Shown: positions 1 through 64,000 of the stretch, piece after piece
How positions within the stretch are numbered: position 1 is the first letter of the stretch
How the letters are laid out: each line of letters begins with the position of its first letter
Assembly (NCBI RefSeq): GCF_022678645.1
Contig: NZ_JALBWV010000012.1
Span: forward strand, 1 to 64,000
Reading direction: 5' to 3'
Origin: Saccharopolyspora soli
GTDB taxonomy: Bacteria > Actinomycetota > Actinomycetes > Mycobacteriales > Pseudonocardiaceae
DNA: 64,000 nucleotides
The notes under the pieces: generated by a model
Seen by the model: only the letters and a program-made list of their open reading frames with translations
Told to the model about the DNA's origin: nothing
Databases searched by the model: none
Position numbers and translations under genes: made by a program

Positions 1-423
1 AACCGCGCAGTCAGGGGCATAAAAGAACACTAACCAAAACAGTCCACTGTTGAGTTCTCAAAGAACACACCCACACCGAAACCACAACCCAGATCAGGGT
101 CACAGCTCCAGGGAGCATTTCCTCTTTCGCTTTTGCCGTTAGCCAGGCTAGCAGACCCTTTTTTCGGCCTCACCAGGGGGACCCCCACCGATTTGCCGCC
201 GAAAATCAGCTCGCTATTCAGCCCGGCCGCAGCCGAAGCATTATTGCATCAAAGATCTGGAGGAAAACCACACCTCATGCTGGGACAGCAAGCCCCAACT
301 AGAGGATGTTTCAGCTTTCCCGATCGGGGCGCCCACTCTACCACCCAAAGGCAGGAGCTTGGTTCGCGACCCCATGTCAGTGCCCGGTCCGCAATGTCGG
401 CCCGTTCCGCGCTGACTCGAAAG
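1..423 (-). other. rRNA operon leader region (16S gene off the left edge)
   Basis: This stretch has no convincing gene. Read on the minus strand, it contains at 47-68 the motif GTGTTCTTTGAGAACTCAAC. That motif is typical of the leader just ahead of actinobacterial 16S rRNA genes, where it takes part in antitermination and processing signals. The rRNA genes themselves would lie beyond position 1. Family assignment rests on recall of actinobacterial rrn leaders and was not checked by alignment. Confidence 0.7.
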
Positions 424-452
424 AATTTACGCCTTGATCAACGCCGAGTCAA
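424..452 (-). promoter_or_regulatory. Probable rRNA operon promoter
   Basis: On the minus strand there is a -35 box TTGACT (447-452), a 17-base spacer and a -10 box TAAATT (424-429). This is a near-consensus housekeeping-sigma promoter about 360 bases ahead of the conserved leader motif. Position and direction fit rRNA transcription. Further promoters in the leader are possible but none is as clear. Confidence 0.6.
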
Positions 453-467
453 ATCGGCTCCAAACAA

Positions 468-509
468 CCCCGGAAGGAGGCCAACGCGCAGGTCAGCGCC
501 CCTTTCCGG
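468..509 (-). terminator. Possible terminator after tyrS
   Basis: An inverted repeat lies directly after the tyrS stop: CCGGAA (470-475) pairs with TTCCGG (504-509), and the stem extends inward with one mismatch. On the minus strand it is followed by GGGTTGTTT, a weak U-rich tail. It would separate tyrS from the rRNA promoter. Confidence 0.4.
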
Positions 510-522
510 TGCTGAATTCAGG

Positions 523-1797
523 CTAGTGCAGGACCCGAACGCCCGCAGTGTGACGCTTACCACGGCGAATTACCAACCATCGCCCGTGCAGCAAGTCGTC
601 CTTGTTCGGAGACCACTCCTCATCTGCGATTTTCTCGTTGTTGACGTACGCGCCGCCCTCCTTGATGGTGCGTCGCGCCGCCCCCTTCCCGGCCGCCAGG
701 CCGGTCTCCACCAGCAGGTCCACCATGGTCGGCCCGTCGGCGAGCCGGACGTCCGCCGTCGGCACCTCGGCCATCGCGGCGTCCAGGGTCGGCTCGTCGA
801 GCTCGGCGATCTCACCTCGGCCGAACAGCGCCTGGCTGGCCGCGATGACCTTGCGGGTCTGGTCCGCACCGTGCACCAGCGTGGTCAGCTCCTCGGCGAG
901 CTTGCGCTGGCCAGCTCTCAGCTGGGGACGCTCGACCGTGGTCTTTTCGAGTTCCTCGATCTCTTCGCGGTCGAGGAAGGTGAACAGCCGCAGGTACTTC
1001 GCCACGTCGGCGTCGGCGGCGTTGACGAAGTACTGGTACCAGGCGTACGGCGAGGTCATCGTCGCGTCCAGCCAGACGTTGCCGCCGCCGGTGGACTTCC
1101 CGAACTTGCGCCCATCGGCGTCGGTGACCAGCGGCAGGGTCAGCGCGTGCGCCGTGACCGCTTCCTGCTTCCGGACCAGGTCGACACCGGCGATGATGTT
1201 GCCCCACTGGTCGGAGCCGCCGAGTTGCAGCCGGGTGCCGTACTTCCGGTACAGCTGCACGTAGTCGTTGGCCTGCAACAACATGTAGCTGAACTCGGTG
1301 TAGGACATGCCGTCGGATTCCAGCCGCCGCTTGACGGTATCGCGGGCCAGCATCGTGTTGATCGAGAAGTGCTTGCCGATGTCCCGCAGGAACGACGTGA
1401 CCGACAGATCAGCGGTCCAGTGCGCGTTGTTCTCCATGATCGCGCCGGTCGGCGAGTCGTCGAAGTCGACGAACGCCGAGAGCTGGGTGCGGATCTTCTC
1501 GGTCCACTCCAGCACCGTGTTCTCGTCGTGCAGGTTGCGCTCGCCGACGTCGCGCGGGTCGCCGATCAGCCCGGTGGCACCACCGGCGAGCGCCACCGGC
1601 CGGTGCCCGGCCTGCTGGAAGCGGCGCAGGGTCAGGATCGGGATCAGGTGCCCGGCGTGCAGGCTGGGCGCGGTCGGATCGAAACCGGCATAGAGGGTGA
1701 GCGGCCCGTCGTCCAGTTCTCGCCGCAGCGAGTCGAGATCGGTGGACTGCGCGATCAGTCCGCGCCAGGTCAGCTCGTCAAGGATGTGCTCGCTCAC
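523..1797 (-). CDS. tyrS: Tyrosyl-tRNA synthetase
   Basis: Class I aminoacyl-tRNA synthetase that charges tRNA-Tyr with tyrosine in the cytosol. The protein (424 aa from the GTG at 1797, start VSEHILDEL) has the HIGH-type motif HAGH at about residues 47-50 and the KMSKS-type motif KFGKS at about 231-235. LGGSDQWGN, typical of bacterial TyrRS, is also present, and an S4-like RNA-binding domain forms the C-terminus. Length is normal. A TTG at 1824 in the same frame would add nine residues, but the GTG gives the usual family N-terminus. It follows the glycosylase gene by 33 bases and precedes the rRNA promoter. Confidence 0.95.
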
Positions 1798-1830
1798 GCA
1801 GTTCAGTTTCGCGCATCCCCGCAACCGCGT

Positions 1831-2460
1831 TTACGTCCGGGCCTGGATGCGGCGACGACTGCCACGCCGGTAGGAGCTGACCGCCGTGGACCCGTCCACC
1901 CAGGTTCGCCAGGGCAGGTCCATCGCGGCGGCCACGCCGACGCGGGGACCGCTGCGGATGTCGTCCTCGCTGACCGGGGTGCCGTTGTGCAGTCGGATCG
2001 AGGACGTCGGACTCGTCAGATCGACCCCGTTGTGGTCCCGCGTGATGCCCAGGACCCCGGCCAGCCGCGCTGGACCGCTGGCCAACTGGGTGTCCTTGCG
2101 GACCGCCGGGCGCCGGGTGCGGGCCAGTTCCCAGCCCGCGGTGACCTCACCGGCGCGCAGCAGCACGGCGCCGGGGACGCCGTCGGTCAGGCACACCACG
2201 TTGATGCAGAAGTGCATCCCGTAGACGAAGTAGACGTAGAGGTGGCCAGCGGGGCCGAACATCACGGCGTTGCGCTCGGTGCGACCCCGGTAGCAGTGCG
2301 ACGCGGGGTCGTCCATGCCGCGGTACGCCTCCACCTCGACCAGGCGCACGCGAACCTCGCCCTGCGGGCTGGTCGAGCGCAGCTCGCAGCCGAGCAACCG
2401 GCGGGCCACCCACAGCGGATCGAGGGCTAGTTCGTCGCGTGTCACCTGACTCACACCCAT
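1831..2460 (-). CDS. DNA-3-methyladenine glycosylase (Mpg/AAG family)
   Basis: Base-excision repair enzyme that removes alkylated purines. The 209-residue protein matches the Mpg/AAG family: LDPLWVARRLLGCEL near the start, LVEVEAYRGMDDPASH with the catalytic Glu, RNAVMFGPAGHLYVYFVYG and a C-terminal GPRVGV motif. The length is normal for bacterial members. The ATG at 2458-2460 is preceded by no strong ribosome site. It sits between argH and tyrS on the same strand. The family is clear; the exact lesion range cannot be read from the sequence. Confidence 0.9.
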   Translation of the reverse strand: MGVSQVTRDELALDPLWVARRLLGCELRSTSPQGEVRVRLVEVEAYRGMDDPASHCYRGRTERNAVMFGPAGHLYVYFVYGMHFCINVVCLTDGVPGAVLLRAGEVTAGWELARTRRPAVRKDTQLASGPARLAGVLGITRDHNGVDLTSPTSSIRLHNGTPVSEDDIRSGPRVGVAAAMDLPWRTWVDGSTAVSSYRRGSRRRIQART

Positions 2461-2488
2461 GACACTACCGGTTGTGGCCGAACCGTGA

Positions 2489-7541
<5,053 letters not shown>

Positions 7542-7545
<4 letters not shown>

Positions 7546-8702
7546 GACGAGTACGCGCTGTTCTCTTCGACGTAGCCGTGGGACAGGTCGGTGGTCAGGA
7601 TGGTCGCCGCCTGCTCGCCGAGGTGCAGGTCCACGACGATCTCGATCTCGCGGCCGGACAGGTCGGCCTCGCTGCGGTCGCGGGCCTTGGTGCCACCGGA
7701 GAACAGCGTGACGCCGTTGGTGGCGATCTCCAGCTTGGCCACGTCGATCTCGGCATCGACCCGGCCCAGTGCCATCGCGATCCGGCCCCAGTTCGGATCG
7801 GAGCCGAACATCGCGGTCTTGACCAGGTTGTCCTCGGCGATGGTGCGGCCGATCGCGACCGCGTCGGCCTCGCTTACCGCGCCGCGCACGGTGATGTCGA
7901 TGGTCTTGGTCACGCCTTCGGCGTCGCCCTGCAAGTGCCGGACGAGATCCGCGCAGACCTCGGTGAGCAGTTCGACGAAGTCCTCTTCGGACGGTTCGAC
8001 GCCCGAGGCACCGGAAGCCAGCACCAGCACGGTGTCGTTGGTGGAGGTGCCGCCGTCGACGTCCAGCCGGTCGAAGGTGACGCGGGTGGCGGCGCGCAGC
8101 GCGGCGTCGAGGGAGTCACCGCTGATCACGGCGTCGGTGGTGAGCACGCTGAGCATGGTGGCCATGTTCGGTGCGAGCATCCCCGCACCCTTGGCGAAGC
8201 CGCCGACGGACCAGCCCGCCGGGTGCCTGCCGAAGGCCTGCTTGGGTTTGGTGTCGGTGGTGAGCACCGCGCTGGCGGCATCGAGACCGGCCTGGTCCGT
8301 CGCTTCCAACGCCTTGGCCGCGGTGTCCACACCGGACAGCAACGCGTCCATCGGCAGCCGATCGCCGATCAGGCCGGTGGAGCAGACCGCCACCTCGATG
8401 GCGCCGACACCGAGCACGTCGGCGACCTGCTCGGCGGTGGCGTGGGTGTCCTGGAAACCTTCCGGGCCGGTGCAGGCGTTGGCGCAGCCGGAGTTGAGCA
8501 CCACCGCGTGCAGCTTGCGCTCCTGCAGCACCTGCTGCGACCACAGCACCGGCGCGGCCTTGACCTTGTTGGTGGTGAACACCCCGGCCGCGGCCTGCTG
8601 CGGTCCGTCGTTGACGACGAGCGCGAGATCGCGCGCGCCACCGGCCTTGATCCCGGCGGCGATCCCCGCCGCCCGGAAGCCAGCAGGTCCGGTAACGCTC
8701 AT
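7542..8702 (-). CDS. argJ: Ornithine acetyltransferase (ArgJ, self-cleaving)
   Basis: Recycles the acetyl group from N-acetylornithine to glutamate, making the cyclic arginine route. The 386-residue precursor has the autocleavage site AT in [15 protein letters not shown]; the nucleophilic Thr is about residue 182, which would split it into alpha and beta chains. Other family motifs ([21 protein letters not shown]) are intact. The ATG at 8702 has a good GAGAGGTGG site. Both the start codon and this ribosome site lie at the end of the repeat mini-ORF that separates it from the ACT gene. Confidence 0.95.
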
Positions 8703-8838
8703 TGCGTCCCACCTCTCCGCGATTCACAGTGGTAGTGGCGTCCACCACGAATCTCACGTTTCGAAGTTTTTTGTGGCTGGCTTGCGTCACGGTCCCCTGG
8801 GGTGCGGTTGAGGAGGACCGAGGTTGACACATCGCTAC

Positions 8839-8842
<4 letters not shown>
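8699..8842 (-). repeat. Repeat mini-ORF between ACT gene and argJ (ATGA-bounded, family A copy)
   Basis: A 144-base open frame (47 codons, MSSDVSTSVLLNRTPGDRD...) fills the whole gap between two arg operon genes. Its ATG overlaps the stop of the ACT gene (ATGA, 8839-8842) and its TGA overlaps the argJ start (ATGA, 8699-8702). At the DNA level it is clearly homologous to the tandem pair at 36597-36883. Relative to those it carries one extra base about two thirds along, so the C-terminal residues are in another frame although the ORF stays open. It also supplies the argJ ribosome site. Whether it is translated for function or is a passive insertion is unknown. Confidence 0.75.
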
Positions 8843-10478
<1,636 letters not shown>

Positions 10479-10481
10479 TCA

Positions 10482-10522
10482 GCTGCTTCAGCGGTTCGAA
10501 AACCTCGAACCGCTGAAGCAGC
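10482..10522. repeat. Perfect 18-bp hairpin in a divergent intergenic region
   Basis: Arms 10482-10499 and 10505-10522 are exact reverse complements with a five-base loop. No T-run follows on either strand. It lies between argC (minus) and the GNAT gene (plus), where there is no upstream transcript to end, so a terminator role is not obvious. The rest of 10299-10632 shows no gene I can support. Confidence 0.6.
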
Positions 10523-10632
10523 GTCACCAAAAAACGCTATGTCTCACCAGGGCGAAACCCGGTGGCAATGCCGTCGCAACACCTCGACCCCGCTGCGAGA
10601 TCGACTGGCCCCGCCCGGCATCATCGGGGCTG

Positions 10633-11238
10633 ATGACGATGATCCCGCCGCGCCCAGGATCGGTGGCCCGCCGCGCCTTGACGTCGATCACGACGCCGGC
10701 CTGGGTGGGGCGGCGGGTGCGATTGCGCGAGATCGAGCCCGCGGACCGGCGCACGCTGATCCGGTTCGACCGGGATTCCGCGCACGGCCGCTACCAGCAG
10801 GTCGACGGGTATCGGCATTGGGCGGCGCACCGGGCGAACCACCCCGGCTCCGGCGACGACTTCCAGCTCGCGATCGAGACCCGGGACGACCGGACACTGG
10901 TCGGCTCGATGTGCACCACCCAGGCCGAACCGGGATCCGGCCGGTTCTCCTACGGCATCGGGATCGGCCCGCAGCACCGCCGCCTCGGCTACGCCGACGA
11001 CGCCATCAGCATCCTGCTCGCGTACATGTTCGGCCAACGCCGCTACGGCAAGTGCGAGATCGGTATCTACGGCTGCAACTACGCTTCCCTTTCGCTGCAC
11101 GGCAAACTCGGCTTCCGTGAGGAAGGTCGGCTGCGCGACCAAGAGTTCCTCTGCGGCGGAGCCCAGTACCTGGTCCTGATGGGCATCACCGCCCACGAAT
11201 TCGCCACCCGGACCTCGATCGACGTCACCACCCGCTGA
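10633..11238 (+). CDS. GNAT-family N-acetyltransferase
   Basis: The 201-residue protein resembles RimJ/RimL-type GNAT enzymes, which use acetyl-CoA to acetylate amines. VRLREIEPADRRTLIRFDRD is the typical first strand and helix. SYGIGIGPQHRRLGYADDAI matches the acetyl-CoA loop (Q/RxxGxG/A type), and NYASLSLHGKLGFREEGRLRD is the conserved C-terminal part. The ATG at 10633 is chosen because the preceding frame is non-conserved and overlaps the hairpin. Substrate unknown. Confidence 0.8.
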   Translation: MTMIPPRPGSVARRALTSITTPAWVGRRVRLREIEPADRRTLIRFDRDSAHGRYQQVDGYRHWAAHRANHPGSGDDFQLAIETRDDRTLVGSMCTTQAEPGSGRFSYGIGIGPQHRRLGYADDAISILLAYMFGQRRYGKCEIGIYGCNYASLSLHGKLGFREEGRLRDQEFLCGGAQYLVLMGITAHEFATRTSIDVTTR

Positions 11239-11260
11239 AGCACGCCATCGGGTCACCGAC

Positions 11261-13225
11261 TCACAGCCCGATGACCGGTGGGGCTGCTTTCGGCATGTCG
11301 TCGAACCAGTCGTCATCGTCGTCCGCGAGCCAGGACGGGCGCTGATGCTCCTCGTCATCGCCGCGTTGCGAACTCGCACCGAGCGCTCCGCCACGGCCAG
11401 CGGCTCCGCCCGCGCTCGCGGCACCGCCTGTGCCGGGTGCACTCCATCCCGCGCCGCCCAGTCCACTGGCAAGTCCTCCAGCGCCACCACCGATCCCCGG
11501 TCCGAAAGCTCCAGCCCCGCTGTCGAAACCGGCTCCGGGAACTCCGGCTGCCCCACCTGCTCCGGCGACCGCCGGTCGCGCCGTTGGATCGGCATCGCTT
11601 CGGCTCCAGGGCACCGCCGGGGTTCGCGCCACGCTTCGTTGGGTCGAATCGGCGCGGTCGATGATCTTCCGGCGGAGCTCGATCGGGTCGGGTTCGCCGT
11701 CGCCGCGAAGCGCACGGACGCATTCCGCGATCGCCGGGTCATCCGCATCGCGCCCGGCCTCGGCGAGCATGTCCAGCCAGTGGCGAGCCGCGACGGCACC
11801 GGCCAGGCACACATCGGCTCCGGCCCGCAGCCCCGAACTCAACGACCGCCGCGAGTCAGCGCACAGCAGGTGGTAGGTCTCCTCGAAGAGCAGGCGCCGC
11901 CACTCCGCGTCCGCCCAGCAATGGCGTTCGGACAGGCCGAGGCCGAGTCGGCGGTTGCGGTAGTGCGCGAACAGCGCCCGGTGCAGCTCGGCGAACCGGC
12001 TCGGCGACCGACCGCGCCCGTGCCGCACCATCGGCCCGCGGACCACCTGCTGGAAGTGCAGGCGGCCGTGGCTTTCCACGACGAACGGGAATTCGCGCAA
12101 CCACTGGAACAACCCGGCGGCCCGCCGCGGCCCGGCGAGCACCGCGAGCACGTCCTCGTCGAGCACTCGGGGCAACGCCGCCAGCAGCACGTCCGACCGC
12201 CGGGCGGCGTCCGGTTCCCACTTCAGGAACCGCTCCACCGCCATGCCGCTGAGGTCTTGGACCGCACCGCCGGTGTGGGGTCCGTCGGCGAGCGTGGCGA
12301 CCAACAGCGGTAACCTGCCCGACAGTTCCAGGATCACCTCGATGGTCGGCTGGTCGCTGACCCCCTTGCGTCGCAACAGGGTCCGCGCTTCATCGTCGGT
12401 GAACGGATCCAGCCGCCAATCCACCGTGATCGCGGCGTACTCGCCCCACTTGTTCACGTCCAGCGGGTATTGCCCGGCGATGGCGAGCACCAACGTGGTG
12501 GGCAGCTCGCCGAAATGCCCTTCCAGCAGGCGGAGCAGCCAAGGCTCGACGATCTCGGTGGTGCGCTCGAAGTTGTCGAACATCAGCACCAGCTGCCGGT
12601 GTTGCGCGAGTCGGCGCAGATCATCGACGAGCAGCGGAGCGAGGTCGTCGACGGGCGACAGCAGCAGTTGGACGTCGGCGTGGTTGCGGAACTTGGCGGC
12701 GAAGAAAGCGCTGGCCTGGTCCAGCCAGGTGTTGGCCTCTTCAGGGGTTACCGCATCGGCGAGCACGCCGAGACAGGGCAGCGCGCGCACGGCGCTGAAC
12801 GCGACGCGAACCGCGCTGGTGGTGAGCAGCTCCCGAGCTGCCGATGGCGCTTGCGGATCGGCCAGCACCTCGTCCCGCCGACGCTGGTAGTCGGCGAAGC
12901 GCTGGCTGAAGCCGCGGGTCTCGCCGCCCTGCCCAGCGATCTGCCGGGAAACCGCGGCCATCAGGGCGACGAGGTCAGTTTCGTTCTCGTCGGTCCTGGC
13001 CGTGAGTGCACCGATTTCCAGCGCGATGCCGTGCAGCTGCCGAAGCAGGTGGGTCTTGCCGATACCGGCCTGGCCGTGCAGGGCGAAGACGAACTTGCGG
13101 GTGTCGGGCGGGCATCGCAGGTTGGCGCGGAAATCGTCGCGCTGCTGTTGACGGCCGACGAAGTCATCGCTCTGCCGCGCCCGGATGATCTCCTGCATGC
13201 TCCGGGCACCGCCGACGTCCGACAC
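11261..13225 (-). CDS. STAND/AAA-type ATPase with disordered acidic tail
   Basis: A 654-residue protein with a P-loop GQAGIGKT (51-58) and a Walker B strand LVLMFDNFE (212-220), preceded by DFVGRQQQRDDF, the lead-in common to STAND/ORC-like NTPases. After about residue 330 there is a helical region. A Gly/Ala-rich low-complexity stretch (about 570-625) follows, then an acidic tail ending WLADDDDDWFDDMPKAAPPVIGL. A tail of the W...DDD...PPVIG kind recalls PPE-like/ESX-associated actinobacterial proteins (from memory). The start is uncertain: GTG 13225 or ATG 13198. Role unknown; signalling or stress response is possible. It is convergent with the GNAT gene. Confidence 0.75.
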   Translation of the reverse strand: MSDVGGARSMQEIIRARQSDDFVGRQQQRDDFRANLRCPPDTRKFVFALHGQAGIGKTHLLRQLHGIALEIGALTARTDENETDLVALMAAVSRQIAGQGGETRGFSQRFADYQRRRDEVLADPQAPSAARELLTTSAVRVAFSAVRALPCLGVLADAVTPEEANTWLDQASAFFAAKFRNHADVQLLLSPVDDLAPLLVDDLRRLAQHRQLVLMFDNFERTTEIVEPWLLRLLEGHFGELPTTLVLAIAGQYPLDVNKWGEYAAITVDWRLDPFTDDEARTLLRRKGVSDQPTIEVILELSGRLPLLVATLADGPHTGGAVQDLSGMAVERFLKWEPDAARRSDVLLAALPRVLDEDVLAVLAGPRRAAGLFQWLREFPFVVESHGRLHFQQVVRGPMVRHGRGRSPSRFAELHRALFAHYRNRRLGLGLSERHCWADAEWRRLLFEETYHLLCADSRRSLSSGLRAGADVCLAGAVAARHWLDMLAEAGRDADDPAIAECVRALRGDGEPDPIELRRKIIDRADSTQRSVARTPAVPWSRSDADPTARPAVAGAGGAAGVPGAGFDSGAGAFGPGIGGGAGGLASGLGGAGWSAPGTGGAASAGGAAGRGGALGASSQRGDDEEHQRPSWLADDDDDWFDDMPKAAPPVIGL

Positions 13226-13303
13226 CCACCTATCGTGCCAGTCCGATCATCGAACGGGGACGGTTTCGCCGGAATGCCCAGTGGCCCCTGCTGGGAGAGG
13301 TGA

Positions 13304-13546
13304 TCACAGGCCCTTTGTCGTGCCGGTTCCGCTGTTGAAGCTGCCCGCGGGCACCGCCGGGCGCGCGGTGACCATGACTTGGCCGCCGCAGTTCCAGCAC
13401 TCGGGCTCGTTCTCGGGTGCGGTTCGTCCGGCGACGTCGCAGGACGGACACATCCATGCGGTCAGGATGACGTGGCCGACGGAATCGTGTCGCGGACGCA
13501 CGGGAAGCCACCCATTCTGATCATGTCGGCGCGGCATCGCTCGCAT
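13304..13546 (-). CDS. Small zinc-ribbon protein
   Basis: A protein of at most 80 residues with two Cys pairs, CPSC and CWNCGG, about 20 residues apart: a probable single zinc ribbon. The segment WMCPSCDVAG...ECWNCGGQVMVTARP resembles short actinobacterial proteins of unknown function. The N-terminal part before the first Cys pair is not conserved-looking, so the start is uncertain. It is divergent from the fmdB gene and separated from the ATPase start by about 80 bases. Confidence 0.6.
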   Translation of the reverse strand: MRAMPRRHDQNGWLPVRPRHDSVGHVILTAWMCPSCDVAGRTAPENEPECWNCGGQVMVTARPAVPAGSFNSGTGTTKGL

Positions 13547-13767
13547 GTCGTGACCGCATCCGACCAGTGTTCACACTTCTGGGTGGGAATTATCAGTTAG
13601 ACCTGCACTTGGGGTCAACAACGGCTCCGGGCAGCCGGGAACCGCGGGGGCATTCCTCCCCTTGACAGCGCAGAGCCGCCCGGAGTCTCCTCAAGTTGGG
13701 CGCCGGCCTGCGTTGTCGCCCGTCGGCGGTCCGAAGGCGAGATCGAGCTAGGTCTCCGGGAAAGGCC

Positions 13768-14043
13768 ATGGCGACTTACGAGTACGACTGCTCCCGGTGC
13801 GGTCGCTTCGAGACGCACCAGCCGATGGGAACGGCGTCGGACTCACATCACTGTCCCGAATGCGGGCGGCCCGCCCGCAGGGTCTTCTCCGCACCGCACC
13901 TGACCACCGCGCCCGAGCAGCTCCGTGCCGCGCTCGACCGCGAGCAGCGTTGCCGCGAAGAACCGGAGGTCGTCGCGGAGGTGCCGAGAAAGCAGCCGGT
14001 GCCCCAGCCGCACCGAGCACTGTCCCGGCTGCCACGCCCCTGA
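13768..14043 (+). CDS. fmdB: FmdB-type zinc ribbon protein
   Basis: The 91-residue protein begins MATYEYDCSRCG and continues with CPECGRPARRVFSAP, the diagnostic FmdB zinc-ribbon pattern (CxxC...CxxC). Members are often encoded next to formamidase and are thought to be regulatory. Here it is directly followed by amiS and fmdA, which supports that link. The ATG at 13768 has an AAAGG site. The C-terminal half is charged and probably unstructured. Confidence 0.85.
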   Translation: MATYEYDCSRCGRFETHQPMGTASDSHHCPECGRPARRVFSAPHLTTAPEQLRAALDREQRCREEPEVVAEVPRKQPVPQPHRALSRLPRP

Positions 14044-14073
14044 CGGACGCAGACACCACCGGAGGTGTCATCG

Positions 14074-14712
14074 GTGGCATACGTGGGATTGCTGTACGTC
14101 GGCGCCGTGCTGTTCCTCAACGGCGTGATGCTGTTGGGCAAGGCTGATCCGAAGGCGATCGCCGTGTTCAACGTCTTCGTCGGTGGTCTCCAGGTGATCA
14201 CGCCGACGATCCTGATCGTGGCGAACCTCACGGATCCCGCCACGATCCTCAACGCATCAGGCATCTACCTGTTCGGCTTCACCTACCTCTACGTCGGAAT
14301 CGGTCTGCTCGGCGACTTCGACAGCAGCGGCGTCGGTTGGTTCTCGTTGTTCGTCGCCATCATGGCGCTCGGCTATTCCTTCGCGAACTTCCGGCTGCTG
14401 GGCGACAGCCCGTTCGGGGTGATCTGGCTCTACTGGTCGTTCCTGTGGTTGTTGTTCTTCCTGCTGCTGGGCCTCAAGATCGAAAGCCTCACCCGCTACA
14501 CCGGCTGGGTGGCCGCGATCGAGGGCTGGGTCACCGGCGCGATTCCGTCCTTCTTGGTCATGACCGGCTACTGGCAGAACCCGAACACCATCGCGCTGGC
14601 GCTGCTCGTCTTCGGCGTCGTCGTGTTCGTCGCACTGTGGTTGATCACCACCGGCGTGTGGTCGCTTCGGGGCTTCCGGTGGGGCCAACGGGCCATGCCC
14701 ACACCCCACTGA
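14074..14712 (+). CDS. amiS: AmiS/UreI family transporter
   Basis: An integral membrane protein of 212 residues with six to seven hydrophobic segments and the AmiS/UreI patterns GLLYVGAVLFLNG and FTYLYVGIG. The family forms proton-gated or passive channels for urea and short amides. The GTG at 14074 is chosen because GGAGG lies eight bases upstream; a GTG at 14065 would overlap that site. Placement between fmdB and fmdA suggests uptake of formamide or related amides. Confidence 0.9.
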   Translation: MAYVGLLYVGAVLFLNGVMLLGKADPKAIAVFNVFVGGLQVITPTILIVANLTDPATILNASGIYLFGFTYLYVGIGLLGDFDSSGVGWFSLFVAIMALGYSFANFRLLGDSPFGVIWLYWSFLWLLFFLLLGLKIESLTRYTGWVAAIEGWVTGAIPSFLVMTGYWQNPNTIALALLVFGVVVFVALWLITTGVWSLRGFRWGQRAMPTPH

Positions 14713-14739
14713 CCTGCGCATCCGCGAGGAGGTTCTCCC

Positions 14740-15987
14740 ATGCCAGAAGTGATCTTCAGCGTCGACCAGTCGAAGTCGATGCGCGAACAGGCAGTACCCG
14801 GGCACAACCGGTGGCACCCGGACATCCCGCTGGCCGCCATGGTTCGGCCCGGCCAGGAGTTCCGCGTCGAATGCCGCGATTGGACCGATGCGCAACTCGG
14901 CAACAACGACTCGGCCAACGACGTGCGGGACGTCAACCTGGATCTCACGCACATGCTCAGCGGGCCGATCGGTGTCGAAGGCGCGGAACCAGGCGACCTG
15001 CTGGTCGTCGACCTGCTCGACCTCGGTCCGGTCCCGCAGCAGGTCGGTGACGCGCCGGGCCAGGGCTGGGGCTACACCGGTGTGTTCGCCAAGGCCAACG
15101 GTGGCGGCTTCCTGACGGACTACTTCCCGGACGCCTACAAGGCGGTCTGGGACTTCCACGGGCAGCAGTGCACCTCGCGGCACCTTCCCGGCATCCGCTA
15201 CACCGGCATCACGCACCCCGGCCTGATCGGTACCGCTCCCTCGGCCGATCTGCTGGCCAAGTGGAACCGGCGGGAGAAGGCGCTCATCGACACCGATCCG
15301 AACCGGGTTCCGCCGCTGGGGCTGCCGCCCACCGCACCTGGCGCGCTGTGCGGTCAGGCCGACGGCAGCGACGCGGAGCGAATCGCCAACGAGGGTGCCC
15401 GGACCGTCCCGGCCCGGGAGAACGGAGGGAACCAGGACATCAAGAACTTCACCCGAGGGTCGCGGGTCTTCTTCCCGGTCTTCGTGGACAAGGCGAAGCT
15501 GTCCATGGGTGATCTGCACTTCAGCCAGGGCGACGGCGAGATCACCTTCTGCGGTGCGATCGAAATGGGCGGTTTCATCGATCTGCACGTCGACGTCATC
15601 AAGGACGGCATGGCGAAGTACGGCGTGACCACCAACCCGCTGTTCATGCCGGGCAACGTCGAGCCGCGGTACTCGGAGTTCCTGTCCTTCTCGGGGATTT
15701 CGGTGGACCACGACACGGACACGAACCACTACATGGACGCCACGGTGGCCTACCGGCGAGCCTGCCTGAACGGCGTCGAGTACCTCAAGAAGTGGGGTTA
15801 CACCGGCGAACAGGCATACCTGCTGCTCGGCTCGGCGCCCATCGAGGGCCGGATCAGCGGCATCGTCGACATCCCGAACGCCTGCTGCACGCTGTACGTG
15901 CCAGCGGCGATCTTCGACTTCGACGTCCGCCCCAACGCGGCAGGCCCGGTCCACGCGGACCGAGGCCAGTGCGCCGTCACATCCTGA
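14740..15987 (+). CDS. fmdA: Formamidase
   Basis: Acetamidase/formamidase family enzyme hydrolysing formamide to formate and ammonia. The 415-residue protein has HNRWHPDIP, VDLLDLGP, HPGLIGTAPS and FTRGSRVFFPVFVDKAKLSMGDLHFSQGDGE, all typical of FmdA, with the normal length of about 410. The ATG at 14740 follows a strong GAGGAGG site. It is the last gene of fmdB-amiS-fmdA, and its end is followed by a strong hairpin. Confidence 0.92.
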   Translation: MPEVIFSVDQSKSMREQAVPGHNRWHPDIPLAAMVRPGQEFRVECRDWTDAQLGNNDSANDVRDVNLDLTHMLSGPIGVEGAEPGDLLVVDLLDLGPVPQQVGDAPGQGWGYTGVFAKANGGGFLTDYFPDAYKAVWDFHGQQCTSRHLPGIRYTGITHPGLIGTAPSADLLAKWNRREKALIDTDPNRVPPLGLPPTAPGALCGQADGSDAERIANEGARTVPARENGGNQDIKNFTRGSRVFFPVFVDKAKLSMGDLHFSQGDGEITFCGAIEMGGFIDLHVDVIKDGMAKYGVTTNPLFMPGNVEPRYSEFLSFSGISVDHDTDTNHYMDATVAYRRACLNGVEYLKKWGYTGEQAYLLLGSAPIEGRISGIVDIPNACCTLYVPAAIFDFDVRPNAAGPVHADRGQCAVTS

Positions 15988-16007
15988 CGACCCCATCCGG
16001 ATGAAGA

Positions 16008-16056
16008 GCGAAGGGCACCTTCGACCGAGTAAGCCGGTCGAAGGTGCCATTCACTC
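16008..16056. terminator. Bidirectional hairpin terminator (palindrome family C)
   Basis: AAGGGCACC...TCGACC (16011-16026) pairs with GGTCGAAGGTGCC (16036-16051) with one mismatch. It lies between convergent fmdA and pheT. Core and loop closely resemble the hairpins at 23497, 26153, 28003, 31308 and 60731. Confidence 0.7.
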
Positions 16057-16077
16057 CGCCCTGATCGGGTGAGCGGG

Positions 16078-18570
16078 TCAGGTGCGCAGGGTGGCGCCGA
16101 GGTGTTGGGTGGCGGCTTGGACCGCCGCGTCGCGGGCCTCGGTGGCCTCCTCCTGCTTGAGGGTTCGGTCCGGCGCGCGGAAGCTCAGGGCCAGGGCCAG
16201 GGACTTCTTGCCCTCGCCGAGCTGCTCTCCCGCGTAGACGTCGAACAGCCGCACGTCCTCCAGCAGGTCGCCGCCGCCGGTGCGGACCACTTCGATCAGC
16301 TCGGCCGCGGCCACGCTGTCGTCCACCACCAGCGCGATGTCCATCAGCACCGGCGGGTAGGGCGAGATCTGCGGCGCCGGGCGGCGGTCGGTCAGCGGCA
16401 GGGCGTCCAGGTCCAGTTCCATCGCGCAGGTCCGCTTCGGCAGACCGAGCGCCTCGACGACCTTCGGGTGCAGCTCACCGGCGTGGCCGACCACGGTGCC
16501 GCCGACCTCCAGCTGCGCGCACCGGCCGGGATGCCAAGGGGCGAACGCGCTGGCCCGCACGGTCAGTTCGACCCCGGCGGCCGACGCGACCACGCGCGCT
16601 GCTTGGACCGCATCCGCCCAGCTCGCTTCGCGGCCCTTGCCCCACCAGCCAGCCCGCTCGCGCTGACCGCCCAGCAGCACGCCGACGTGCGTCGGTTGCG
16701 CTGGCAGCGCGGCGTGCAGTGCGGCGAGCTCGTCGTCGGTGGGCCGCTTGGCGACGCCGACCTCGGGCACCGGCGGCTGGTTCTCCGCAGGCTGCACGAT
16801 CTGTCCGATGTGGAACAGCGCGAGGTCGCGCTGGCCTCGGGATACGTTGCGCTGCATGGTTTCGACCAGCCCGGCCAACAGCGTCGTGGTCAGCAGCGAC
16901 CGGTCGCTTTCCAGCGCGTTGAGCACCGAAACGGTGCGTCGCCGGGGATCGTCCTCCGCCAGGCCGAAGGCGTCCAGCGTCGCCTCGCCGACGAACGGGA
17001 ACGGCAGCACCTCGACGTAGCCCTCACCGGCCAGCGCCCGCGACACGGCGCGCTTGCGGCGCTGCGCGGCGGTGAGCCCACGTCCGGGCGGCGCCGCGGG
17101 CAGCACCGAGGGGATCGTTTGGTAGCCCTCCAGGCGCAGCACCTCCTCCACCAGGTCGGCGGGCTGCAACAGGTCGGGCCGCCAAGTCGGCGGAGTCGCG
17201 GTGACCAGGCCAACGCCTTCGTCGGACGTGCTGACCTCGATGCGGCAGCCGATCTGACCAAGCCGTCGCGCGGTCACCCCGCGCTCGTAGTTCACCCCAG
17301 CGATCTTGTCCGGCAACGCCAGCGGCATGGTCACCGGCGCGGGAGGCTTCGGCTCCCCGACATCGGTGCGGCCGGGCACGATGGTGCCCTCGCCGTAGCG
17401 GACCAGCAGCTGCGCGGCCAGCTCGGTGGCCACGGCGGCGATCGCCGGGTCCACCGACCGCTCGAAGCGCTTGCCCGCCTCGCTGGGCAGCTTGTGCCTT
17501 CGGATGGTGCGGGCGATGCTGGCCGGATCCCAGTTCGCCGCCTCCAGCAGCACGTCGCGCGTGTTGTGGCTGATCTCGGTGCTTTCCCCGCCCATCACGC
17601 CAGCCAGCGACACCGGACCGGTCTCGTCGCAGATCACGATGTCGTCCGGGTCCAGCTCGCGGGACAGACCGTCCAGCGTGGTCAGCTTCTCCCCCTGCTC
17701 CGCGCGGCGCACCACCAGGTCACCGGTCAGCTTCGCGGTGTCGAAGGCGTGCAGCGGCTGGCCGAGTTCGAGCATCACGTAGTTGGTGATGTCCACGGCC
17801 AGCGAGATGGAACGGATCCCGGCCAGCGCCAGACGGCGGCGCATCCACCACGGGCTCGGTGCGGTCGGGTCAACCCCGGTGACCCGGCGGAACACGAACC
17901 GCGAGCAGGCGTCCGGGTCGCGCAGCTCCACCTTCCGGGACGGCCGGTCGTCGGCCGGGACCGGCCGCAGGCCCGGATCGCCGAAAGGCAGCTCCAGCGC
18001 GTTGGACAGCTCGCGGGCCAAGCCGCGCACCGAGAAGCAGTAGCCGCGGTCCGGGGTGATGGACAGCTCGATGATCGCGTCGTCCAAGCCCACCAGCGCG
18101 ACCGCGTCGTCGCCGGGACTGGCCGAACCGGAGGGCAGCACCAGGATGCCCGCGTGGTCCTCACCGATGCCCAGCTCCTTGGCCGAGCAGATCATGCCCT
18201 CGCTGACCTTGCCGTAGGTCTTGCGCGCGGTGATCTCGAAGTCGCCGGGCAGCACGGTGCCGGGCAGGGCGACCACGACCAGGTCGCCTTCCTGGAAGTT
18301 GCTGGCACCGCAGATGATGCCCTGCACCCGCGGCTGCCCGGACTCGGTCTCGCCGACCTCGACCTGGCAGTACCGGATCGGCTTCTTGAACTCGGCGAGC
18401 TCCTCGATCTGGACGACCCGACCGGCCACGAGCGGCCCGCGCACCTGCGTCAGGTGGGTGACCTCCTCGACCTCCAACCCGATCCGGACGAACGCTTCGG
18501 CCAACGTCTCCGCGGTCGTCTCCTCGGGCAGCTCAAGGTGCTCGGCCAACCAGGAAACCGGAATCCGCAC
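16078..18570 (-). CDS. pheT: Phenylalanyl-tRNA synthetase beta subunit
   Basis: Large subunit of the alpha2-beta2 enzyme. The 830-residue protein starts VRIPVSWLAEHLELP from a GTG. It has the tRNA-binding EMAP-like domain (about 45-155), the B3/B4 editing region, a B5 domain (about 410-480) and the C-terminal FDX-ACB anticodon-binding domain (PPVLMDIALVVDD...). Length is normal. AAGGG lies about ten bases upstream. It follows pheS by 45 bases, forming a pheST operon. Confidence 0.96.
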   Translation of the reverse strand: MRIPVSWLAEHLELPEETTAETLAEAFVRIGLEVEEVTHLTQVRGPLVAGRVVQIEELAEFKKPIRYCQVEVGETESGQPRVQGIICGASNFQEGDLVVVALPGTVLPGDFEITARKTYGKVSEGMICSAKELGIGEDHAGILVLPSGSASPGDDAVALVGLDDAIIELSITPDRGYCFSVRGLARELSNALELPFGDPGLRPVPADDRPSRKVELRDPDACSRFVFRRVTGVDPTAPSPWWMRRRLALAGIRSISLAVDITNYVMLELGQPLHAFDTAKLTGDLVVRRAEQGEKLTTLDGLSRELDPDDIVICDETGPVSLAGVMGGESTEISHNTRDVLLEAANWDPASIARTIRRHKLPSEAGKRFERSVDPAIAAVATELAAQLLVRYGEGTIVPGRTDVGEPKPPAPVTMPLALPDKIAGVNYERGVTARRLGQIGCRIEVSTSDEGVGLVTATPPTWRPDLLQPADLVEEVLRLEGYQTIPSVLPAAPPGRGLTAAQRRKRAVSRALAGEGYVEVLPFPFVGEATLDAFGLAEDDPRRRTVSVLNALESDRSLLTTTLLAGLVETMQRNVSRGQRDLALFHIGQIVQPAENQPPVPEVGVAKRPTDDELAALHAALPAQPTHVGVLLGGQRERAGWWGKGREASWADAVQAARVVASAAGVELTVRASAFAPWHPGRCAQLEVGGTVVGHAGELHPKVVEALGLPKRTCAMELDLDALPLTDRRPAPQISPYPPVLMDIALVVDDSVAAAELIEVVRTGGGDLLEDVRLFDVYAGEQLGEGKKSLALALSFRAPDRTLKQEEATEARDAAVQAATQHLGATLRT

Positions 18571-18615
18571 TTGGTCAGGCCCTTCTCTCGTTCAGGTGGG
18601 TGGTGTCGGTGGGCA

Positions 18616-19794
<1,179 letters not shown>

Positions 19795-19886
19795 CTAGAG
19801 TCTATGCGACGGCCCCAATCCAATTTCGCGGAGATCCAGCCGACACGTCCAGGGACAGTTTTGCCTACAACTGTCGCTCTACGCGG

Positions 19887-20738
19887 CTAGCGGTGTTGGG
19901 CGCGGGCGGAGGCGTAGAGGCAGACCGCTGCGGCGGTGGCCAGGTTGAGGCTTTCCGCTCGGCCGTACAGCGGCACCCGCAGGGTGGTGTCCAGTTCGGA
20001 CTTGACCTCGGCTGGCAGGCCGTGCGCTTCGCCGCCGAACACCCACGCCGTGGGTGCGGCGAGGTCGCCGCCGCGGTCGGCCGCGTCGAGGTCGCTGGTG
20101 GCGTGACCGTCGGCGCCGACCAGTCGGAGCCCGGCCGCGCGGCAGGCGGCGAGCACGGCGGTGACGTCGCGGTCCCGCGCGATGGGCAGGTGGAAGAGGC
20201 TGCCGGTGGAAGCCCGCACCGCTTTGCCGTTGAAGGCGTCGACGGTGTCACCGGCGAACAGCACAGCCCCGGCTCCGGCGGCATCGGCGACCCGGACCAC
20301 CGTTCCGGCGTTGCCTGGGTCGGCCACGCCGACCAGCACGGCGACCAGTTCGGGCCGCTCGGCCAACGCGGCGGCCAAGCTGGTGTCCGGCAGGTCGCAG
20401 ACCGCGATCAGACCTTGCGGCGTCACCGTCTCCGACAACGAGGCCGCAGCCCGCTCGGTCACCAGGTGCACTGGCACAGACTGCGCCCGAGCCCGTGCCA
20501 CGAGCTCAACGTGCCGGGGCTGCTCGGTGGCGAACACATCGCGCACCCGCAGCGTTCCGTCCGCGTTCGCGGCCAGCGCCTCGCCGACTGCCTGGGCGCC
20601 TTCGGCGAGGAACGCCCCGGCTTTCTCCCGGCCAGCGCGGCGGGTGAGCTTGCGAGCGACCGCGACCCGGGACGATCGCTCCGTCAGCGGAGTGCTCGTC
20701 CCGGGTCGCGATGCGGCAGAAGTGCGTTCGGCGATCAG
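19887..20738 (-). CDS. SpoU/TrmH-family RNA 2'-O-methyltransferase
   Basis: SAM-dependent SPOUT enzyme methylating rRNA or tRNA ribose. The N-terminal substrate-binding domain ([17 protein letters not shown]) is followed by the knotted core with [24 protein letters not shown] and [18 protein letters not shown]. No ATG, GTG or TTG exists in the needed part of the frame. The best candidate is a CTG at 20736-20738 whose last two bases belong to the rplT stop (CTGA), giving 283 residues. A strong hairpin lies inside the first 25 codons. It is encoded just after rplT, a common placement. Confidence 0.85.
20662..20709 (-). terminator. Strong hairpin after rplT, inside the methyltransferase 5' end
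   Basis: Arms of 14 bases (20662-20675 and 20696-20709, core CCCGGGACGA) are perfect complements. An inner CTCCG/CGGAG stem and a TCAG loop sit inside them. It could attenuate transcription or be a processing site between the ribosomal protein genes and the methyltransferase gene. No T-run follows, so classical termination is uncertain. Confidence 0.5.
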
Positions 20739-21103
20739 GCCGCACTCTCCGGCAGGTTCTTGCGCGCCACCTCGACCAGCGCGGCGAACGCTTGCGGCTC
20801 GTTGACCGCGAGCTCGGCCAGGATCTTGCGGTCCACCTCGACCTCGGCGGCCTTCAGGCCCTGCACGAAGCGGTTGTAGCTCAGCCCGTGCTGCCGACTC
20901 GCGGCGTTGATGCGGGTGATCCACAGCTTCCGGAAGTCGCCCTTGCGGGCGCGCCGGTCGCGGTAGGCGTAGGTCATCGAGTGGAGCATCTGCTCCTTGG
21001 CCTTGCGGTACAGCCGGGAGCGCTGACCGCGGTAACCGCGGGCCGACTCAAGAATGGTGCGGCGCTTCTTCTGGGCGTTGACTGCCCGCTTGACGCGTGC
21101 CAC
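20735..21103 (-). CDS. rplT: Large-subunit ribosomal protein bL20
   Basis: The 122-residue protein starts (GTG) [19 protein letters not shown] and contains [18 protein letters not shown] and [18 protein letters not shown], which are diagnostic of L20. Essential for 50S assembly. It is encoded after rpmI in the conserved infC-rpmI-rplT order. The C-terminus ends ESAA next to the coupled methyltransferase gene. Confidence 0.97.
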
Positions 21104-21207
21104 GGGGTCCGTCCTGTTATCTCATCGGGGGCGGGAGACCGCCCGTGCGGGTGGCTGGAACTGCGTTGCTGACCTGCTGCTGTCCGATCGGGGGCAGCAA
21201 GATCGGC

Positions 21208-21402
21208 TCAGCGACCCAGCAGTCGTTTGATGCGCTTGACGTCAGCCTTGGCCACCGCTTCGGTGCCCTCAAGCCGACGGGTCACACGGCTGGACTTCTT
21301 CTCCAGGATGTGTCGACGACCGGCCTGCTCGCGCCGCAACTTGCCCGTACCGGTCACCTTGAAGCGCTTCGCGGTGCCCTTGTGGGTCTTGTTCTTCGGC
21401 AT
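21208..21402 (-). CDS. rpmI: Large-subunit ribosomal protein bL35
   Basis: The 64-residue basic protein [20 protein letters not shown]...[14 protein letters not shown] is a complete L35. It lies between infC and rplT, with about 90-105-base gaps on each side that could hold autoregulatory structure but show no distinct element to me. Confidence 0.97.
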
Positions 21403-21493
21403 CTCTTCGTCCTCGTTTCGTACTGATGCCGGGCGGGGGAGCGGATCGCGTCCCGCCCGGCGTCACAACATCACGAGCCCTGGCGACAGGGTC

Positions 21494-22036
21494 TTACGAC
21501 GCGTTCGCCTTGGGCTTGGTCTTGTTCGACTTGTGCGGCGCAAGAACCATGATCATGTTCCGACCGTCCTGCTTCGGGTTCGCCTCGATGAACCCGAGGT
21601 CGGACACGTCATCGGCCAGTCGCTGCAGCAGGCGGAAACCCAACTCGGGACGCGACTGCTCGCGACCGCGGAACATGATCGTCACCTTGACCTTGTGACC
21701 CTGGTTGAGGAAGCGGGACACGTGGCCCTTCTTCGTCTCGTAGTCGTGCGGGTCGATCTTCGGCCGGAGCTTCTGCTCCTTGATGACGGTCTGCTGCTGG
21801 TTGCGGCGCGATTCGCGAGCCTTCTGCGCGCTCTCGTACTTGAACTTGCCGTAGTCCATGAGCTTGCAGACCGGCGGGCGCGCCTGCGGGGCGACCTCGA
21901 CAAGGTCCAGATCCGCTTCCTGGGCAAGTCGCAGCGCGTCCTCGATGCGGACGATCCCGACCTGTTCCCCGTTCGGTCCGACCAAGCGGACCTCCGGAAC
22001 CCGGATGCGGTCATTGATGCGCGTCTCGGAGCTGAT
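21494..22036 (-). CDS. infC: Translation initiation factor IF-3, probable ATC start
   Basis: IF-3 keeps 30S subunits free and checks start-codon pairing. The 180-residue protein has [32 protein letters not shown] and the C-terminal [17 protein letters not shown] and [13 protein letters not shown]. The family N-terminus begins at codon ATC (22034-22036), four bases after a strong AGGAGG (22041-22046); no ATG, GTG or TTG lies nearby in frame. A rare AUU/AUC start is how IF-3 autoregulates in other bacteria, so this is probably functional. Confidence 0.93.
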
Positions 22037-22315
22037 GGGCCCTCCTCGGTTCGATGGCTGTGGTTGACTGCACCGCGGCGCGTAGAGCTCACCCCGGAAT
22101 GCAGAGGTCCCGTCGGTTTCCGCCTGCGCGGACCGCGGGACCCTGACTCCAAACCGATCGAACCGGTACCGCAATACCGTTCGTGCCGCCGACGGCTCGC
22201 GCCGCCAACAGGACCGGGACCCGGAAGCCTGTGGCGGCTACTCGGGTGGGAGCGGGACTCCACTTTGCCGCCCCCGCGTACACAGGGGCTGGTCGTGCGT
22301 GTCAGGGTAGCAGGC

Positions 22316-22723
22316 GTGACCGATCCGCAGCCAACCGCACCCCTGACCGACACGGCCGACCAGACGACCGGTGAGCCAGCGCACGACGCAGACAATGATT
22401 TCAACGTCCGTGAGCTCGCGGATGTTCCCAGCGTCGAGGTGATCAGCCGGGCGGCGGTGATGCTGATGTCCGCGGCGGCGGAGAAGCTTGGGCTGGCCGC
22501 TGACGACCCGGACACGGCCGCGGCACGCGACCTGGACGAGGCGCGACGGCTGATCACGGCGCTGGCCGGTCTGGTCACCGCCTCCGTCGAATACCTCGGA
22601 CCGCACGCGGGCCCGATCCGCGACGGCCTCCAGACCTTGCAGCGGGCGTTCCGCGAAGCCTCGACCCACCCGGACGCACCGGGCCGGGGACCAGGCGAGA
22701 AGTACACCGGCCCGGTCTACTGA
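22316..22723 (+). CDS. DUF1844 protein
   Basis: The 135-residue protein has VPSVEVISRAAVMLMSAAAEKLGL and DLDEARRLITALAGLV, the helical pattern of the DUF1844 family, which is often found beside infC in actinobacteria. An acidic N-terminus precedes the domain. Function unknown. The GTG at 22316 has no clear ribosome site and the transcript may be leaderless. It is divergent from infC across about 280 bases. Confidence 0.8.
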   Translation: MTDPQPTAPLTDTADQTTGEPAHDADNDFNVRELADVPSVEVISRAAVMLMSAAAEKLGLAADDPDTAAARDLDEARRLITALAGLVTASVEYLGPHAGPIRDGLQTLQRAFREASTHPDAPGRGPGEKYTGPVY

Positions 22724-22808
22724 TCCAGCGGCCTTCGATGGGACGGCACTTAATCAGTGGTGCCCGGTGCGGGGACTTGTCAGGCTGGCCCAGGAGGTGC
22801 ACTGGAAA

Positions 22809-23447
22809 ATGGTTTCCGTTGATCGGTTGTTGGTGTTCGCCACGATTTCGCTGGTGCTCATCGCGATGCCTGGGCCGAGTGTGCTGTTCGTGGTGGGCCG
22901 CGCCCTGGCCCATGGCAGGCGCATCGCGTTGACCAGCGTCGTGGGCAACGCCATCGGCTGCTATCTGGCCTGCGCCGCGATCGCGCTGGGCCTGGGTGCC
23001 GTGGTGACGCAGTCGTTGGTGGCGTTCACCGTGATCAAAATCGCGGGCGCGCTGTACCTGATCTACCTGGGCATCAAGGCGTTGCGCAGCAGCCGCCCGC
23101 TGGCTGCGGCCCTGCCCGAGCAATCGCCGCCCCTGGGCAACCTGCGGACGTTGCGGGAGGGCGTCGTGGTGGGCGTGGCGAACCCGAAGACGTTCATCTT
23201 CTTCACCGCGGTGGTGCCGCAGTTCGTCGATCCCGCGCTGGGCGGCGTGCCGGTTCAGATGTTGCTGCTGGGGTTGATCCCGATCGCCATCGCGCTGGTC
23301 TCGGACAGCGCGTGGGGTCTGTTCGCGGCCAAGGCGCGCGACTGGATCGCCAGCGCCCCGCGCCGGTTGGCGATCGTCCAGCGCGTGGGCGGTTTCGCCA
23401 TGATCGGCCTCGGCCTGTCCATCGCCGTCACCGGGCGCCGCGACTGA
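22809..23447 (+). CDS. LysE/RhtB-family exporter
   Basis: The 212-residue inner-membrane protein has about six hydrophobic segments and the family pattern MPGPSVLFVVGRALAHGRR with GVVVGVANPKTFIFF in the middle. Members export amino acids such as lysine, homoserine or threonine; the substrate is not readable. The ATG at 22809 follows GGAGG by 11 bases. It is convergent with the ridA-like gene across a strong hairpin. Confidence 0.88.
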   Translation: MVSVDRLLVFATISLVLIAMPGPSVLFVVGRALAHGRRIALTSVVGNAIGCYLACAAIALGLGAVVTQSLVAFTVIKIAGALYLIYLGIKALRSSRPLAAALPEQSPPLGNLRTLREGVVVGVANPKTFIFFTAVVPQFVDPALGGVPVQMLLLGLIPIAIALVSDSAWGLFAAKARDWIASAPRRLAIVQRVGGFAMIGLGLSIAVTGRRD

Positions 23448-23496
23448 GCGGTCGCGCAGGTCCCGATCCGCGCACCCCAACACGTTCAGGTGAAGC

Positions 23497-23543
23497 GTGA
23501 GGGGCACCCTTCACCAACTTACTTGGTAAAGGGTGCCCCTCAC
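23497..23543. terminator. Bidirectional hairpin terminator (palindrome family C)
   Basis: GTGAGGGGCACCCT (from 23497) pairs perfectly with AGGGTGCCCCTCAC (to 23543), and the stem continues to CCAA/TTGG with one mismatch around a CTTA loop. It lies between the convergent LysE and RidA genes. Confidence 0.75.
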
Positions 23544-23553
23544 CTCGGGTAGA

Positions 23554-23943
23554 TCAGTCGCCTAGGACGGCGAGGGCGTCGATCTCGACGAGTAGGCCCT
23601 GGGGGAGGCCGACGTAGACCGTGGTGCGGGCCGGGAACGGTTCGCCGACCACGCGCGCGTAGGTCTCGTTCATTTCCGCGAAGTGCGCGGTGTCGGTGAG
23701 GTAGACGCGCAGCATCAGCACGTCGTCCAGGGAGCCGCCCTCGGCCTCTAGGATCGCGATGACGTTGCGCAGCACCTGCTCGGTCTGCTCCGCGACGCCG
23801 CCCTCGACGACCTTGCCGGTCGCCGGGCTGACCGCGGTCTGCCCCGCGACCTGCAGGATGTTGCCCTTGCGGATGCCCTGCGACAGCGGGATGTTCGCGG
23901 GCGGCTTCGGGGCTTTGTCGGTGCTGACCACGGTCCTGGCCAT
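23554..23943 (-). CDS. RidA/YjgF-family enamine/imine deaminase
   Basis: The 129-residue protein has VAGQTAVSPATGKVVEGGV, QTEQVLRNV, LMLRVYLTD and RTTVYVGLPQGLLVEIDALAV, the RidA family pattern, including the Arg that contacts the substrate carboxylate. RidA hydrolyses reactive imines released by PLP enzymes. The ATG overlaps the IclR stop (TGATG). Together with the divergent PLP lyase this points to clearance of 2-aminoacrylate-type intermediates. Confidence 0.9.
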   Translation of the reverse strand: MARTVVSTDKAPKPPANIPLSQGIRKGNILQVAGQTAVSPATGKVVEGGVAEQTEQVLRNVIAILEAEGGSLDDVLMLRVYLTDTAHFAEMNETYARVVGEPFPARTTVYVGLPQGLLVEIDALAVLGD

Positions 23944-24710
23944 CAGACTTCCTTTCGTTGCGGGTTTTCCTGCTGCCACCCCAGCTCGGCGGATACCCCA
24001 CCGGCGGCGCGCAGCACGTCATCGACGAGCCCCAGCAGGCCGTCGAAGTCCAGCAGTACCTTGGGCACCGACAGCGACACGGCCGCGACGACTTCGCCGC
24101 GGTGGTTGCGGATCGGGGCCCCGACGCAGTGGATGAAGTCCTCGTGTTCGCCGCGGTCCACCGCATAGCCCTGGACCCGCACCCGGTCCAGTTCGGCCAG
24201 GAACCGCTCGGCCGAGTCGATCGTGTTCGCGGTCAACTGGGGGTAGCTGAGCTGCTGCGCGAACTGGCGGCGCTGGCGCGACGGCCAGTCGGCCACCAGC
24301 GCCTTGCCCACGGCTGTGCAGTGCACGGGCGCGCGGCGGCCGATGCGGGAGTACATCCGCACCGGATGCTTGCTGTCGACCTTGTCGATGTAGACGACCT
24401 GGTCGTCCTCCAGGGTCGCCAGGTGCACGGTGTGCCCGCTGATCTCCCCCAACTCGACCAGGTGCGGCTGGGCCACACCGCGCACGTCCAGATCTTCCAG
24501 GGCGCGGTGCGCCAGGTCGAACAGGGCGCTGCCGAGACGGTAGTGGTGCACGTCCTCGCGGCGCACGAAGCGGCCCGCTTCGAGGGTGCGCAGCAGCCGC
24601 ATCGCGGTCGATTTGTGCACGCCCAAGCGCTGGGCGAGTTGGTCGAGCGTCTGCGGTCCAGCGGCCAGCGCGGTCAGCACGGTCAGACCGCGTTCCAAGC
24701 TCTGACTCAC
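23943..24710 (-). CDS. IclR-family transcription regulator
   Basis: The 255-residue protein has an N-terminal winged helix (QSLERGLTVLTALA, LGVHKSTAMRLLRTL) and a C-terminal effector domain (VHCTAVGKALVADW, GYAVDRGEHEDFIHCVGAPIRN). The GTG at 24710 is preferred because GGAG lies six bases upstream; a GTG at 24734 is also in frame. It probably controls the ridA gene behind it and the divergent D-amino-acid gene through the palindromes at 24773-24797. Confidence 0.9.
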   Translation of the reverse strand: MSQSLERGLTVLTALAAGPQTLDQLAQRLGVHKSTAMRLLRTLEAGRFVRREDVHHYRLGSALFDLAHRALEDLDVRGVAQPHLVELGEISGHTVHLATLEDDQVVYIDKVDSKHPVRMYSRIGRRAPVHCTAVGKALVADWPSRQRRQFAQQLSYPQLTANTIDSAERFLAELDRVRVQGYAVDRGEHEDFIHCVGAPIRNHRGEVVAAVSLSVPKVLLDFDGLLGLVDDVLRAAGGVSAELGWQQENPQRKEV

Positions 24711-24772
24711 CGGCGACTCCGTCCGTTGACGCACTGCGACGTCGAATGGTACTTACCTAGCTAGCACGTTAC

Positions 24773-24797
24773 GCAATACATGTTGCATTTTGCGCAA
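24773..24797. promoter_or_regulatory. Palindromes, probable IclR operator
   Basis: GCAA-TACATG-TTGC (24773-24786) and TTGC-N7-GCAA (24783-24797) overlap in the short divergent region between the IclR gene and the PLP enzyme gene. Position immediately before the downstream AGGAGG fits autoregulation and control of the catabolic gene. Confidence 0.45.
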
Positions 24798-24809
24798 TAG
24801 GAGGCTTTC

Positions 24810-26120
24810 GTGTCGGCACGGGGGATCAACAGCGCCGCGGTGCGCTCACTGCACGACGAGCGCATCGACTGGCGTTTCAAGGGCATGCCGTCCGAAGCCT
24901 TCGGCAGCACCGTCGGTGACTTCCTCGAACAGCGCCCGAAGTTGTTCGACGCGGGTTTCGTCGGCCCGCTGCTGGTGCTCGACGACGCCGCGCTGCGGCA
25001 CAACCTGCGAACCATGGCGGACTGGTGCGCCGCGCACGGCCTGCAACTCGCGCCGCACGGCAAGACGACGATGGCCCCGCGGTTGTTCGAGCGGCAGTTG
25101 GAGCACGGTTCTTGGGGCATCACGGCGGCCAACATCAGCCAGCTGCGGGTGTACCGCGCGTTCGGCGTGTCGCGAATCCTGCTGGCCAACCAGTTGCTGG
25201 ACGGCAGCGGGTTGGCGTGGCTGGCAGCTGAGCTCGACGCGGATCCGGACTTCTCGTTCAGCTGCTTCGTCGACTCGGTGCGCGGCGTGCACCTGATGGC
25301 CGAGGCACTCGCCCGGCACGGCGCGTCCCGGCAGGTCGACGTGTTGGTCGAGCTCGGCAACGACGGTGCCCGAACGGGCGCGCGCACGATCGCCGAGGCC
25401 CGCGAGATCGCGGACGCCGTGGTCAACAGCCCGGTGCTGCGGTTGGTCGGGGTCGGTGGTTACGAGGGCGCGCTGGCGCACGATGTCAGCGAGTCGGCGA
25501 TTTCCACTGTGGACGAATACCTTCGGCGGCTGCGCGCGCTGGTCGCGGATCTGGCCAAAGCCGGGCACTTCTCGGGTTTGGACGAGGTGATCGTGACCTG
25601 CGGTGGCAGCGCGTACTTCGACCAGGTCGCCGAGGCGTTCATCGAGCCTTGGCCCGTCGAGGTGCCGGTCGTGCCGGTGCTGCGCAGCGGTGGATATCTG
25701 CTGCACGACGACGGTTTCTACCGGGTTCGCTCGCCGTTCGGCCGCGAGCACCGGCTGCCCGGTTCGGAAACGCCGTTCCAGCCCGCGATGCGGGTGTGGG
25801 CGCAGGTGACCTCGCGGCCCGAACCGGGCCTAGCACTGCTGACCATGGGCCGCCGGGACGTCTCCTACGACCAGGAACTACCGGAACCGCAGGTGATCCG
25901 GGGCGCCGACGGAGTCGTCCGGGAGTTGGCCGCCGGTTCCTGCCAGGTGACGGCGCTGGCCGACCAGCACGCGTTCCTGACCATTCGGGACGCCGATCCG
26001 CGAATCGGCGACTGGCTGGGTTTCGGCCTCTCCCACCCCTGCACGGTGTTCGACAAGTGGACGCTGATCCCGGTGGTCGACGGTGACGCGGTGGTCGACT
26101 TGGTCCGCACCTTCTTCTAA
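24810..26120 (+). CDS. PLP-dependent D-amino-acid lyase/deaminase (D-threonine aldolase family)
   Basis: The 436-residue protein belongs to the fold-type III (alanine racemase-like) group. The PLP lysine is Lys85 in APHGKTTMAP, with ITAANISQLRVY and VLVELGNDGARTG following. The C-terminal half carries the metal-binding pattern typical of D-threonine aldolase/D-serine dehydratase (FGLSHPCTVFDKW). The GTG follows AGGAGG by five bases. Neighbouring RidA and N-acyl-D-amino-acid deacylase genes suggest use of D-amino acids as nutrients. The exact substrate is not determined. Confidence 0.82.
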   Translation: MSARGINSAAVRSLHDERIDWRFKGMPSEAFGSTVGDFLEQRPKLFDAGFVGPLLVLDDAALRHNLRTMADWCAAHGLQLAPHGKTTMAPRLFERQLEHGSWGITAANISQLRVYRAFGVSRILLANQLLDGSGLAWLAAELDADPDFSFSCFVDSVRGVHLMAEALARHGASRQVDVLVELGNDGARTGARTIAEAREIADAVVNSPVLRLVGVGGYEGALAHDVSESAISTVDEYLRRLRALVADLAKAGHFSGLDEVIVTCGGSAYFDQVAEAFIEPWPVEVPVVPVLRSGGYLLHDDGFYRVRSPFGREHRLPGSETPFQPAMRVWAQVTSRPEPGLALLTMGRRDVSYDQELPEPQVIRGADGVVRELAAGSCQVTALADQHAFLTIRDADPRIGDWLGFGLSHPCTVFDKWTLIPVVDGDAVVDLVRTFF

Positions 26121-26152
26121 ACGAGGCGACGAACACCCGGAAGGGTGGTGAG

Positions 26153-26197
26153 TGAAGGGCACCTTCGACCGACTTACTCGGTCAAAGGTGCCCTTCA
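26153..26197. terminator. Hairpin terminator (palindrome family C)
   Basis: Twenty-base arms TGAAGGGCACC... (26153-26172) and ...GGTGCCCTTCA (26178-26197) pair with one mismatch around a CTTAC loop. It lies between the PLP enzyme gene and the deacylase gene, so those two may be separate transcripts or linked by read-through. Confidence 0.7.
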
Positions 26198-26228
26198 TCT
26201 CGAAAATTGAGGACCCCGGGGAGGTTTC

Positions 26229-27974
26229 GTGGACGTGGTGGTGCGCGGGGCGCGGGTCGTCGACGGTGACGGCGGACCGAGCTACCGGGCCGACGTCGGG
26301 ATCGCCCGAGGACGGATCGCCGAAATCGCCGAGCCCGGACGATTGAGCGGCAGAGGCGCGATCGACGCCGACGGTCTGGTGCTGGCGCCCGGCTTCATCG
26401 ACATGCACGCGCACTCCGACCTGCAGATCCTGGCCGAGCCGGAGCACACCGCGAAGGTGTCGCAGGGCGTGACGTTGGAGGTCATCGGCCAGGACGGGCT
26501 GTCCTACGCGCCGGTGGACGACGCCACGCTGGCCACGCTGCGCACCCAGCTCGGGGGTTGGAACGACGATCCGGTCGGGTTCGACTGGAACTGGCGCAGC
26601 GTTGCCGAATACCTCGACCGGCTCGACGTCGGCATCGCCGCCAACGCCGCCTACCTGGTACCGCAGGGCACCCTCCGGCTGCTGTGCGTCGGGTACGACG
26701 ACCGGCGCGCCACGGATGCCGAACTGGACCGGATGCGCGAGGTGCTCGCGCGGTCGCTGGACGAGGGCGCCTTCGGCATGTCGTCGGGGCTGACCTACAC
26801 CCCCGGCATGTACGCCGACACCGGTGAACTCGCCGCGCTCTGCGAAGTGGTCGCCGCACGCGGCGGGTACTACAGCCCGCACCATCGCAGTTATGGTGCT
26901 GGTGCGTTGGCGGCGTACGCGGAGATGATCGAGGTCAGCAGGACCTCCGGCTGCCCGCTGCACTTGGCGCACGCCACGATGAACTTCGATGTCAACAAGG
27001 GCCGGGCTGTTGAGCTGCTGTCCATGTTGGACACCGCGTTGGCGGACGGCTGCGACATCACCCTCGACACCTACCCGTACCTGCCGGGTAGCACCTCGCT
27101 GCACGCGCTGCTGCCCAGCTGGGCGATGGCAGGCGGAGTGGCAGCCACCTTGGAGCGCTTGCGGGATCCGGCGCAGCGCGAGCGGATTCGCGTCGTCATG
27201 GAGGAAGCGGGCTCCGACGGCTGCCACGGTGTGCCGGTCGACTGGGCCACCATCGAGATCAACGGGGTTCGGCGTCCCGACAACGGTCACCTGGTCGGCC
27301 GCAGCGTTGCCGAATCCGCCCGCGCCACGGGAAAGCAGCCGACCGAGTTCTACTTCGACGTGCTGCTGTCCGAAGAACTCGGCAGCTCGTGCTTGATGCA
27401 CATCGGTCACGAGGACAACGTGCAGGCCATCATGCGGCACCGAACCCACACCGCGGGCAGCGACGGGCTCCTGGTCGGCAGCCGTCCGCATCCGCGCGCA
27501 TGGGGCACGTTTCCCCGCTATCTCGGGCGTTACGTGCGTGAGCTCGGGGTGCTCGGACTGGAGGAATGCGTCCAGCACCTGACCGCTCGCGCGGCCGACC
27601 GGCTGGGCCTGACCGATCGGGGCCGGATCCGTCCGGGATTCGCCGCCGACCTGGTGCTCTTCGACCCGGACACCGTTGCCGACACCGCGACTTTCGACGA
27701 GCCCCGCCAGCAGGCGACGGGGATTCCGCACGTCCTGGTCAACGGTGTCGCGGTGATCGACGACGGCCGCCGCACCGACGCCCTGCCGGGCCACGCGCTT
27801 CGCAAACCCACTCAGACCCGCCGACAGTCGTGGGGGGGGGGCCCCCCCCCCCCCCCGGGGGGCCCCCGGGGGGTTGTGGGGGGGGGGGGGGCCCCCCCCC
27901 CCGCCCCCCCCACCCCAAACCCCCCCCCCCCCCCCCCCCGGGGGTGGGGGCCCACCCGGCCCCCCCCCGGTTAA
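26229..27974 (+). CDS. N-acyl-D-amino-acid deacylase (3' end corrupted)
   Basis: Amidohydrolase-superfamily D-aminoacylase that releases D-amino acids from N-acyl forms. Metal motif HAH is at 60-62 (GFIDMHAHSDLQ). Other family stretches are MSSGLTYTPGMYA, PLHLAHATMNFD, DTYPYLPGST and the late Asp in AGSDGLLVGSRPHPRAWG. The GTG follows GGGGAGG. Normal sequence ends near HALRKPTQT (about 27820). From 27831 the frame runs through poly-G/poly-C and only stops at 27974, so the last 50 or so residues are not credible and the true stop is lost. Confidence 0.85.
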   Translation: MDVVVRGARVVDGDGGPSYRADVGIARGRIAEIAEPGRLSGRGAIDADGLVLAPGFIDMHAHSDLQILAEPEHTAKVSQGVTLEVIGQDGLSYAPVDDATLATLRTQLGGWNDDPVGFDWNWRSVAEYLDRLDVGIAANAAYLVPQGTLRLLCVGYDDRRATDAELDRMREVLARSLDEGAFGMSSGLTYTPGMYADTGELAALCEVVAARGGYYSPHHRSYGAGALAAYAEMIEVSRTSGCPLHLAHATMNFDVNKGRAVELLSMLDTALADGCDITLDTYPYLPGSTSLHALLPSWAMAGGVAATLERLRDPAQRERIRVVMEEAGSDGCHGVPVDWATIEINGVRRPDNGHLVGRSVAESARATGKQPTEFYFDVLLSEELGSSCLMHIGHEDNVQAIMRHRTHTAGSDGLLVGSRPHPRAWGTFPRYLGRYVRELGVLGLEECVQHLTARAADRLGLTDRGRIRPGFAADLVLFDPDTVADTATFDEPRQQATGIPHVLVNGVAVIDDGRRTDALPGHALRKPTQTRRQSWGGGPPPPPGGPRGVVGGGGAPPPAPPTPNPPPPPPRGWGPTRPPPG

Positions 27975-27987
27975 CCCCCCCACGACC
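27831..27987. other. Anomalous poly-G/poly-C block, probable assembly artefact
   Basis: About 155 bases consist almost only of G and C runs (up to about 19 consecutive C), unlike any other part of the window. It replaces the end of the deacylase gene and the start of the intergenic region. A sequencing or assembly failure in front of the following strong hairpin is the simplest reading. Confidence 0.75.
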
Positions 27988-28002
27988 CCGTTCGCGTAAG
28001 AG

Positions 28003-28049
28003 GTGAGGGGCACCCGTGACCCAGTTACTTGGTCACGGGTGCCCCTCAC
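28003..28049. terminator. Hairpin terminator (palindrome family C)
   Basis: GTGAGGGGCACCCGTGACC pairs perfectly with its reverse complement ending at 28049, loop around CAGTTACTT. It is base-for-base the same as the hairpin at 31308-31354. It ends the deacylase gene; nothing gene-like was seen from here to 28238. Confidence 0.75.
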
Positions 28050-28238
28050 CCATCACCGTCGCTATGGAGCGCGCCAACGTGGGGTTCGTTTCCTCCCGCG
28101 GGGGCGCTCACGACGTCGGCTCGGCCGAACGTCCTAAACGGTGTGGTGCTGGATCGCTTGCTGGGGTGTTCGGAACGTCCGTAATCTGCCACAGATCGAC
28201 AATCGAAGAACGGTTCACCGACGGCGAGGAGTGTCCGC

Positions 28239-29960
28239 ATGGACCTGAGCAGACGGTCGTTGCTGCGAACCGCTGGTGCCGCAGCCGGTTTGGTGGGACT
28301 GACGCCGACGTTGGCCAACGCGAGCGCGCTGGTGCCAGCGGATTCGCCCACGCCGCCCCGCGGTCCCGGAGAAGGCCAGGGCCCGTTCGAGAAACTGGTG
28401 ATCCGCGGCGTCAACGTGATCGTCGGGACCGGCGGCGCGGTACGCGGGCCGGTGGACGTCGTCATCAGCGGCAACCGCATTCAGCAGATCATCCCGGCGG
28501 GTGCGCCGTCCCAGGTGCTGGCACCGAACCGCCCACCGCACGATGCCGAGCACGAGATCGACGCGACGGGCATGTGGATGCTGCCCGGTCTGGTGGACGA
28601 GCACACCCACACCGGGACCGGCGATACGCCGCGGACATATGCGTACAAACTGTGGCTGGGCCACGGTGTTACGACGGTGCGGGGCGTTTCGATCGCCGAT
28701 AACGACGACGCCGTGTCAGACCGGGAACGCAGCGAGCGCAACGAGATCGTGGCACCGCGCATCATCAACTACCAGACTCCAGGCAGTGGCTGGGAAGACG
28801 GTCCGGTCGACTCGCCGGACAAGGCCCGCCGTTGGGTGGCGTGGGCGGCACAGCACGGCGTCGACGGGATCAAGTTCTTCGGCGAGGGACCCTACGGACG
28901 CGCGGAGATCGAAGCCGCGATCACGGCTGCGGGGCAGCACGGGATGGGCACCACCATGCATCACTCGCCGCCGATCTACCCGCAGCTCAACGCGCTGGAA
29001 ACCGGCCGGATGGGCCTCGGCACCGTGACGCACTTCTACGGCCACTTCGAGGCGCTGCTCAAGGAAGGCCGGGAACACCCCAAACCACCGGGCTACGACT
29101 ACGAGAACGAGGCGTCCCGGTGGCGCGCGGTGGCCGAGGTGATCAACTACACCTTCGCACCGGACTCGCCGCAGTGGCGGTCGTATCTGGCGCAGCAGCG
29201 CGACAACGGCGTGACGTTCGGGCCCACCTTCGGCGTCTACCTGGCCGGACGCGACCTGCTGCGGGTCCGCGGCCTGGAGTGGCATCCGCGCTTCGCCCTG
29301 CCCTCGCTGTGGAACTTCTGGGAGCCCAGCCCGGAAGCGCACGGTTCGTTCTACTACGACTGGCGGACCGAGGACGAGGTGAGCTGGAAGCGCTTCTACC
29401 TGCAGTACATGCAGCTGGTCCACGACTACAAGTCGATCGGTGGTCGCATCGCGGGCGGCACCGACCCCGGCTACATCTACAACCTCTACGGTTTCGCCAA
29501 CATCACCGAACTGGAGATGCTGCGCGAGGCCGGACTGACGCCGATCGAAGCGATCGAGGCGATGACGTACAACACCGCTCAGACGCTGGCCGAGCCCACC
29601 GGGGCGAAGCCGGAGTTCGGTCTGGTCGAGGAGGGGCTGCTGGCGGACCTGGCCATCGTCGGCGAGAACCCCTTGCAGGACTTGAAGACGCTGTACGGCA
29701 CGGGCACACCGCGGCTCGATGCGGAAACCGGGGACATCACCCGCATCGGCGGCGTGCAGTGGACGATCCGCAACGGCGTCGTCTACGACGCGAAGCGGCT
29801 GCTCGCCGATGTCGCGGAGATGGTGCAGGCGCAGAAAGCCGGTGGTGCCTGCCGGGACGTCGATCCCGACTGGAGCACGGCAGGTCCCTGCGGCGGCAGC
29901 CGAGGCGCCGACGTGGCTCCCGCCGCCAAGCCCGCGCAGCGGGCGGCCGCGCTGCCCTGA
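28239..29960 (+). CDS. Tat-exported amidohydrolase-family protein
   Basis: The 573-residue protein starts with the twin-arginine signal SRRSLLRTAG and a hydrophobic stretch to about residue 30, so it is exported folded. The amidohydrolase core has the metal motif HTH (122-124) in LPGLVDEHTHTG, VDGIKFFGEGP, MHHSPPIYP and GGTDPGYIYN. NTAQTLAEPTG and LADLAIVGENPLQD near the end are typical of imidazolonepropionase/prolidase-like members. Substrate unknown. SD GGCGAGGAG precedes the ATG. Confidence 0.82.
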   Translation: MDLSRRSLLRTAGAAAGLVGLTPTLANASALVPADSPTPPRGPGEGQGPFEKLVIRGVNVIVGTGGAVRGPVDVVISGNRIQQIIPAGAPSQVLAPNRPPHDAEHEIDATGMWMLPGLVDEHTHTGTGDTPRTYAYKLWLGHGVTTVRGVSIADNDDAVSDRERSERNEIVAPRIINYQTPGSGWEDGPVDSPDKARRWVAWAAQHGVDGIKFFGEGPYGRAEIEAAITAAGQHGMGTTMHHSPPIYPQLNALETGRMGLGTVTHFYGHFEALLKEGREHPKPPGYDYENEASRWRAVAEVINYTFAPDSPQWRSYLAQQRDNGVTFGPTFGVYLAGRDLLRVRGLEWHPRFALPSLWNFWEPSPEAHGSFYYDWRTEDEVSWKRFYLQYMQLVHDYKSIGGRIAGGTDPGYIYNLYGFANITELEMLREAGLTPIEAIEAMTYNTAQTLAEPTGAKPEFGLVEEGLLADLAIVGENPLQDLKTLYGTGTPRLDAETGDITRIGGVQWTIRNGVVYDAKRLLADVAEMVQAQKAGGACRDVDPDWSTAGPCGGSRGADVAPAAKPAQRAAALP

Positions 29961-30127
29961 GCTGCGATGCGCGGGTGGGCGCCTCGAAGCGAGGGGCGGA
30001 GCGTGCGTCGGTGACGTGCACGATACGTCCGGAGGTGGGCACCGAGCACTACGCCATTTTGGTCTAGTCCACTGGGGTCGGATGCGGCAGACTGTCCCGC
30101 GATCATCCACCGAACAGGGAGAACATC

Positions 30128-31282
30128 GTGCGGGACAACGGAATGCCGCGTCGCCGGTTCCTCACCGCAGTCGGCGCGGTCGGCTTCGCCGGTGCGGCCG
30201 GTGCGATCACCACGACGAGCGCCGCCTGCGCGGCGGCTCCGGCGGCCGCACCGCAGCCCGCGGTGAGCCACCAGGCGGGCTTGATGACGCTCATCGGCAG
30301 CTACACCTCCGCCGCCCCGCCGGGCCGTGGCCTGGAGGTCGCGATCCGCGACGACGCAGGTGTGCTCGAACCGTCCGGAATCGTCGACGGAGTTCCCGAC
30401 GCGTCGTTCTTCGCCTGGTCGCCGGACCACCGGTACCTCTACGTCACCAACGAACTGCCGCAGGGCACGATCACCGCCGTCGACCTGTCCGGGCATCACC
30501 CGGTGGTCCTGGGCAGCCAGTCCAGCGGCGGCGCGGGTCCGACGCACCTGACCGTGCACCCCAGCGGCGAGTTCCTGTTCACCGCCAACTACACCGACGG
30601 CACGGTGGCCGTGCACCGGCGCAACGCCGACGGCAGCATCGGCGAATCCACCGACCTCATCAAGCATCCCGGCGCCGAGCCGCACGCCCACCAGGTGCTC
30701 GTGGACCCCAGCAAGCAGTGGGTCGTGTCCGTCGACCTCGGCGCTGACGCGGTGTTCGTCTACGCCTTCGACCCGGCCACCGGCAAGCTCACCCAGCACC
30801 AGCACCTGGAACTGCCCGCTGGCACCGGTCCCCGGCACTTGGCGTTCAACTACGACCGCGCGTACCTGCTCGCCGAGCTGAACTCCACGATCACCGTGCT
30901 GGACTGGGATCTCGAAGCCGGGCAGTTCGCCCCGGGGCAGGTGCTCAGCAGCCGCGAACCGGGTGCGACCGGCGAGAACTTCCCGGCCGAGATCGCGGTG
31001 TCCCGCGACGCCAAGTTCGTCTACGCCTCCAACCGGGGCGACGACAACATCGCCACCTTCACCACCGACGACGCGGGCCTGACCTTCCAGAGCGTCACGC
31101 CGACCGGCGGCAACTGGCCCCGCCACTTCACCCTCGACCCGGAGGAAACCTCGCTGTACGTCGCGAACCAGCGCGCGGGCGTGATCACCCGCCTGGCCCG
31201 CGACCCCGCCACCGGAGCCCTCACCCCGACCCAGGACCGCTACGACTGCCCATCCGTCGCAGCCCTCACCTTCCACGGGTGA
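30128..31282 (+). CDS. Tat-exported lactonase-type beta-propeller protein
   Basis: The 384-residue protein starts with a Tat signal (PRRRFLTAVGAVGFAGA). It is followed by about seven repeats of the 6-phosphogluconolactonase/YbhE propeller type: FAWSPDHRYLYVTNE, GPTHLTVHPSGEFLFTANY, GPRHLAFNYDRAYLLAE, AEIAVSRDAKFVYASNRGDDNI and WPRHFTLDPEETSLYVANQ. Export argues against a role in the cytosolic pentose phosphate pathway. It may act on an external lactone or be structural. GTG start after GGGAGA. Confidence 0.82.
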   Translation: MRDNGMPRRRFLTAVGAVGFAGAAGAITTTSAACAAAPAAAPQPAVSHQAGLMTLIGSYTSAAPPGRGLEVAIRDDAGVLEPSGIVDGVPDASFFAWSPDHRYLYVTNELPQGTITAVDLSGHHPVVLGSQSSGGAGPTHLTVHPSGEFLFTANYTDGTVAVHRRNADGSIGESTDLIKHPGAEPHAHQVLVDPSKQWVVSVDLGADAVFVYAFDPATGKLTQHQHLELPAGTGPRHLAFNYDRAYLLAELNSTITVLDWDLEAGQFAPGQVLSSREPGATGENFPAEIAVSRDAKFVYASNRGDDNIATFTTDDAGLTFQSVTPTGGNWPRHFTLDPEETSLYVANQRAGVITRLARDPATGALTPTQDRYDCPSVAALTFHG

Positions 31283-31307
31283 CCCACATCCGAGCGATTT
31301 TTCCGAG

Positions 31308-31354
31308 GTGAGGGGCACCCGTGACCCAGTTACTTGGTCACGGGTGCCCCTCAC
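31308..31354. terminator. Bidirectional hairpin terminator (palindrome family C)
   Basis: Perfect 19-base stem GTGAGGGGCACCCGTGACC and complement, between convergent lactonase and GH5 genes; it overlaps the GH5 stop by four bases. The 47 bases equal those at 28003-28049. Confidence 0.75.
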
Positions 31355-33197
31355 TCATCACGCGGACGGATGGTTTGGCAGAGCAGTGCGTCCGGTTCGC
31401 GGGTTGGGGAGTACACGCGGGCGCTCCAGGCCACACCGGCGATGTTCTCGCCGTCGGCGCACTGTCCTTTGAAGTGGCCGGAGGCGAAATCGCCGCCGTG
31501 GGCGTCCGGTGGGCGGGCATCGGCGCGGTCGAACCAGACCGTGCGCCCGGTCGTTCCTGGTGGCTCGCCGACCTTGCCGCACAGCACCGATGACAGGTCC
31601 GCACTGCGGGCGGCGTAGCCGGTGACGAACGAGTCCGGCGGGCACTGGAACTTCGTGAAGCCCGGCGCCCAGTCGTCGGTCACGTGCCGCTCGTCGCGGA
31701 CCACTTCGTAGCCCGCGTCCCACTGATCCGCTCCGCCGGTGTCGCTGCACAGACCGCGTGAGCCCGTGTGGCTCAGCCCGATCAGGCGCTGGCCGTCCGG
31801 GCAGACCGCCTTGCGGGCACCCGGATCCCAGTCCGGTTCGCCGCGCATCCGCGCCGACTGGACGAGATCGCCGTGATCCACACCCAACATCCGCCAGGTA
31901 TCCACGGGCCGCGCGCCCCCAGCTGCGGCGCCCACCAGGCGGTGCCAGGCCGGTGCCCGCCAGTCGTCGCCGTCATCGATGAACATGCGGTTGCCCGCCG
32001 CGTCCCAGTGCGCCAGGCCCCAGCCGTTGCCCTGCCGGTTCTGGTGCCAGCCGACCAGCGGCCAGTAGGCGAAGTCCGTGTCGTTGGCGATCAGGAAATC
32101 GACGAAATCGTTGAACCACGCCCGGACCTTCGGGTCCTGCTCGTCCCGCCGCCCACGCCGAACTCGCTGATCCACAGCGGCGCGGTGAAGTGCTGGCCTT
32201 CCTCGGTGATGAAGAACGCCTGCCTGCGCAGCACCTCGTACAGCTGGTCGCGTCCCAGGTCCTGGTAGCGGGGGTCGTGCGTCTCGCCGATCCCGATGGC
32301 ACCGCTGTGGTTCGGGCCGGTGTAGCCGTAGAAGTGCGCCAAGTACACCAGTTTCCCCGAGGTCACCAGCGTGTGCGAGAGGGTGCGGGCCCGTTCCAGC
32401 GTCGGCCGACCGTGCGGCAGCCCGTCGGCCGGGATGCCCACCCAGTTGATGCCTTCGATGATGATCAGCAGGTTCGGGTTGGCTTCGGTGAGGAAGCGGT
32501 CGCCCGCGCGCTGCGCCGCCGCGTACCAGTCGTGGTCGTCGCCCAACCCCCAGTTCGGGTCGTTGAGGATGTCGCGCCGCACCTCGTTGTAGAGGTCCGC
32601 GCCCACCACGCGCGGGTTGTCCCGGTACCGACCGGCCATGAAAAGCCAGCCTGCCTGCCACTTCTCGGCGCTCTGGCTGCTGTTCCAGCGCTCGTTGCCG
32701 TCGATGCCGCAGCACCAGCGCGTCGTGTTCGTGTGGTTGTTCAGGATCACCGCGAAGCCGCTGTCGGTGAGCGCGGCAACGGCCGCGTCGTACACCTGCA
32801 GCCGGGTCTTGCCCCGCAGCTGCGGATTCGCGGCCACCGCCGCATCCGGCACGATCGCCGCGTCGTGGATCATGTCGTTGGAGAACGGCAGCCGGATGCT
32901 GTTCAGCCCGAGTTCCTGGAAGCTGCGCACGATTTCATGCATCGGGGCCCGGTCCAAGCCGAGCGGGATGCCGCTGCTGTTCTCGCCCTCGTGGTAGTTG
33001 GCCGGATCGTTCACGTCGCCGATGCCGTTCCACGTGCCGCTGGCACCGTGCCAGTTCCCGGCCTTGAGCTTGAAGCGGTTCCCACTGCTGTCGACGATGT
33101 AGCGGCCTTCGGTGCGCAGCGGACCGGTCCACGCATCCGGTTGGACCGGCGCCACCAGGGAGGCCGCGAGGACGGCGGCGAGGACTCCGGCGATCAT
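31351..33197 (-). pseudogene. Secreted GH5-type glycoside hydrolase, frameshifted
   Basis: The gene starts at the ATG (33197) with a signal peptide (MIAGVLAAVLAASLVAPVQP) and a GH5 catalytic region. The acid/base pair NE is in GADLYNEVRRD and the nucleophile Glu in LWISEFGVGG. Directly after this, in a short G run (32145-32147 on the plus strand), the frame shifts by one base. The other frame continues with DEQDPKVRAWFNDFVDFLIAND and an extra Cys-containing C-terminal module (CPDGQRLIGLSHTGSRGLC). Joined, the product is about 615 residues. Either a real disabling mutation or a homopolymer sequencing error. Likely substrate: beta-glucan or related polymer. Confidence 0.75.
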
Positions 33198-33583
33198 GCG
33201 CGCGTCTCCACAGTCGGCTCCCTCGACGGGTCGGACGACGGCGGCGGATGATCAATCCTGGCAGCGGCAGGCACTCCGCGACGATCTGTGAAATCCCCGA
33301 TTTTCCCGTTGTTCACGGGGAAAAACCTAGATCGCGGCCCGGTCACGGCGGCGCAGCGACACGATCCCGCACGAGCGAAGATTGGTTCAGACCTTGCCAT
33401 CGGGCAGCGTGATCCATACCATCCGATTGCTCAGCGCCTGTCTTCGATCTCGCTGTTCGCAGCGGGTTTTCAGGCGTCGTCTCGGGGAAGACAGCCACAA
33501 CGGCAGCGAGACGGCGCAGCCCCAGGACGAGGACAGGCCCGCAGCGCAGAACCGGAACTGCGGACAGTGCAACGGAGAACGCC
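33198..33583. promoter_or_regulatory. Divergent regulatory region of GH5 and das-like genes, with DasR-like site
   Basis: No gene is seen here. At 33381-33396 the sequence ATTGGTTCAGACCTTG resembles the DasR-responsive element (consensus near ACTGGTCTAGACCAGT), a GlcNAc-controlled operator. It is about 190 bases before a chitobiose-type transporter operon. A second inverted repeat, TTTTCCCGT/ACGGGGAAA (33301-33323), lies nearer the GH5 gene; its role is unknown. Confidence 0.5.
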
Positions 33584-34870
33584 ATGCGGGCATGGAAAGC
33601 CATCACCGTCGCGGCCATCGGCGCGTTACTGGCGGCCTGCGGTCCTCCGCAGGTCCAGCAGACCGCGCCCGCCGAGGACGAACGCACCGGCATCCTGCGG
33701 GTCTGGCTGTTCGACGAGGCCAACCGCGGCCCGAAGCAGGCCACTGTGGACGAGGCGGTCGCCCGCTTCGAGGCCGAGCACCAGGGCGTGCAGGTCGACG
33801 TGCAGTACATCGCCGTGGACACCCGAGCGCAGCGGTTCACCGGCGCGTTCAACGACCCGGCCAGCGCCCCGGACGTCGCTGAGTTCGGCAACACCGACCT
33901 GGCCGGATACGTCGCCGCCGGTGGCCTGGCCGACCTCACCGGGAACCTCCCGCAGTGGCCGGAATCCGCCGACCTGAACCCATCGGTGCTGGACACCGCG
34001 AAGGTGGACGGGAAGGTCTACGGCGTGCCCTGGTACACCGGCATCCGCGCGCTGTACTACCGCACCGACGTCTTCGCCGAGCTCGGCCTGCAACCGCCCC
34101 GCACGACCGCGGAACTCGTGGACACCGCGCAGCGGATCCGCGCCGCCCGCCCCGACATGTACGGGATCGCCGTCGGCGGCAAGTACCACTACGCGCTGAT
34201 GCCGTTCATCTGGTCCGCTGGAGGTGACCTGGCCCGCCGCGATGGCGACCGCTGGGTATCCACTGTGGACCAGCCAGCCGCCCGTCAGGGCATCGCCACG
34301 TACGCCTCGCTGATCAGTGGCGGAGCTTGCCCGCGCGAGCAGTGCGCGGACCTGACCGGCAGCCAGGCCGTGCAGGCGTTCGCCTCCGGCAAGGCCGCGA
34401 TGACCATCGGCGGCGACTTCAACCGCGCCGCGGTCAACGCCGGTGCCGCTGCTGGGAAGTACGCCGTCGTGCCGCTGCCCGGTGACACCGCCGGTTCGCT
34501 GGCCCCGGCCTTCGCGGGCGGCAACATGCTGGGCGTTCTGAAGTCGTCGAAGCGCGCGACGCTGTCCCGGGAGTTCGTGCAACTGCTCGCGGGCAAGGAG
34601 TACCAGCGCAAGATGTACGCGGCGATGGGCAACCTGCCGACGTTCACCGATGTGCAGCAGGAGCTCGCGGCAGGTGACCCGGCGGTCGCGCCCTTCGTGC
34701 AGACCCTGCAGGCCGGCACCCGATTCGTGCCGACCTCGGCCGCTTGGTCGGAGATCGACGCGCAGGGCGTGCTGCCGACCATGGTGCAGCGGATCATCAC
34801 TGGCAGCACCGTCGAAGCGGCCACCAGCGGTGCGGCCGAGCAGATGAACGCCGTCTTCGAAGGCCGCTGA
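33584..34870 (+). CDS. Sugar ABC transporter substrate-binding lipoprotein (DasA-like)
   Basis: The 428-residue protein has a lipoprotein signal (AIGALLAACG, lipobox Cys19) and a family 1 extracellular solute-binding fold: LRVWLFDEANRGPKQATVDEAVARFE, APDVAEFGNTDLAGYVAAGGLADLT and VPWYTGIRALYYRTDVFAELGL. Context (two permeases, GH20 hexosaminidase, DasR-like site) suggests N,N'-diacetylchitobiose or GlcNAc binding as in Streptomyces DasA. No ATPase gene is present; such systems usually share MsiK elsewhere. The permease ATG follows the stop directly (TGAATG). Confidence 0.85.
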   Translation: MRAWKAITVAAIGALLAACGPPQVQQTAPAEDERTGILRVWLFDEANRGPKQATVDEAVARFEAEHQGVQVDVQYIAVDTRAQRFTGAFNDPASAPDVAEFGNTDLAGYVAAGGLADLTGNLPQWPESADLNPSVLDTAKVDGKVYGVPWYTGIRALYYRTDVFAELGLQPPRTTAELVDTAQRIRAARPDMYGIAVGGKYHYALMPFIWSAGGDLARRDGDRWVSTVDQPAARQGIATYASLISGGACPREQCADLTGSQAVQAFASGKAAMTIGGDFNRAAVNAGAAAGKYAVVPLPGDTAGSLAPAFAGGNMLGVLKSSKRATLSREFVQLLAGKEYQRKMYAAMGNLPTFTDVQQELAAGDPAVAPFVQTLQAGTRFVPTSAAWSEIDAQGVLPTMVQRIITGSTVEAATSGAAEQMNAVFEGR

Positions 34871-35752
34871 ATGGCGGCGCTGCTCTACCTGGCTCCGGCC
34901 GGGCTGCTGCTCATCGGCATGATGGGCTACCCGCTGTACCAGCTGGTGCAGATCTCCCTCTACGAGTACGGCCAGGCGCAGTCCTCCGGTGGGGCTCCGC
35001 TGGAATTCCTCGGCGCGGGCAACTACCTGGCGCTGCTCGGCGACGACCGGTTCTGGACGATCCTGCTGCAGACCTGCGTGTTCGCCTTGGTGTGCGTGGT
35101 CGGCAGCCTGGCGGTCGGCATCGCGCTGGCCGTGCTGGCCACCAGGATCAGCCCGCTGCCCCGGATGCTGCTGTTCCTAGCCGCGATGGGCGCCTGGGCG
35201 ACCCCGGCGGTGGCCGGTTCGACGGTCTGGCTGTTCCTGTTCGACCAGGACTTCGGGCTGGTCAACGAGGTGCTCACCGGTGTCGGCGTGGACGCCGCGG
35301 CGGGCTTCTCGTGGACCTACGACCGGTTCGTGGCCTTCGGGCTGGTCGCCGCCGAGGTGATCTGGTGCTCGTTCCCGTTCGTGCTGGTCACCACCTATGC
35401 CGGGCTCAGCGGGATTCCCGGCGAGATGGTGGAGGCCGCCGCGCTGGACGGAGCGTCGGTGTTTCGGACCGCGCGCAGCGTGCTGTTGCCGATGCTGCGC
35501 CCGGTGCTGGTGATCGCCACCATCCAGTCGATCATCTGGGACTTCAAGATCTTCACCCAGATCTACGTGATGACCAACGGCGGTGGCGTCGCCGGGCAGA
35601 ACATGGTGCTCAACGTCTACGCCTACCAAGAGGCGTTCGCCGGGTCGAACTACGGCCTCGGATCGGCGATCGGCGTGGTGATGACCGTGCTGCTCATGCT
35701 GATCACGCTGGGCTACCTGCGGGCGCAGCGGAAGGGCGAGGCGTTGGGATGA
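34871..35752 (+). CDS. Sugar ABC transporter permease (DasB/MalF type)
   Basis: The 293-residue membrane protein has six predicted segments, beginning ALLYLAPAGLLLIGMMGYPL. The EAA loop that docks the ATPase is EMVEAAALDGASVFRTARSVLLPML. The ATG is immediately after the binding-protein stop. It pairs with the next permease to form the membrane channel. Confidence 0.92.
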   Translation: MAALLYLAPAGLLLIGMMGYPLYQLVQISLYEYGQAQSSGGAPLEFLGAGNYLALLGDDRFWTILLQTCVFALVCVVGSLAVGIALAVLATRISPLPRMLLFLAAMGAWATPAVAGSTVWLFLFDQDFGLVNEVLTGVGVDAAAGFSWTYDRFVAFGLVAAEVIWCSFPFVLVTTYAGLSGIPGEMVEAAALDGASVFRTARSVLLPMLRPVLVIATIQSIIWDFKIFTQIYVMTNGGGVAGQNMVLNVYAYQEAFAGSNYGLGSAIGVVMTVLLMLITLGYLRAQRKGEALG

Positions 35753-36600
35753 GTGCGTTGCGCAAGCCGCGGCTGCTGGCCGCCAACGCGGTCGCCGTTG
35801 TGATCGCCCTGGTGGTGGCCTTCCCGCTGTACTGGATGGTGCTGTCGGCGTTCAAGCCGGAAGGCGAACTGCAGTCCACCGACCCCCGCCCCTGGACGTT
35901 CGCCCCCACCTTGGACGGGTTCCGGCGGGTGTTCACAGTGGACGGACTGGGCGGGTACTTCGTCAACAGCCTGCTGGTTGCCGGTGCGGTCGTGCTGCTG
36001 TCGCTGCTGATGTCGTTCCTCGCCGCGGTCGCGCTCACCAGGTTCCGGTTCCGCGGCCGCGTGGTGCTGCTGCTGATGTTGTTGGTGGCGCAGATGGTTC
36101 CGGTGGAGGCGCTGACGATCCCGCTGTTCTTCCTGATGCGCGAGGTCGGTTCGGTGGCCCCGGCGTTCGGGCTCAACCACCTCGGCTCGCTGGTGCTGGT
36201 GCACCTCGCGTTCAGCCTGCCGCTGGCGATCTGGATGCTGCGCGGGTTCGTGGCCGCGGTGCCGGTCGAGTTGGAGGAGGCCGCCATGCTGGATGGCGCC
36301 AGCCGCACCCGGTTCGTCTGGCAGGTGCTGTTCCCGCTGGTGGCGCCCGGCCTGGTGGCCACCAGCGTGCTGTCGTTCATCCACGCCTGGAACGACTTCC
36401 TGTTCGCCAAGACGTTCATCATCTCGGCGACGGAGAACCAGACGCTACCGATGGCGATCCTGGTGTTCTTCACCCCGGAAGGCAACGATTGGGGAGCCAT
36501 CATGGCGGGTTCCACGCTGATGACCATCCCGGTGCTCATCTTCTTCGTCGTGGTGCAGCGGCGTCTGGTGTCGGGACTCGCCGGGGCGGTAAAGGGATGA
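35749..36600 (+). CDS. Sugar ABC transporter permease (DasC/MalG type)
   Basis: The 283-residue membrane protein starts at the ATGA overlap with the previous permease (35749-35752). It shows YWMVLSAFKPEGEL, the EAA loop VELEEAAMLDGASRTRFVWQVLFPLV and HAWNDFLFAKTFI, all typical of MalG-type carbohydrate permeases. Its stop overlaps the first repeat mini-ORF as ATGA. Confidence 0.92.
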   Translation: MSALRKPRLLAANAVAVVIALVVAFPLYWMVLSAFKPEGELQSTDPRPWTFAPTLDGFRRVFTVDGLGGYFVNSLLVAGAVVLLSLLMSFLAAVALTRFRFRGRVVLLLMLLVAQMVPVEALTIPLFFLMREVGSVAPAFGLNHLGSLVLVHLAFSLPLAIWMLRGFVAAVPVELEEAAMLDGASRTRFVWQVLFPLVAPGLVATSVLSFIHAWNDFLFAKTFIISATENQTLPMAILVFFTPEGNDWGAIMAGSTLMTIPVLIFFVVVQRRLVSGLAGAVKG

Positions 36601-36731
36601 GCAGCCCTGTGTCAACCCCAGTCCGCACCTCATGGGACCGTGACGCAACCCAGCCACAAGAAACCACGCAACGCGAGATCGAGCCAGACGCAACCACCAC
36701 TGCGAATCGCGGAGAGGCGGACCAGTCATGA
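36597..36731 (+). repeat. Repeat mini-ORF, first tandem copy (family A)
   Basis: A 135-base open frame of 44 codons (MSSPVSTPVRTSWDRDATQP...) is bounded by ATGA overlaps: with the permease stop (36597-36600) and with the second copy (36728-36731). It ends in a GCGGAGAGGCGGACCAG stretch that serves as ribosome site for the next start. It lacks nine bases present in the second copy; that loss keeps the frame. Confidence 0.75.
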
Positions 36732-36883
36732 GTAGCCGTGCGCCAACCCCAGTCCTCCTCAACCGCACCCCAGGGGACCGTGACGCAAGCCAGCCACAAG
36801 AAACCACGCAACGGGAGATTCGTCTGGACGCAACCACCACTGCGAAACGCGGAGAGGCGGAACTGGAGGCGGACCAGCCATGA
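36728..36883 (+). repeat. Repeat mini-ORF, second tandem copy (family A)
   Basis: A 156-base open frame of 51 codons (MSSRAPTPVLLNRTPGDRD...) runs from the ATGA shared with the first copy to the ATGA shared with the GH20 start (36880-36883). Compared with the first copy it has 9 extra bases early and 12 extra bases (an ELEA-type insertion) near the end, both multiples of three. The central part DRDASQPQETTQREI is nearly identical to the copy before argJ. The peptide is hydrophilic and shows no known domain. Confidence 0.75.
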
Positions 36884-38358
36884 GCTGGGACTCGCTGGTA
36901 CCTCGCCCATCGCTTGTGGCACCCGGAGCCGGGGTGCTCGAACTCGACCAGGGCACCACGGTCGGCGGCGAACCCACCACCGCGGAGTGGTTCCGGCAGC
37001 ACATCGGCGCGGCCACCGGGCTGCCGCTGCCCGACTCACCGCGGCCGACGATCGAGTTCCGCACCGATCCGGGCGAGTCCGGGCCGGGCGGCTACCGCGC
37101 GGAGATCCGGCCGGGCGGGGTGGAGGTGGTGGCGCACGACGCGGCCGGTGCGCACCACGCCGCGCAAACCCTGCGGCAACTGCTCGACCCGACGGCGTAC
37201 CGGTCCGTGCCGATCCACTATGGACGGTGCGTGCTGCCGTGCGGCCGGGTCGAGGACCGGCCGCGGTTCGGCTGGCGCGGCTGCCACCTGGACGTGGCAC
37301 GGCACTTCCTGCCCAAGCGCGAAGTGCTCCGGTTCATCGAACTGCTGGCGATGCACAAGCTCAACGTCCTGCACCTGCACCTGACCGATGACCAGGGCTG
37401 GCGCGTCGAGGTCCCCAGGTTCCCCGAACTGACCCGCGTCGGCGCCTGGCGGCGCCGGTCGATGGTCGGGCGCGGCGAGCCACCGCAGTTCGACGACCGC
37501 CCGCACGGCGGCTACTACACCGTCGAGGACCTGCGGGAGATCGTCGGCCACGCGGCCCGGCACCACATCACCGTGGTCCCGGAGGTCGACGTGCCCGGAC
37601 ACAGCCAGGCCGCGATCGCCGCCTACCCGGAACTCGGCACCGGCGAGCGCCCGCAGGTCTGGGACTGCTGGGGGGTCAGCGATCAGATCCTCAACACCGA
37701 TCCGTCCACATCGGACTTCTACCGAGCGGTTTTCGACCACCTGATGGACATCTTCCCATCCCCGGTGATCTGCGTCGGCGGCGACGAGATCCCCGGCGCC
37801 ACCGCGGAGCACGGCGCGTTCCTGCGGTCGCTCATCGAGCACGTCCAGGCGCGCGGCCGACGGGCCTCCGGCTGGGACGAGGTCCTCGATTCGGTGGACC
37901 CGCTGCCGCCGGACACCATCATCGCGGCCTGGCGCGACGAGCGGACCGCGATCCGCGCGGCGGACCGGGGGCACGACGTCGTGCTGTGCCCGGAGCACCG
38001 CCTCTACTTCGACCACCGGCAAGCCGACCACCCCGACGAGCCGATCCCGGTCGGCTACCTGACCACGCTCGAAGACGTCTACGCCTACGAGCCGCTGACC
38101 GAACGCGTGCTAGGCGTGCAAGCGCAGGTCTGGACCGAACACCTCGACACGCCCCGCCGGGTGGACTACGCGGCCTTCCCGAGGCTCACCGCGTTCGCGG
38201 AGACCGCCTGGAGCCGGGACCGCGACCTCGCCGACTTCCGACGCCGCCTGGTCGACCACCACCTCCCCCGCCTCGACGCCCTCGGCGTCGAATACCGCCC
38301 CCTCGGCGGCCCCCACCCCTGGCAAACCCGCCCAGGGGTCGCAGGTCGGCCGAGGTGA
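36880..38358 (+). CDS. Beta-N-acetylhexosaminidase, GH20 (DasD-like)
   Basis: Hydrolyses terminal GlcNAc from chitobiose-type sugars. The 492-residue protein has an N-terminal GH20b-like domain and a TIM barrel with GWRGCHLDVARHFLP, HLHLTDDQGWR, VPEVDVPGH and the catalytic Asp302-Glu303 in VGGDEIPG. No signal peptide, so it should act in the cytosol on sugars imported by the transporter encoded just before. Its ATG overlaps the second repeat mini-ORF. Confidence 0.92.
   Translation: MSWDSLVPRPSLVAPGAGVLELDQGTTVGGEPTTAEWFRQHIGAATGLPLPDSPRPTIEFRTDPGESGPGGYRAEIRPGGVEVVAHDAAGAHHAAQTLRQLLDPTAYRSVPIHYGRCVLPCGRVEDRPRFGWRGCHLDVARHFLPKREVLRFIELLAMHKLNVLHLHLTDDQGWRVEVPRFPELTRVGAWRRRSMVGRGEPPQFDDRPHGGYYTVEDLREIVGHAARHHITVVPEVDVPGHSQAAIAAYPELGTGERPQVWDCWGVSDQILNTDPSTSDFYRAVFDHLMDIFPSPVICVGGDEIPGATAEHGAFLRSLIEHVQARGRRASGWDEVLDSVDPLPPDTIIAAWRDERTAIRAADRGHDVVLCPEHRLYFDHRQADHPDEPIPVGYLTTLEDVYAYEPLTERVLGVQAQVWTEHLDTPRRVDYAAFPRLTAFAETAWSRDRDLADFRRRLVDHHLPRLDALGVEYRPLGGPHPWQTRPGVAGRPR
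38315..38339 (+). terminator. Possible hairpin at the end of the GH20 gene
   Basis: ACCCCTGG (38315-38322) and CCAGGGGT (38332-38339) form a perfect 8-bp stem inside the last codons, 19 bases before the stop. No T-run follows; a weak terminator at best. Confidence 0.3.
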
Positions 38359-38431
38359 AAATAGTCAAAGCGGACCGGAATCCGTCGTCCACCGGTAACG
38401 TCGATCAATCGGCTGACGTCAGGGGGTTCGC

Positions 38432-41038
38432 GTGTCCGAAACACCAGCGAACCGCGGAATCGCCGTATCGAGGCTGTCCGAGGGCCTCGAACAGCGTTGG
38501 TTGCGGCGCAACCGGTTCGGGCGGTTTCCGGACCAGCCGGTGGTCCACCTGTTGCGCGACACCGATGCGGACGCACTCATCACCCAACTCTCGGAACATT
38601 TCGGCAGGACCGTGCCGCACGCCGAACTCGACGTCGGCGCCGCGCCGAACAGCAGCGACCGCGAACAGTCGGCACAGCTGCGGGAGCAGCTCGCAGATGC
38701 CGCGCTGGCGTTGCTCGAACACGACTCGCGGCGGCGGATCGGTCGACTGCGGTTCCCCAGGTACTCACTGCTGGTGTGGCTGCTCAAGCAGAACCAGCCG
38801 CGGCGCGAATTGATCCACCAGCCGCAAGGCGTCATCCGCGAGAGTCTGCATGCCTACCTGCGTCGCCGCTGGAAGCGCACGAGACAATCCGAACACAGGT
38901 CGGCGGCCTGGGCGGCGGCGGCCGGGCAGCTGCCCTGGTATCTCTTGTTGGTCTCGTTGTCGATCTTGCCGCTGTACTACGCGCTTTGGGTGCGCTGGGG
39001 CAGCGCGCCGCGCTGGTTCATGCGGCAGCGCTACCTGGCACCCCGCGAGTCAGCCGACTTCCCGAGCTTCGCGCAGCGGTTGATGACCACGCCGTCGCAG
39101 TGGGAAAGCCCCGAAGAGGTCCGGAAACTCCTGGTGCACGCCTTCTTGACCGACCTGGCCGTCGTCCACACCAGGCGGCCCTGGCGGTGGCGGTGGGTGT
39201 CGAAGGACTGCTATCCGGTGCTGCTGCTGAGGAACCTACGCCCTGGCACGATCGGTGAAACCCTGGTCAAGCTGCTCAACGACGTGCGGAACGAAACCGG
39301 CGCGCCCGACCCATTGCTGGTGGTCGCCGCGGGCGAGCAGCAACTCCGGGACGCACCGGTACTTCACGAGTCCGGCACGCTCAAGGAGTGGCAGGCCAAC
39401 CTGGAGGCAGCGCGACGAAGACGTTCGCCCACCGCTTGGTACGTGCCGCTGCGGATCTCCGAAGCGCCGGTCGACGAGGAGCAATCCAATCCGCTGGGTC
39501 GCGCGGTACCACGACTCAAGCATTCCAAGCTGCTGCGCCGGATTCCGGTCATCCTGATCATCTTGCTCGTGTTCGGCTCAACCGGTGGTTATTTCGAACA
39601 TCGGAGCAATCACTGCGGCATTTGGACGCCGTGGCGCAACCCCGACCTCTGGTGGCAGGACGCTGAGCCCGAACCAGCGCAGAACGCCGACGATGGGCCG
39701 CAGGACAGCGGCACGTGCATCGGGATCTCGGATGGCACCTACTTCTTCCTCACCGACATCCCGGACAGCGTGCGGCCGCAAGAAGACATCGAACAAGAAA
39801 AGCTCCTCAGAGGTCTGCAGGAGAACATCGCCCAGCAGAACGCCTTGGCCGTGGACAGCCACCAACGGGACCCGGTGCGAAGACCGCTCGTCACGGTCAT
39901 CTACTTCAGCACCCTCACAATCCGCGACCTGGATTCGTCGACGTTGGCGGGAGTGGCGAACGAGTTGCAAGGACTCATCGCCGCCCAGGAGGAGGCGCGC
40001 GGGGCCAACGTCCCGATGCGGATCTTGTTGGCCAACGGTGGTGAGGGCATGCGCCACGGACGCCTGGTCGCCGACCGCATCGTCGATTTCGCGGCACGGA
40101 GCACAGCAGCCCCGGTGATCGGCGTGGTCGGGCTGGGTGGCAGCTGGAAAGAGACGAAGGATTCGATCAAGGCGCTGGAGCCCGCAGCACTGCCCGTGAT
40201 CGGCACGGTCACCTCGGCCAGCGACCTGCCTGAGTCCAGCAGGCTCTACCACCAGGTCGGGCCGAGCAACAAGCGCGAAGCCGAAGTCGTCGCCGCGTAC
40301 CTGCTCCACAACAAGACGGACGAGAACGGCCAGCTCCGTCCCCCGGACGGCGTCACCGTCTTCTTCGCCAAAGGTGACCACTACAGCGAGAACCTGGCCG
40401 CCAACCTGGCAGAACAACTGACGTCGAAGGTAACCCGCTTCAAGGCGGAGAGCGGAGATCCGAGCGAGGTCGAGATTCCCTGCGGCCCGCAGGAAACCGT
40501 GTTCTTCGCCGGGCGCACGGACGATCTCAGCGATTTCCTCAGCAAGGTCGAGGGCGACTGCAGCCTGCACCCCAATGCCTACCCCCACCTGATGGCGGGC
40601 GACGATGCCACGCAGGTCAAACTCGACCAGGAGATGGCTGGGAGGCCGGGCGTCTCCGTCGACTACGTATCTTTCGACGACGTGCCGAAGCAGAACAGTC
40701 CCACGCCGGGGCAGAGCAGTCCCACGCTGCGCGGGCGTGCTCTCCTGGCGTTCGACGCCGTCAAGCTCCTCTACTTCGCGGTGGACAAGGTCAAAACCAC
40801 CGACAGCCGAATCCCGCTGACCGGGGCGACGGTCTGGCGCGGGATCGCCGAATTCAACGGGGCGAATCCGTTCCCCGGAAGTAGCGGCGCAATCGACTTC
40901 GGGACACCGAGCGGCCAGGTTCCCGTGGACAAGGCGATTTCCGTGTTGCGCAAAACCAGCGGTACCCCCGAACCCGGTTACGTACTCGTCTGCGGTCGGG
41001 GTGTGCACCCCACCGGACGCTGCCCCGCCCCTACCTGA
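38432..41038 (+). CDS. Membrane protein with outer type-1 periplasmic-binding-like domain (paralogue 1)
   Basis: An 868-residue protein of unrecognised family. Residues 1-165 are probably cytosolic (PVVHLLRDTDADALITQLSEHFG). A hydrophobic segment lies at about 166-186 (LPWYLLLVSLSILPLYYAL), then another cytosolic stretch with YPVLLLRNLRPGTIGETL and DPLLVVAAG. A second hydrophobic segment is at about 371-388. The rest (about 480-860) looks like a type-1 periplasmic-binding fold: VTVIYFSTLTIRDLD, VIGVVGLGGSW, YHQVGPSNKREAEVVA, VFFAGRTDDL. The cytosolic parts could be a degenerate P-loop NTPase interrupted by a membrane segment; no Walker A is visible. GTG start after CAGGGGG. Confidence 0.7.
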   Translation: MSETPANRGIAVSRLSEGLEQRWLRRNRFGRFPDQPVVHLLRDTDADALITQLSEHFGRTVPHAELDVGAAPNSSDREQSAQLREQLADAALALLEHDSRRRIGRLRFPRYSLLVWLLKQNQPRRELIHQPQGVIRESLHAYLRRRWKRTRQSEHRSAAWAAAAGQLPWYLLLVSLSILPLYYALWVRWGSAPRWFMRQRYLAPRESADFPSFAQRLMTTPSQWESPEEVRKLLVHAFLTDLAVVHTRRPWRWRWVSKDCYPVLLLRNLRPGTIGETLVKLLNDVRNETGAPDPLLVVAAGEQQLRDAPVLHESGTLKEWQANLEAARRRRSPTAWYVPLRISEAPVDEEQSNPLGRAVPRLKHSKLLRRIPVILIILLVFGSTGGYFEHRSNHCGIWTPWRNPDLWWQDAEPEPAQNADDGPQDSGTCIGISDGTYFFLTDIPDSVRPQEDIEQEKLLRGLQENIAQQNALAVDSHQRDPVRRPLVTVIYFSTLTIRDLDSSTLAGVANELQGLIAAQEEARGANVPMRILLANGGEGMRHGRLVADRIVDFAARSTAAPVIGVVGLGGSWKETKDSIKALEPAALPVIGTVTSASDLPESSRLYHQVGPSNKREAEVVAAYLLHNKTDENGQLRPPDGVTVFFAKGDHYSENLAANLAEQLTSKVTRFKAESGDPSEVEIPCGPQETVFFAGRTDDLSDFLSKVEGDCSLHPNAYPHLMAGDDATQVKLDQEMAGRPGVSVDYVSFDDVPKQNSPTPGQSSPTLRGRALLAFDAVKLLYFAVDKVKTTDSRIPLTGATVWRGIAEFNGANPFPGSSGAIDFGTPSGQVPVDKAISVLRKTSGTPEPGYVLVCGRGVHPTGRCPAPT

Positions 41039-41178
41039 CCCAGGCGCTCGTTCGCGATCGAAGGCGAAGCTCGGACAGCGCTGGCTGCGCCGGAACGGAC
41101 TTTCCGCGATCCCATGCAATTCTTTCGCCCGCGACGGTAACGTCACGTCGGATGATCAGCTGACCGCAGGGGGTGTAC

Positions 41179-43707
41179 GTGGCAGAACTGCCGACGAGCC
41201 AGGGGATACCGGTTTCGGACCTGCCGTGGCGCCTCGGTCGGCGGTGGATCAGGTCGCGTCGGCTGGCGAAGATCCCCGACCAGCCGATCGTCCACCTGCT
41301 GCGGGACAACGACGCCAACGCGCTGATCAACCAGCTCTCCGACCACCTCGGCACCGTCGTGCCGAAGGTGACGCTGGACATCGGGGGTGCGCCCGACAGC
41401 TCCCAGCAGAAGCAGTCGGTCCAGATCAGGAATCTGCTGGACAAAGCCGCCCAGCGGTTGCGCGAGGCCGACTCCTCGCCGCGGATCGGACGCCTGCGGT
41501 TCCGCCGGTACGCGCTGCTGAGCTGGCTGCTCAGCAAGAACGTGCCGCCGACCAGCCTGGTGCACGGCCCGAACGCCAACACCCGGCAACTGCTGCGCGA
41601 ATACCTCAGCAGCCGCCGTCCCAAGCGCGACAAGCAATCCGAGCTGAAAAGCGGGGCCTGGGCCTCGGCCGCCCAGCAACTGCCCTGGTACCTGTTCGTG
41701 CTGTCGCAGGTCTTCTTCCCGCTGTACTACGCCTGGTGGGTGCACCGGGGCCGCGTCACCCGCTGGTTCATGCGACAGCAGTACCTGACCCCGCGCGAGT
41801 CAGCGGACTTCCCGAGCTTCGCGCAGCGCCTGATCACCACCCCGTCGCGCCGGGAGAACGCCGAACAGGTCCGCAAACTCCTGGTGCACGCGTTCCTGAG
41901 CGACCTCGCCGACGTCTACACCAGGCGGCTGTGGCGCTGGCGCTGGGTGCCCAAGGACTGCTACCCGGTCCTGCTGCTGCGGAACCTGGAGCCGGACACC
42001 ATCGGCGAAACGCTGGTTCGGCTGTTCAACGACGTGCGCAACGAGACCGGCGCACCGGATCCGCTGGTGGTGATCGGCGCGGGCACCCGGACGCTGCCGG
42101 ACGCCCAGTCCGCGAGCGAATCCGGAACGCTCGACAAGTGGCAGCAGGCGCTGCAGGAAGCGCGCCGCAAGCGCTCCCCAACCGCCTGGTACGTGCCGCT
42201 GCCCGTCGCGGAGGAGTCGAGTTCAGAGGACGAGCCGAACACGCTAGGCCGCACCGAGCTGCCGTTGAAGCATTCCAAGCTGCTGCGCCGCATCCCGGCC
42301 CTGGCGCTGGTCCTGCTGCTGGTCGCTGGCACCGGCGCGTACCTCAAGCAGTACTTCGGCCCCTGCGGGCAGCTCCTGCCGTGGCAGGGCCTCGGGCTGT
42401 GGGCCGAAGGAACGGAATGCGTCGGGATTTCCGACGGCAGCTTCCAGTTCTCCGCGAACATCCTGGCCGAGAACGCTGCCGAGCTAACGTTCCGCAACGA
42501 ACTGGTCGGTCTGCAGAAGACGATCCAGCGGCAGAACCGGAACGCCGCGGACGAGCACGAGCTGAACAGGGAGAAGCCCTATGTGACGATCGTCTACTTC
42601 AGCACGCTGACGGTCCCCGATCGGAACTCCTCGACGCTCAACGGGGTTCTGGAGGAGCTGCGCGGACTGGCCCACGCGCAGAACTCCGCCCAGCTCGACG
42701 GTGGCGTGCTGATCCGGATCGTGCTCGCCAACGGCGGTGCCGGGATGGCGCACGGCCCCGACGTCGCCGAGAGCATCGCCGCCCTCGCCGAACGAAGCGC
42801 GGACTCCGAGGCGCCGGTCGTCGGCGTCGTTGGGCTCGGTGGTAGCTGGACGTCCACGCGCGAGTCGATCGAACGGCTCGGACAGGCCGGGCTCCCGATG
42901 GTGGGCACGACGACCTCGGCCGACGAGTTCAAGAACGTCAGCCTGCTGTACCACCAGGTGGGGCCGGACAACAGGCGGCAGGCCCAGGTCGTCGCGCAGT
43001 ACGTCCGCGCCCACTACGGCCTTGCGATGAACGTCAAGATCTACTACACGTCGAACGATCTCTACAGCGAGAACCTGGCCCACGACCTGGGTGAGGAGCT
43101 CCGTCTACCACCAGACCGGATGGACGACAGGAACCCGCCGGTCCGGGACGAAATCCCGTGCGGCCAGCAGCAGCTGCTGTTCTTCGCCGGGCGAGCGGAC
43201 CAGCTCGGGCGGTTCGTCGAATCGGTGACCCAGCGCTGCCGCAGCCTCGGCCAGGACGTCCCGCACTTGATGGCCGGCGACGACATCACCAAGTTCATGC
43301 TCGACCGGACCCTGCCCATCGGCGTGACGCTGGAGTACACGTCGTTCTACGGCACCATCGTCCGCGACGAGGGCCTGACCGGACGGGCGATGCTGGCCAA
43401 CGACACCGTCGAGGTGTTGCAGGAGGCCGTGCTGAACGTGACAGACGGCAGGGTCGCCGCGGAGGGCCGGAATCCGGTGCCGCTGAACGGGCTTTCCGTC
43501 TGGCGCGGCATCGCCGAGATCAACGGCGCGGGTCGGGTGCCCGGCACCACCGGGATCATCGACTTCGGACCGGAATCCGGGCAGGTCCCGGTGGACAAGG
43601 CGATCTCGGTCCTGCGCATGAACGGCCCGAACACCGACGCCGACGTCGTGTGGCGGTGCGGCAACGGTCTGGAACCGCGGGGCCTCGGCTGCACCTCGCC
43701 GAACTGA
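41179..43707 (+). CDS. Membrane protein with outer type-1 periplasmic-binding-like domain (paralogue 2)
   Basis: The 842-residue protein is a full-length paralogue of the preceding gene. Shared stretches include PRESADFPSFAQRL, KDCYPVLLLRNL, ETLV, NDVRNETGAPDPL, RRSPTAWYVPL-like KRSPTAWYVPL, LKHSKLLRRIP and SGQVPVDKAISVLR. It has the same two-membrane-segment layout and outer ligand-binding-like domain. The GTG at 41179 is chosen because the upstream CAGGGGGTGTAC mirrors paralogue 1; a GTG at 41173 also exists. The upstream regions share GGTAACGTC, hinting at a common promoter. Role unknown, perhaps sensing. Confidence 0.7.
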   Translation: MAELPTSQGIPVSDLPWRLGRRWIRSRRLAKIPDQPIVHLLRDNDANALINQLSDHLGTVVPKVTLDIGGAPDSSQQKQSVQIRNLLDKAAQRLREADSSPRIGRLRFRRYALLSWLLSKNVPPTSLVHGPNANTRQLLREYLSSRRPKRDKQSELKSGAWASAAQQLPWYLFVLSQVFFPLYYAWWVHRGRVTRWFMRQQYLTPRESADFPSFAQRLITTPSRRENAEQVRKLLVHAFLSDLADVYTRRLWRWRWVPKDCYPVLLLRNLEPDTIGETLVRLFNDVRNETGAPDPLVVIGAGTRTLPDAQSASESGTLDKWQQALQEARRKRSPTAWYVPLPVAEESSSEDEPNTLGRTELPLKHSKLLRRIPALALVLLLVAGTGAYLKQYFGPCGQLLPWQGLGLWAEGTECVGISDGSFQFSANILAENAAELTFRNELVGLQKTIQRQNRNAADEHELNREKPYVTIVYFSTLTVPDRNSSTLNGVLEELRGLAHAQNSAQLDGGVLIRIVLANGGAGMAHGPDVAESIAALAERSADSEAPVVGVVGLGGSWTSTRESIERLGQAGLPMVGTTTSADEFKNVSLLYHQVGPDNRRQAQVVAQYVRAHYGLAMNVKIYYTSNDLYSENLAHDLGEELRLPPDRMDDRNPPVRDEIPCGQQQLLFFAGRADQLGRFVESVTQRCRSLGQDVPHLMAGDDITKFMLDRTLPIGVTLEYTSFYGTIVRDEGLTGRAMLANDTVEVLQEAVLNVTDGRVAAEGRNPVPLNGLSVWRGIAEINGAGRVPGTTGIIDFGPESGQVPVDKAISVLRMNGPNTDADVVWRCGNGLEPRGLGCTSPN

Positions 43708-43714
43708 CCCTTGG

Positions 43715-44170
43715 TCAGACCGTTTCTGTTTGGTTGTCCTCGACGTAGCACTTCAGGCGTTGCAGGGTGGCTTTGATCGATTGCAGGTTCTGCTTGGGAA
43801 TACCGGTTCGGGACACCACTTTCGGCAGCATGGCGGCGTAGTCGTAGGTCTCGGTCACCTTCGTCGCCGAGACGCCTTCCGGTTCCAGTTCGTACCGCCA
43901 GCGGGCGGGCAGGATGTGCCGCCACGCGATCAGCCGGTTCTCCTCGTACTCCACCACGGTGCTGGTCATCCGATAGTCGACGCCCTTGTGCATCCGCATG
44001 CCGAACTTCGAGCCGAGCGCCAACCGCGCCGGGTCGCCCAAAACTCCTTGCACCGTGCCGGAACCATCGATGAGCGGGTGTTTTCTCGGATCGGCCAACA
44101 CGTCGAACACGGCCTCCGCCGGAGCTTGCACGATCAGGCTGCTCCACACCGAGTACTCGTTCTGCGCCAT
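43715..44170 (-). CDS. SRPBCC-family protein
   Basis: The 151-residue protein has the START-like lipid/aromatic-binding fold seen in polyketide cyclase/CoxG-type SRPBCC proteins: SSLIVQAPAEAVFDVLADPRKHPLIDGSGTV near the start and YEENRLIAWRH and KVTETYDY in the middle. Ligand unknown. It is convergent with paralogue 2, with only seven bases between stops. Confidence 0.8.
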   Translation of the reverse strand: MAQNEYSVWSSLIVQAPAEAVFDVLADPRKHPLIDGSGTVQGVLGDPARLALGSKFGMRMHKGVDYRMTSTVVEYEENRLIAWRHILPARWRYELEPEGVSATKVTETYDYAAMLPKVVSRTGIPKQNLQSIKATLQRLKCYVEDNQTETV

Positions 44171-44223
44171 GCTCCGAACCTAGTGACAGAAAGTCACAAA
44201 CCGGACACAACGCACGAATCGAT

Positions 44224-44267
44224 TCGTGGGTGCGAACGCGGCCTCCAGCCCGCGTTCGCACCCACGA
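44224..44267 (-). terminator. Hairpin terminator after uvrA
   Basis: Perfect 18-bp stem (44224-44241 with 44250-44267, core GTGGGTGCGAACGCGG) and an eight-base loop, just after the uvrA stop. A 12-base palindrome CGAATCGATTCG (44215-44226) adjoins it. No T-run. Confidence 0.65.
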
Positions 44268-44271
44268 CCGC

Positions 44272-47133
44272 TCAGCTTTCGGCGAGGGCTCGGGCGAGGA
44301 AGCGGCCGGTGTGGCTCTCGTCGATCTCGGCCAGGTCCTCCGGCGTTCCTTCCGCCACCAGGTCGCCGCCGCCGGAACCGCCCTCCGGACCCATGTCCAG
44401 CACCCAGTCCGCCGTCTTGATGACGTCGAGGTTGTGCTCGATCACGATCACCGTGTTGCCCTTGTCCACCAAACCGTTGATCACGCCGAGCAGCTTGCGG
44501 ATGTCCTCGAAGTGCAGGCCGGTGGTCGGCTCGTCCAGCACGTAGACCGTCTTGCCGGTGGACCGCTTCTGCAACTCGCTGGCCAGCTTCACGCGCTGCG
44601 CCTCGCCACCGGAGAGCGTCGGCGCGGGCTGGCCCAGCCGGACGTAGCCCAACCCGACGTCCACCAGCGTCTTCAGGTGCCGGTGGATGGCGGTGATCGG
44701 CTCGAAGAAGTGCGCGGCCTCCTCGATCGGCATGTCGAGGACCTCGGCGATCGTCTTGCCCTTGTAGTGCACCTCCAGGGTTTCCCGGTTGTACCGGGCG
44801 CCCTTGCACACCTCGCACGGCACGTACACGTCCGGCAGGAAGTTCATCTCGATCTTCAGCGTGCCGTCGCCCGCGCACGCCTCGCACCGACCGCCCTTGA
44901 CGTTGAACGAGAACCGGCCCGGCTGGTAGCCGCGCACCTTGGCCTCGGTGGTCGCCGCGAACAGCTTGCGGATGTGGTCGAACACGCCGGTGTAGGTGGC
45001 CGGGTTCGACCGCGGGGTGCGACCGATCGGCGACTGGTCGACCTGCACCAGCTTGTCCACGTTTTCCAGGCCCTTGACCCTGGTGTGCCGACCGGGCACC
45101 TGCCGGGCGCCGTTGAGCTTGTTCGCCAGCACCGCCGCGAGGATGTCGTTGACCAGCGTCGACTTCCCCGAGCCGGACACCCCGGTGACCGACACCAGGC
45201 ACCCCAGCGGGAAGGACACGTCGATCTTGCGCAGGTTGTGCTCGCGCGCTCCGACGACCGTCAGCTGCCGCTTGCGGTCCCGCGGACGCCGCACCGCGGG
45301 CAGCGGGATCTGCTTGCGCCGCGCCAAGTAGTCGCCCGTCAGCGACCTGGTGTTCTCCAACAGTTCCTTGTACGGTCCACTGTGGACGACCTGGCCGCCG
45401 TGCTCGCCCGCGCCGGGCCCGATGTCGACCACCCAGTCCGCGCTGCGCACGGTGTCCTCGTCGTGCTCGACGACGATCAGCGTGTTGCCCAGGTCGCGCA
45501 ACCGCTGGAGGGTGTCCAGCAACCGGTGGTTGTCCCGCTGGTGCAGGCCGATCGACGGTTCGTCCAGCACGTAGAGCACGCCGACCAGGCCCGAGCCGAT
45601 CTGGGTGGCCAACCGGATGCGCTGCGCCTCGCCACCGGAGAGCGTCCCCGCCGCGCGGTCCAGCGACAGGTAGTCCAGCCCCACGTCGAGCAGGAAGCCC
45701 AGCCGCGCCTGCACTTCCTTGAGCACCCGCCCGGCGATCATCTGCTCCCGCGGACCCAGCACCAGCCCGTTGAGGAACGCGGCGCACTCGCGCACGCTCA
45801 GCGCGCTGACTCCGGCGATGGACAGCTCACCGAGATCGTCGTTCTCCATCGTCACGGCCAAGATCTCGGGCTTGAGCCGGGTCCCGTCGCAGGCTGGGCA
45901 GGGCACTTCCCGCATGTAGCCCTCGTACTTCTCGCGGGCGTAGTCGGACTCGGTCTGCTCCAGCCGCCGCTCCAGGAACGGGATCACGCCCTCGTAGCTG
46001 GCGTAGTAGGAGCGGGTCCGCCCGTAGCGGTTGCGGTACCGGACGTGCACCTGGTCGCTGGTGCCGTGCAGCACCGCCTTCTTGACCTTGGTGGACAGCT
46101 GCCGCCACGGCGCGTCCATCCGGAACCCGATGGCCTCCGACAGCGAGGTGAGCAGCCGGGTGAAGTACTCGGCGGTGTGCCCACCGGCCCACGGCGCGAT
46201 CGCCCCCTCGGCCAGCGACATGTCCTCGTCGGGGACCACCAGCTCGGGGTCGACCTCCTTGCGGATGCCCAGCCCCGCGCACTCCGGGCAGGCGCCGTAG
46301 GGCGAGTTGAACGAGAACGACCGGGGTTCGAGCTCGTCCACGCCGAGCGGGTGGCCGTTGGGGCAGGCCAGGTTCTCGGAGAACTTCCGCTCCCGGTTCG
46401 GGTCGTCCTCGTCGAGGTCGATGAACTCGATCAGCACCAGCCCGTCGGCCAGCCGCAACGCGGTCTCCACCGAGTCGGTGAGCCGCTGCTTCGCGCTGGG
46501 CTTCACGGTGAGCCGGTCGATGACCACCGCGATGTCGTGCTTCTCCTGCTTCTTCAGCTTCGGCGGGGTGTCCAGCGGGTGCACCACCCCGTCGACGCGG
46601 GCCCGCGCGTAGCCCTGCGACTGCAGCTGCTCGAACAGGTCGACGTACTCGCCCTTGCGCCCGCGCACCACCGGGGCCAGCACCTGGAACTTGGCCCGCT
46701 CCGGCATCTCCAGCACCTGGTCGACGATCTGCTGCGGGGTCTGCTTGCTGATCGGCTCGCCGCAGGCCGGGCAGTGCGCTTTGCCCGCCCGCGCGTACAG
46801 CAGCCGCAGGTAGTCGTAGACCTCGGTGATGGTGCCCACCGTCGACCGCGGGTTGCGGCTGGTGGATTTCTGGTCGATCGACACCGCCGGGGACAGGCCC
46901 TCGATGAAGTCCACATCGGGCTTGTCCATCTGGCCGAGGAACTGCCGGGCGTACGCGGACAACGACTCGACGTAGCGCCGCTGCCCTTCCGCGAAGATGG
47001 TGTCGAAGGCCAGGCTCGACTTCCCGGAGCCGGACAGCCCGGTGAACACGATCAGGCTGTCTCGGGGCAGGTCGAGGTCGATCCCGCGCAGGTTGTGCTC
47101 ACGGGCGCCGCGAACGACAAGGCGGTCAGCCAC
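44272..47133 (-). CDS. uvrA: Excinuclease ABC subunit A
   Basis: DNA damage recognition ATPase of nucleotide excision repair. The 953-residue protein has two ABC ATPase modules: Walker A GLSGSGKS (32-39) and [10 protein letters not shown] in the second half. Signature [12 protein letters not shown] and [12 protein letters not shown] and zinc-module Cys pairs (CPAC, CEAC, CEVC) are present. Length is normal. GTG start. I looked for a LexA site in the upstream gap and found no convincing one. Confidence 0.97.
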
Positions 47134-47440
47134 GGTGATCCCTTCGAAAAGTTCTGGCGTTGACGTGGACGCGCGCCGACTGCAAACGATGCATCGGCAG
47201 GTGCGCGACGTCGCACGTCCATGCTATTCGGGGCCCCTGACAGTCCCGGATCGCGTGCGGCGCGCAGCCCGGCAACCACCTTCCCGTAACTCGTACGAGT
47301 GAGTTACAGGGAAGTCGACCGCCACTCTCCGACGATACGCAAATTCCCCCGGAATGGGCACTGTCGTCGCTGTGGCCTGCGCACTTAAGCTCGGTGTTTC
47401 ACCGATCGCGAGCTCCCCTCGTTCACGCAGAGGTTGACCC
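47134..47440. other. Divergent gap uvrA / DinB-like gene, with hairpin
   Basis: No gene is seen. A hairpin CTTCCC-GTAACTC / GAGTTAC-A-GGGAAG (47280-47314) has 13 paired bases and one bulged A. No clear promoter boxes or SOS operator could be assigned. Confidence 0.5.
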
Positions 47441-48220
47441 ATGGCTGACATCGCTCTCGGGAGCGGTGGCCGCAGCAGTGCGCACTACGCGGCCGCCGCG
47501 CAACTCGCCCACCAGGTCACGGCCCAACTCGCCGCGATCGAACACGCCAGCACACGGCTGCTGGACGCGGTCGCCGACCTGGACGACTTCGCGGTGCGCC
47601 AGGCCAGCCTGCTGCCCGGCTGGAGCAGGGCGCACGTGATCTCGCACCTGGCGCGCAACGCCGACGGCTTCGGGAACCTGCTGATCTGGGCGCGAACCGG
47701 CATCGAGCACCTGATGTACGCCAGCGGCGACGACCGGGACGAGGCCATCGTCGAAGGAGCGACGCGCAGCCACCGGTTGCTGCTGGAGGACCTGACCGCC
47801 TCCTGCGACCGCTTCGCGCACGGCGTCCGCTCGCTGCCCGCCGCCGCGTGGACGGCGGAGGTCGCCGACGCCGTCGGCGACGTGATGCCCGCGCACCACG
47901 TGCTGCGCCTGCGGCTGCTTGAGGTGTGGGTGCACCTGGTCGATCTCGACTGCGGTGTCGGCTTCGACGACATCCCGCAGCAGGACGTGGAGCAACTGCT
48001 GGAGGACGCGGTGCAGCAGTTCGGCGGCCGCGCGGACGTCCCGGCGCTGTCGGTGGAGGTCGACTTCGGCGATCACCGGCGGACCTGGGACCTGCGCGGC
48101 ACCACCTCGCCGCCGAGTCGGGTGCGCGGTGCGCCGGGCCCGATGCTGGGCTGGTTGCTGGGCCGGACCGGGCCGGAACTCCTGGAAGGCGACGTGCCCG
48201 AACTTCCCGCCTGGCTCTGA
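47441..48220 (+). CDS. Maleylpyruvate isomerase/DinB-like protein
   Basis: The 259-residue protein has the mycothiol-dependent maleylpyruvate isomerase metal-binding pattern: LLPGWSRAHVISHLARNADGF (His of the HxxxD/N type), followed by RLRLLEVWVHLVDLD. It ends in an SCP2-like C-terminal part. Such proteins are often generic mycothiol-dependent enzymes and not pathway-specific. A dedicated maleylpyruvate isomerase lies in the gentisate operon at 62205, so this one probably has another role. The ATG has an AGAGG site. Confidence 0.8.
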   Translation: MADIALGSGGRSSAHYAAAAQLAHQVTAQLAAIEHASTRLLDAVADLDDFAVRQASLLPGWSRAHVISHLARNADGFGNLLIWARTGIEHLMYASGDDRDEAIVEGATRSHRLLLEDLTASCDRFAHGVRSLPAAAWTAEVADAVGDVMPAHHVLRLRLLEVWVHLVDLDCGVGFDDIPQQDVEQLLEDAVQQFGGRADVPALSVEVDFGDHRRTWDLRGTTSPPSRVRGAPGPMLGWLLGRTGPELLEGDVPELPAWL

Positions 48221-48386
48221 TGTTCATCCACAATGGACGTCACGGTGGGTAGCGGATCCTGCGTTCCGCACCGCCGGTGGCCTGCAGCGCGGTACCGGCG
48301 CGTCCCCCGGCCGTGCTGCACGAATGCCCTGAACGCGCGACGCTGGTGGCGGACATGCCATCGAGCACGTGGAGGGGGCGTTCACG

Positions 48387-48869
48387 ATGTCCAGTCCACC
48401 GACCGGGCCCGGTTACGAGGAGAAGGCCGAAACGGCCGAGACCAAGGCGCCTGAAGAGCAGAAGCAATGGGCGATGGCACCCGCGCAGCCGACGGCCGGA
48501 ACGTCGGGGTGGCTGGCGTTCGCGGGTTCGCTGATCCTGCTGGTCGGCGTCTTCGACATCATCAGCGGCCTGACCTCGTTGTTCCGGCCCGACTACTTCC
48601 TGGTCGCCGCTGGCGAGCTGTTGATCTTCAACTTCACCACGTGGGGCTGGATCTGGCTGGCGCTGGGTGTCGTGCAGGCGGCGGTCGGGGTGGGCTGCAT
48701 GCTCGGGCAGGTCTGGGCACGGGTGGCCGGTATCGTGCTCGCCGCGCTGTGCGCGATCGGCCACATCGCGTTCCTCGCCGCGTTCCCGGTCTGGTCGCTG
48801 CTGGTGATCGCATTGTCCGTGCTGGTGATCTACGCGCTGATCGTGCCAGCCAAGACAGCATCCGCCTGA
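48387..48869 (+). CDS. Small four-helix membrane protein (DUF7144-like)
   Basis: The 160-residue protein has a charged N-terminus rich in Glu and Lys (to about residue 40), then four hydrophobic segments starting SGWLAFAGSLILLVGVFDIISG. The WGWIWLALGVVQAAVGVGCMLG segment resembles the actinobacterial family now called DUF7144 (recall, not checked). Function unknown. Strong GGAGGGGG site before the ATG. Confidence 0.75.
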   Translation: MSSPPTGPGYEEKAETAETKAPEEQKQWAMAPAQPTAGTSGWLAFAGSLILLVGVFDIISGLTSLFRPDYFLVAAGELLIFNFTTWGWIWLALGVVQAAVGVGCMLGQVWARVAGIVLAALCAIGHIAFLAAFPVWSLLVIALSVLVIYALIVPAKTASA

Positions 48870-48935
48870 CTGCGGAAAAACCGGACACCGCGGATCTTGC
48901 GCGGGACTGGTAGCACCGCGCGTTACGCTCGCCAC

Positions 48936-49613
48936 GTGGAGCCTCAAGGACAGTACACCGGGCACGTCGAGCCGGGCGGCGCTCCGGCGCGCCGCGAGCT
49001 GGACGCGCTGACCATCACCAAGATCTCGGTCGGCCCGATGGACAACAACGCCTACCTGCTGGTGTGCCGCCGCACCGGGGACGCGCTGCTGATCGACGCC
49101 GCCAACGACTCGGAACGGCTGGCCGACCTGCTGGGCCACGACGACCAGCGCCCGCGGCTGCGCACCATCGTGACCACCCACCAGCACGCCGACCACTGGC
49201 AGGCGCTCGGCGCGGTCGCTGGCCAGACCGGCTGCTTCACCCTGGCGCACCCCGCGGATGCCGAGGCGCTGCCGGTGCCGCCGGACCGCCTGGTCGAGCA
49301 GGGCGACACCGTCGAAGTCGGCGAGTCGCAGCTGTCGGTGATCCACCTGCGCGGCCACACGCCGGGTTCGATCGCCCTGCTCTACCGCGACCCGACCGGC
49401 CACCCGCACCTGTTCACCGGTGACTCGCTGTTCCCCGGCGGTCCCGGCCGGACGACGAACCCGACCGACTTCACCAGCCTGATGGACGACCTGGAAGCCA
49501 GGGTCTTCGGCGAACTCCCCGACGACACCTGGTTCTACCCGGGCCACGGCGACGACTCCACGCTCGGCGAGGAGCGCCCGAAGCTCAGCGAGTGGCGCCA
49601 GCGCGGCTGGTGA
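48936..49613 (+). CDS. MBL-fold metallohydrolase
   Basis: The 225-residue protein has the metallo-beta-lactamase fold motifs THQHADHW (HxHxDH), LRGHTPGSIAL, FTGDSLFPGG and YPGHGDDSTLG, the glyoxalase II-like zinc set. Substrate unknown, likely a thioester or lactone. The start GTG 48936 gives VEPQGQYTG. The frame extends upstream to 48897 without a better site. Confidence 0.85.
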   Translation: MEPQGQYTGHVEPGGAPARRELDALTITKISVGPMDNNAYLLVCRRTGDALLIDAANDSERLADLLGHDDQRPRLRTIVTTHQHADHWQALGAVAGQTGCFTLAHPADAEALPVPPDRLVEQGDTVEVGESQLSVIHLRGHTPGSIALLYRDPTGHPHLFTGDSLFPGGPGRTTNPTDFTSLMDDLEARVFGELPDDTWFYPGHGDDSTLGEERPKLSEWRQRGW

Positions 49614-49701
49614 GCCGGGGCAACCGGTGGCCGGACGCCGGGTGTCATAGCCTGCCGTCAGACAGCGCAGCTGTGCGGTGATCCAGGTAGGAGCGCGGGA
49701 A

Positions 49702-52440
49702 ATGTCGCTCTTCGGGCGGGAGCGGGAACAGGAGCGCCTGACCGAGCTGGTCGACGGGGTGCGCCATCGCGGTGGCGCGCTGATCGTCCGGGGCGAGGCT
49801 GGCATCGGGAAGTCGGCCCTGCTGGCCGAGGTGTACGCGCACGCCGCGAACTCCGGGGTGCGGGTGCTGACCACGATCGGCGTGGAGTCCGAGGAACATC
49901 TGCCCTACGCCGGGTTGCACCAGCTCCTGCATCCGATCCGGGCGGGTATCGACGCGCTGCCCGGCCCGCAACGCGCTGCGCTGCGCGCCGCGCTCGGGCT
50001 CGCCGATGAGGCGGTGCAGGACGTGTTCCTGGTCGGGCTGGCCGCCTTGAACCTGCTGGCCGAGGCTGCCGCCGACGCGCCGCTGGTGCTCATCGCCGAG
50101 GACGCCCACCGGTTGGACCGGTCCAGCGCCGACGTGCTCGCCTTCGTGGCTCGCCGTCTGGAGTCCGAGCCGATCGTGCTGATCATGACCGTGCGCGACG
50201 GCGCGATGTCCCGCTTCGACGACGCCGGACTGCCTTCGATGCGGGTCGAGCGGCTGCCGGAGGACGCCGCCGCCGAACTCCTCGACGCGGTCGCTCCCGA
50301 ACTCGCCGCGCCGGTTCGGTCGCGACTGCTGCGGGAGGCCGCTGGCAATCCGCTGGCGCTGACCGAACTGCCAGACGCGGTGCGGCGCCTGGGCGGCGAC
50401 GCGGTGCTGCTAGCCACCTTGCCGCTGACCGTTCGCCTCGAACGGGCATTCACCGCCCGCGTGGCGGGACTGCCCGCCGAAACCCGCACGAGCCTGTTGA
50501 TCGCCGCGCTCAACGACAGCGGCTCCATCGCCGAGACCCTGGCTGCCGCCACATCGGCGCTCGGGACAGAGGTCGGCGTGGCTGTTCTGACGCCTGCGGT
50601 CGAGGCACGGCTGATCGAGCTCGGCCCCAGCACGCTGGCCTTCCGACATCCGCTGATGCGCTCGGCAATCCCGCAGGCCGCGGATGCCGCCGAGCGGCAG
50701 GCAGCCCATCGGGCGTTGGCTGCGACGTTGAGCGGGCAGCCGGACCGGCAGGCATGGCACCGGGCGGCGGCCACCGCCGGGACGGACGAGAGCGTCGCCG
50801 TCGAGCTGGAGCTGACCGCTGACCGCGCCCAGCGCCGGGGTGGCGTCTCCGCTGCCGTCGCGGCTCTGGAGCAATCGGCGCGGTTGAGCGACGTTCCGGC
50901 TCTGCGGGCCGAGCGGCTGCTGCGGGCGGCCGATCTCGCGGTCGAGTCGGGCCGCCGAGACGTCGTCGAGCGCCTGTTGGGCGAGGTGGCGACGTTGGAG
51001 CTCTCAGCACAGCAGCGCGCTCGGGCCACCTGGCTGTTGAGCAGCTTCGACGATGGGATGCGCAGCGACGCGGCGGGACCGGTGGAGCTCGCCGGGCTAG
51101 CCGAGTCGGTCGCCACCGGCGGCGATGTCGACCTTGCCATGCGCATCCTCTGGGGCGCCGGGATGCGCTGCTTCTGGACCGAGCCCGGCCTGGTCGCCCG
51201 ACAGCACCTCATCACCGTGGCGGACCGCCTGCCCATCGACGAATGCGATCCGCGCATGGTGGCGATCTCGGCGTACGTCGCTCCGATCGAACGCGGTGGT
51301 GCCGTCCTGGCCAACCTCCAGGAGCTGGCCGGTGTTTCGGGCGGAGATCCGCAGGTGGAGCGCTTCCTCGGCAGTGCCGCGTTGCAGGTCGGGGCGTTCG
51401 ACCTGTCGGCGCGGTTTTCCGCTGCCGCGCTGTCCGGGTTGCGGGCCCAGGGCAGGCTCGGACTCCTGACGCGGGCGCTGGCAGTCCAGGCGTGGAGTTC
51501 GGTGCGCCTCGGTGACCTCGCGGTGGCGCTGCCCGCCGCCGAGGAAGCCAGCCGACTCGGCCAGGAGACCAACCAGCCGTTCATGTACGGGTTGGCCAAG
51601 GCGGTCCAGGCCGAGATAGCCGCGCTTCGCGGTGCTTACCAGCAGGCCAAGGTCCTGGCCGCGGAGGCGGAGCAGGTCGGCTTGGCCGCAGGCGCCCGGC
51701 CGGTGCTGGCCACCGTGCAAGTGGCGCGCGGCCTGACCGCGCTCGGCGAGGGGCGCTACGCCGACGCCTTCGCGGACTTCCAGCGGATGCACGACCCCCC
51801 CGACCCGGCCTACCAGCGCGCCCTGCGCTGCTACTCCGTCGCGGAGCTCGCGGAAGCCGCGATCCGCACCGGTCAGGCCGACGCGATGCGCGAGACCGTG
51901 CGCGAGCTGGAGGCGTTCGCGCCATCGATGTCGTCACCGGCTCTGCACATCGGCCTGCGCTACGCGCGGGCCGTCCTCGCGCAGGGTGACGACGCGGAAG
52001 ACTTGTTCAAGGCCGCGCTGACCGCCGACCTGACCGGATGGCCGCTCGAACGCGCGCGCATCCAACTCGTCTTCGGCGAGTGGCTGCGACGGCAGCGTCG
52101 GGTGGCCGAGTCCCGGTTGCACCTCCGGGCGGCCCGCGAGACCTACGACGCCCTCGGGGTGGTCCTGTGGAGCGAACGGGCCCGCGACGAACTGCGCGCC
52201 GCCGGTGAGACGAGTCCCCGTCGCAGCGCGGACGCCCGCGACCAACTCACCGCACACGAGCTGAACATCGCCCAGCTGGCCGCCGAGGGCCTGACCAACC
52301 GCGAGATCGGCCAGCGGCTCTACCTGTCCCACCGGACCGTGAGCACGCACCTGCACCGGATCTTCCCCAAGCTCGGCATCACCTCCCGCGCCGAGCTCGG
52401 ACAGGTGCTCCGGCCCAGCACCGAGCCGCCTTCCGCGTAG
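49702..52440 (+). CDS. LAL-type LuxR family transcription regulator
   Basis: The 912-residue protein has an N-terminal AAA/STAND ATPase with Walker A RGEAGIGKSALL (about 30-40) and Walker B LVLIAEDAHRLD. A long TPR-like helical middle follows, then a C-terminal LuxR helix-turn-helix: LTAHELNIAQLAAEGLTNREIGQRL, LSHRTVSTHLHRIFPKLGI. Large ATP-binding LuxR proteins often control catabolic or secondary-metabolite genes. The neighbouring alpha/beta hydrolase gene could be a target, but this is unproven. ATG after GGAGCGCGGGAA. Confidence 0.92.
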   Translation: MSLFGREREQERLTELVDGVRHRGGALIVRGEAGIGKSALLAEVYAHAANSGVRVLTTIGVESEEHLPYAGLHQLLHPIRAGIDALPGPQRAALRAALGLADEAVQDVFLVGLAALNLLAEAAADAPLVLIAEDAHRLDRSSADVLAFVARRLESEPIVLIMTVRDGAMSRFDDAGLPSMRVERLPEDAAAELLDAVAPELAAPVRSRLLREAAGNPLALTELPDAVRRLGGDAVLLATLPLTVRLERAFTARVAGLPAETRTSLLIAALNDSGSIAETLAAATSALGTEVGVAVLTPAVEARLIELGPSTLAFRHPLMRSAIPQAADAAERQAAHRALAATLSGQPDRQAWHRAAATAGTDESVAVELELTADRAQRRGGVSAAVAALEQSARLSDVPALRAERLLRAADLAVESGRRDVVERLLGEVATLELSAQQRARATWLLSSFDDGMRSDAAGPVELAGLAESVATGGDVDLAMRILWGAGMRCFWTEPGLVARQHLITVADRLPIDECDPRMVAISAYVAPIERGGAVLANLQELAGVSGGDPQVERFLGSAALQVGAFDLSARFSAAALSGLRAQGRLGLLTRALAVQAWSSVRLGDLAVALPAAEEASRLGQETNQPFMYGLAKAVQAEIAALRGAYQQAKVLAAEAEQVGLAAGARPVLATVQVARGLTALGEGRYADAFADFQRMHDPPDPAYQRALRCYSVAELAEAAIRTGQADAMRETVRELEAFAPSMSSPALHIGLRYARAVLAQGDDAEDLFKAALTADLTGWPLERARIQLVFGEWLRRQRRVAESRLHLRAARETYDALGVVLWSERARDELRAAGETSPRRSADARDQLTAHELNIAQLAAEGLTNREIGQRLYLSHRTVSTHLHRIFPKLGITSRAELGQVLRPSTEPPSA

Positions 52441-52449
52441 CGGGTGCGC

Positions 52450-52474
52450 GGTGACGTACACGGACAGCGTCACC
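52450..52474 (+). terminator. Weak hairpin after the LuxR gene
   Basis: GGTGACG (52450-52456) and CGTCACC (52468-52474) form a 7-bp stem with an 11-base loop ten bases after the stop; no T-run. Confidence 0.25.
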
Positions 52475-52650
52475 CGACGGGCGCGGAGCCGATCAGTGGG
52501 CACCTAGTTTTCGCAGCTGTGCCGAACCGAAGACACGAGGCATCAGCCGCCGCCTCCAGAACCGAACCAACGAGCAGTCGAGCGACACCTTGATGGTGTT
52601 GCTCGACCATGCTTGACGTACTGATACGAACTTTCGCAGGAGAATTCCAG

Positions 52651-53673
52651 ATGCTTAGCAGGAGGCAATTTTCGCAGGGTTTCGCGGCGGCGTTGGCGGG
52701 AGCCTCGCTCGTCGGCTGCTCGGCGAAATCCGCTTCAGCACCGGCGAGTGCGACAGCAGCGACGGGTGCTGGGACGCATACGTCTTTCGGCCCGTTGAAG
52801 CAGATCGAGGCTGGTCTCGTGAACATCGGATACGCCGAAGCGGGTCCCGCCGATGGTCCTGCGGTGATTCTGCTGCACGGCTGGCCGTACGACATCCACA
52901 GCTACGTCGATGTGGCCCCGGCGTTGGCAGCGGCGGGTTACCGGGTGATCGTGCCGTATCTGCGCGGCTACGGCACCACGCGCTTCCTCTCCGACAAGAC
53001 GTTCCGGAATGCCCAGCAGTCCGCGGTCGCGCTGGACATCATCGCGCTAATGGACGCCCTCAAGATCAACAGGGCGGTCCTCGGCGGTTTCGACTGGGGA
53101 GCGCGGACGGCCGACGTCATAGCAGCGCTCTGGCCGGAACGTTGCAAGGCGCTCGTCTCGGTGAGCGGTTACCTGATCACCAATCTCAAAGCGAACCTGC
53201 AGCCGCTTCCGCCAGCGGCCGAATTGGGGTGGTGGTACCAGTACTACTTCGCCACCGAACGCGGCGTGCTCGGCTACCGCCAGAACTCCCACGACTTCAA
53301 CAAGCTCATCTGGAAGATCGCCTCGCCGAAGTGGAATTTCGACGACGCCACGTTCGACCGCACCGCGGCGTCCTTCGACAACCCGGACCACGTCGACATC
53401 GTCATCCACAACTACCGCTGGCGGCTGAGCCTGGCCCCCGGCGAGCCGCAATACGACCAGCTCGAACAGAAGCTCGCCGGATCTCCCGTCATCACCGTGC
53501 CCACCATCACCATCGCCAGTGATTTCGACGGGGCCGCGGCGGACGGAGCGGCGTACCGCAAGCAGTTCCCGGGCAAGTACGAGCACCGGATCCTCAAGAA
53601 CATCGGCCACAACGTGCCGCAAGAAGCCCCGCAGGACTTCACCAAGGCCATCATCGACGTCGACCGCTTCTGA
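52651..53673 (+). CDS. Exported alpha/beta hydrolase (epoxide hydrolase/haloalkane dehalogenase type)
   Basis: The 340-residue protein has an RR signal (SRRQFSQGFAAAL) and a possible lipobox (ASLVGC, Cys about 25), then an alpha/beta-hydrolase core. The oxyanion region is LLHGWPYD, the nucleophile Asp is in GGFDWGART, and the catalytic His is in NIGHNVPQEAPQDF. An Asp nucleophile points to epoxide hydrolase or dehalogenase-like chemistry. The ATG at 52651 follows CAGGAG. Codon third positions look slightly less GC-rich than neighbours, so recent acquisition is possible. Confidence 0.85.
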   Translation: MLSRRQFSQGFAAALAGASLVGCSAKSASAPASATAATGAGTHTSFGPLKQIEAGLVNIGYAEAGPADGPAVILLHGWPYDIHSYVDVAPALAAAGYRVIVPYLRGYGTTRFLSDKTFRNAQQSAVALDIIALMDALKINRAVLGGFDWGARTADVIAALWPERCKALVSVSGYLITNLKANLQPLPPAAELGWWYQYYFATERGVLGYRQNSHDFNKLIWKIASPKWNFDDATFDRTAASFDNPDHVDIVIHNYRWRLSLAPGEPQYDQLEQKLAGSPVITVPTITIASDFDGAAADGAAYRKQFPGKYEHRILKNIGHNVPQEAPQDFTKAIIDVDRF

Positions 53674-53808
53674 TACCGGCGAGCCGCCATCCGGGCACGG
53701 TCGGTCTGCTCCGATACCACGGGCAATGGTCAGGGGCCAGGCCTACGCTGACCCGTGGAGGCAGCACGGTGCGGCCAGAGCCGCGCCGCTCGGGGTGGAG
53801 GCTTGGTC

Positions 53809-54807
53809 ATGGGTGATGCTGTCACGTTGGACATCGGGGGCACCGAGGTATCGGTGTCGCATCCCGACAAGGTGTTCTTCAGCCAGCGCGGCGAGACGAA
53901 ACTCGACCTGGTCCGCTACTACCAGGCCGTCGCCGAGCCGCTGATGACGGCTTTGCGGGGGCGGCCGCTGCTGTTGGAGCGGTACCCCGACGGGGCGGGT
54001 GGCAAGTCCTTCTTCCAGAAACGGGTGCCGAAGTCGGCACCGTCGTGGTTGCAGACCACGGTGGTGGCCACCCCCAACGGCACCACCAGCGACGCCCTGG
54101 TGGGCGCCGACCTGGCGCACGTGATCTGGGGGGTCAACCTCGGTTGCCTGGGCTTCCACGTGTGGCCGTACCACGCCGACTCCCCCGAGTTCACCGACGA
54201 GTTGCGCATTGATCTCGACCCGTCTCCCGGCGTGCGGTTTCCCCAGGTGCAGGAGGCGGCTTCGGCGACTCGCGAAATGCTCGGCGAACTAGGCATCGAT
54301 GCGCGGCTGAAGACCTCCGGATCTCGCGGTCTGCACATCTACGCCGCGTTGCAGCCGCGCTGGGACGGCTACGAAGTGCGCGCGGCCGCGGTCGCGTTGG
54401 CCCGCGCTCTGGAGAAGCGCCACCCCGACCTGATCACCGCGAAGTGGTGGAAGGAGGAACGCGGTGCTCGGGTGTTCGTGGACTTCAACCAGAACGCGCC
54501 GCACAAGACCGTTTTCGGTGCGTGGTGCGCGCGTCCCCGCGTCGGCGCGCAGGTCTCGACACCGATCAGCTGGGACGAACTGGCGGACGTCGAGCCGGAC
54601 GCGCTGACCATCGCCACCGTGCCGGAGCGGGTCGCCGAGCGGGGCGATCCGTGGGCCGATCAGCAGCCGCAGTCGATCGAGCCGCTGCTCGAATGGTCGC
54701 GCCGCGACCTCGCCGCCGGACTCGGCGACGCCCCCTGGCCGCCGGTCTACCCCAAGCAACCGGGCGAACCACCACGGGTCGCACCCAGCCGCGCCAAACG
54801 CACCTAG
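53809..54807 (+). CDS. LigD-type polymerase/primase (non-homologous end joining)
   Basis: The 332-residue protein is a stand-alone LigD polymerase domain (archaeo-eukaryotic primase fold). It has SHPDKVFFSQ, FFQKRVPKSAPSW, the catalytic acidic pair in ELRIDLDPSPG, KTSGSRGLHIY and KWWKEERGARVFVDFNQNAPHKT. It adds nucleotides at double-strand breaks with Ku and ligase, which are encoded elsewhere. The ATG at 53809 follows GGTGGAGG. Its TAG stop coincides with the first base of a repeat element. Confidence 0.92.
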   Translation: MGDAVTLDIGGTEVSVSHPDKVFFSQRGETKLDLVRYYQAVAEPLMTALRGRPLLLERYPDGAGGKSFFQKRVPKSAPSWLQTTVVATPNGTTSDALVGADLAHVIWGVNLGCLGFHVWPYHADSPEFTDELRIDLDPSPGVRFPQVQEAASATREMLGELGIDARLKTSGSRGLHIYAALQPRWDGYEVRAAAVALARALEKRHPDLITAKWWKEERGARVFVDFNQNAPHKTVFGAWCARPRVGAQVSTPISWDELADVEPDALTIATVPERVAERGDPWADQQPQSIEPLLEWSRRDLAAGLGDAPWPPVYPKQPGEPPRVAPSRAKRT

Positions 54808-55066
54808 AGGGTGCGCGACTGGTCTTGCGTGGCGGTGCGGGTAGCGGAACCTCAACAGTGCTATGCGGGGACACCCGCACCCCGGGCTATCTCGACTCCG
54901 GGATCCCCGACATCATGTATGCCAATACGCCACGTCGGGGCAGGTCCTCCCCGAGAACGCCAGTGGGCACAGTCTGAGAACCTGCGGCGGTGCAAGTGGC
55001 GAGAGCGGAGGAAAGCGGCAGACGCCGCTCGCCTGACGATCACCCACGTCACAACCCAATCCGCGC
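54807..55066 (+). mobile_element. MITE-like repeat element, family B copy 1
   Basis: About 260 bases that begin GAGGGTGCGCG on the G of the LigD stop codon and end near AATCCGCGC. They align with the reverse complement of copy 2 (60757-61051). Shared blocks are TTGCGTGGCGGTGCGGGT, GGATCCCCGAC, GTCGGGGC, CTGAGAACC and GCGGCGGTGCAAGT. An inner inverted repeat CCCCGAC (54905-54911)/GTCGGGG (54934-54940) is kept; the outer 16-bp arms of copy 2 have decayed. No ORF I would support lies inside. This fills the gap before the DUF418 gene. Confidence 0.65.
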
Positions 55067-55119
55067 GATTCGGACCACCGCCCGCCGGGTGGTCCCGGCG
55101 GGCATCGTGCGGGACCAGG

Positions 55120-56379
55120 TCACCGCGCCAGCGCGGTCGAAGCTCGGGTCGAAGTCCAGTGCAGGACCCGTTCGAGCGGGCCGCGACCGAGCAATGGTCG
55201 CCACAGTCCGCAGAACAGCACAGCCACCAGGACGAACGCGATCAGCGGCAGCCACGCGTGTGCCGCCAGGGATTGCGAGTTGGCGTCGATCACGAACTTC
55301 AGCGCCACGACTTGCAGTGTGTAGACGGTCAGGGCCAGCGCACCGACGGCCGTCAGCGGTGCGAGCGGCGTTCGCAGCCGATCGGCGACGAACAGGCAGA
55401 GCGCGAGGACAGCCAAGGCGAAACCGGTGGAGCCCACTATCTCGAACGTGGTTCCGGAATGGGGTGCGTCGAGCAGCAGCAGCGCTGGATTGCTGGTGGG
55501 AACCGTTCCGAAGCTCACCATCTGCAGCAGTTCCAACGGGGTCTTGCCGACCTGGTCGGCGAATGGTCGCAACGCGTCCAGGATCGGGGTCAAAGCTTGG
55601 AGCCCGCCGAACACGTGCAGGGCGAGCCAGGACCCGCCGGAGCCGAGCACAGCCAGGCCGACGCCGGTGCCGAGCAGCCGCAGGCGAACTGCGGTCGAGC
55701 GCAGGTCGAGCCGCCCGACGGCGAGGCCGACCAGCACGAACGGCATCCAGGTCAACACCGGGTAGGCACCGTCGAGGAGCAGCCGGAGGAGCCCGGCACC
55801 CGCGTCGGACGGCGTCGCCAGATCGCTGAAGGACAGCGCTCCGCCCGCGGTTTGCTCGCCGAGCGAGCGGCGGATGAAGAACGAGAGCAACGGCGCGACG
55901 ACCGCCCAGATCCCGGCGAGCACCGCGAGGACGGCTGGCGACAACCGCAGAACTGGTAGGGCCAGCAGGAAGTACACGGCGTAGAACGACAGGATCACCA
56001 TGACCGGAGTACCGAGCTGGGTGAGCGCCATGCCGAGGACGAACAGGATCGCCGCTCGCACCGCGATGCGGATCCGGTCCCGCCGCAGCGCTAGGCCGTC
56101 ATGCGGCTGGCTGCCGCCGGTCAGCAACGCCAGCGACACCCCGGCCAACGTGGCGAACAGGATCGAGGCGTGCCCGTTGCCGAAAGCGGCCAGCACTCCG
56201 GCCGCGGTGCCCGCGTGCGGATCGAGCATCAGCGGTCCGATGTGCGCGACGAACATGCCCAGCACGGCTAACGCGCGAGCCAGATCGACACCGTTGAGGC
56301 GAGGTTGCGCGGCCTTTGCGCCGGAGGTGTCGACAGCGCGGGGCAGCACGACTGTTGGACTTTCGTTCGGGTTGACCAT
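55120..56379 (-). CDS. DUF418/acyltransferase-like membrane protein
   Basis: The 419-residue protein has about ten hydrophobic segments. The N-terminal LNGVDLARALAVLGMFVAHIGP resembles heparan-alpha-glucosaminide acetyltransferase-like (DUF1624) proteins. The C-terminal part (VALKFVID...LFCGLWRPLLGRGPLERVLHW) is the DUF418 signature. Such proteins may acylate cell-envelope glycans; no substrate can be named. The ATG is at 56379; the gene is divergent from the histidine kinase gene. Confidence 0.82.
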   Translation of the reverse strand: MVNPNESPTVVLPRAVDTSGAKAAQPRLNGVDLARALAVLGMFVAHIGPLMLDPHAGTAAGVLAAFGNGHASILFATLAGVSLALLTGGSQPHDGLALRRDRIRIAVRAAILFVLGMALTQLGTPVMVILSFYAVYFLLALPVLRLSPAVLAVLAGIWAVVAPLLSFFIRRSLGEQTAGGALSFSDLATPSDAGAGLLRLLLDGAYPVLTWMPFVLVGLAVGRLDLRSTAVRLRLLGTGVGLAVLGSGGSWLALHVFGGLQALTPILDALRPFADQVGKTPLELLQMVSFGTVPTSNPALLLLDAPHSGTTFEIVGSTGFALAVLALCLFVADRLRTPLAPLTAVGALALTVYTLQVVALKFVIDANSQSLAAHAWLPLIAFVLVAVLFCGLWRPLLGRGPLERVLHWTSTRASTALAR

Positions 56380-56546
56380 GCAACAAAGCTATGGCGCGGG
56401 GCGCTACGCGGGCGTCGTCCGCAGGTGCCATCTGCTGATCATCCTGTGATCGCAGGAAAATCGCAGATCAGCCGGGAGCTGTCATACCTGGGGACTACGA
56501 CCCCAGGCCAATTCGGTCCCGGTGCGATTCCCATAGGCTTTCCGGT

Positions 56547-57767
56547 GTGGCAGAGCCAAAGCTGATCGCGAACCTCCCGGAGCCGACCGGTTCGGACGAT
56601 CTGCGGTACTTCCTCGGCTCGCGGCCGGGCTGGCTGGCGCGGGTACCGAGATGGGTGGTGCTCGCCGCCATCAGCGGATTCGTCCTGCTGATCTCGGTCT
56701 GGAGCGTTTTCAAGAACCAGCCCCCTGGCGCGCCCGTCCCGTTCCTGGACCTCGCGATCGTGCTGGTGGGCTCGCTGGCCCTGCTGGCGATGCGCCGTTT
56801 TCCAGCCTCCGTCACGACGTTCACGGTTCTCGCGCACCTCGTGACCCCGATGTTCTTGGGAGACCTCGTAGCGCTGTACGCGCTGGGCGCCTACGGCCGG
56901 AAGCGCTGGCAGATCTGGAGCGTCGCGGCGCTCGCCGTCTTGGCGTATCCCGGCTTGCTGCGCACCTTCCCGCCAGACGACGGGTTCCTTTTCCAAACTC
57001 TCCCCGCGATCTTGGTCCTCAACCTCTTCCCCCTCGTCGTCGGGCTCTACATGGCCGGGCGCCGCAGCCGGTTGTTCCACTGGGTGGAGCGAGCCGAACG
57101 CGCCGAACGCGAGCAGGCCCTGATCGCCGAGCGAACCCGCGCCGAGGAACGCACCCGCATGGCCCGCGAGATGCACGACTCCATCGCGCACCAGGTGAGT
57201 CTGGTCGTGGTGCACGCGGGTGCGCTGGAGCTCGTCGTGAAGCGGGACCCGGAGCAGGCCGCCCGCGCGGCGGCGACCATCCAGGAGGTCGGCCGGGGCG
57301 CGCTGAACGAGCTGCGGCAGATGATCGGCGTGCTGCGCGCCGATCCGTCCGACGACACACCCGAACCGCCCCAGCCGACCTTGCGGGACGTCGAAGCGCT
57401 GGTTTCCGCCTCCAGCGACGCGGGGCTGGAGGCGGAACTGCGCGTCGAAGGGGAGCGCCGACCGCTGCCCGATCACATCGAGCGCGCCGCGTACCGGGTC
57501 ATCCAGGAGGCGTTGACGAACGTGCACAAGCACGCGGGCGGATCCAAGGCGACGGTCACGCTCACCTACGAGCCGGAGCGCCTGGTGACTTCGATCCGCA
57601 ACACCCGGCCCGCCAAGGATTTCCGGCGCAGCCTGCCCAGCGGCGGGCAGGGCCTGATCGGACTCGCCGAACGCGTGCAATTGGCCGGTGGCACCATCGA
57701 CTCCGGCCCACTGCCCGACGGCGGATTCCAGGTGACCGCAACGGTTCCCGCCGCGGAACCGGCCTGA
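56547..57767 (+). CDS. Orphan NarL-type sensor histidine kinase
   Basis: The 406-residue protein has four to five membrane segments (35-170), a short linker coiled coil, and the HisKA_3 box with His210 in RMAREMHDSIAHQVSLVV. It ends with an HATPase domain (IQEALTNVHKHA, GQGLIGLAERV). No response regulator gene is adjacent, unlike most of this family. A TAGGCT -10-like box ends seven bases before the GTG, so the mRNA may be leaderless. Confidence 0.9.
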   Translation: MAEPKLIANLPEPTGSDDLRYFLGSRPGWLARVPRWVVLAAISGFVLLISVWSVFKNQPPGAPVPFLDLAIVLVGSLALLAMRRFPASVTTFTVLAHLVTPMFLGDLVALYALGAYGRKRWQIWSVAALAVLAYPGLLRTFPPDDGFLFQTLPAILVLNLFPLVVGLYMAGRRSRLFHWVERAERAEREQALIAERTRAEERTRMAREMHDSIAHQVSLVVVHAGALELVVKRDPEQAARAAATIQEVGRGALNELRQMIGVLRADPSDDTPEPPQPTLRDVEALVSASSDAGLEAELRVEGERRPLPDHIERAAYRVIQEALTNVHKHAGGSKATVTLTYEPERLVTSIRNTRPAKDFRRSLPSGGQGLIGLAERVQLAGGTIDSGPLPDGGFQVTATVPAAEPA

Positions 57768-57831
57768 CTTCGTGGCGTGGCGATTGCGCGCGAAAGCGCC
57801 CCTACGCAAGCCAATCCGCGCACCCCTCCTA
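57766..57831 (-). repeat. Short remnant of repeat family B
   Basis: Read on the minus strand, immediately after the beta-lactamase TAG stop: GGGGTGCGCGGATTGG then CTTGCG. This matches the end of the 295-bp element (GGGTGCGCGGATTGGG). The rest is a short GC-rich hairpin (GCGATTGCGCGCGAAAGCGC). It is only about 60 bases long. Confidence 0.35.
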
Positions 57832-58746
57832 CCCGAGGGCTTCGGCGACGAAGCGGGCGCCGTCGGCGAACAGGGCGCTGTTGACTTCGGCGTCCTGCTC
57901 CGCGCGGCTGGACAGCATCGCGATCACGATCGGATCGCCGTGGTCGGTCCAGGTCACCGCGATGTCGTTGGCCGCGCCGTAGGAGCCCGTGCCGGTCTTG
58001 TCGCCGGTTCGCCAGGAGGGCGGCAAGCCAGCGCGGATCCGCTCGTTCCCGGTGGTGTTGGCGATGAGCCAGTTGGTCAGCTGGTCGCGCTCGGGTTGCC
58101 CGAGGGCGTCGCCCAGCACCAAAGCCTGATAGCCCGCCGCGATCCCGGCCGGGGTGGTGGTGTCCCGCTCGTCGCCGGGGATCGCGCTGTTGAGCTCCGT
58201 TTCCCAGCGGTCCAGCCGAGTGCTGCCGTCGCCGATCGAGCGCGCGAACGGGGCGATCGCCGCCGGGCCGCCCAGTTCGGCGAGCAGCAGGTTGCCCGCC
58301 GTGTTGTCGCTGTGCGTGATCGCCGCGTAGCACAGATCGGCGACGGTCATGCCGGTTGCCACGTTGGTTTCGGTGATCGGTGAGTTCTCCACCAGATCTT
58401 CGCTGGTGTAGCGGATCACCTTCGCGAAGTAGCCGGTGGCCAGCGGGTGGGCGCGCAGCAGGGCGGCGGCCGCGTAGGTCTTGAACGTGGAGCAGATCGC
58501 GAACCGCTCGTCGGCGCGGTGTTCCAGAGCACGGCCGGTGCGCACGTTGCGCGCCGACAGCCCCAGCCGCACGTCGTACCGGCGTTCCAGGTCGGCGAAC
58601 ACCGGCTCGTGCTGGCGACCCGGTTCCTGCGGGGCGCTGCCGGGTGCCGCCGACACTCCAGCCGAACCGCACCCGGCCAGCAACGGAGCGGCCAGCAACG
58701 CGCCGAGGACCGCTCGGCGTCCGACGCGAAATTCGTGGTGCTGCAA
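57829..58746 (-). CDS. Class A beta-lactamase, exported
   Basis: The 305-residue serine hydrolase has an RR-containing signal with a lipobox ([18 protein letters not shown]), suggesting a Tat lipoprotein. All class A motifs are present: STFK (86-89), SDN (146-148), ETELN (182-186, the Glu166 equivalent) and KTGTG (250-254). The TTG at 58746 is chosen because GGAG lies seven bases upstream and no ATG or GTG fits. It hydrolyses beta-lactams; spectrum not predictable. Confidence 0.92.
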
Positions 58747-58915
58747 GGAAATTCTCCATTCAGATTGGGCGAGGCGGAACACCGATCCGCCGCCACTGAA
58801 GCAGCACCCCGATCGATAGCGCCAATCCGCACAACCCGCTCGGGCGATAGCGGATCGATATGAACACAGTTGCCGAGCCCTGCCCCCGCCCATTCGAACC
58901 GGCGAAAAATTTCGA

Positions 58916-59812
58916 TCAAAGCCGCCCGGAACGCAGGTCGGTGACGGCGAGCCGGGCGCACTCGGCGATCGCCGCGTCGACCTTCGGCAGCGCCGCATCG
59001 GCTCGGGCCGCCAGCGTGAACACGGCGACCGCGACCGGTGCTTCGCCGTCGAACTCGACGACGGACACCTCGTTGCGCACCGCGCCGATCGTGCCGGTTT
59101 TGCCCGCGACCCGCACACCCCGGTACGGGAACCCGGCCCGGATCCGGTGCTGCCACGCCTGGTTGCCCAACAACCGCCGGATGAACGCGCATTGCGACGG
59201 CGATGCGACCGCATCGGCCCAGACGAGTTCGAGCAGCCGGGTCATCTCCCGTGGTGTGGTGGCGCTGGCCAGCGCCGGGGCGTAGGCGCTGACCGCGTTG
59301 ACCTCGTCGTTGTCGGTGAGCCGCGCGAACGCCTCGTCTGCGGTGGTCACGCCCAGGTCGTGGACCAGCGAGGCGTGTGCGTCGGCGGTGCCGCCGACCA
59401 CCCGCGTGCGGGAAAGCCCCAGGTCGGCAAGCGTGCTGGCGATCGCCTCCAACCCCACCGCGTCGAGGATCACGTCCGCTGCGGCGTTGTCCGAGACGCC
59501 GATCATCGAGGCCGCCAGGTCGCGCCAGGACAACGTGACGGGGTCCAGGAACGTCGACAGCCCGGTGGGACCGGGCGTGCTGGAAGTCGGATCGATCCGC
59601 ACCGCAGCGCGCGGATCCAGCGCACCCGAGTCGAAGTCGCGGCACATCGCCACCAGCAGCGGCAGCTTGTAGACCGACGCTGCGACCACGAGTTCGTCGG
59701 CGCCGAGACCGATCTCCCGCACGGTCGCGCAACCCAACTGCTTCGCATGCACCCAACCTTGGGCACCGGCATCGGCGAGCACCTCGCGGATCCGGTCCTC
59801 GACGGGGTTCAC
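58916..59812 (-). CDS. Beta-lactamase-like serine hydrolase, no signal peptide
   Basis: The 298-residue protein has the class A-like motifs SVYK (46-49), SDN (107-109) and KTG (238-240). The region between SDN and KTG differs from the neighbouring enzyme and the EXXXN motif is not evident. The N-terminus ([12 protein letters not shown]) has no signal peptide, so it may be cytosolic. The GTG start overlaps the LysR stop (GTGA, 59809-59812), implying coupled translation. It could be a true beta-lactamase, an esterase or a peptidase. Confidence 0.82.
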
Positions 59813-60684
59813 CGCTGCCGTCGCAATGCCGTCTCGAACGCGGTCCGCACATCCTCGGGCGACGCCGGTTCTTGCCAGATCAGCCGCACCCGCAGCGCCA
59901 GGTCCTCGCCGGCCGACAGGCTCACCACGCCGGGCACCGCCAGCGACGAGTCGGTGGTGAGCGCGAACGCCCGCCCGGCGGCCACCGCGGTAACCGCGTC
60001 GCGATCCCCGGCCGCCGGTAGGAAGTCGGGGTCGAGGCCCTTGCTCCGCAGGGTGTCCGCGAGCAGGTCGAACGCGGCCGTGCCGTGGCTGCGCGGTGCC
60101 GTCGCACATGCGAGCCCGCGCAGCGCCCTGATCGACTGCTTTCGGCGCGCGGCCGGATGATCGGTGGGGACCAGCAGCCAGCGCGGGATCTTCAGGACTG
60201 GCCCGGCTGCCAGCGCGCCGACCAGTGCCGGGTGGTGCACCGCTGCGCAGTCCAATCGACCAGCGGTTACGGCATCGACGAGTTCGACCGTCGCTGCGGT
60301 GCTGGTGATCACGGTGCGGGCCGTCGGATCCGGCGCGGCGGCGCGAACGGCCGCCGTGATGGCGGCGACCTGCCAATCGCTCAACGCCGGGATGACACCG
60401 ACCCGCACCGCACCGCGGTTCTCCCGCTGGCGGCGCGCCTCGTCCTCGAACTGGTCCGCGCCGTCGAGCAGGGCGCGCGCTCTGGGCAACAACTCGGCAC
60501 CGGCCGTGGTCAGCCGGACGCCGCGCGAACCTCTCGTCAGCAGCGTGACGCCGAGTCTCGCCTCCAGCCGTTGCACGCCCTGCGACAGCGGCGGCTGCGT
60601 CATGCCGAGCCGGTCGGCGGCGTGCCCGAAATGGCCTTCCTCGGCAACCGCGACGAAGAACCGGAGATGGCGAAGCAGATCCAC
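59809..60684 (-). CDS. LysR-family transcription regulator
   Basis: The 291-residue protein has the N-terminal winged helix LRHLRFFVAVAEEGHFGHAADRLGMTQPPLSQGVQRLEARLG and a periplasmic-binding-like effector domain (VRVGVIPAL...). GTG start at 60684. Same-strand coupling to a beta-lactamase-like gene is unlike the usual divergent ampR-ampC layout. It may control that gene, the other beta-lactamase, or both. Confidence 0.9.
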   Translation of the reverse strand: MDLLRHLRFFVAVAEEGHFGHAADRLGMTQPPLSQGVQRLEARLGVTLLTRGSRGVRLTTAGAELLPRARALLDGADQFEDEARRQRENRGAVRVGVIPALSDWQVAAITAAVRAAAPDPTARTVITSTAATVELVDAVTAGRLDCAAVHHPALVGALAAGPVLKIPRWLLVPTDHPAARRKQSIRALRGLACATAPRSHGTAAFDLLADTLRSKGLDPDFLPAAGDRDAVTAVAAGRAFALTTDSSLAVPGVVSLSAGEDLALRVRLIWQEPASPEDVRTAFETALRRQR

Positions 60685-60730
60685 GACCTAGATCCAAGCA
60701 AACCACCCCAGCACCACCCGGAGGGTGCGA

Positions 60731-61077
60731 GGTGAAGGGCACCTTTCACCAAGTTAGAGGGTGCGCGGATTGGGCGTGGCGTGGGCGGTCATCAAGCAAG
60801 CGGCGGTAGCCGCTTCCGGTGGTAGACCGCCGCCGCGACACCCAACGGACGCACGCACCTGGGCCGTCGCAAGCAGCGAAGCCGCTTAGCCCACCCATGC
60901 AACTTGCACCGCCGCGGGTTCTCAGAGGCTTTCTCGCGAGGACAGCCCCGACGCCGCGTATCCGGACATACATAAGTCGGGGATCCCGCAGCCGAGAAAG
61001 CCTCTGAGGTTCCGCACCCGCACCGCCACGCAAAACGAGCCGCACACCCTCCAACTTGGTAAGAGGTGCCCTTCACC
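60731..61077. terminator. Family C hairpin split by an insertion
   Basis: GGTGAAGGGCACC...CCAAGTT (60731-60755) and AACTTGG...GGTGCCCTTCACC (61053-61077) are the two arms of the same palindromic hairpin seen elsewhere in the window. Here they are separated by about 297 bases instead of the usual 4-5-base loop. Confidence 0.65.
60757..61051 (-). mobile_element. MITE-like repeat element, family B copy 2
   Basis: A 295-base element with short inverted ends (GAGGGTGCGCGG on the left; complement of GAGGGTGTGCGG on the right). It has a perfect 16-bp internal inverted repeat (60921-60936 CTCAGAGGCTTTCTCG with 60993-61008) enclosing a second one (CCCCGAC 60946-60952, GTCGGGG 60976-60982). It sits in the loop of a terminator palindrome, so it is probably an insertion. 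No transposase or supportable ORF is inside. A clear target duplication is not visible. Confidence 0.65.
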
Positions 61078-61079
61078 TC

Positions 61080-62078
61080 TCACGTGATCGCGGGGACCAC
61101 TTGGCCCGCGATCAGGAATAGGCAGATGCAGCCGTTGATGATGCGGTGGGTCAGGAAGACCGCCACGAACTCGCGGATCGTCGCGCTCGGCACGAAGTAC
61201 CGGGCCGTCGGGGAACCGATCACCTGCGCCCTGACCTTCTCCTTGCGGGCGATTCGAGCGGCGCGCATGACGTGGAAGTTGTTGGTGACCACCAGGCAGC
61301 GGTACTTGGGCTTGATGGCCTGCATGATCGCCTTGCTGAACCGCAGGTTCTGCTCGGTGGTGCGCGACTCGTCCTCGACCAGGATCTCGCTTTCCGGGAC
61401 ACCGCCGGAAACGAGGTAGTCGGCCATCGCCCGCGCCTCGGGTAGGTCCTCACCGGGCCCCTGCCCGCCGGAGGTGATCAGCACGGGGTGTCGGCCCTTC
61501 GCCCGCTCGGCGTCGTACACGGCGCGCCCCCGGTCGAGCCGACTGGCCAGCAGCGGCGGCACGCGGGACCCGATCAGCCCCGAGCCCAACACCACGATGA
61601 AGTCCACGGCGCGGCGGGGCCGGATCTTGCCGTAGACGAACGAGTAGAGCAGGAAGCACACGAACAGGAATGACACGTAAGCGAGCAGGCTGCCCACGGT
61701 GGCCATGGCGACTTTCAGCGGCGGCCACTTGGTGAAGTTGGCCACGGCTGAAAGCACCAGGTAGCCGATGATCCCGATGCCCGCTGCCAGCGACAGCAGG
61801 TTCGCCGGGCGCCTGCCCTCGCGCCGCAGCATCGTCACGCCGTTGGCGATCAGGAAACCGGCGAGGACCAGTACGAACAGCGGGATGAGCAGCACCAGCC
61901 CCACCAGCACGACGGCTGCCGCCCACTCCGATACCGAAGCGAGCGTCGTCAGCAGTCCGCCGACCAGGAAGACCAGCGCGAAGAACAGGTAGACGCCGTT
62001 GCGCAACTGGCGACGGTCGTAGATGAAACTGACCGTGAACACGAGGAAAAGCATCCCGGCTGGGATGTAGAAAAGCAT
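61080..62078 (-). CDS. YdcF-family (DUF218) membrane protein
   Basis: The 332-residue protein has four to five N-terminal membrane segments (1-150) and a C-terminal DUF218/YdcF domain: FIVVLGSGLIGSRVPPLLASRLDRG, VLITSGGQGPGEDLPEARAMADYL, EDESRTTEQNLRFSKAI, VVTNNFHVMRAARIARK. A hydrophobic segment closes the C-terminus. YdcF-type proteins are linked to envelope or peptidoglycan processes (ElyC/SanA relatives); exact function unknown. It lies downstream of the gentisate operon terminator. Confidence 0.88.
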   Translation of the reverse strand: MLFYIPAGMLFLVFTVSFIYDRRQLRNGVYLFFALVFLVGGLLTTLASVSEWAAAVVLVGLVLLIPLFVLVLAGFLIANGVTMLRREGRRPANLLSLAAGIGIIGYLVLSAVANFTKWPPLKVAMATVGSLLAYVSFLFVCFLLYSFVYGKIRPRRAVDFIVVLGSGLIGSRVPPLLASRLDRGRAVYDAERAKGRHPVLITSGGQGPGEDLPEARAMADYLVSGGVPESEILVEDESRTTEQNLRFSKAIMQAIKPKYRCLVVTNNFHVMRAARIARKEKVRAQVIGSPTARYFVPSATIREFVAVFLTHRIINGCICLFLIAGQVVPAIT

Positions 62079-62112
62079 GCCCGGCAGGCTATCCGACCAC
62101 CCGTGGCGGCTT

Positions 62113-62148
62113 TCGGATACCAGGCGAGGCGCACTCGCCTGGCTCCGA
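62113..62148 (-). terminator. Hairpin terminator after the gentisate operon
   Basis: CCAGGCGAG (62120-62128) and CTCGCCTGG (62134-62142) form a perfect 9-bp stem with a five-base loop, extended outward by TCGGA/TCCGA (62113-62117, 62144-62148). It lies between the isomerase stop and the YdcF start. Confidence 0.6.
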
Positions 62149-62204
62149 TTCGCCCGAAACCCTCGCCAAGTCCGGTCTCGCGGGCGCGTGTCGACAGTCG
62201 GGAA

Positions 62205-62915
62205 CTACAGCCAGCGGCCCAGTTCCGGTAGTTCGCCCCCATCGGCCTTGAGGTCGCCGACTCCCCTACCGGACACCCAGCGGGCGAGGTCCACGCTGGA
62301 ACCCCGCACCACGCGGGGCTTCTCGCCGTCGATGTCGACCCGGTACTCGGCGTCGCGGTCGTCCGGGCGCAGCAGCAGGGCCGGACCCTGCCCCTTGCGG
62401 TGCCACAGGCTGATGATGTCGGCCAGCAGGGCATCGACGAAATCCGGTGGGAAATCGACGAAACTACCGCCGTTGCCGAGGTCGACCGCGTGGATCCACA
62501 CCTCGCGGGCCCGCAACCACGGCGTCTCGGTGGCTGGCACCAGGCGCCCCTGCGCGGTGCGGACCTCGGCGTTCCAGCGATCTTCGGGCAGATCCCGCCA
62601 ACTGACGTCCAGGTGCGCCGCCGCGTGCTCGGCGAGCGCCCGGAGGGCGGACACGCTGAGCGTGGCCCCTTCCTCGATCTCCGCCGCACGTGCCTGCGGC
62701 GAGCTGTACATCGGGTTCTCCACGCCGGTTTCGGCCCAGTCGACCAGCCGCGCGATGGCTCGCGCGTTGTAGCCGACATGGGCCACCAGGTGCCGCCGGG
62801 TCCAGCCCGGCAGCGCGGTGGGGGTGTCGAATTCGGCGTCCGGAAGTTCGTTCAGCTTGCGGGCGAAGTACGCGCTGCCGCGCCGCGCCCACAGCAGCCG
62901 CTGCGCGAGGCTCAC
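62205..62915 (-). CDS. Mycothiol-dependent maleylpyruvate isomerase
   Basis: Second step of the gentisate pathway: maleylpyruvate to fumarylpyruvate. The 236-residue protein has the metal-binding pattern LPGWTRRHLVAHVGYNARAIARL and REVWIHAVDLGNGGSF, with the C-terminal SCP2-like domain. The GTG at 62915 overlaps the FAH gene stop (GTGA, 62912-62915). Operon position makes the pathway assignment much firmer than for the paralogue at 47441. Confidence 0.92.
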   Translation of the reverse strand: MSLAQRLLWARRGSAYFARKLNELPDAEFDTPTALPGWTRRHLVAHVGYNARAIARLVDWAETGVENPMYSSPQARAAEIEEGATLSVSALRALAEHAAAHLDVSWRDLPEDRWNAEVRTAQGRLVPATETPWLRAREVWIHAVDLGNGGSFVDFPPDFVDALLADIISLWHRKGQGPALLLRPDDRDAEYRVDIDGEKPRVVRGSSVDLARWVSGRGVGDLKADGGELPELGRWL

Positions 62916-63730
62916 GACGGTTCCCGCACGGTGTTGACCAGTTCGCCGAGCCCGTCGATGCGGGTCACCAGCTTGCTGCCCGCGGCCAGGTAGCGGGGTG
63001 GTTTCCGGGCGTGCCCGACGCCGCCGGGAGTACCGGTGGCGATCACGTCGCCGGGGTTGAGCGTGACGATCTCGGAGATGTAGGAGACCAGGTGCACCGG
63101 GTCGAAGAGCAGGTCGCTGACGTTGGACCGCTGCATGACCTCCCCATCGACCTCGGTGACGATCTCCGCGTCGAGCGCGAACTCGTCGGGTGTCACCAGG
63201 TACGGCCCGAATGGCGTGGTGGCCTCGAAGGTCTTGCCCTGCAACCACTGCTTGGTCCGGTACTGGTAGTCGCGCACCGTGACGTCGTTGAGCACCGCAT
63301 AACCGGCGATCGCCGCCTCGGCAGCCGCGCGGTCGGCGCCGCGCACCCGCGAGCCGACCACGACCGCCAGCTCGGCCTCCCAGTCGAGCGCTTCGGAGAC
63401 CTTGGGCAGCTCGATTTGGTCGTTCGGGCCGATCAGCGCTTCCGAGAACTTGGCGAACAGCGTCGGGTAATCCGGCAGCTCGCGTCCCATCTCCAGGATG
63501 TGGTTGCGGTAGTTGAGCCCGACGCACACGATCTTCCCAGGATCGGGCACCACCGGCGCGAGGTCCACATCGGACAGCCGGTGCCGGGCGCCATCAGCCG
63601 ACGCGGCGGTCTGCCACTGGTCCTGCCGCAGCAGGGCGCCGACATCGGCTGCGGCGAGCGCCACCGCCTCGTCACCCTCGATGCGAGCGGCGGTGGTCGT
63701 GCCACCGAGGCGCAGCGTGGCCAGCTTCAT
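62912..63730 (-). CDS. Fumarylpyruvate hydrolase (FAH family)
   Basis: Third step of the gentisate route: fumarylpyruvate to fumarate and pyruvate. The 272-residue protein has the FAH fold: PGKIVCVGLNYRNHILEMG, LDWEAELAVVVGSRVRGA (metal-binding Glu residues), GYAVLNDVTVRDYQ, QGKTFEATTPFGPYLV and ATGTPGGVGHARKPPRYL. The ATG overlaps the dioxygenase stop (ATGA, 63727-63730). Some FAH enzymes act on other acylpyruvates; context favours fumarylpyruvate. Confidence 0.9.
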   Translation of the reverse strand: MKLATLRLGGTTTAARIEGDEAVALAAADVGALLRQDQWQTAASADGARHRLSDVDLAPVVPDPGKIVCVGLNYRNHILEMGRELPDYPTLFAKFSEALIGPNDQIELPKVSEALDWEAELAVVVGSRVRGADRAAAEAAIAGYAVLNDVTVRDYQYRTKQWLQGKTFEATTPFGPYLVTPDEFALDAEIVTEVDGEVMQRSNVSDLLFDPVHLVSYISEIVTLNPGDVIATGTPGGVGHARKPPRYLAAGSKLVTRIDGLGELVNTVREPS

Positions 63731-64000
63731 CGTTCACCTTCCTCGACGAGCACGCGGGACTGGTTGAGCCGTTCGAAGATCGGCTGGTCGGAGAAGCGGA
63801 ACAGGTCGAACCCGCCTTCGGAACGCAGCGACCACTTGGACCAGGACGGCACGACGAACAGGTCACCGGTCGACACGTGGTGCTCGGTGCCGTCGAGCAC
63901 CACCTCGCCGTCGCCTTCGAACACCTGCCACACCGCGGAGCCGACCTCCCGGCGCGGGCGGGTCCACGCCCCGGCGCGCAGCCGGTGGAACTCGGCGCGG
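63727..64000 (-). CDS. Gentisate 1,2-dioxygenase, C-terminal part (runs off the window)
   Basis: Ring-cleaving cupin enzyme making maleylpyruvate from gentisate. Only the last about 90 residues are in the window: FHRLRAGAWTRPRREVGSAVWQVFEGDGEV and LFVVPSWSKWSLRSEGGFDLFRFSDQPIFERL, matching the C-terminal cupin of the family. The 5' part lies to the right of position 64000. It is first or early in the gentisate operon. Confidence 0.85.
   Translation of the reverse strand, partial: RAEFHRLRAGAWTRPRREVGSAVWQVFEGDGEVVLDGTEHHVSTGDLFVVPSWSKWSLRSEGGFDLFRFSDQPIFERLNQSRVLVEEGER

Follow-up and report, generated by a model that had tools for sequence, protein, structure and literature searches.

A MIRU-like repeat family at start codons in Saccharopolyspora soli and its relatives

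Two small open reading frames lying head to tail in an operon of Saccharopolyspora soli belong to a repeat family whose units sit mostly at start codons, are missing from some of the same sites in relatives, are depleted in stop-creating changes and are read in several frames, with a few units fused in frame, at the sequence level, to the gene that follows. The best reading of this family (family A) is that of a MIRU-like, start-codon-targeting, translation-transparent mobile element. We hold it highly probable that the units are copies of a short non-autonomous mobile element at start codons, in which the openness of the frame is selected and not the peptide.

Results

Three units in the window

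The window, the whole stretch of 64,000 nt that was analysed, holds two tandem units and a third copy:

35749..36600, + strand: upstream gene, ABC transporter permease (PF00528), its stop overlapping unit 1
36597..36731, + strand: unit 1, 44 codons; begins with the ATGA that overlaps the permease stop, ends with the one where unit 2 begins
36711..36717, + strand: GGAGAGG ribosome site of unit 1, within the conserved right-end block CGCGGAGAGGCGG
36728..36883, + strand: unit 2, 51 codons; begins with the ATGA that closes unit 1, ends with that of the GH20 start
36763..36802, + strand: conserved DNA core of unit 2 (CCGCACCCCAGGGGACCGTGACGCAAGCCAGCCACAAGAA), a core also present in seven other genera
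36851..36857, + strand: GGAGAGG ribosome site of unit 2
36865-36869, + strand: extra GGAGG of unit 2, part of a 12-nt internal duplication
36880..38358, + strand: downstream gene, GH20 family enzyme (PF00728), its start overlapping unit 2
8699..8842, - strand: third copy, a 47-codon ORF that ends CAATGA on the downstream gene start at 8702

Reading the sequence directly, we find ATGA at 36597-36600, 36728-36731 and 36880-36883, and thus see the two head-to-tail frames of 44 and 51 codons with ATGA junctions, each with its GGAGAGG site, that the first-pass annotation had described. Measured start to start, unit 1 is 131 nt and unit 2 is 152 nt long, and this difference of 21 nt equals the sum of the 9- and 12-base indels that had been noted between them. 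The third copy, which had been placed in the arg operon, is indeed there (8842-8703, minus strand), flanked by an ORF whose end is at 8839 and by the gene starting at 8702, which resembles argJ; its 3' part is in a different frame from that of unit 2 and still ends on ATGA. The right ends of units can carry a 12-nt internal duplication around GGAGGCGGAACT (e.g. window 36860-36871) that multiplies the ribosome block and gives rise to a length ladder of 140/152/164/176.

A family of 86 units

The window shows 3 of the 86 units that we count at 77 sites in this 9.35-Mb genome (G000). A sequence-only model built from 24 units gave 91 matches, 86 of them with E < 1e-12; the loci fetched from these yielded 90 intervals, of which 86 are at least 60 nt long. 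The repeat is not a product of chance, since a 36-nt core with at most 3 mismatches is found at 70 places in the genome and at none in the reversed control. Unit lengths mostly fall within 131-176 nt, with left ends that mostly read ATGAG(T/C)AGC (a second subfamily has ATGACACC) and right ends that run from CGCGGAGAGGCGG to a DTGA through the 12-nt ladder of lengths. Units, some of them in arrays, are carried at the contig ends C133, C143, C163 and C173, which suggests that the draft assembly breaks at tandem arrays and holds fewer copies than the real number.

Further copies in related genomes, which the first pass had called for, are plentiful: 19 of 22 genomes of the genus (the window's own included) carry the family, with 1 to at least 138 copies per carrier, so that copy number in the genus spans 0 to at least 138. 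Scoring here was limited to 137 candidates in each genome. A second genome, G001, gave 142 matches; the 73 copies read there, in 70 loci, come mostly from the higher-scoring of these, and two of its loci (L164 and L166) hold family A pairs in opposite orientation, ~160 and 620 bases apart. Of the 297 genomes sampled across the family 56 match, as do 15 of its 46 sampled genera (own genus included); across the order, matches occur in 13 of 397 genomes under strict filters, all 13 in the window's family, with an unstated share of the 397 outside it. A search of named genomes with the exact core pattern returned 51 stretches, all from Saccharopolyspora (S. indica, S. shandongensis, S. hirsuta, S. 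oryzae, S. spinosa, S. kobensis and S. elongata). The build is the same in 30 copies from eight genomes of seven other genera: a DTGA start closes 15 of them, an in-frame fusion is seen in 5, a different start in 3 and no start in 5, and the script did not locate the core in the remaining 2.

Siting at start codons

At 62 of the 77 sites a same-strand start directly follows the unit, and at 55 this start is a DTGA (ATGA 45, GTGA 9, TTGA 1, the last doubtful), with another GTG or TTG at 7; 6 sites were scored as in-frame fusions, 7 show nothing and 2 are unreadable. On the other side, an upstream same-strand stop lies at +1 of the left DTGA at 48 of 77 sites, elsewhere nearby at 9 and nowhere at 18, with 2 unreadable. 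In this siting count the arg site of the window was scored 'none found', although an ATGA overlap is present there. For a base rate, 290 of the 847 DTGA in the window precede a coding-like frame under the same loose rule as was applied to the sites, a rule that also counts in-frame codons inside genes, and against this rate the 55 of 77 sites give P 3e-11; a stricter rule for real starts is passed by 68 of the 847.

The proposal of an operon-embedded repeat that enters start codons, mostly at ATGA overlaps, is supported, the family having neither proved to lack further copies nor to lie mostly off ATGA. The stronger picture of a cassette that restores the overlap on both sides holds in part. 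Many copies do so and bring a ribosome site, but the overlap is not obligatory (27 of 77 sites lack an upstream stop at +1, besides the 2 unreadable ones) and some copies are in-frame fusions. Counted by unit, 43 of 86 are coupled at a DTGA in G000, the window pair on both sides; among the 50 readable copies of G001 only 9 are, one of these doubtful.

Empty sites and a possible target preference

We searched for empty sites with joined flanks (38 + 23 constructs covering 55 sites, against four and five congeners), a site being called empty when the alignment of the relative spans the junction, contains no unit and differs in length by no more than 12 nt. At least one relative is without the unit at 19 of the 55 sites, and at the others one flank or no recognisable match was found. 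The GH20 site of the window is among the 19, being empty in G019 (89% identity) and G004 (88%) over ~490 bp. Eleven sites were read base by base, and at these the relative shows just one ATGA in place of the whole unit of G000. One of 64 pairs (C66 in G007) proved to hold an insert of ~55 nt matching a second repeat, family B, and is not empty, which leaves 63. Some insertions are older, because the unit is common to G000 and G004 and/or G019 at four sites (the C108 array, C174, the C155 array and C66). Tandem copy number varies as well: the three units of G000 at C108:54458 correspond to a single unit in G004 and in G019.

No clean duplication longer than DTGA was seen at the junction. The fifth base of the left end tends to match that of the gene start: at 44 single sites in G000 the pairs (left end/gene) are 26 G/G, 10 C/C, 4 G/C, 1 C/G and 3 others (Fisher P 8.7e-6 on the G/C cells), and in G001 they number, in the same order, 6, 15, 2, 1 and 2 others (P 0.0013). 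We read this match as a target preference because ATGAG is retained at the left end in the 4 G/C cases, even though the gene begins ATGAC. The same cases disfavour a five-base target duplication, though two arrays, C126:9251 and C108:54458, begin with ATGAC followed by a subfamily-I interior and fit such a duplication.

REP/REPIN elements are moved by Y1 (RAYT) transposases, and we examined these enzymes as one candidate mobiliser family. They do not track copy number: G001, G008 and G012, each with at least 92 copies, have no PF01797 match, and G007 has 19 such matches and 4 copies. The Y1 transposase was set aside as mobiliser on these counts.

An open frame without a conserved peptide

With changes placed on a tree, frame 0 of 75 units in G000 has a ratio of amino-acid-changing to silent changes (N/S) of 0.87 of expectation and a single stop-creating change where 9.0 are expected (P 0.0012), and frame 0 of 50 units in G001 has 1.04 and 3 against 10.4 (P 0.0076), both P values depending on the tree and a Poisson approximation and being uncorrected for the number of tests. 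Plain stop counts agree (1 vs 13.3). Stop depletion is not significant in the non-0 frames of the two genomes (observed vs expected: 21 vs 18.0, 13 vs 10.0, 11 vs 14.8 and 24 vs 12.8). In frame 0, however, the consensus of G001 itself runs into a stop close to its end. Frame-preserving indels, considered as proof of selection, fail once the 12-nt ladder is set aside: judged from the G000 lengths, indels outside the ladder do not preserve frame.

The first-pass annotation had offered a small peptide family as one reading, and these near-neutral amino-acid changes and the use of several reading frames speak against it. If the units were real small-protein genes that duplicate and settle in operons, their function being the peptide, this would explain why many copies have an open frame and why the core frame is the same in 6 of the 9 genomes compared; we nevertheless regard it as extremely improbable. 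The check across copies at the codon level finds no peptide conservation, with differences of 0.41/0.44/0.46 at codon positions 1/2/3 among nine intact ORFs (one per genome) and a median dN/dS of 0.89 over 36 between-genome pairs. Unit GC by codon position is 0.62/0.59/0.61, against a position-3 GC of 0.88-0.93 in five genes fused to units, and neither of the two window peptides has a match in Pfam or NCBIfam. The core ACCGCACCTCAGGGGAACGTGACGCAA is strongly conserved at the DNA level, and this same DNA is read in three frames: among one ORF per genome, the NRTSGERDANQPQ frame (NRTSGERD-like) is used in G000, G001, G261, G131, G030 and G050, the TAPQGNVTQTSHK frame (TAPQG-type) in G163 and G051, and a PHLRGTERE frame in G118. 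A coupled or fused ORF contains 21 of the 40 cores examined from other genera, 13 in one frame, 4 in the second and 4 in the third. The TGA within the core, a stop in the third frame, is mutated in 4/4 third-frame copies vs 1/17 in the other frames, the four copies representing two genomes of one genus in whose 11 unassigned cores the TGA is kept in 6 and lost in 5. Frames also vary between the core and the ribosome site, the coupled copies of G000 having the frame pairs (1,2) in 35, (1,0) in 6 and (0,2) in 2, and those of G001 being spread 3, 3, 2 and 1 (one doubtful) over four pairs.

The openness itself could be a mere inheritance from a recent master copy of a selfish or neutral repeat, with no selection on it, as would fit with the likeness of the G000 copies, the absence of a bias to multiples of three among out-of-ladder indels and the 22 of 50 readable G001 copies that stop early or just before the ribosome block. 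We think this unlikely in view of the stop depletion in two separately diverged copy sets, and of the full-length open ORFs in genera that read the core in a different frame, their assigned copies having a mutated TGA where that frame would meet a stop. On a further reading, a regulatory leader, promoter or attenuator has been copied into many operons, which the intergenic position, the ribosome site and the short ORF would suit; in PMC4213456, moreover, a MIRU-bearing senX3-regX3 region is reported to drive regX3 expression. This reading we judge very unlikely, as the peptide is not conserved, sites are empty in relatives, a search of the units for conserved RNA structure found none and Rfam gave no match for them, and in 69 units the ribosome site is no more hidden than when the upstream sequence is shuffled (unpaired 0.37 vs 0.33).

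Fusions to downstream genes

In-frame fusions occur in G000 at C116, C140:46103, C3, C55:67253 and C96:162359, where the target gene is without a start of its own as scored by script; the sixth scored site, C77:75169, is doubtful by composition. For each of C3 and C116, a normal start is retained in two relatives. In G001, where 23 of the 73 copies are without a readable start, the 50 readable ones comprise 18 that are fused, 13 that stop just before the ribosome block, 9 that stop early, 9 that are coupled and 1 other.

A second repeat at the same junctions

A second repeat, family B, measures 71-77 nt start to start, has the core GACCGGGTGCGGGTGTCCCGCAA and shows no visible similarity to family A. 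Its build comprises a left ATGAGC, an ORF of ~24-27 codons and a GGAG-type block before a right ATGA, GTGA or TGATG, and its core is found in at least two reading frames. It occurs in G000 (L002, L006, L022, L046, L075 and L083) and in the relatives G004, G007, G015 and G020 (L140, L328-L331, L333 and L335-L339), with three tandem 74-nt units in G015 (L329, L330), and several units of family A are placed directly at the right end of one of family B. At the argJ-like start (window 8702; junction compared in L127, L128, L137, L140 and L149) there is family A in G000, family B in G020 and nothing in G004 and G019, while G007 has a longer B-like copy with an early stop and G015 a 107-nt B variant.

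Discussion

We propose that a non-autonomous element of ~130-180 nt inserts at gene start codons, oriented with transcription. With DTGA(G/C) at its left end, the element would let the target gene's ribosome site start the mini-ORF, which would tend to stay stop-free up to the right end. There a Shine-Dalgarno block (GGAGAGG/GGAGG) would precede a second DTGA that serves both as mini-ORF end and as gene start, so that translation could pass through the unit by termination-reinitiation; a minority of copies would instead be fused in frame, adding ~46 residues at the N-terminus. Judged from the sequence, the target gene is probably still translatable after insertion, and coupled translation would be expected in the cell. 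Selection would then keep the frame open and not the peptide, and would be the cause of the stop depletion, sequence conservation being that of the DNA at the left end, core and right end, presumably recognised by a recombination machinery. The family would move actively, and the core may serve in recognition.

MIRUs, whose original description is reportedly that of Supply et al. in 1997, are not known to have a transposase of their own, and their insertion at start codons uses a DTGA motif. Family A shares with them a tandem copy-number variation. In PMC12548453, MIRUs are apparently mobile and likely of minimal impact on the target gene, whose start codon they enter with an ORF coupled at -4 nt; PMC3635867 has most of them intergenic and thought to be transcribed in operons. 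Family A is alike in being a short interspersed actinobacterial repeat, apparently mobile, with start-codon insertion and a -4 nt coupled ORF, as PMC12548453 describes these for MIRUs. The suggestion that the units are an undescribed class is therefore only partly right, start-codon insertion with -4 nt coupling having been described for MIRUs in that paper. Unlike MIRUs, of which PMC4213456 names some of 77 and 53 bp and describes expression driven from the MIRU region, most family A units are 131-176 nt long; they also reach 86 units and 142 matches in two genomes and, among the genomes sampled, are confined to the window's family. Family A may further be set apart by the right-end ribosome block kept across genera, the core read in three frames and the N-terminal fusions.

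Other short repeats offer looser parallels. ORF-bearing MITEs and Rickettsia palindromic elements (RPE), the latter fused in frame to host proteins according to PMC2229807, are likewise ~100-200 bp with open frames and some host fusions, but family A differs from them in having no inverted repeats (none in 36550-36950) and no conserved stem-loop, and in its insertion at start codons. It shares with REP/REPIN elements a high copy number of short repeats without a transposase of their own, and differs in having no palindromes and a copy number that does not follow that of Y1 transposases. For S. erythraea, PMC3610266 mentions transposable sequences and long inverted repeats. We recognised no paper describing this repeat family in the open-licence literature searched. 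What appears new here is the family, its frame-independent openness and the N-terminal fusions, the architecture being known from mycobacteria; what seems to reach past the known kind is that openness is uncoupled from the peptide, that one conserved core serves in three frames, that fusions occur and that an unrelated second family occupies the same niche.

We are evenly divided on whether these repeats represent a general class of mobile element in which openness to translation is selected and not any peptide, DNA-conserved units homing to start codons, bringing with them a start, a frame, a ribosome site and a stop/start overlap, and staying open in whichever frame they are read, with at least two unrelated families (A and B) at the same junctions of the same genomes, MIRUs as a third, and fusions that add N-termini to proteins. 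How a repeat invades compact operons without breaking the downstream genes would thereby turn from a mycobacterial curiosity into a testable general strategy. Telling selection for an open frame apart from selection for a peptide also bears on the small ORFs that are annotated from ribosome profiling. The units may serve as natural cassettes for bicistronic expression in actinomycetes, and congeners with 0 to at least 138 copies form a set in which to seek the mobiliser.
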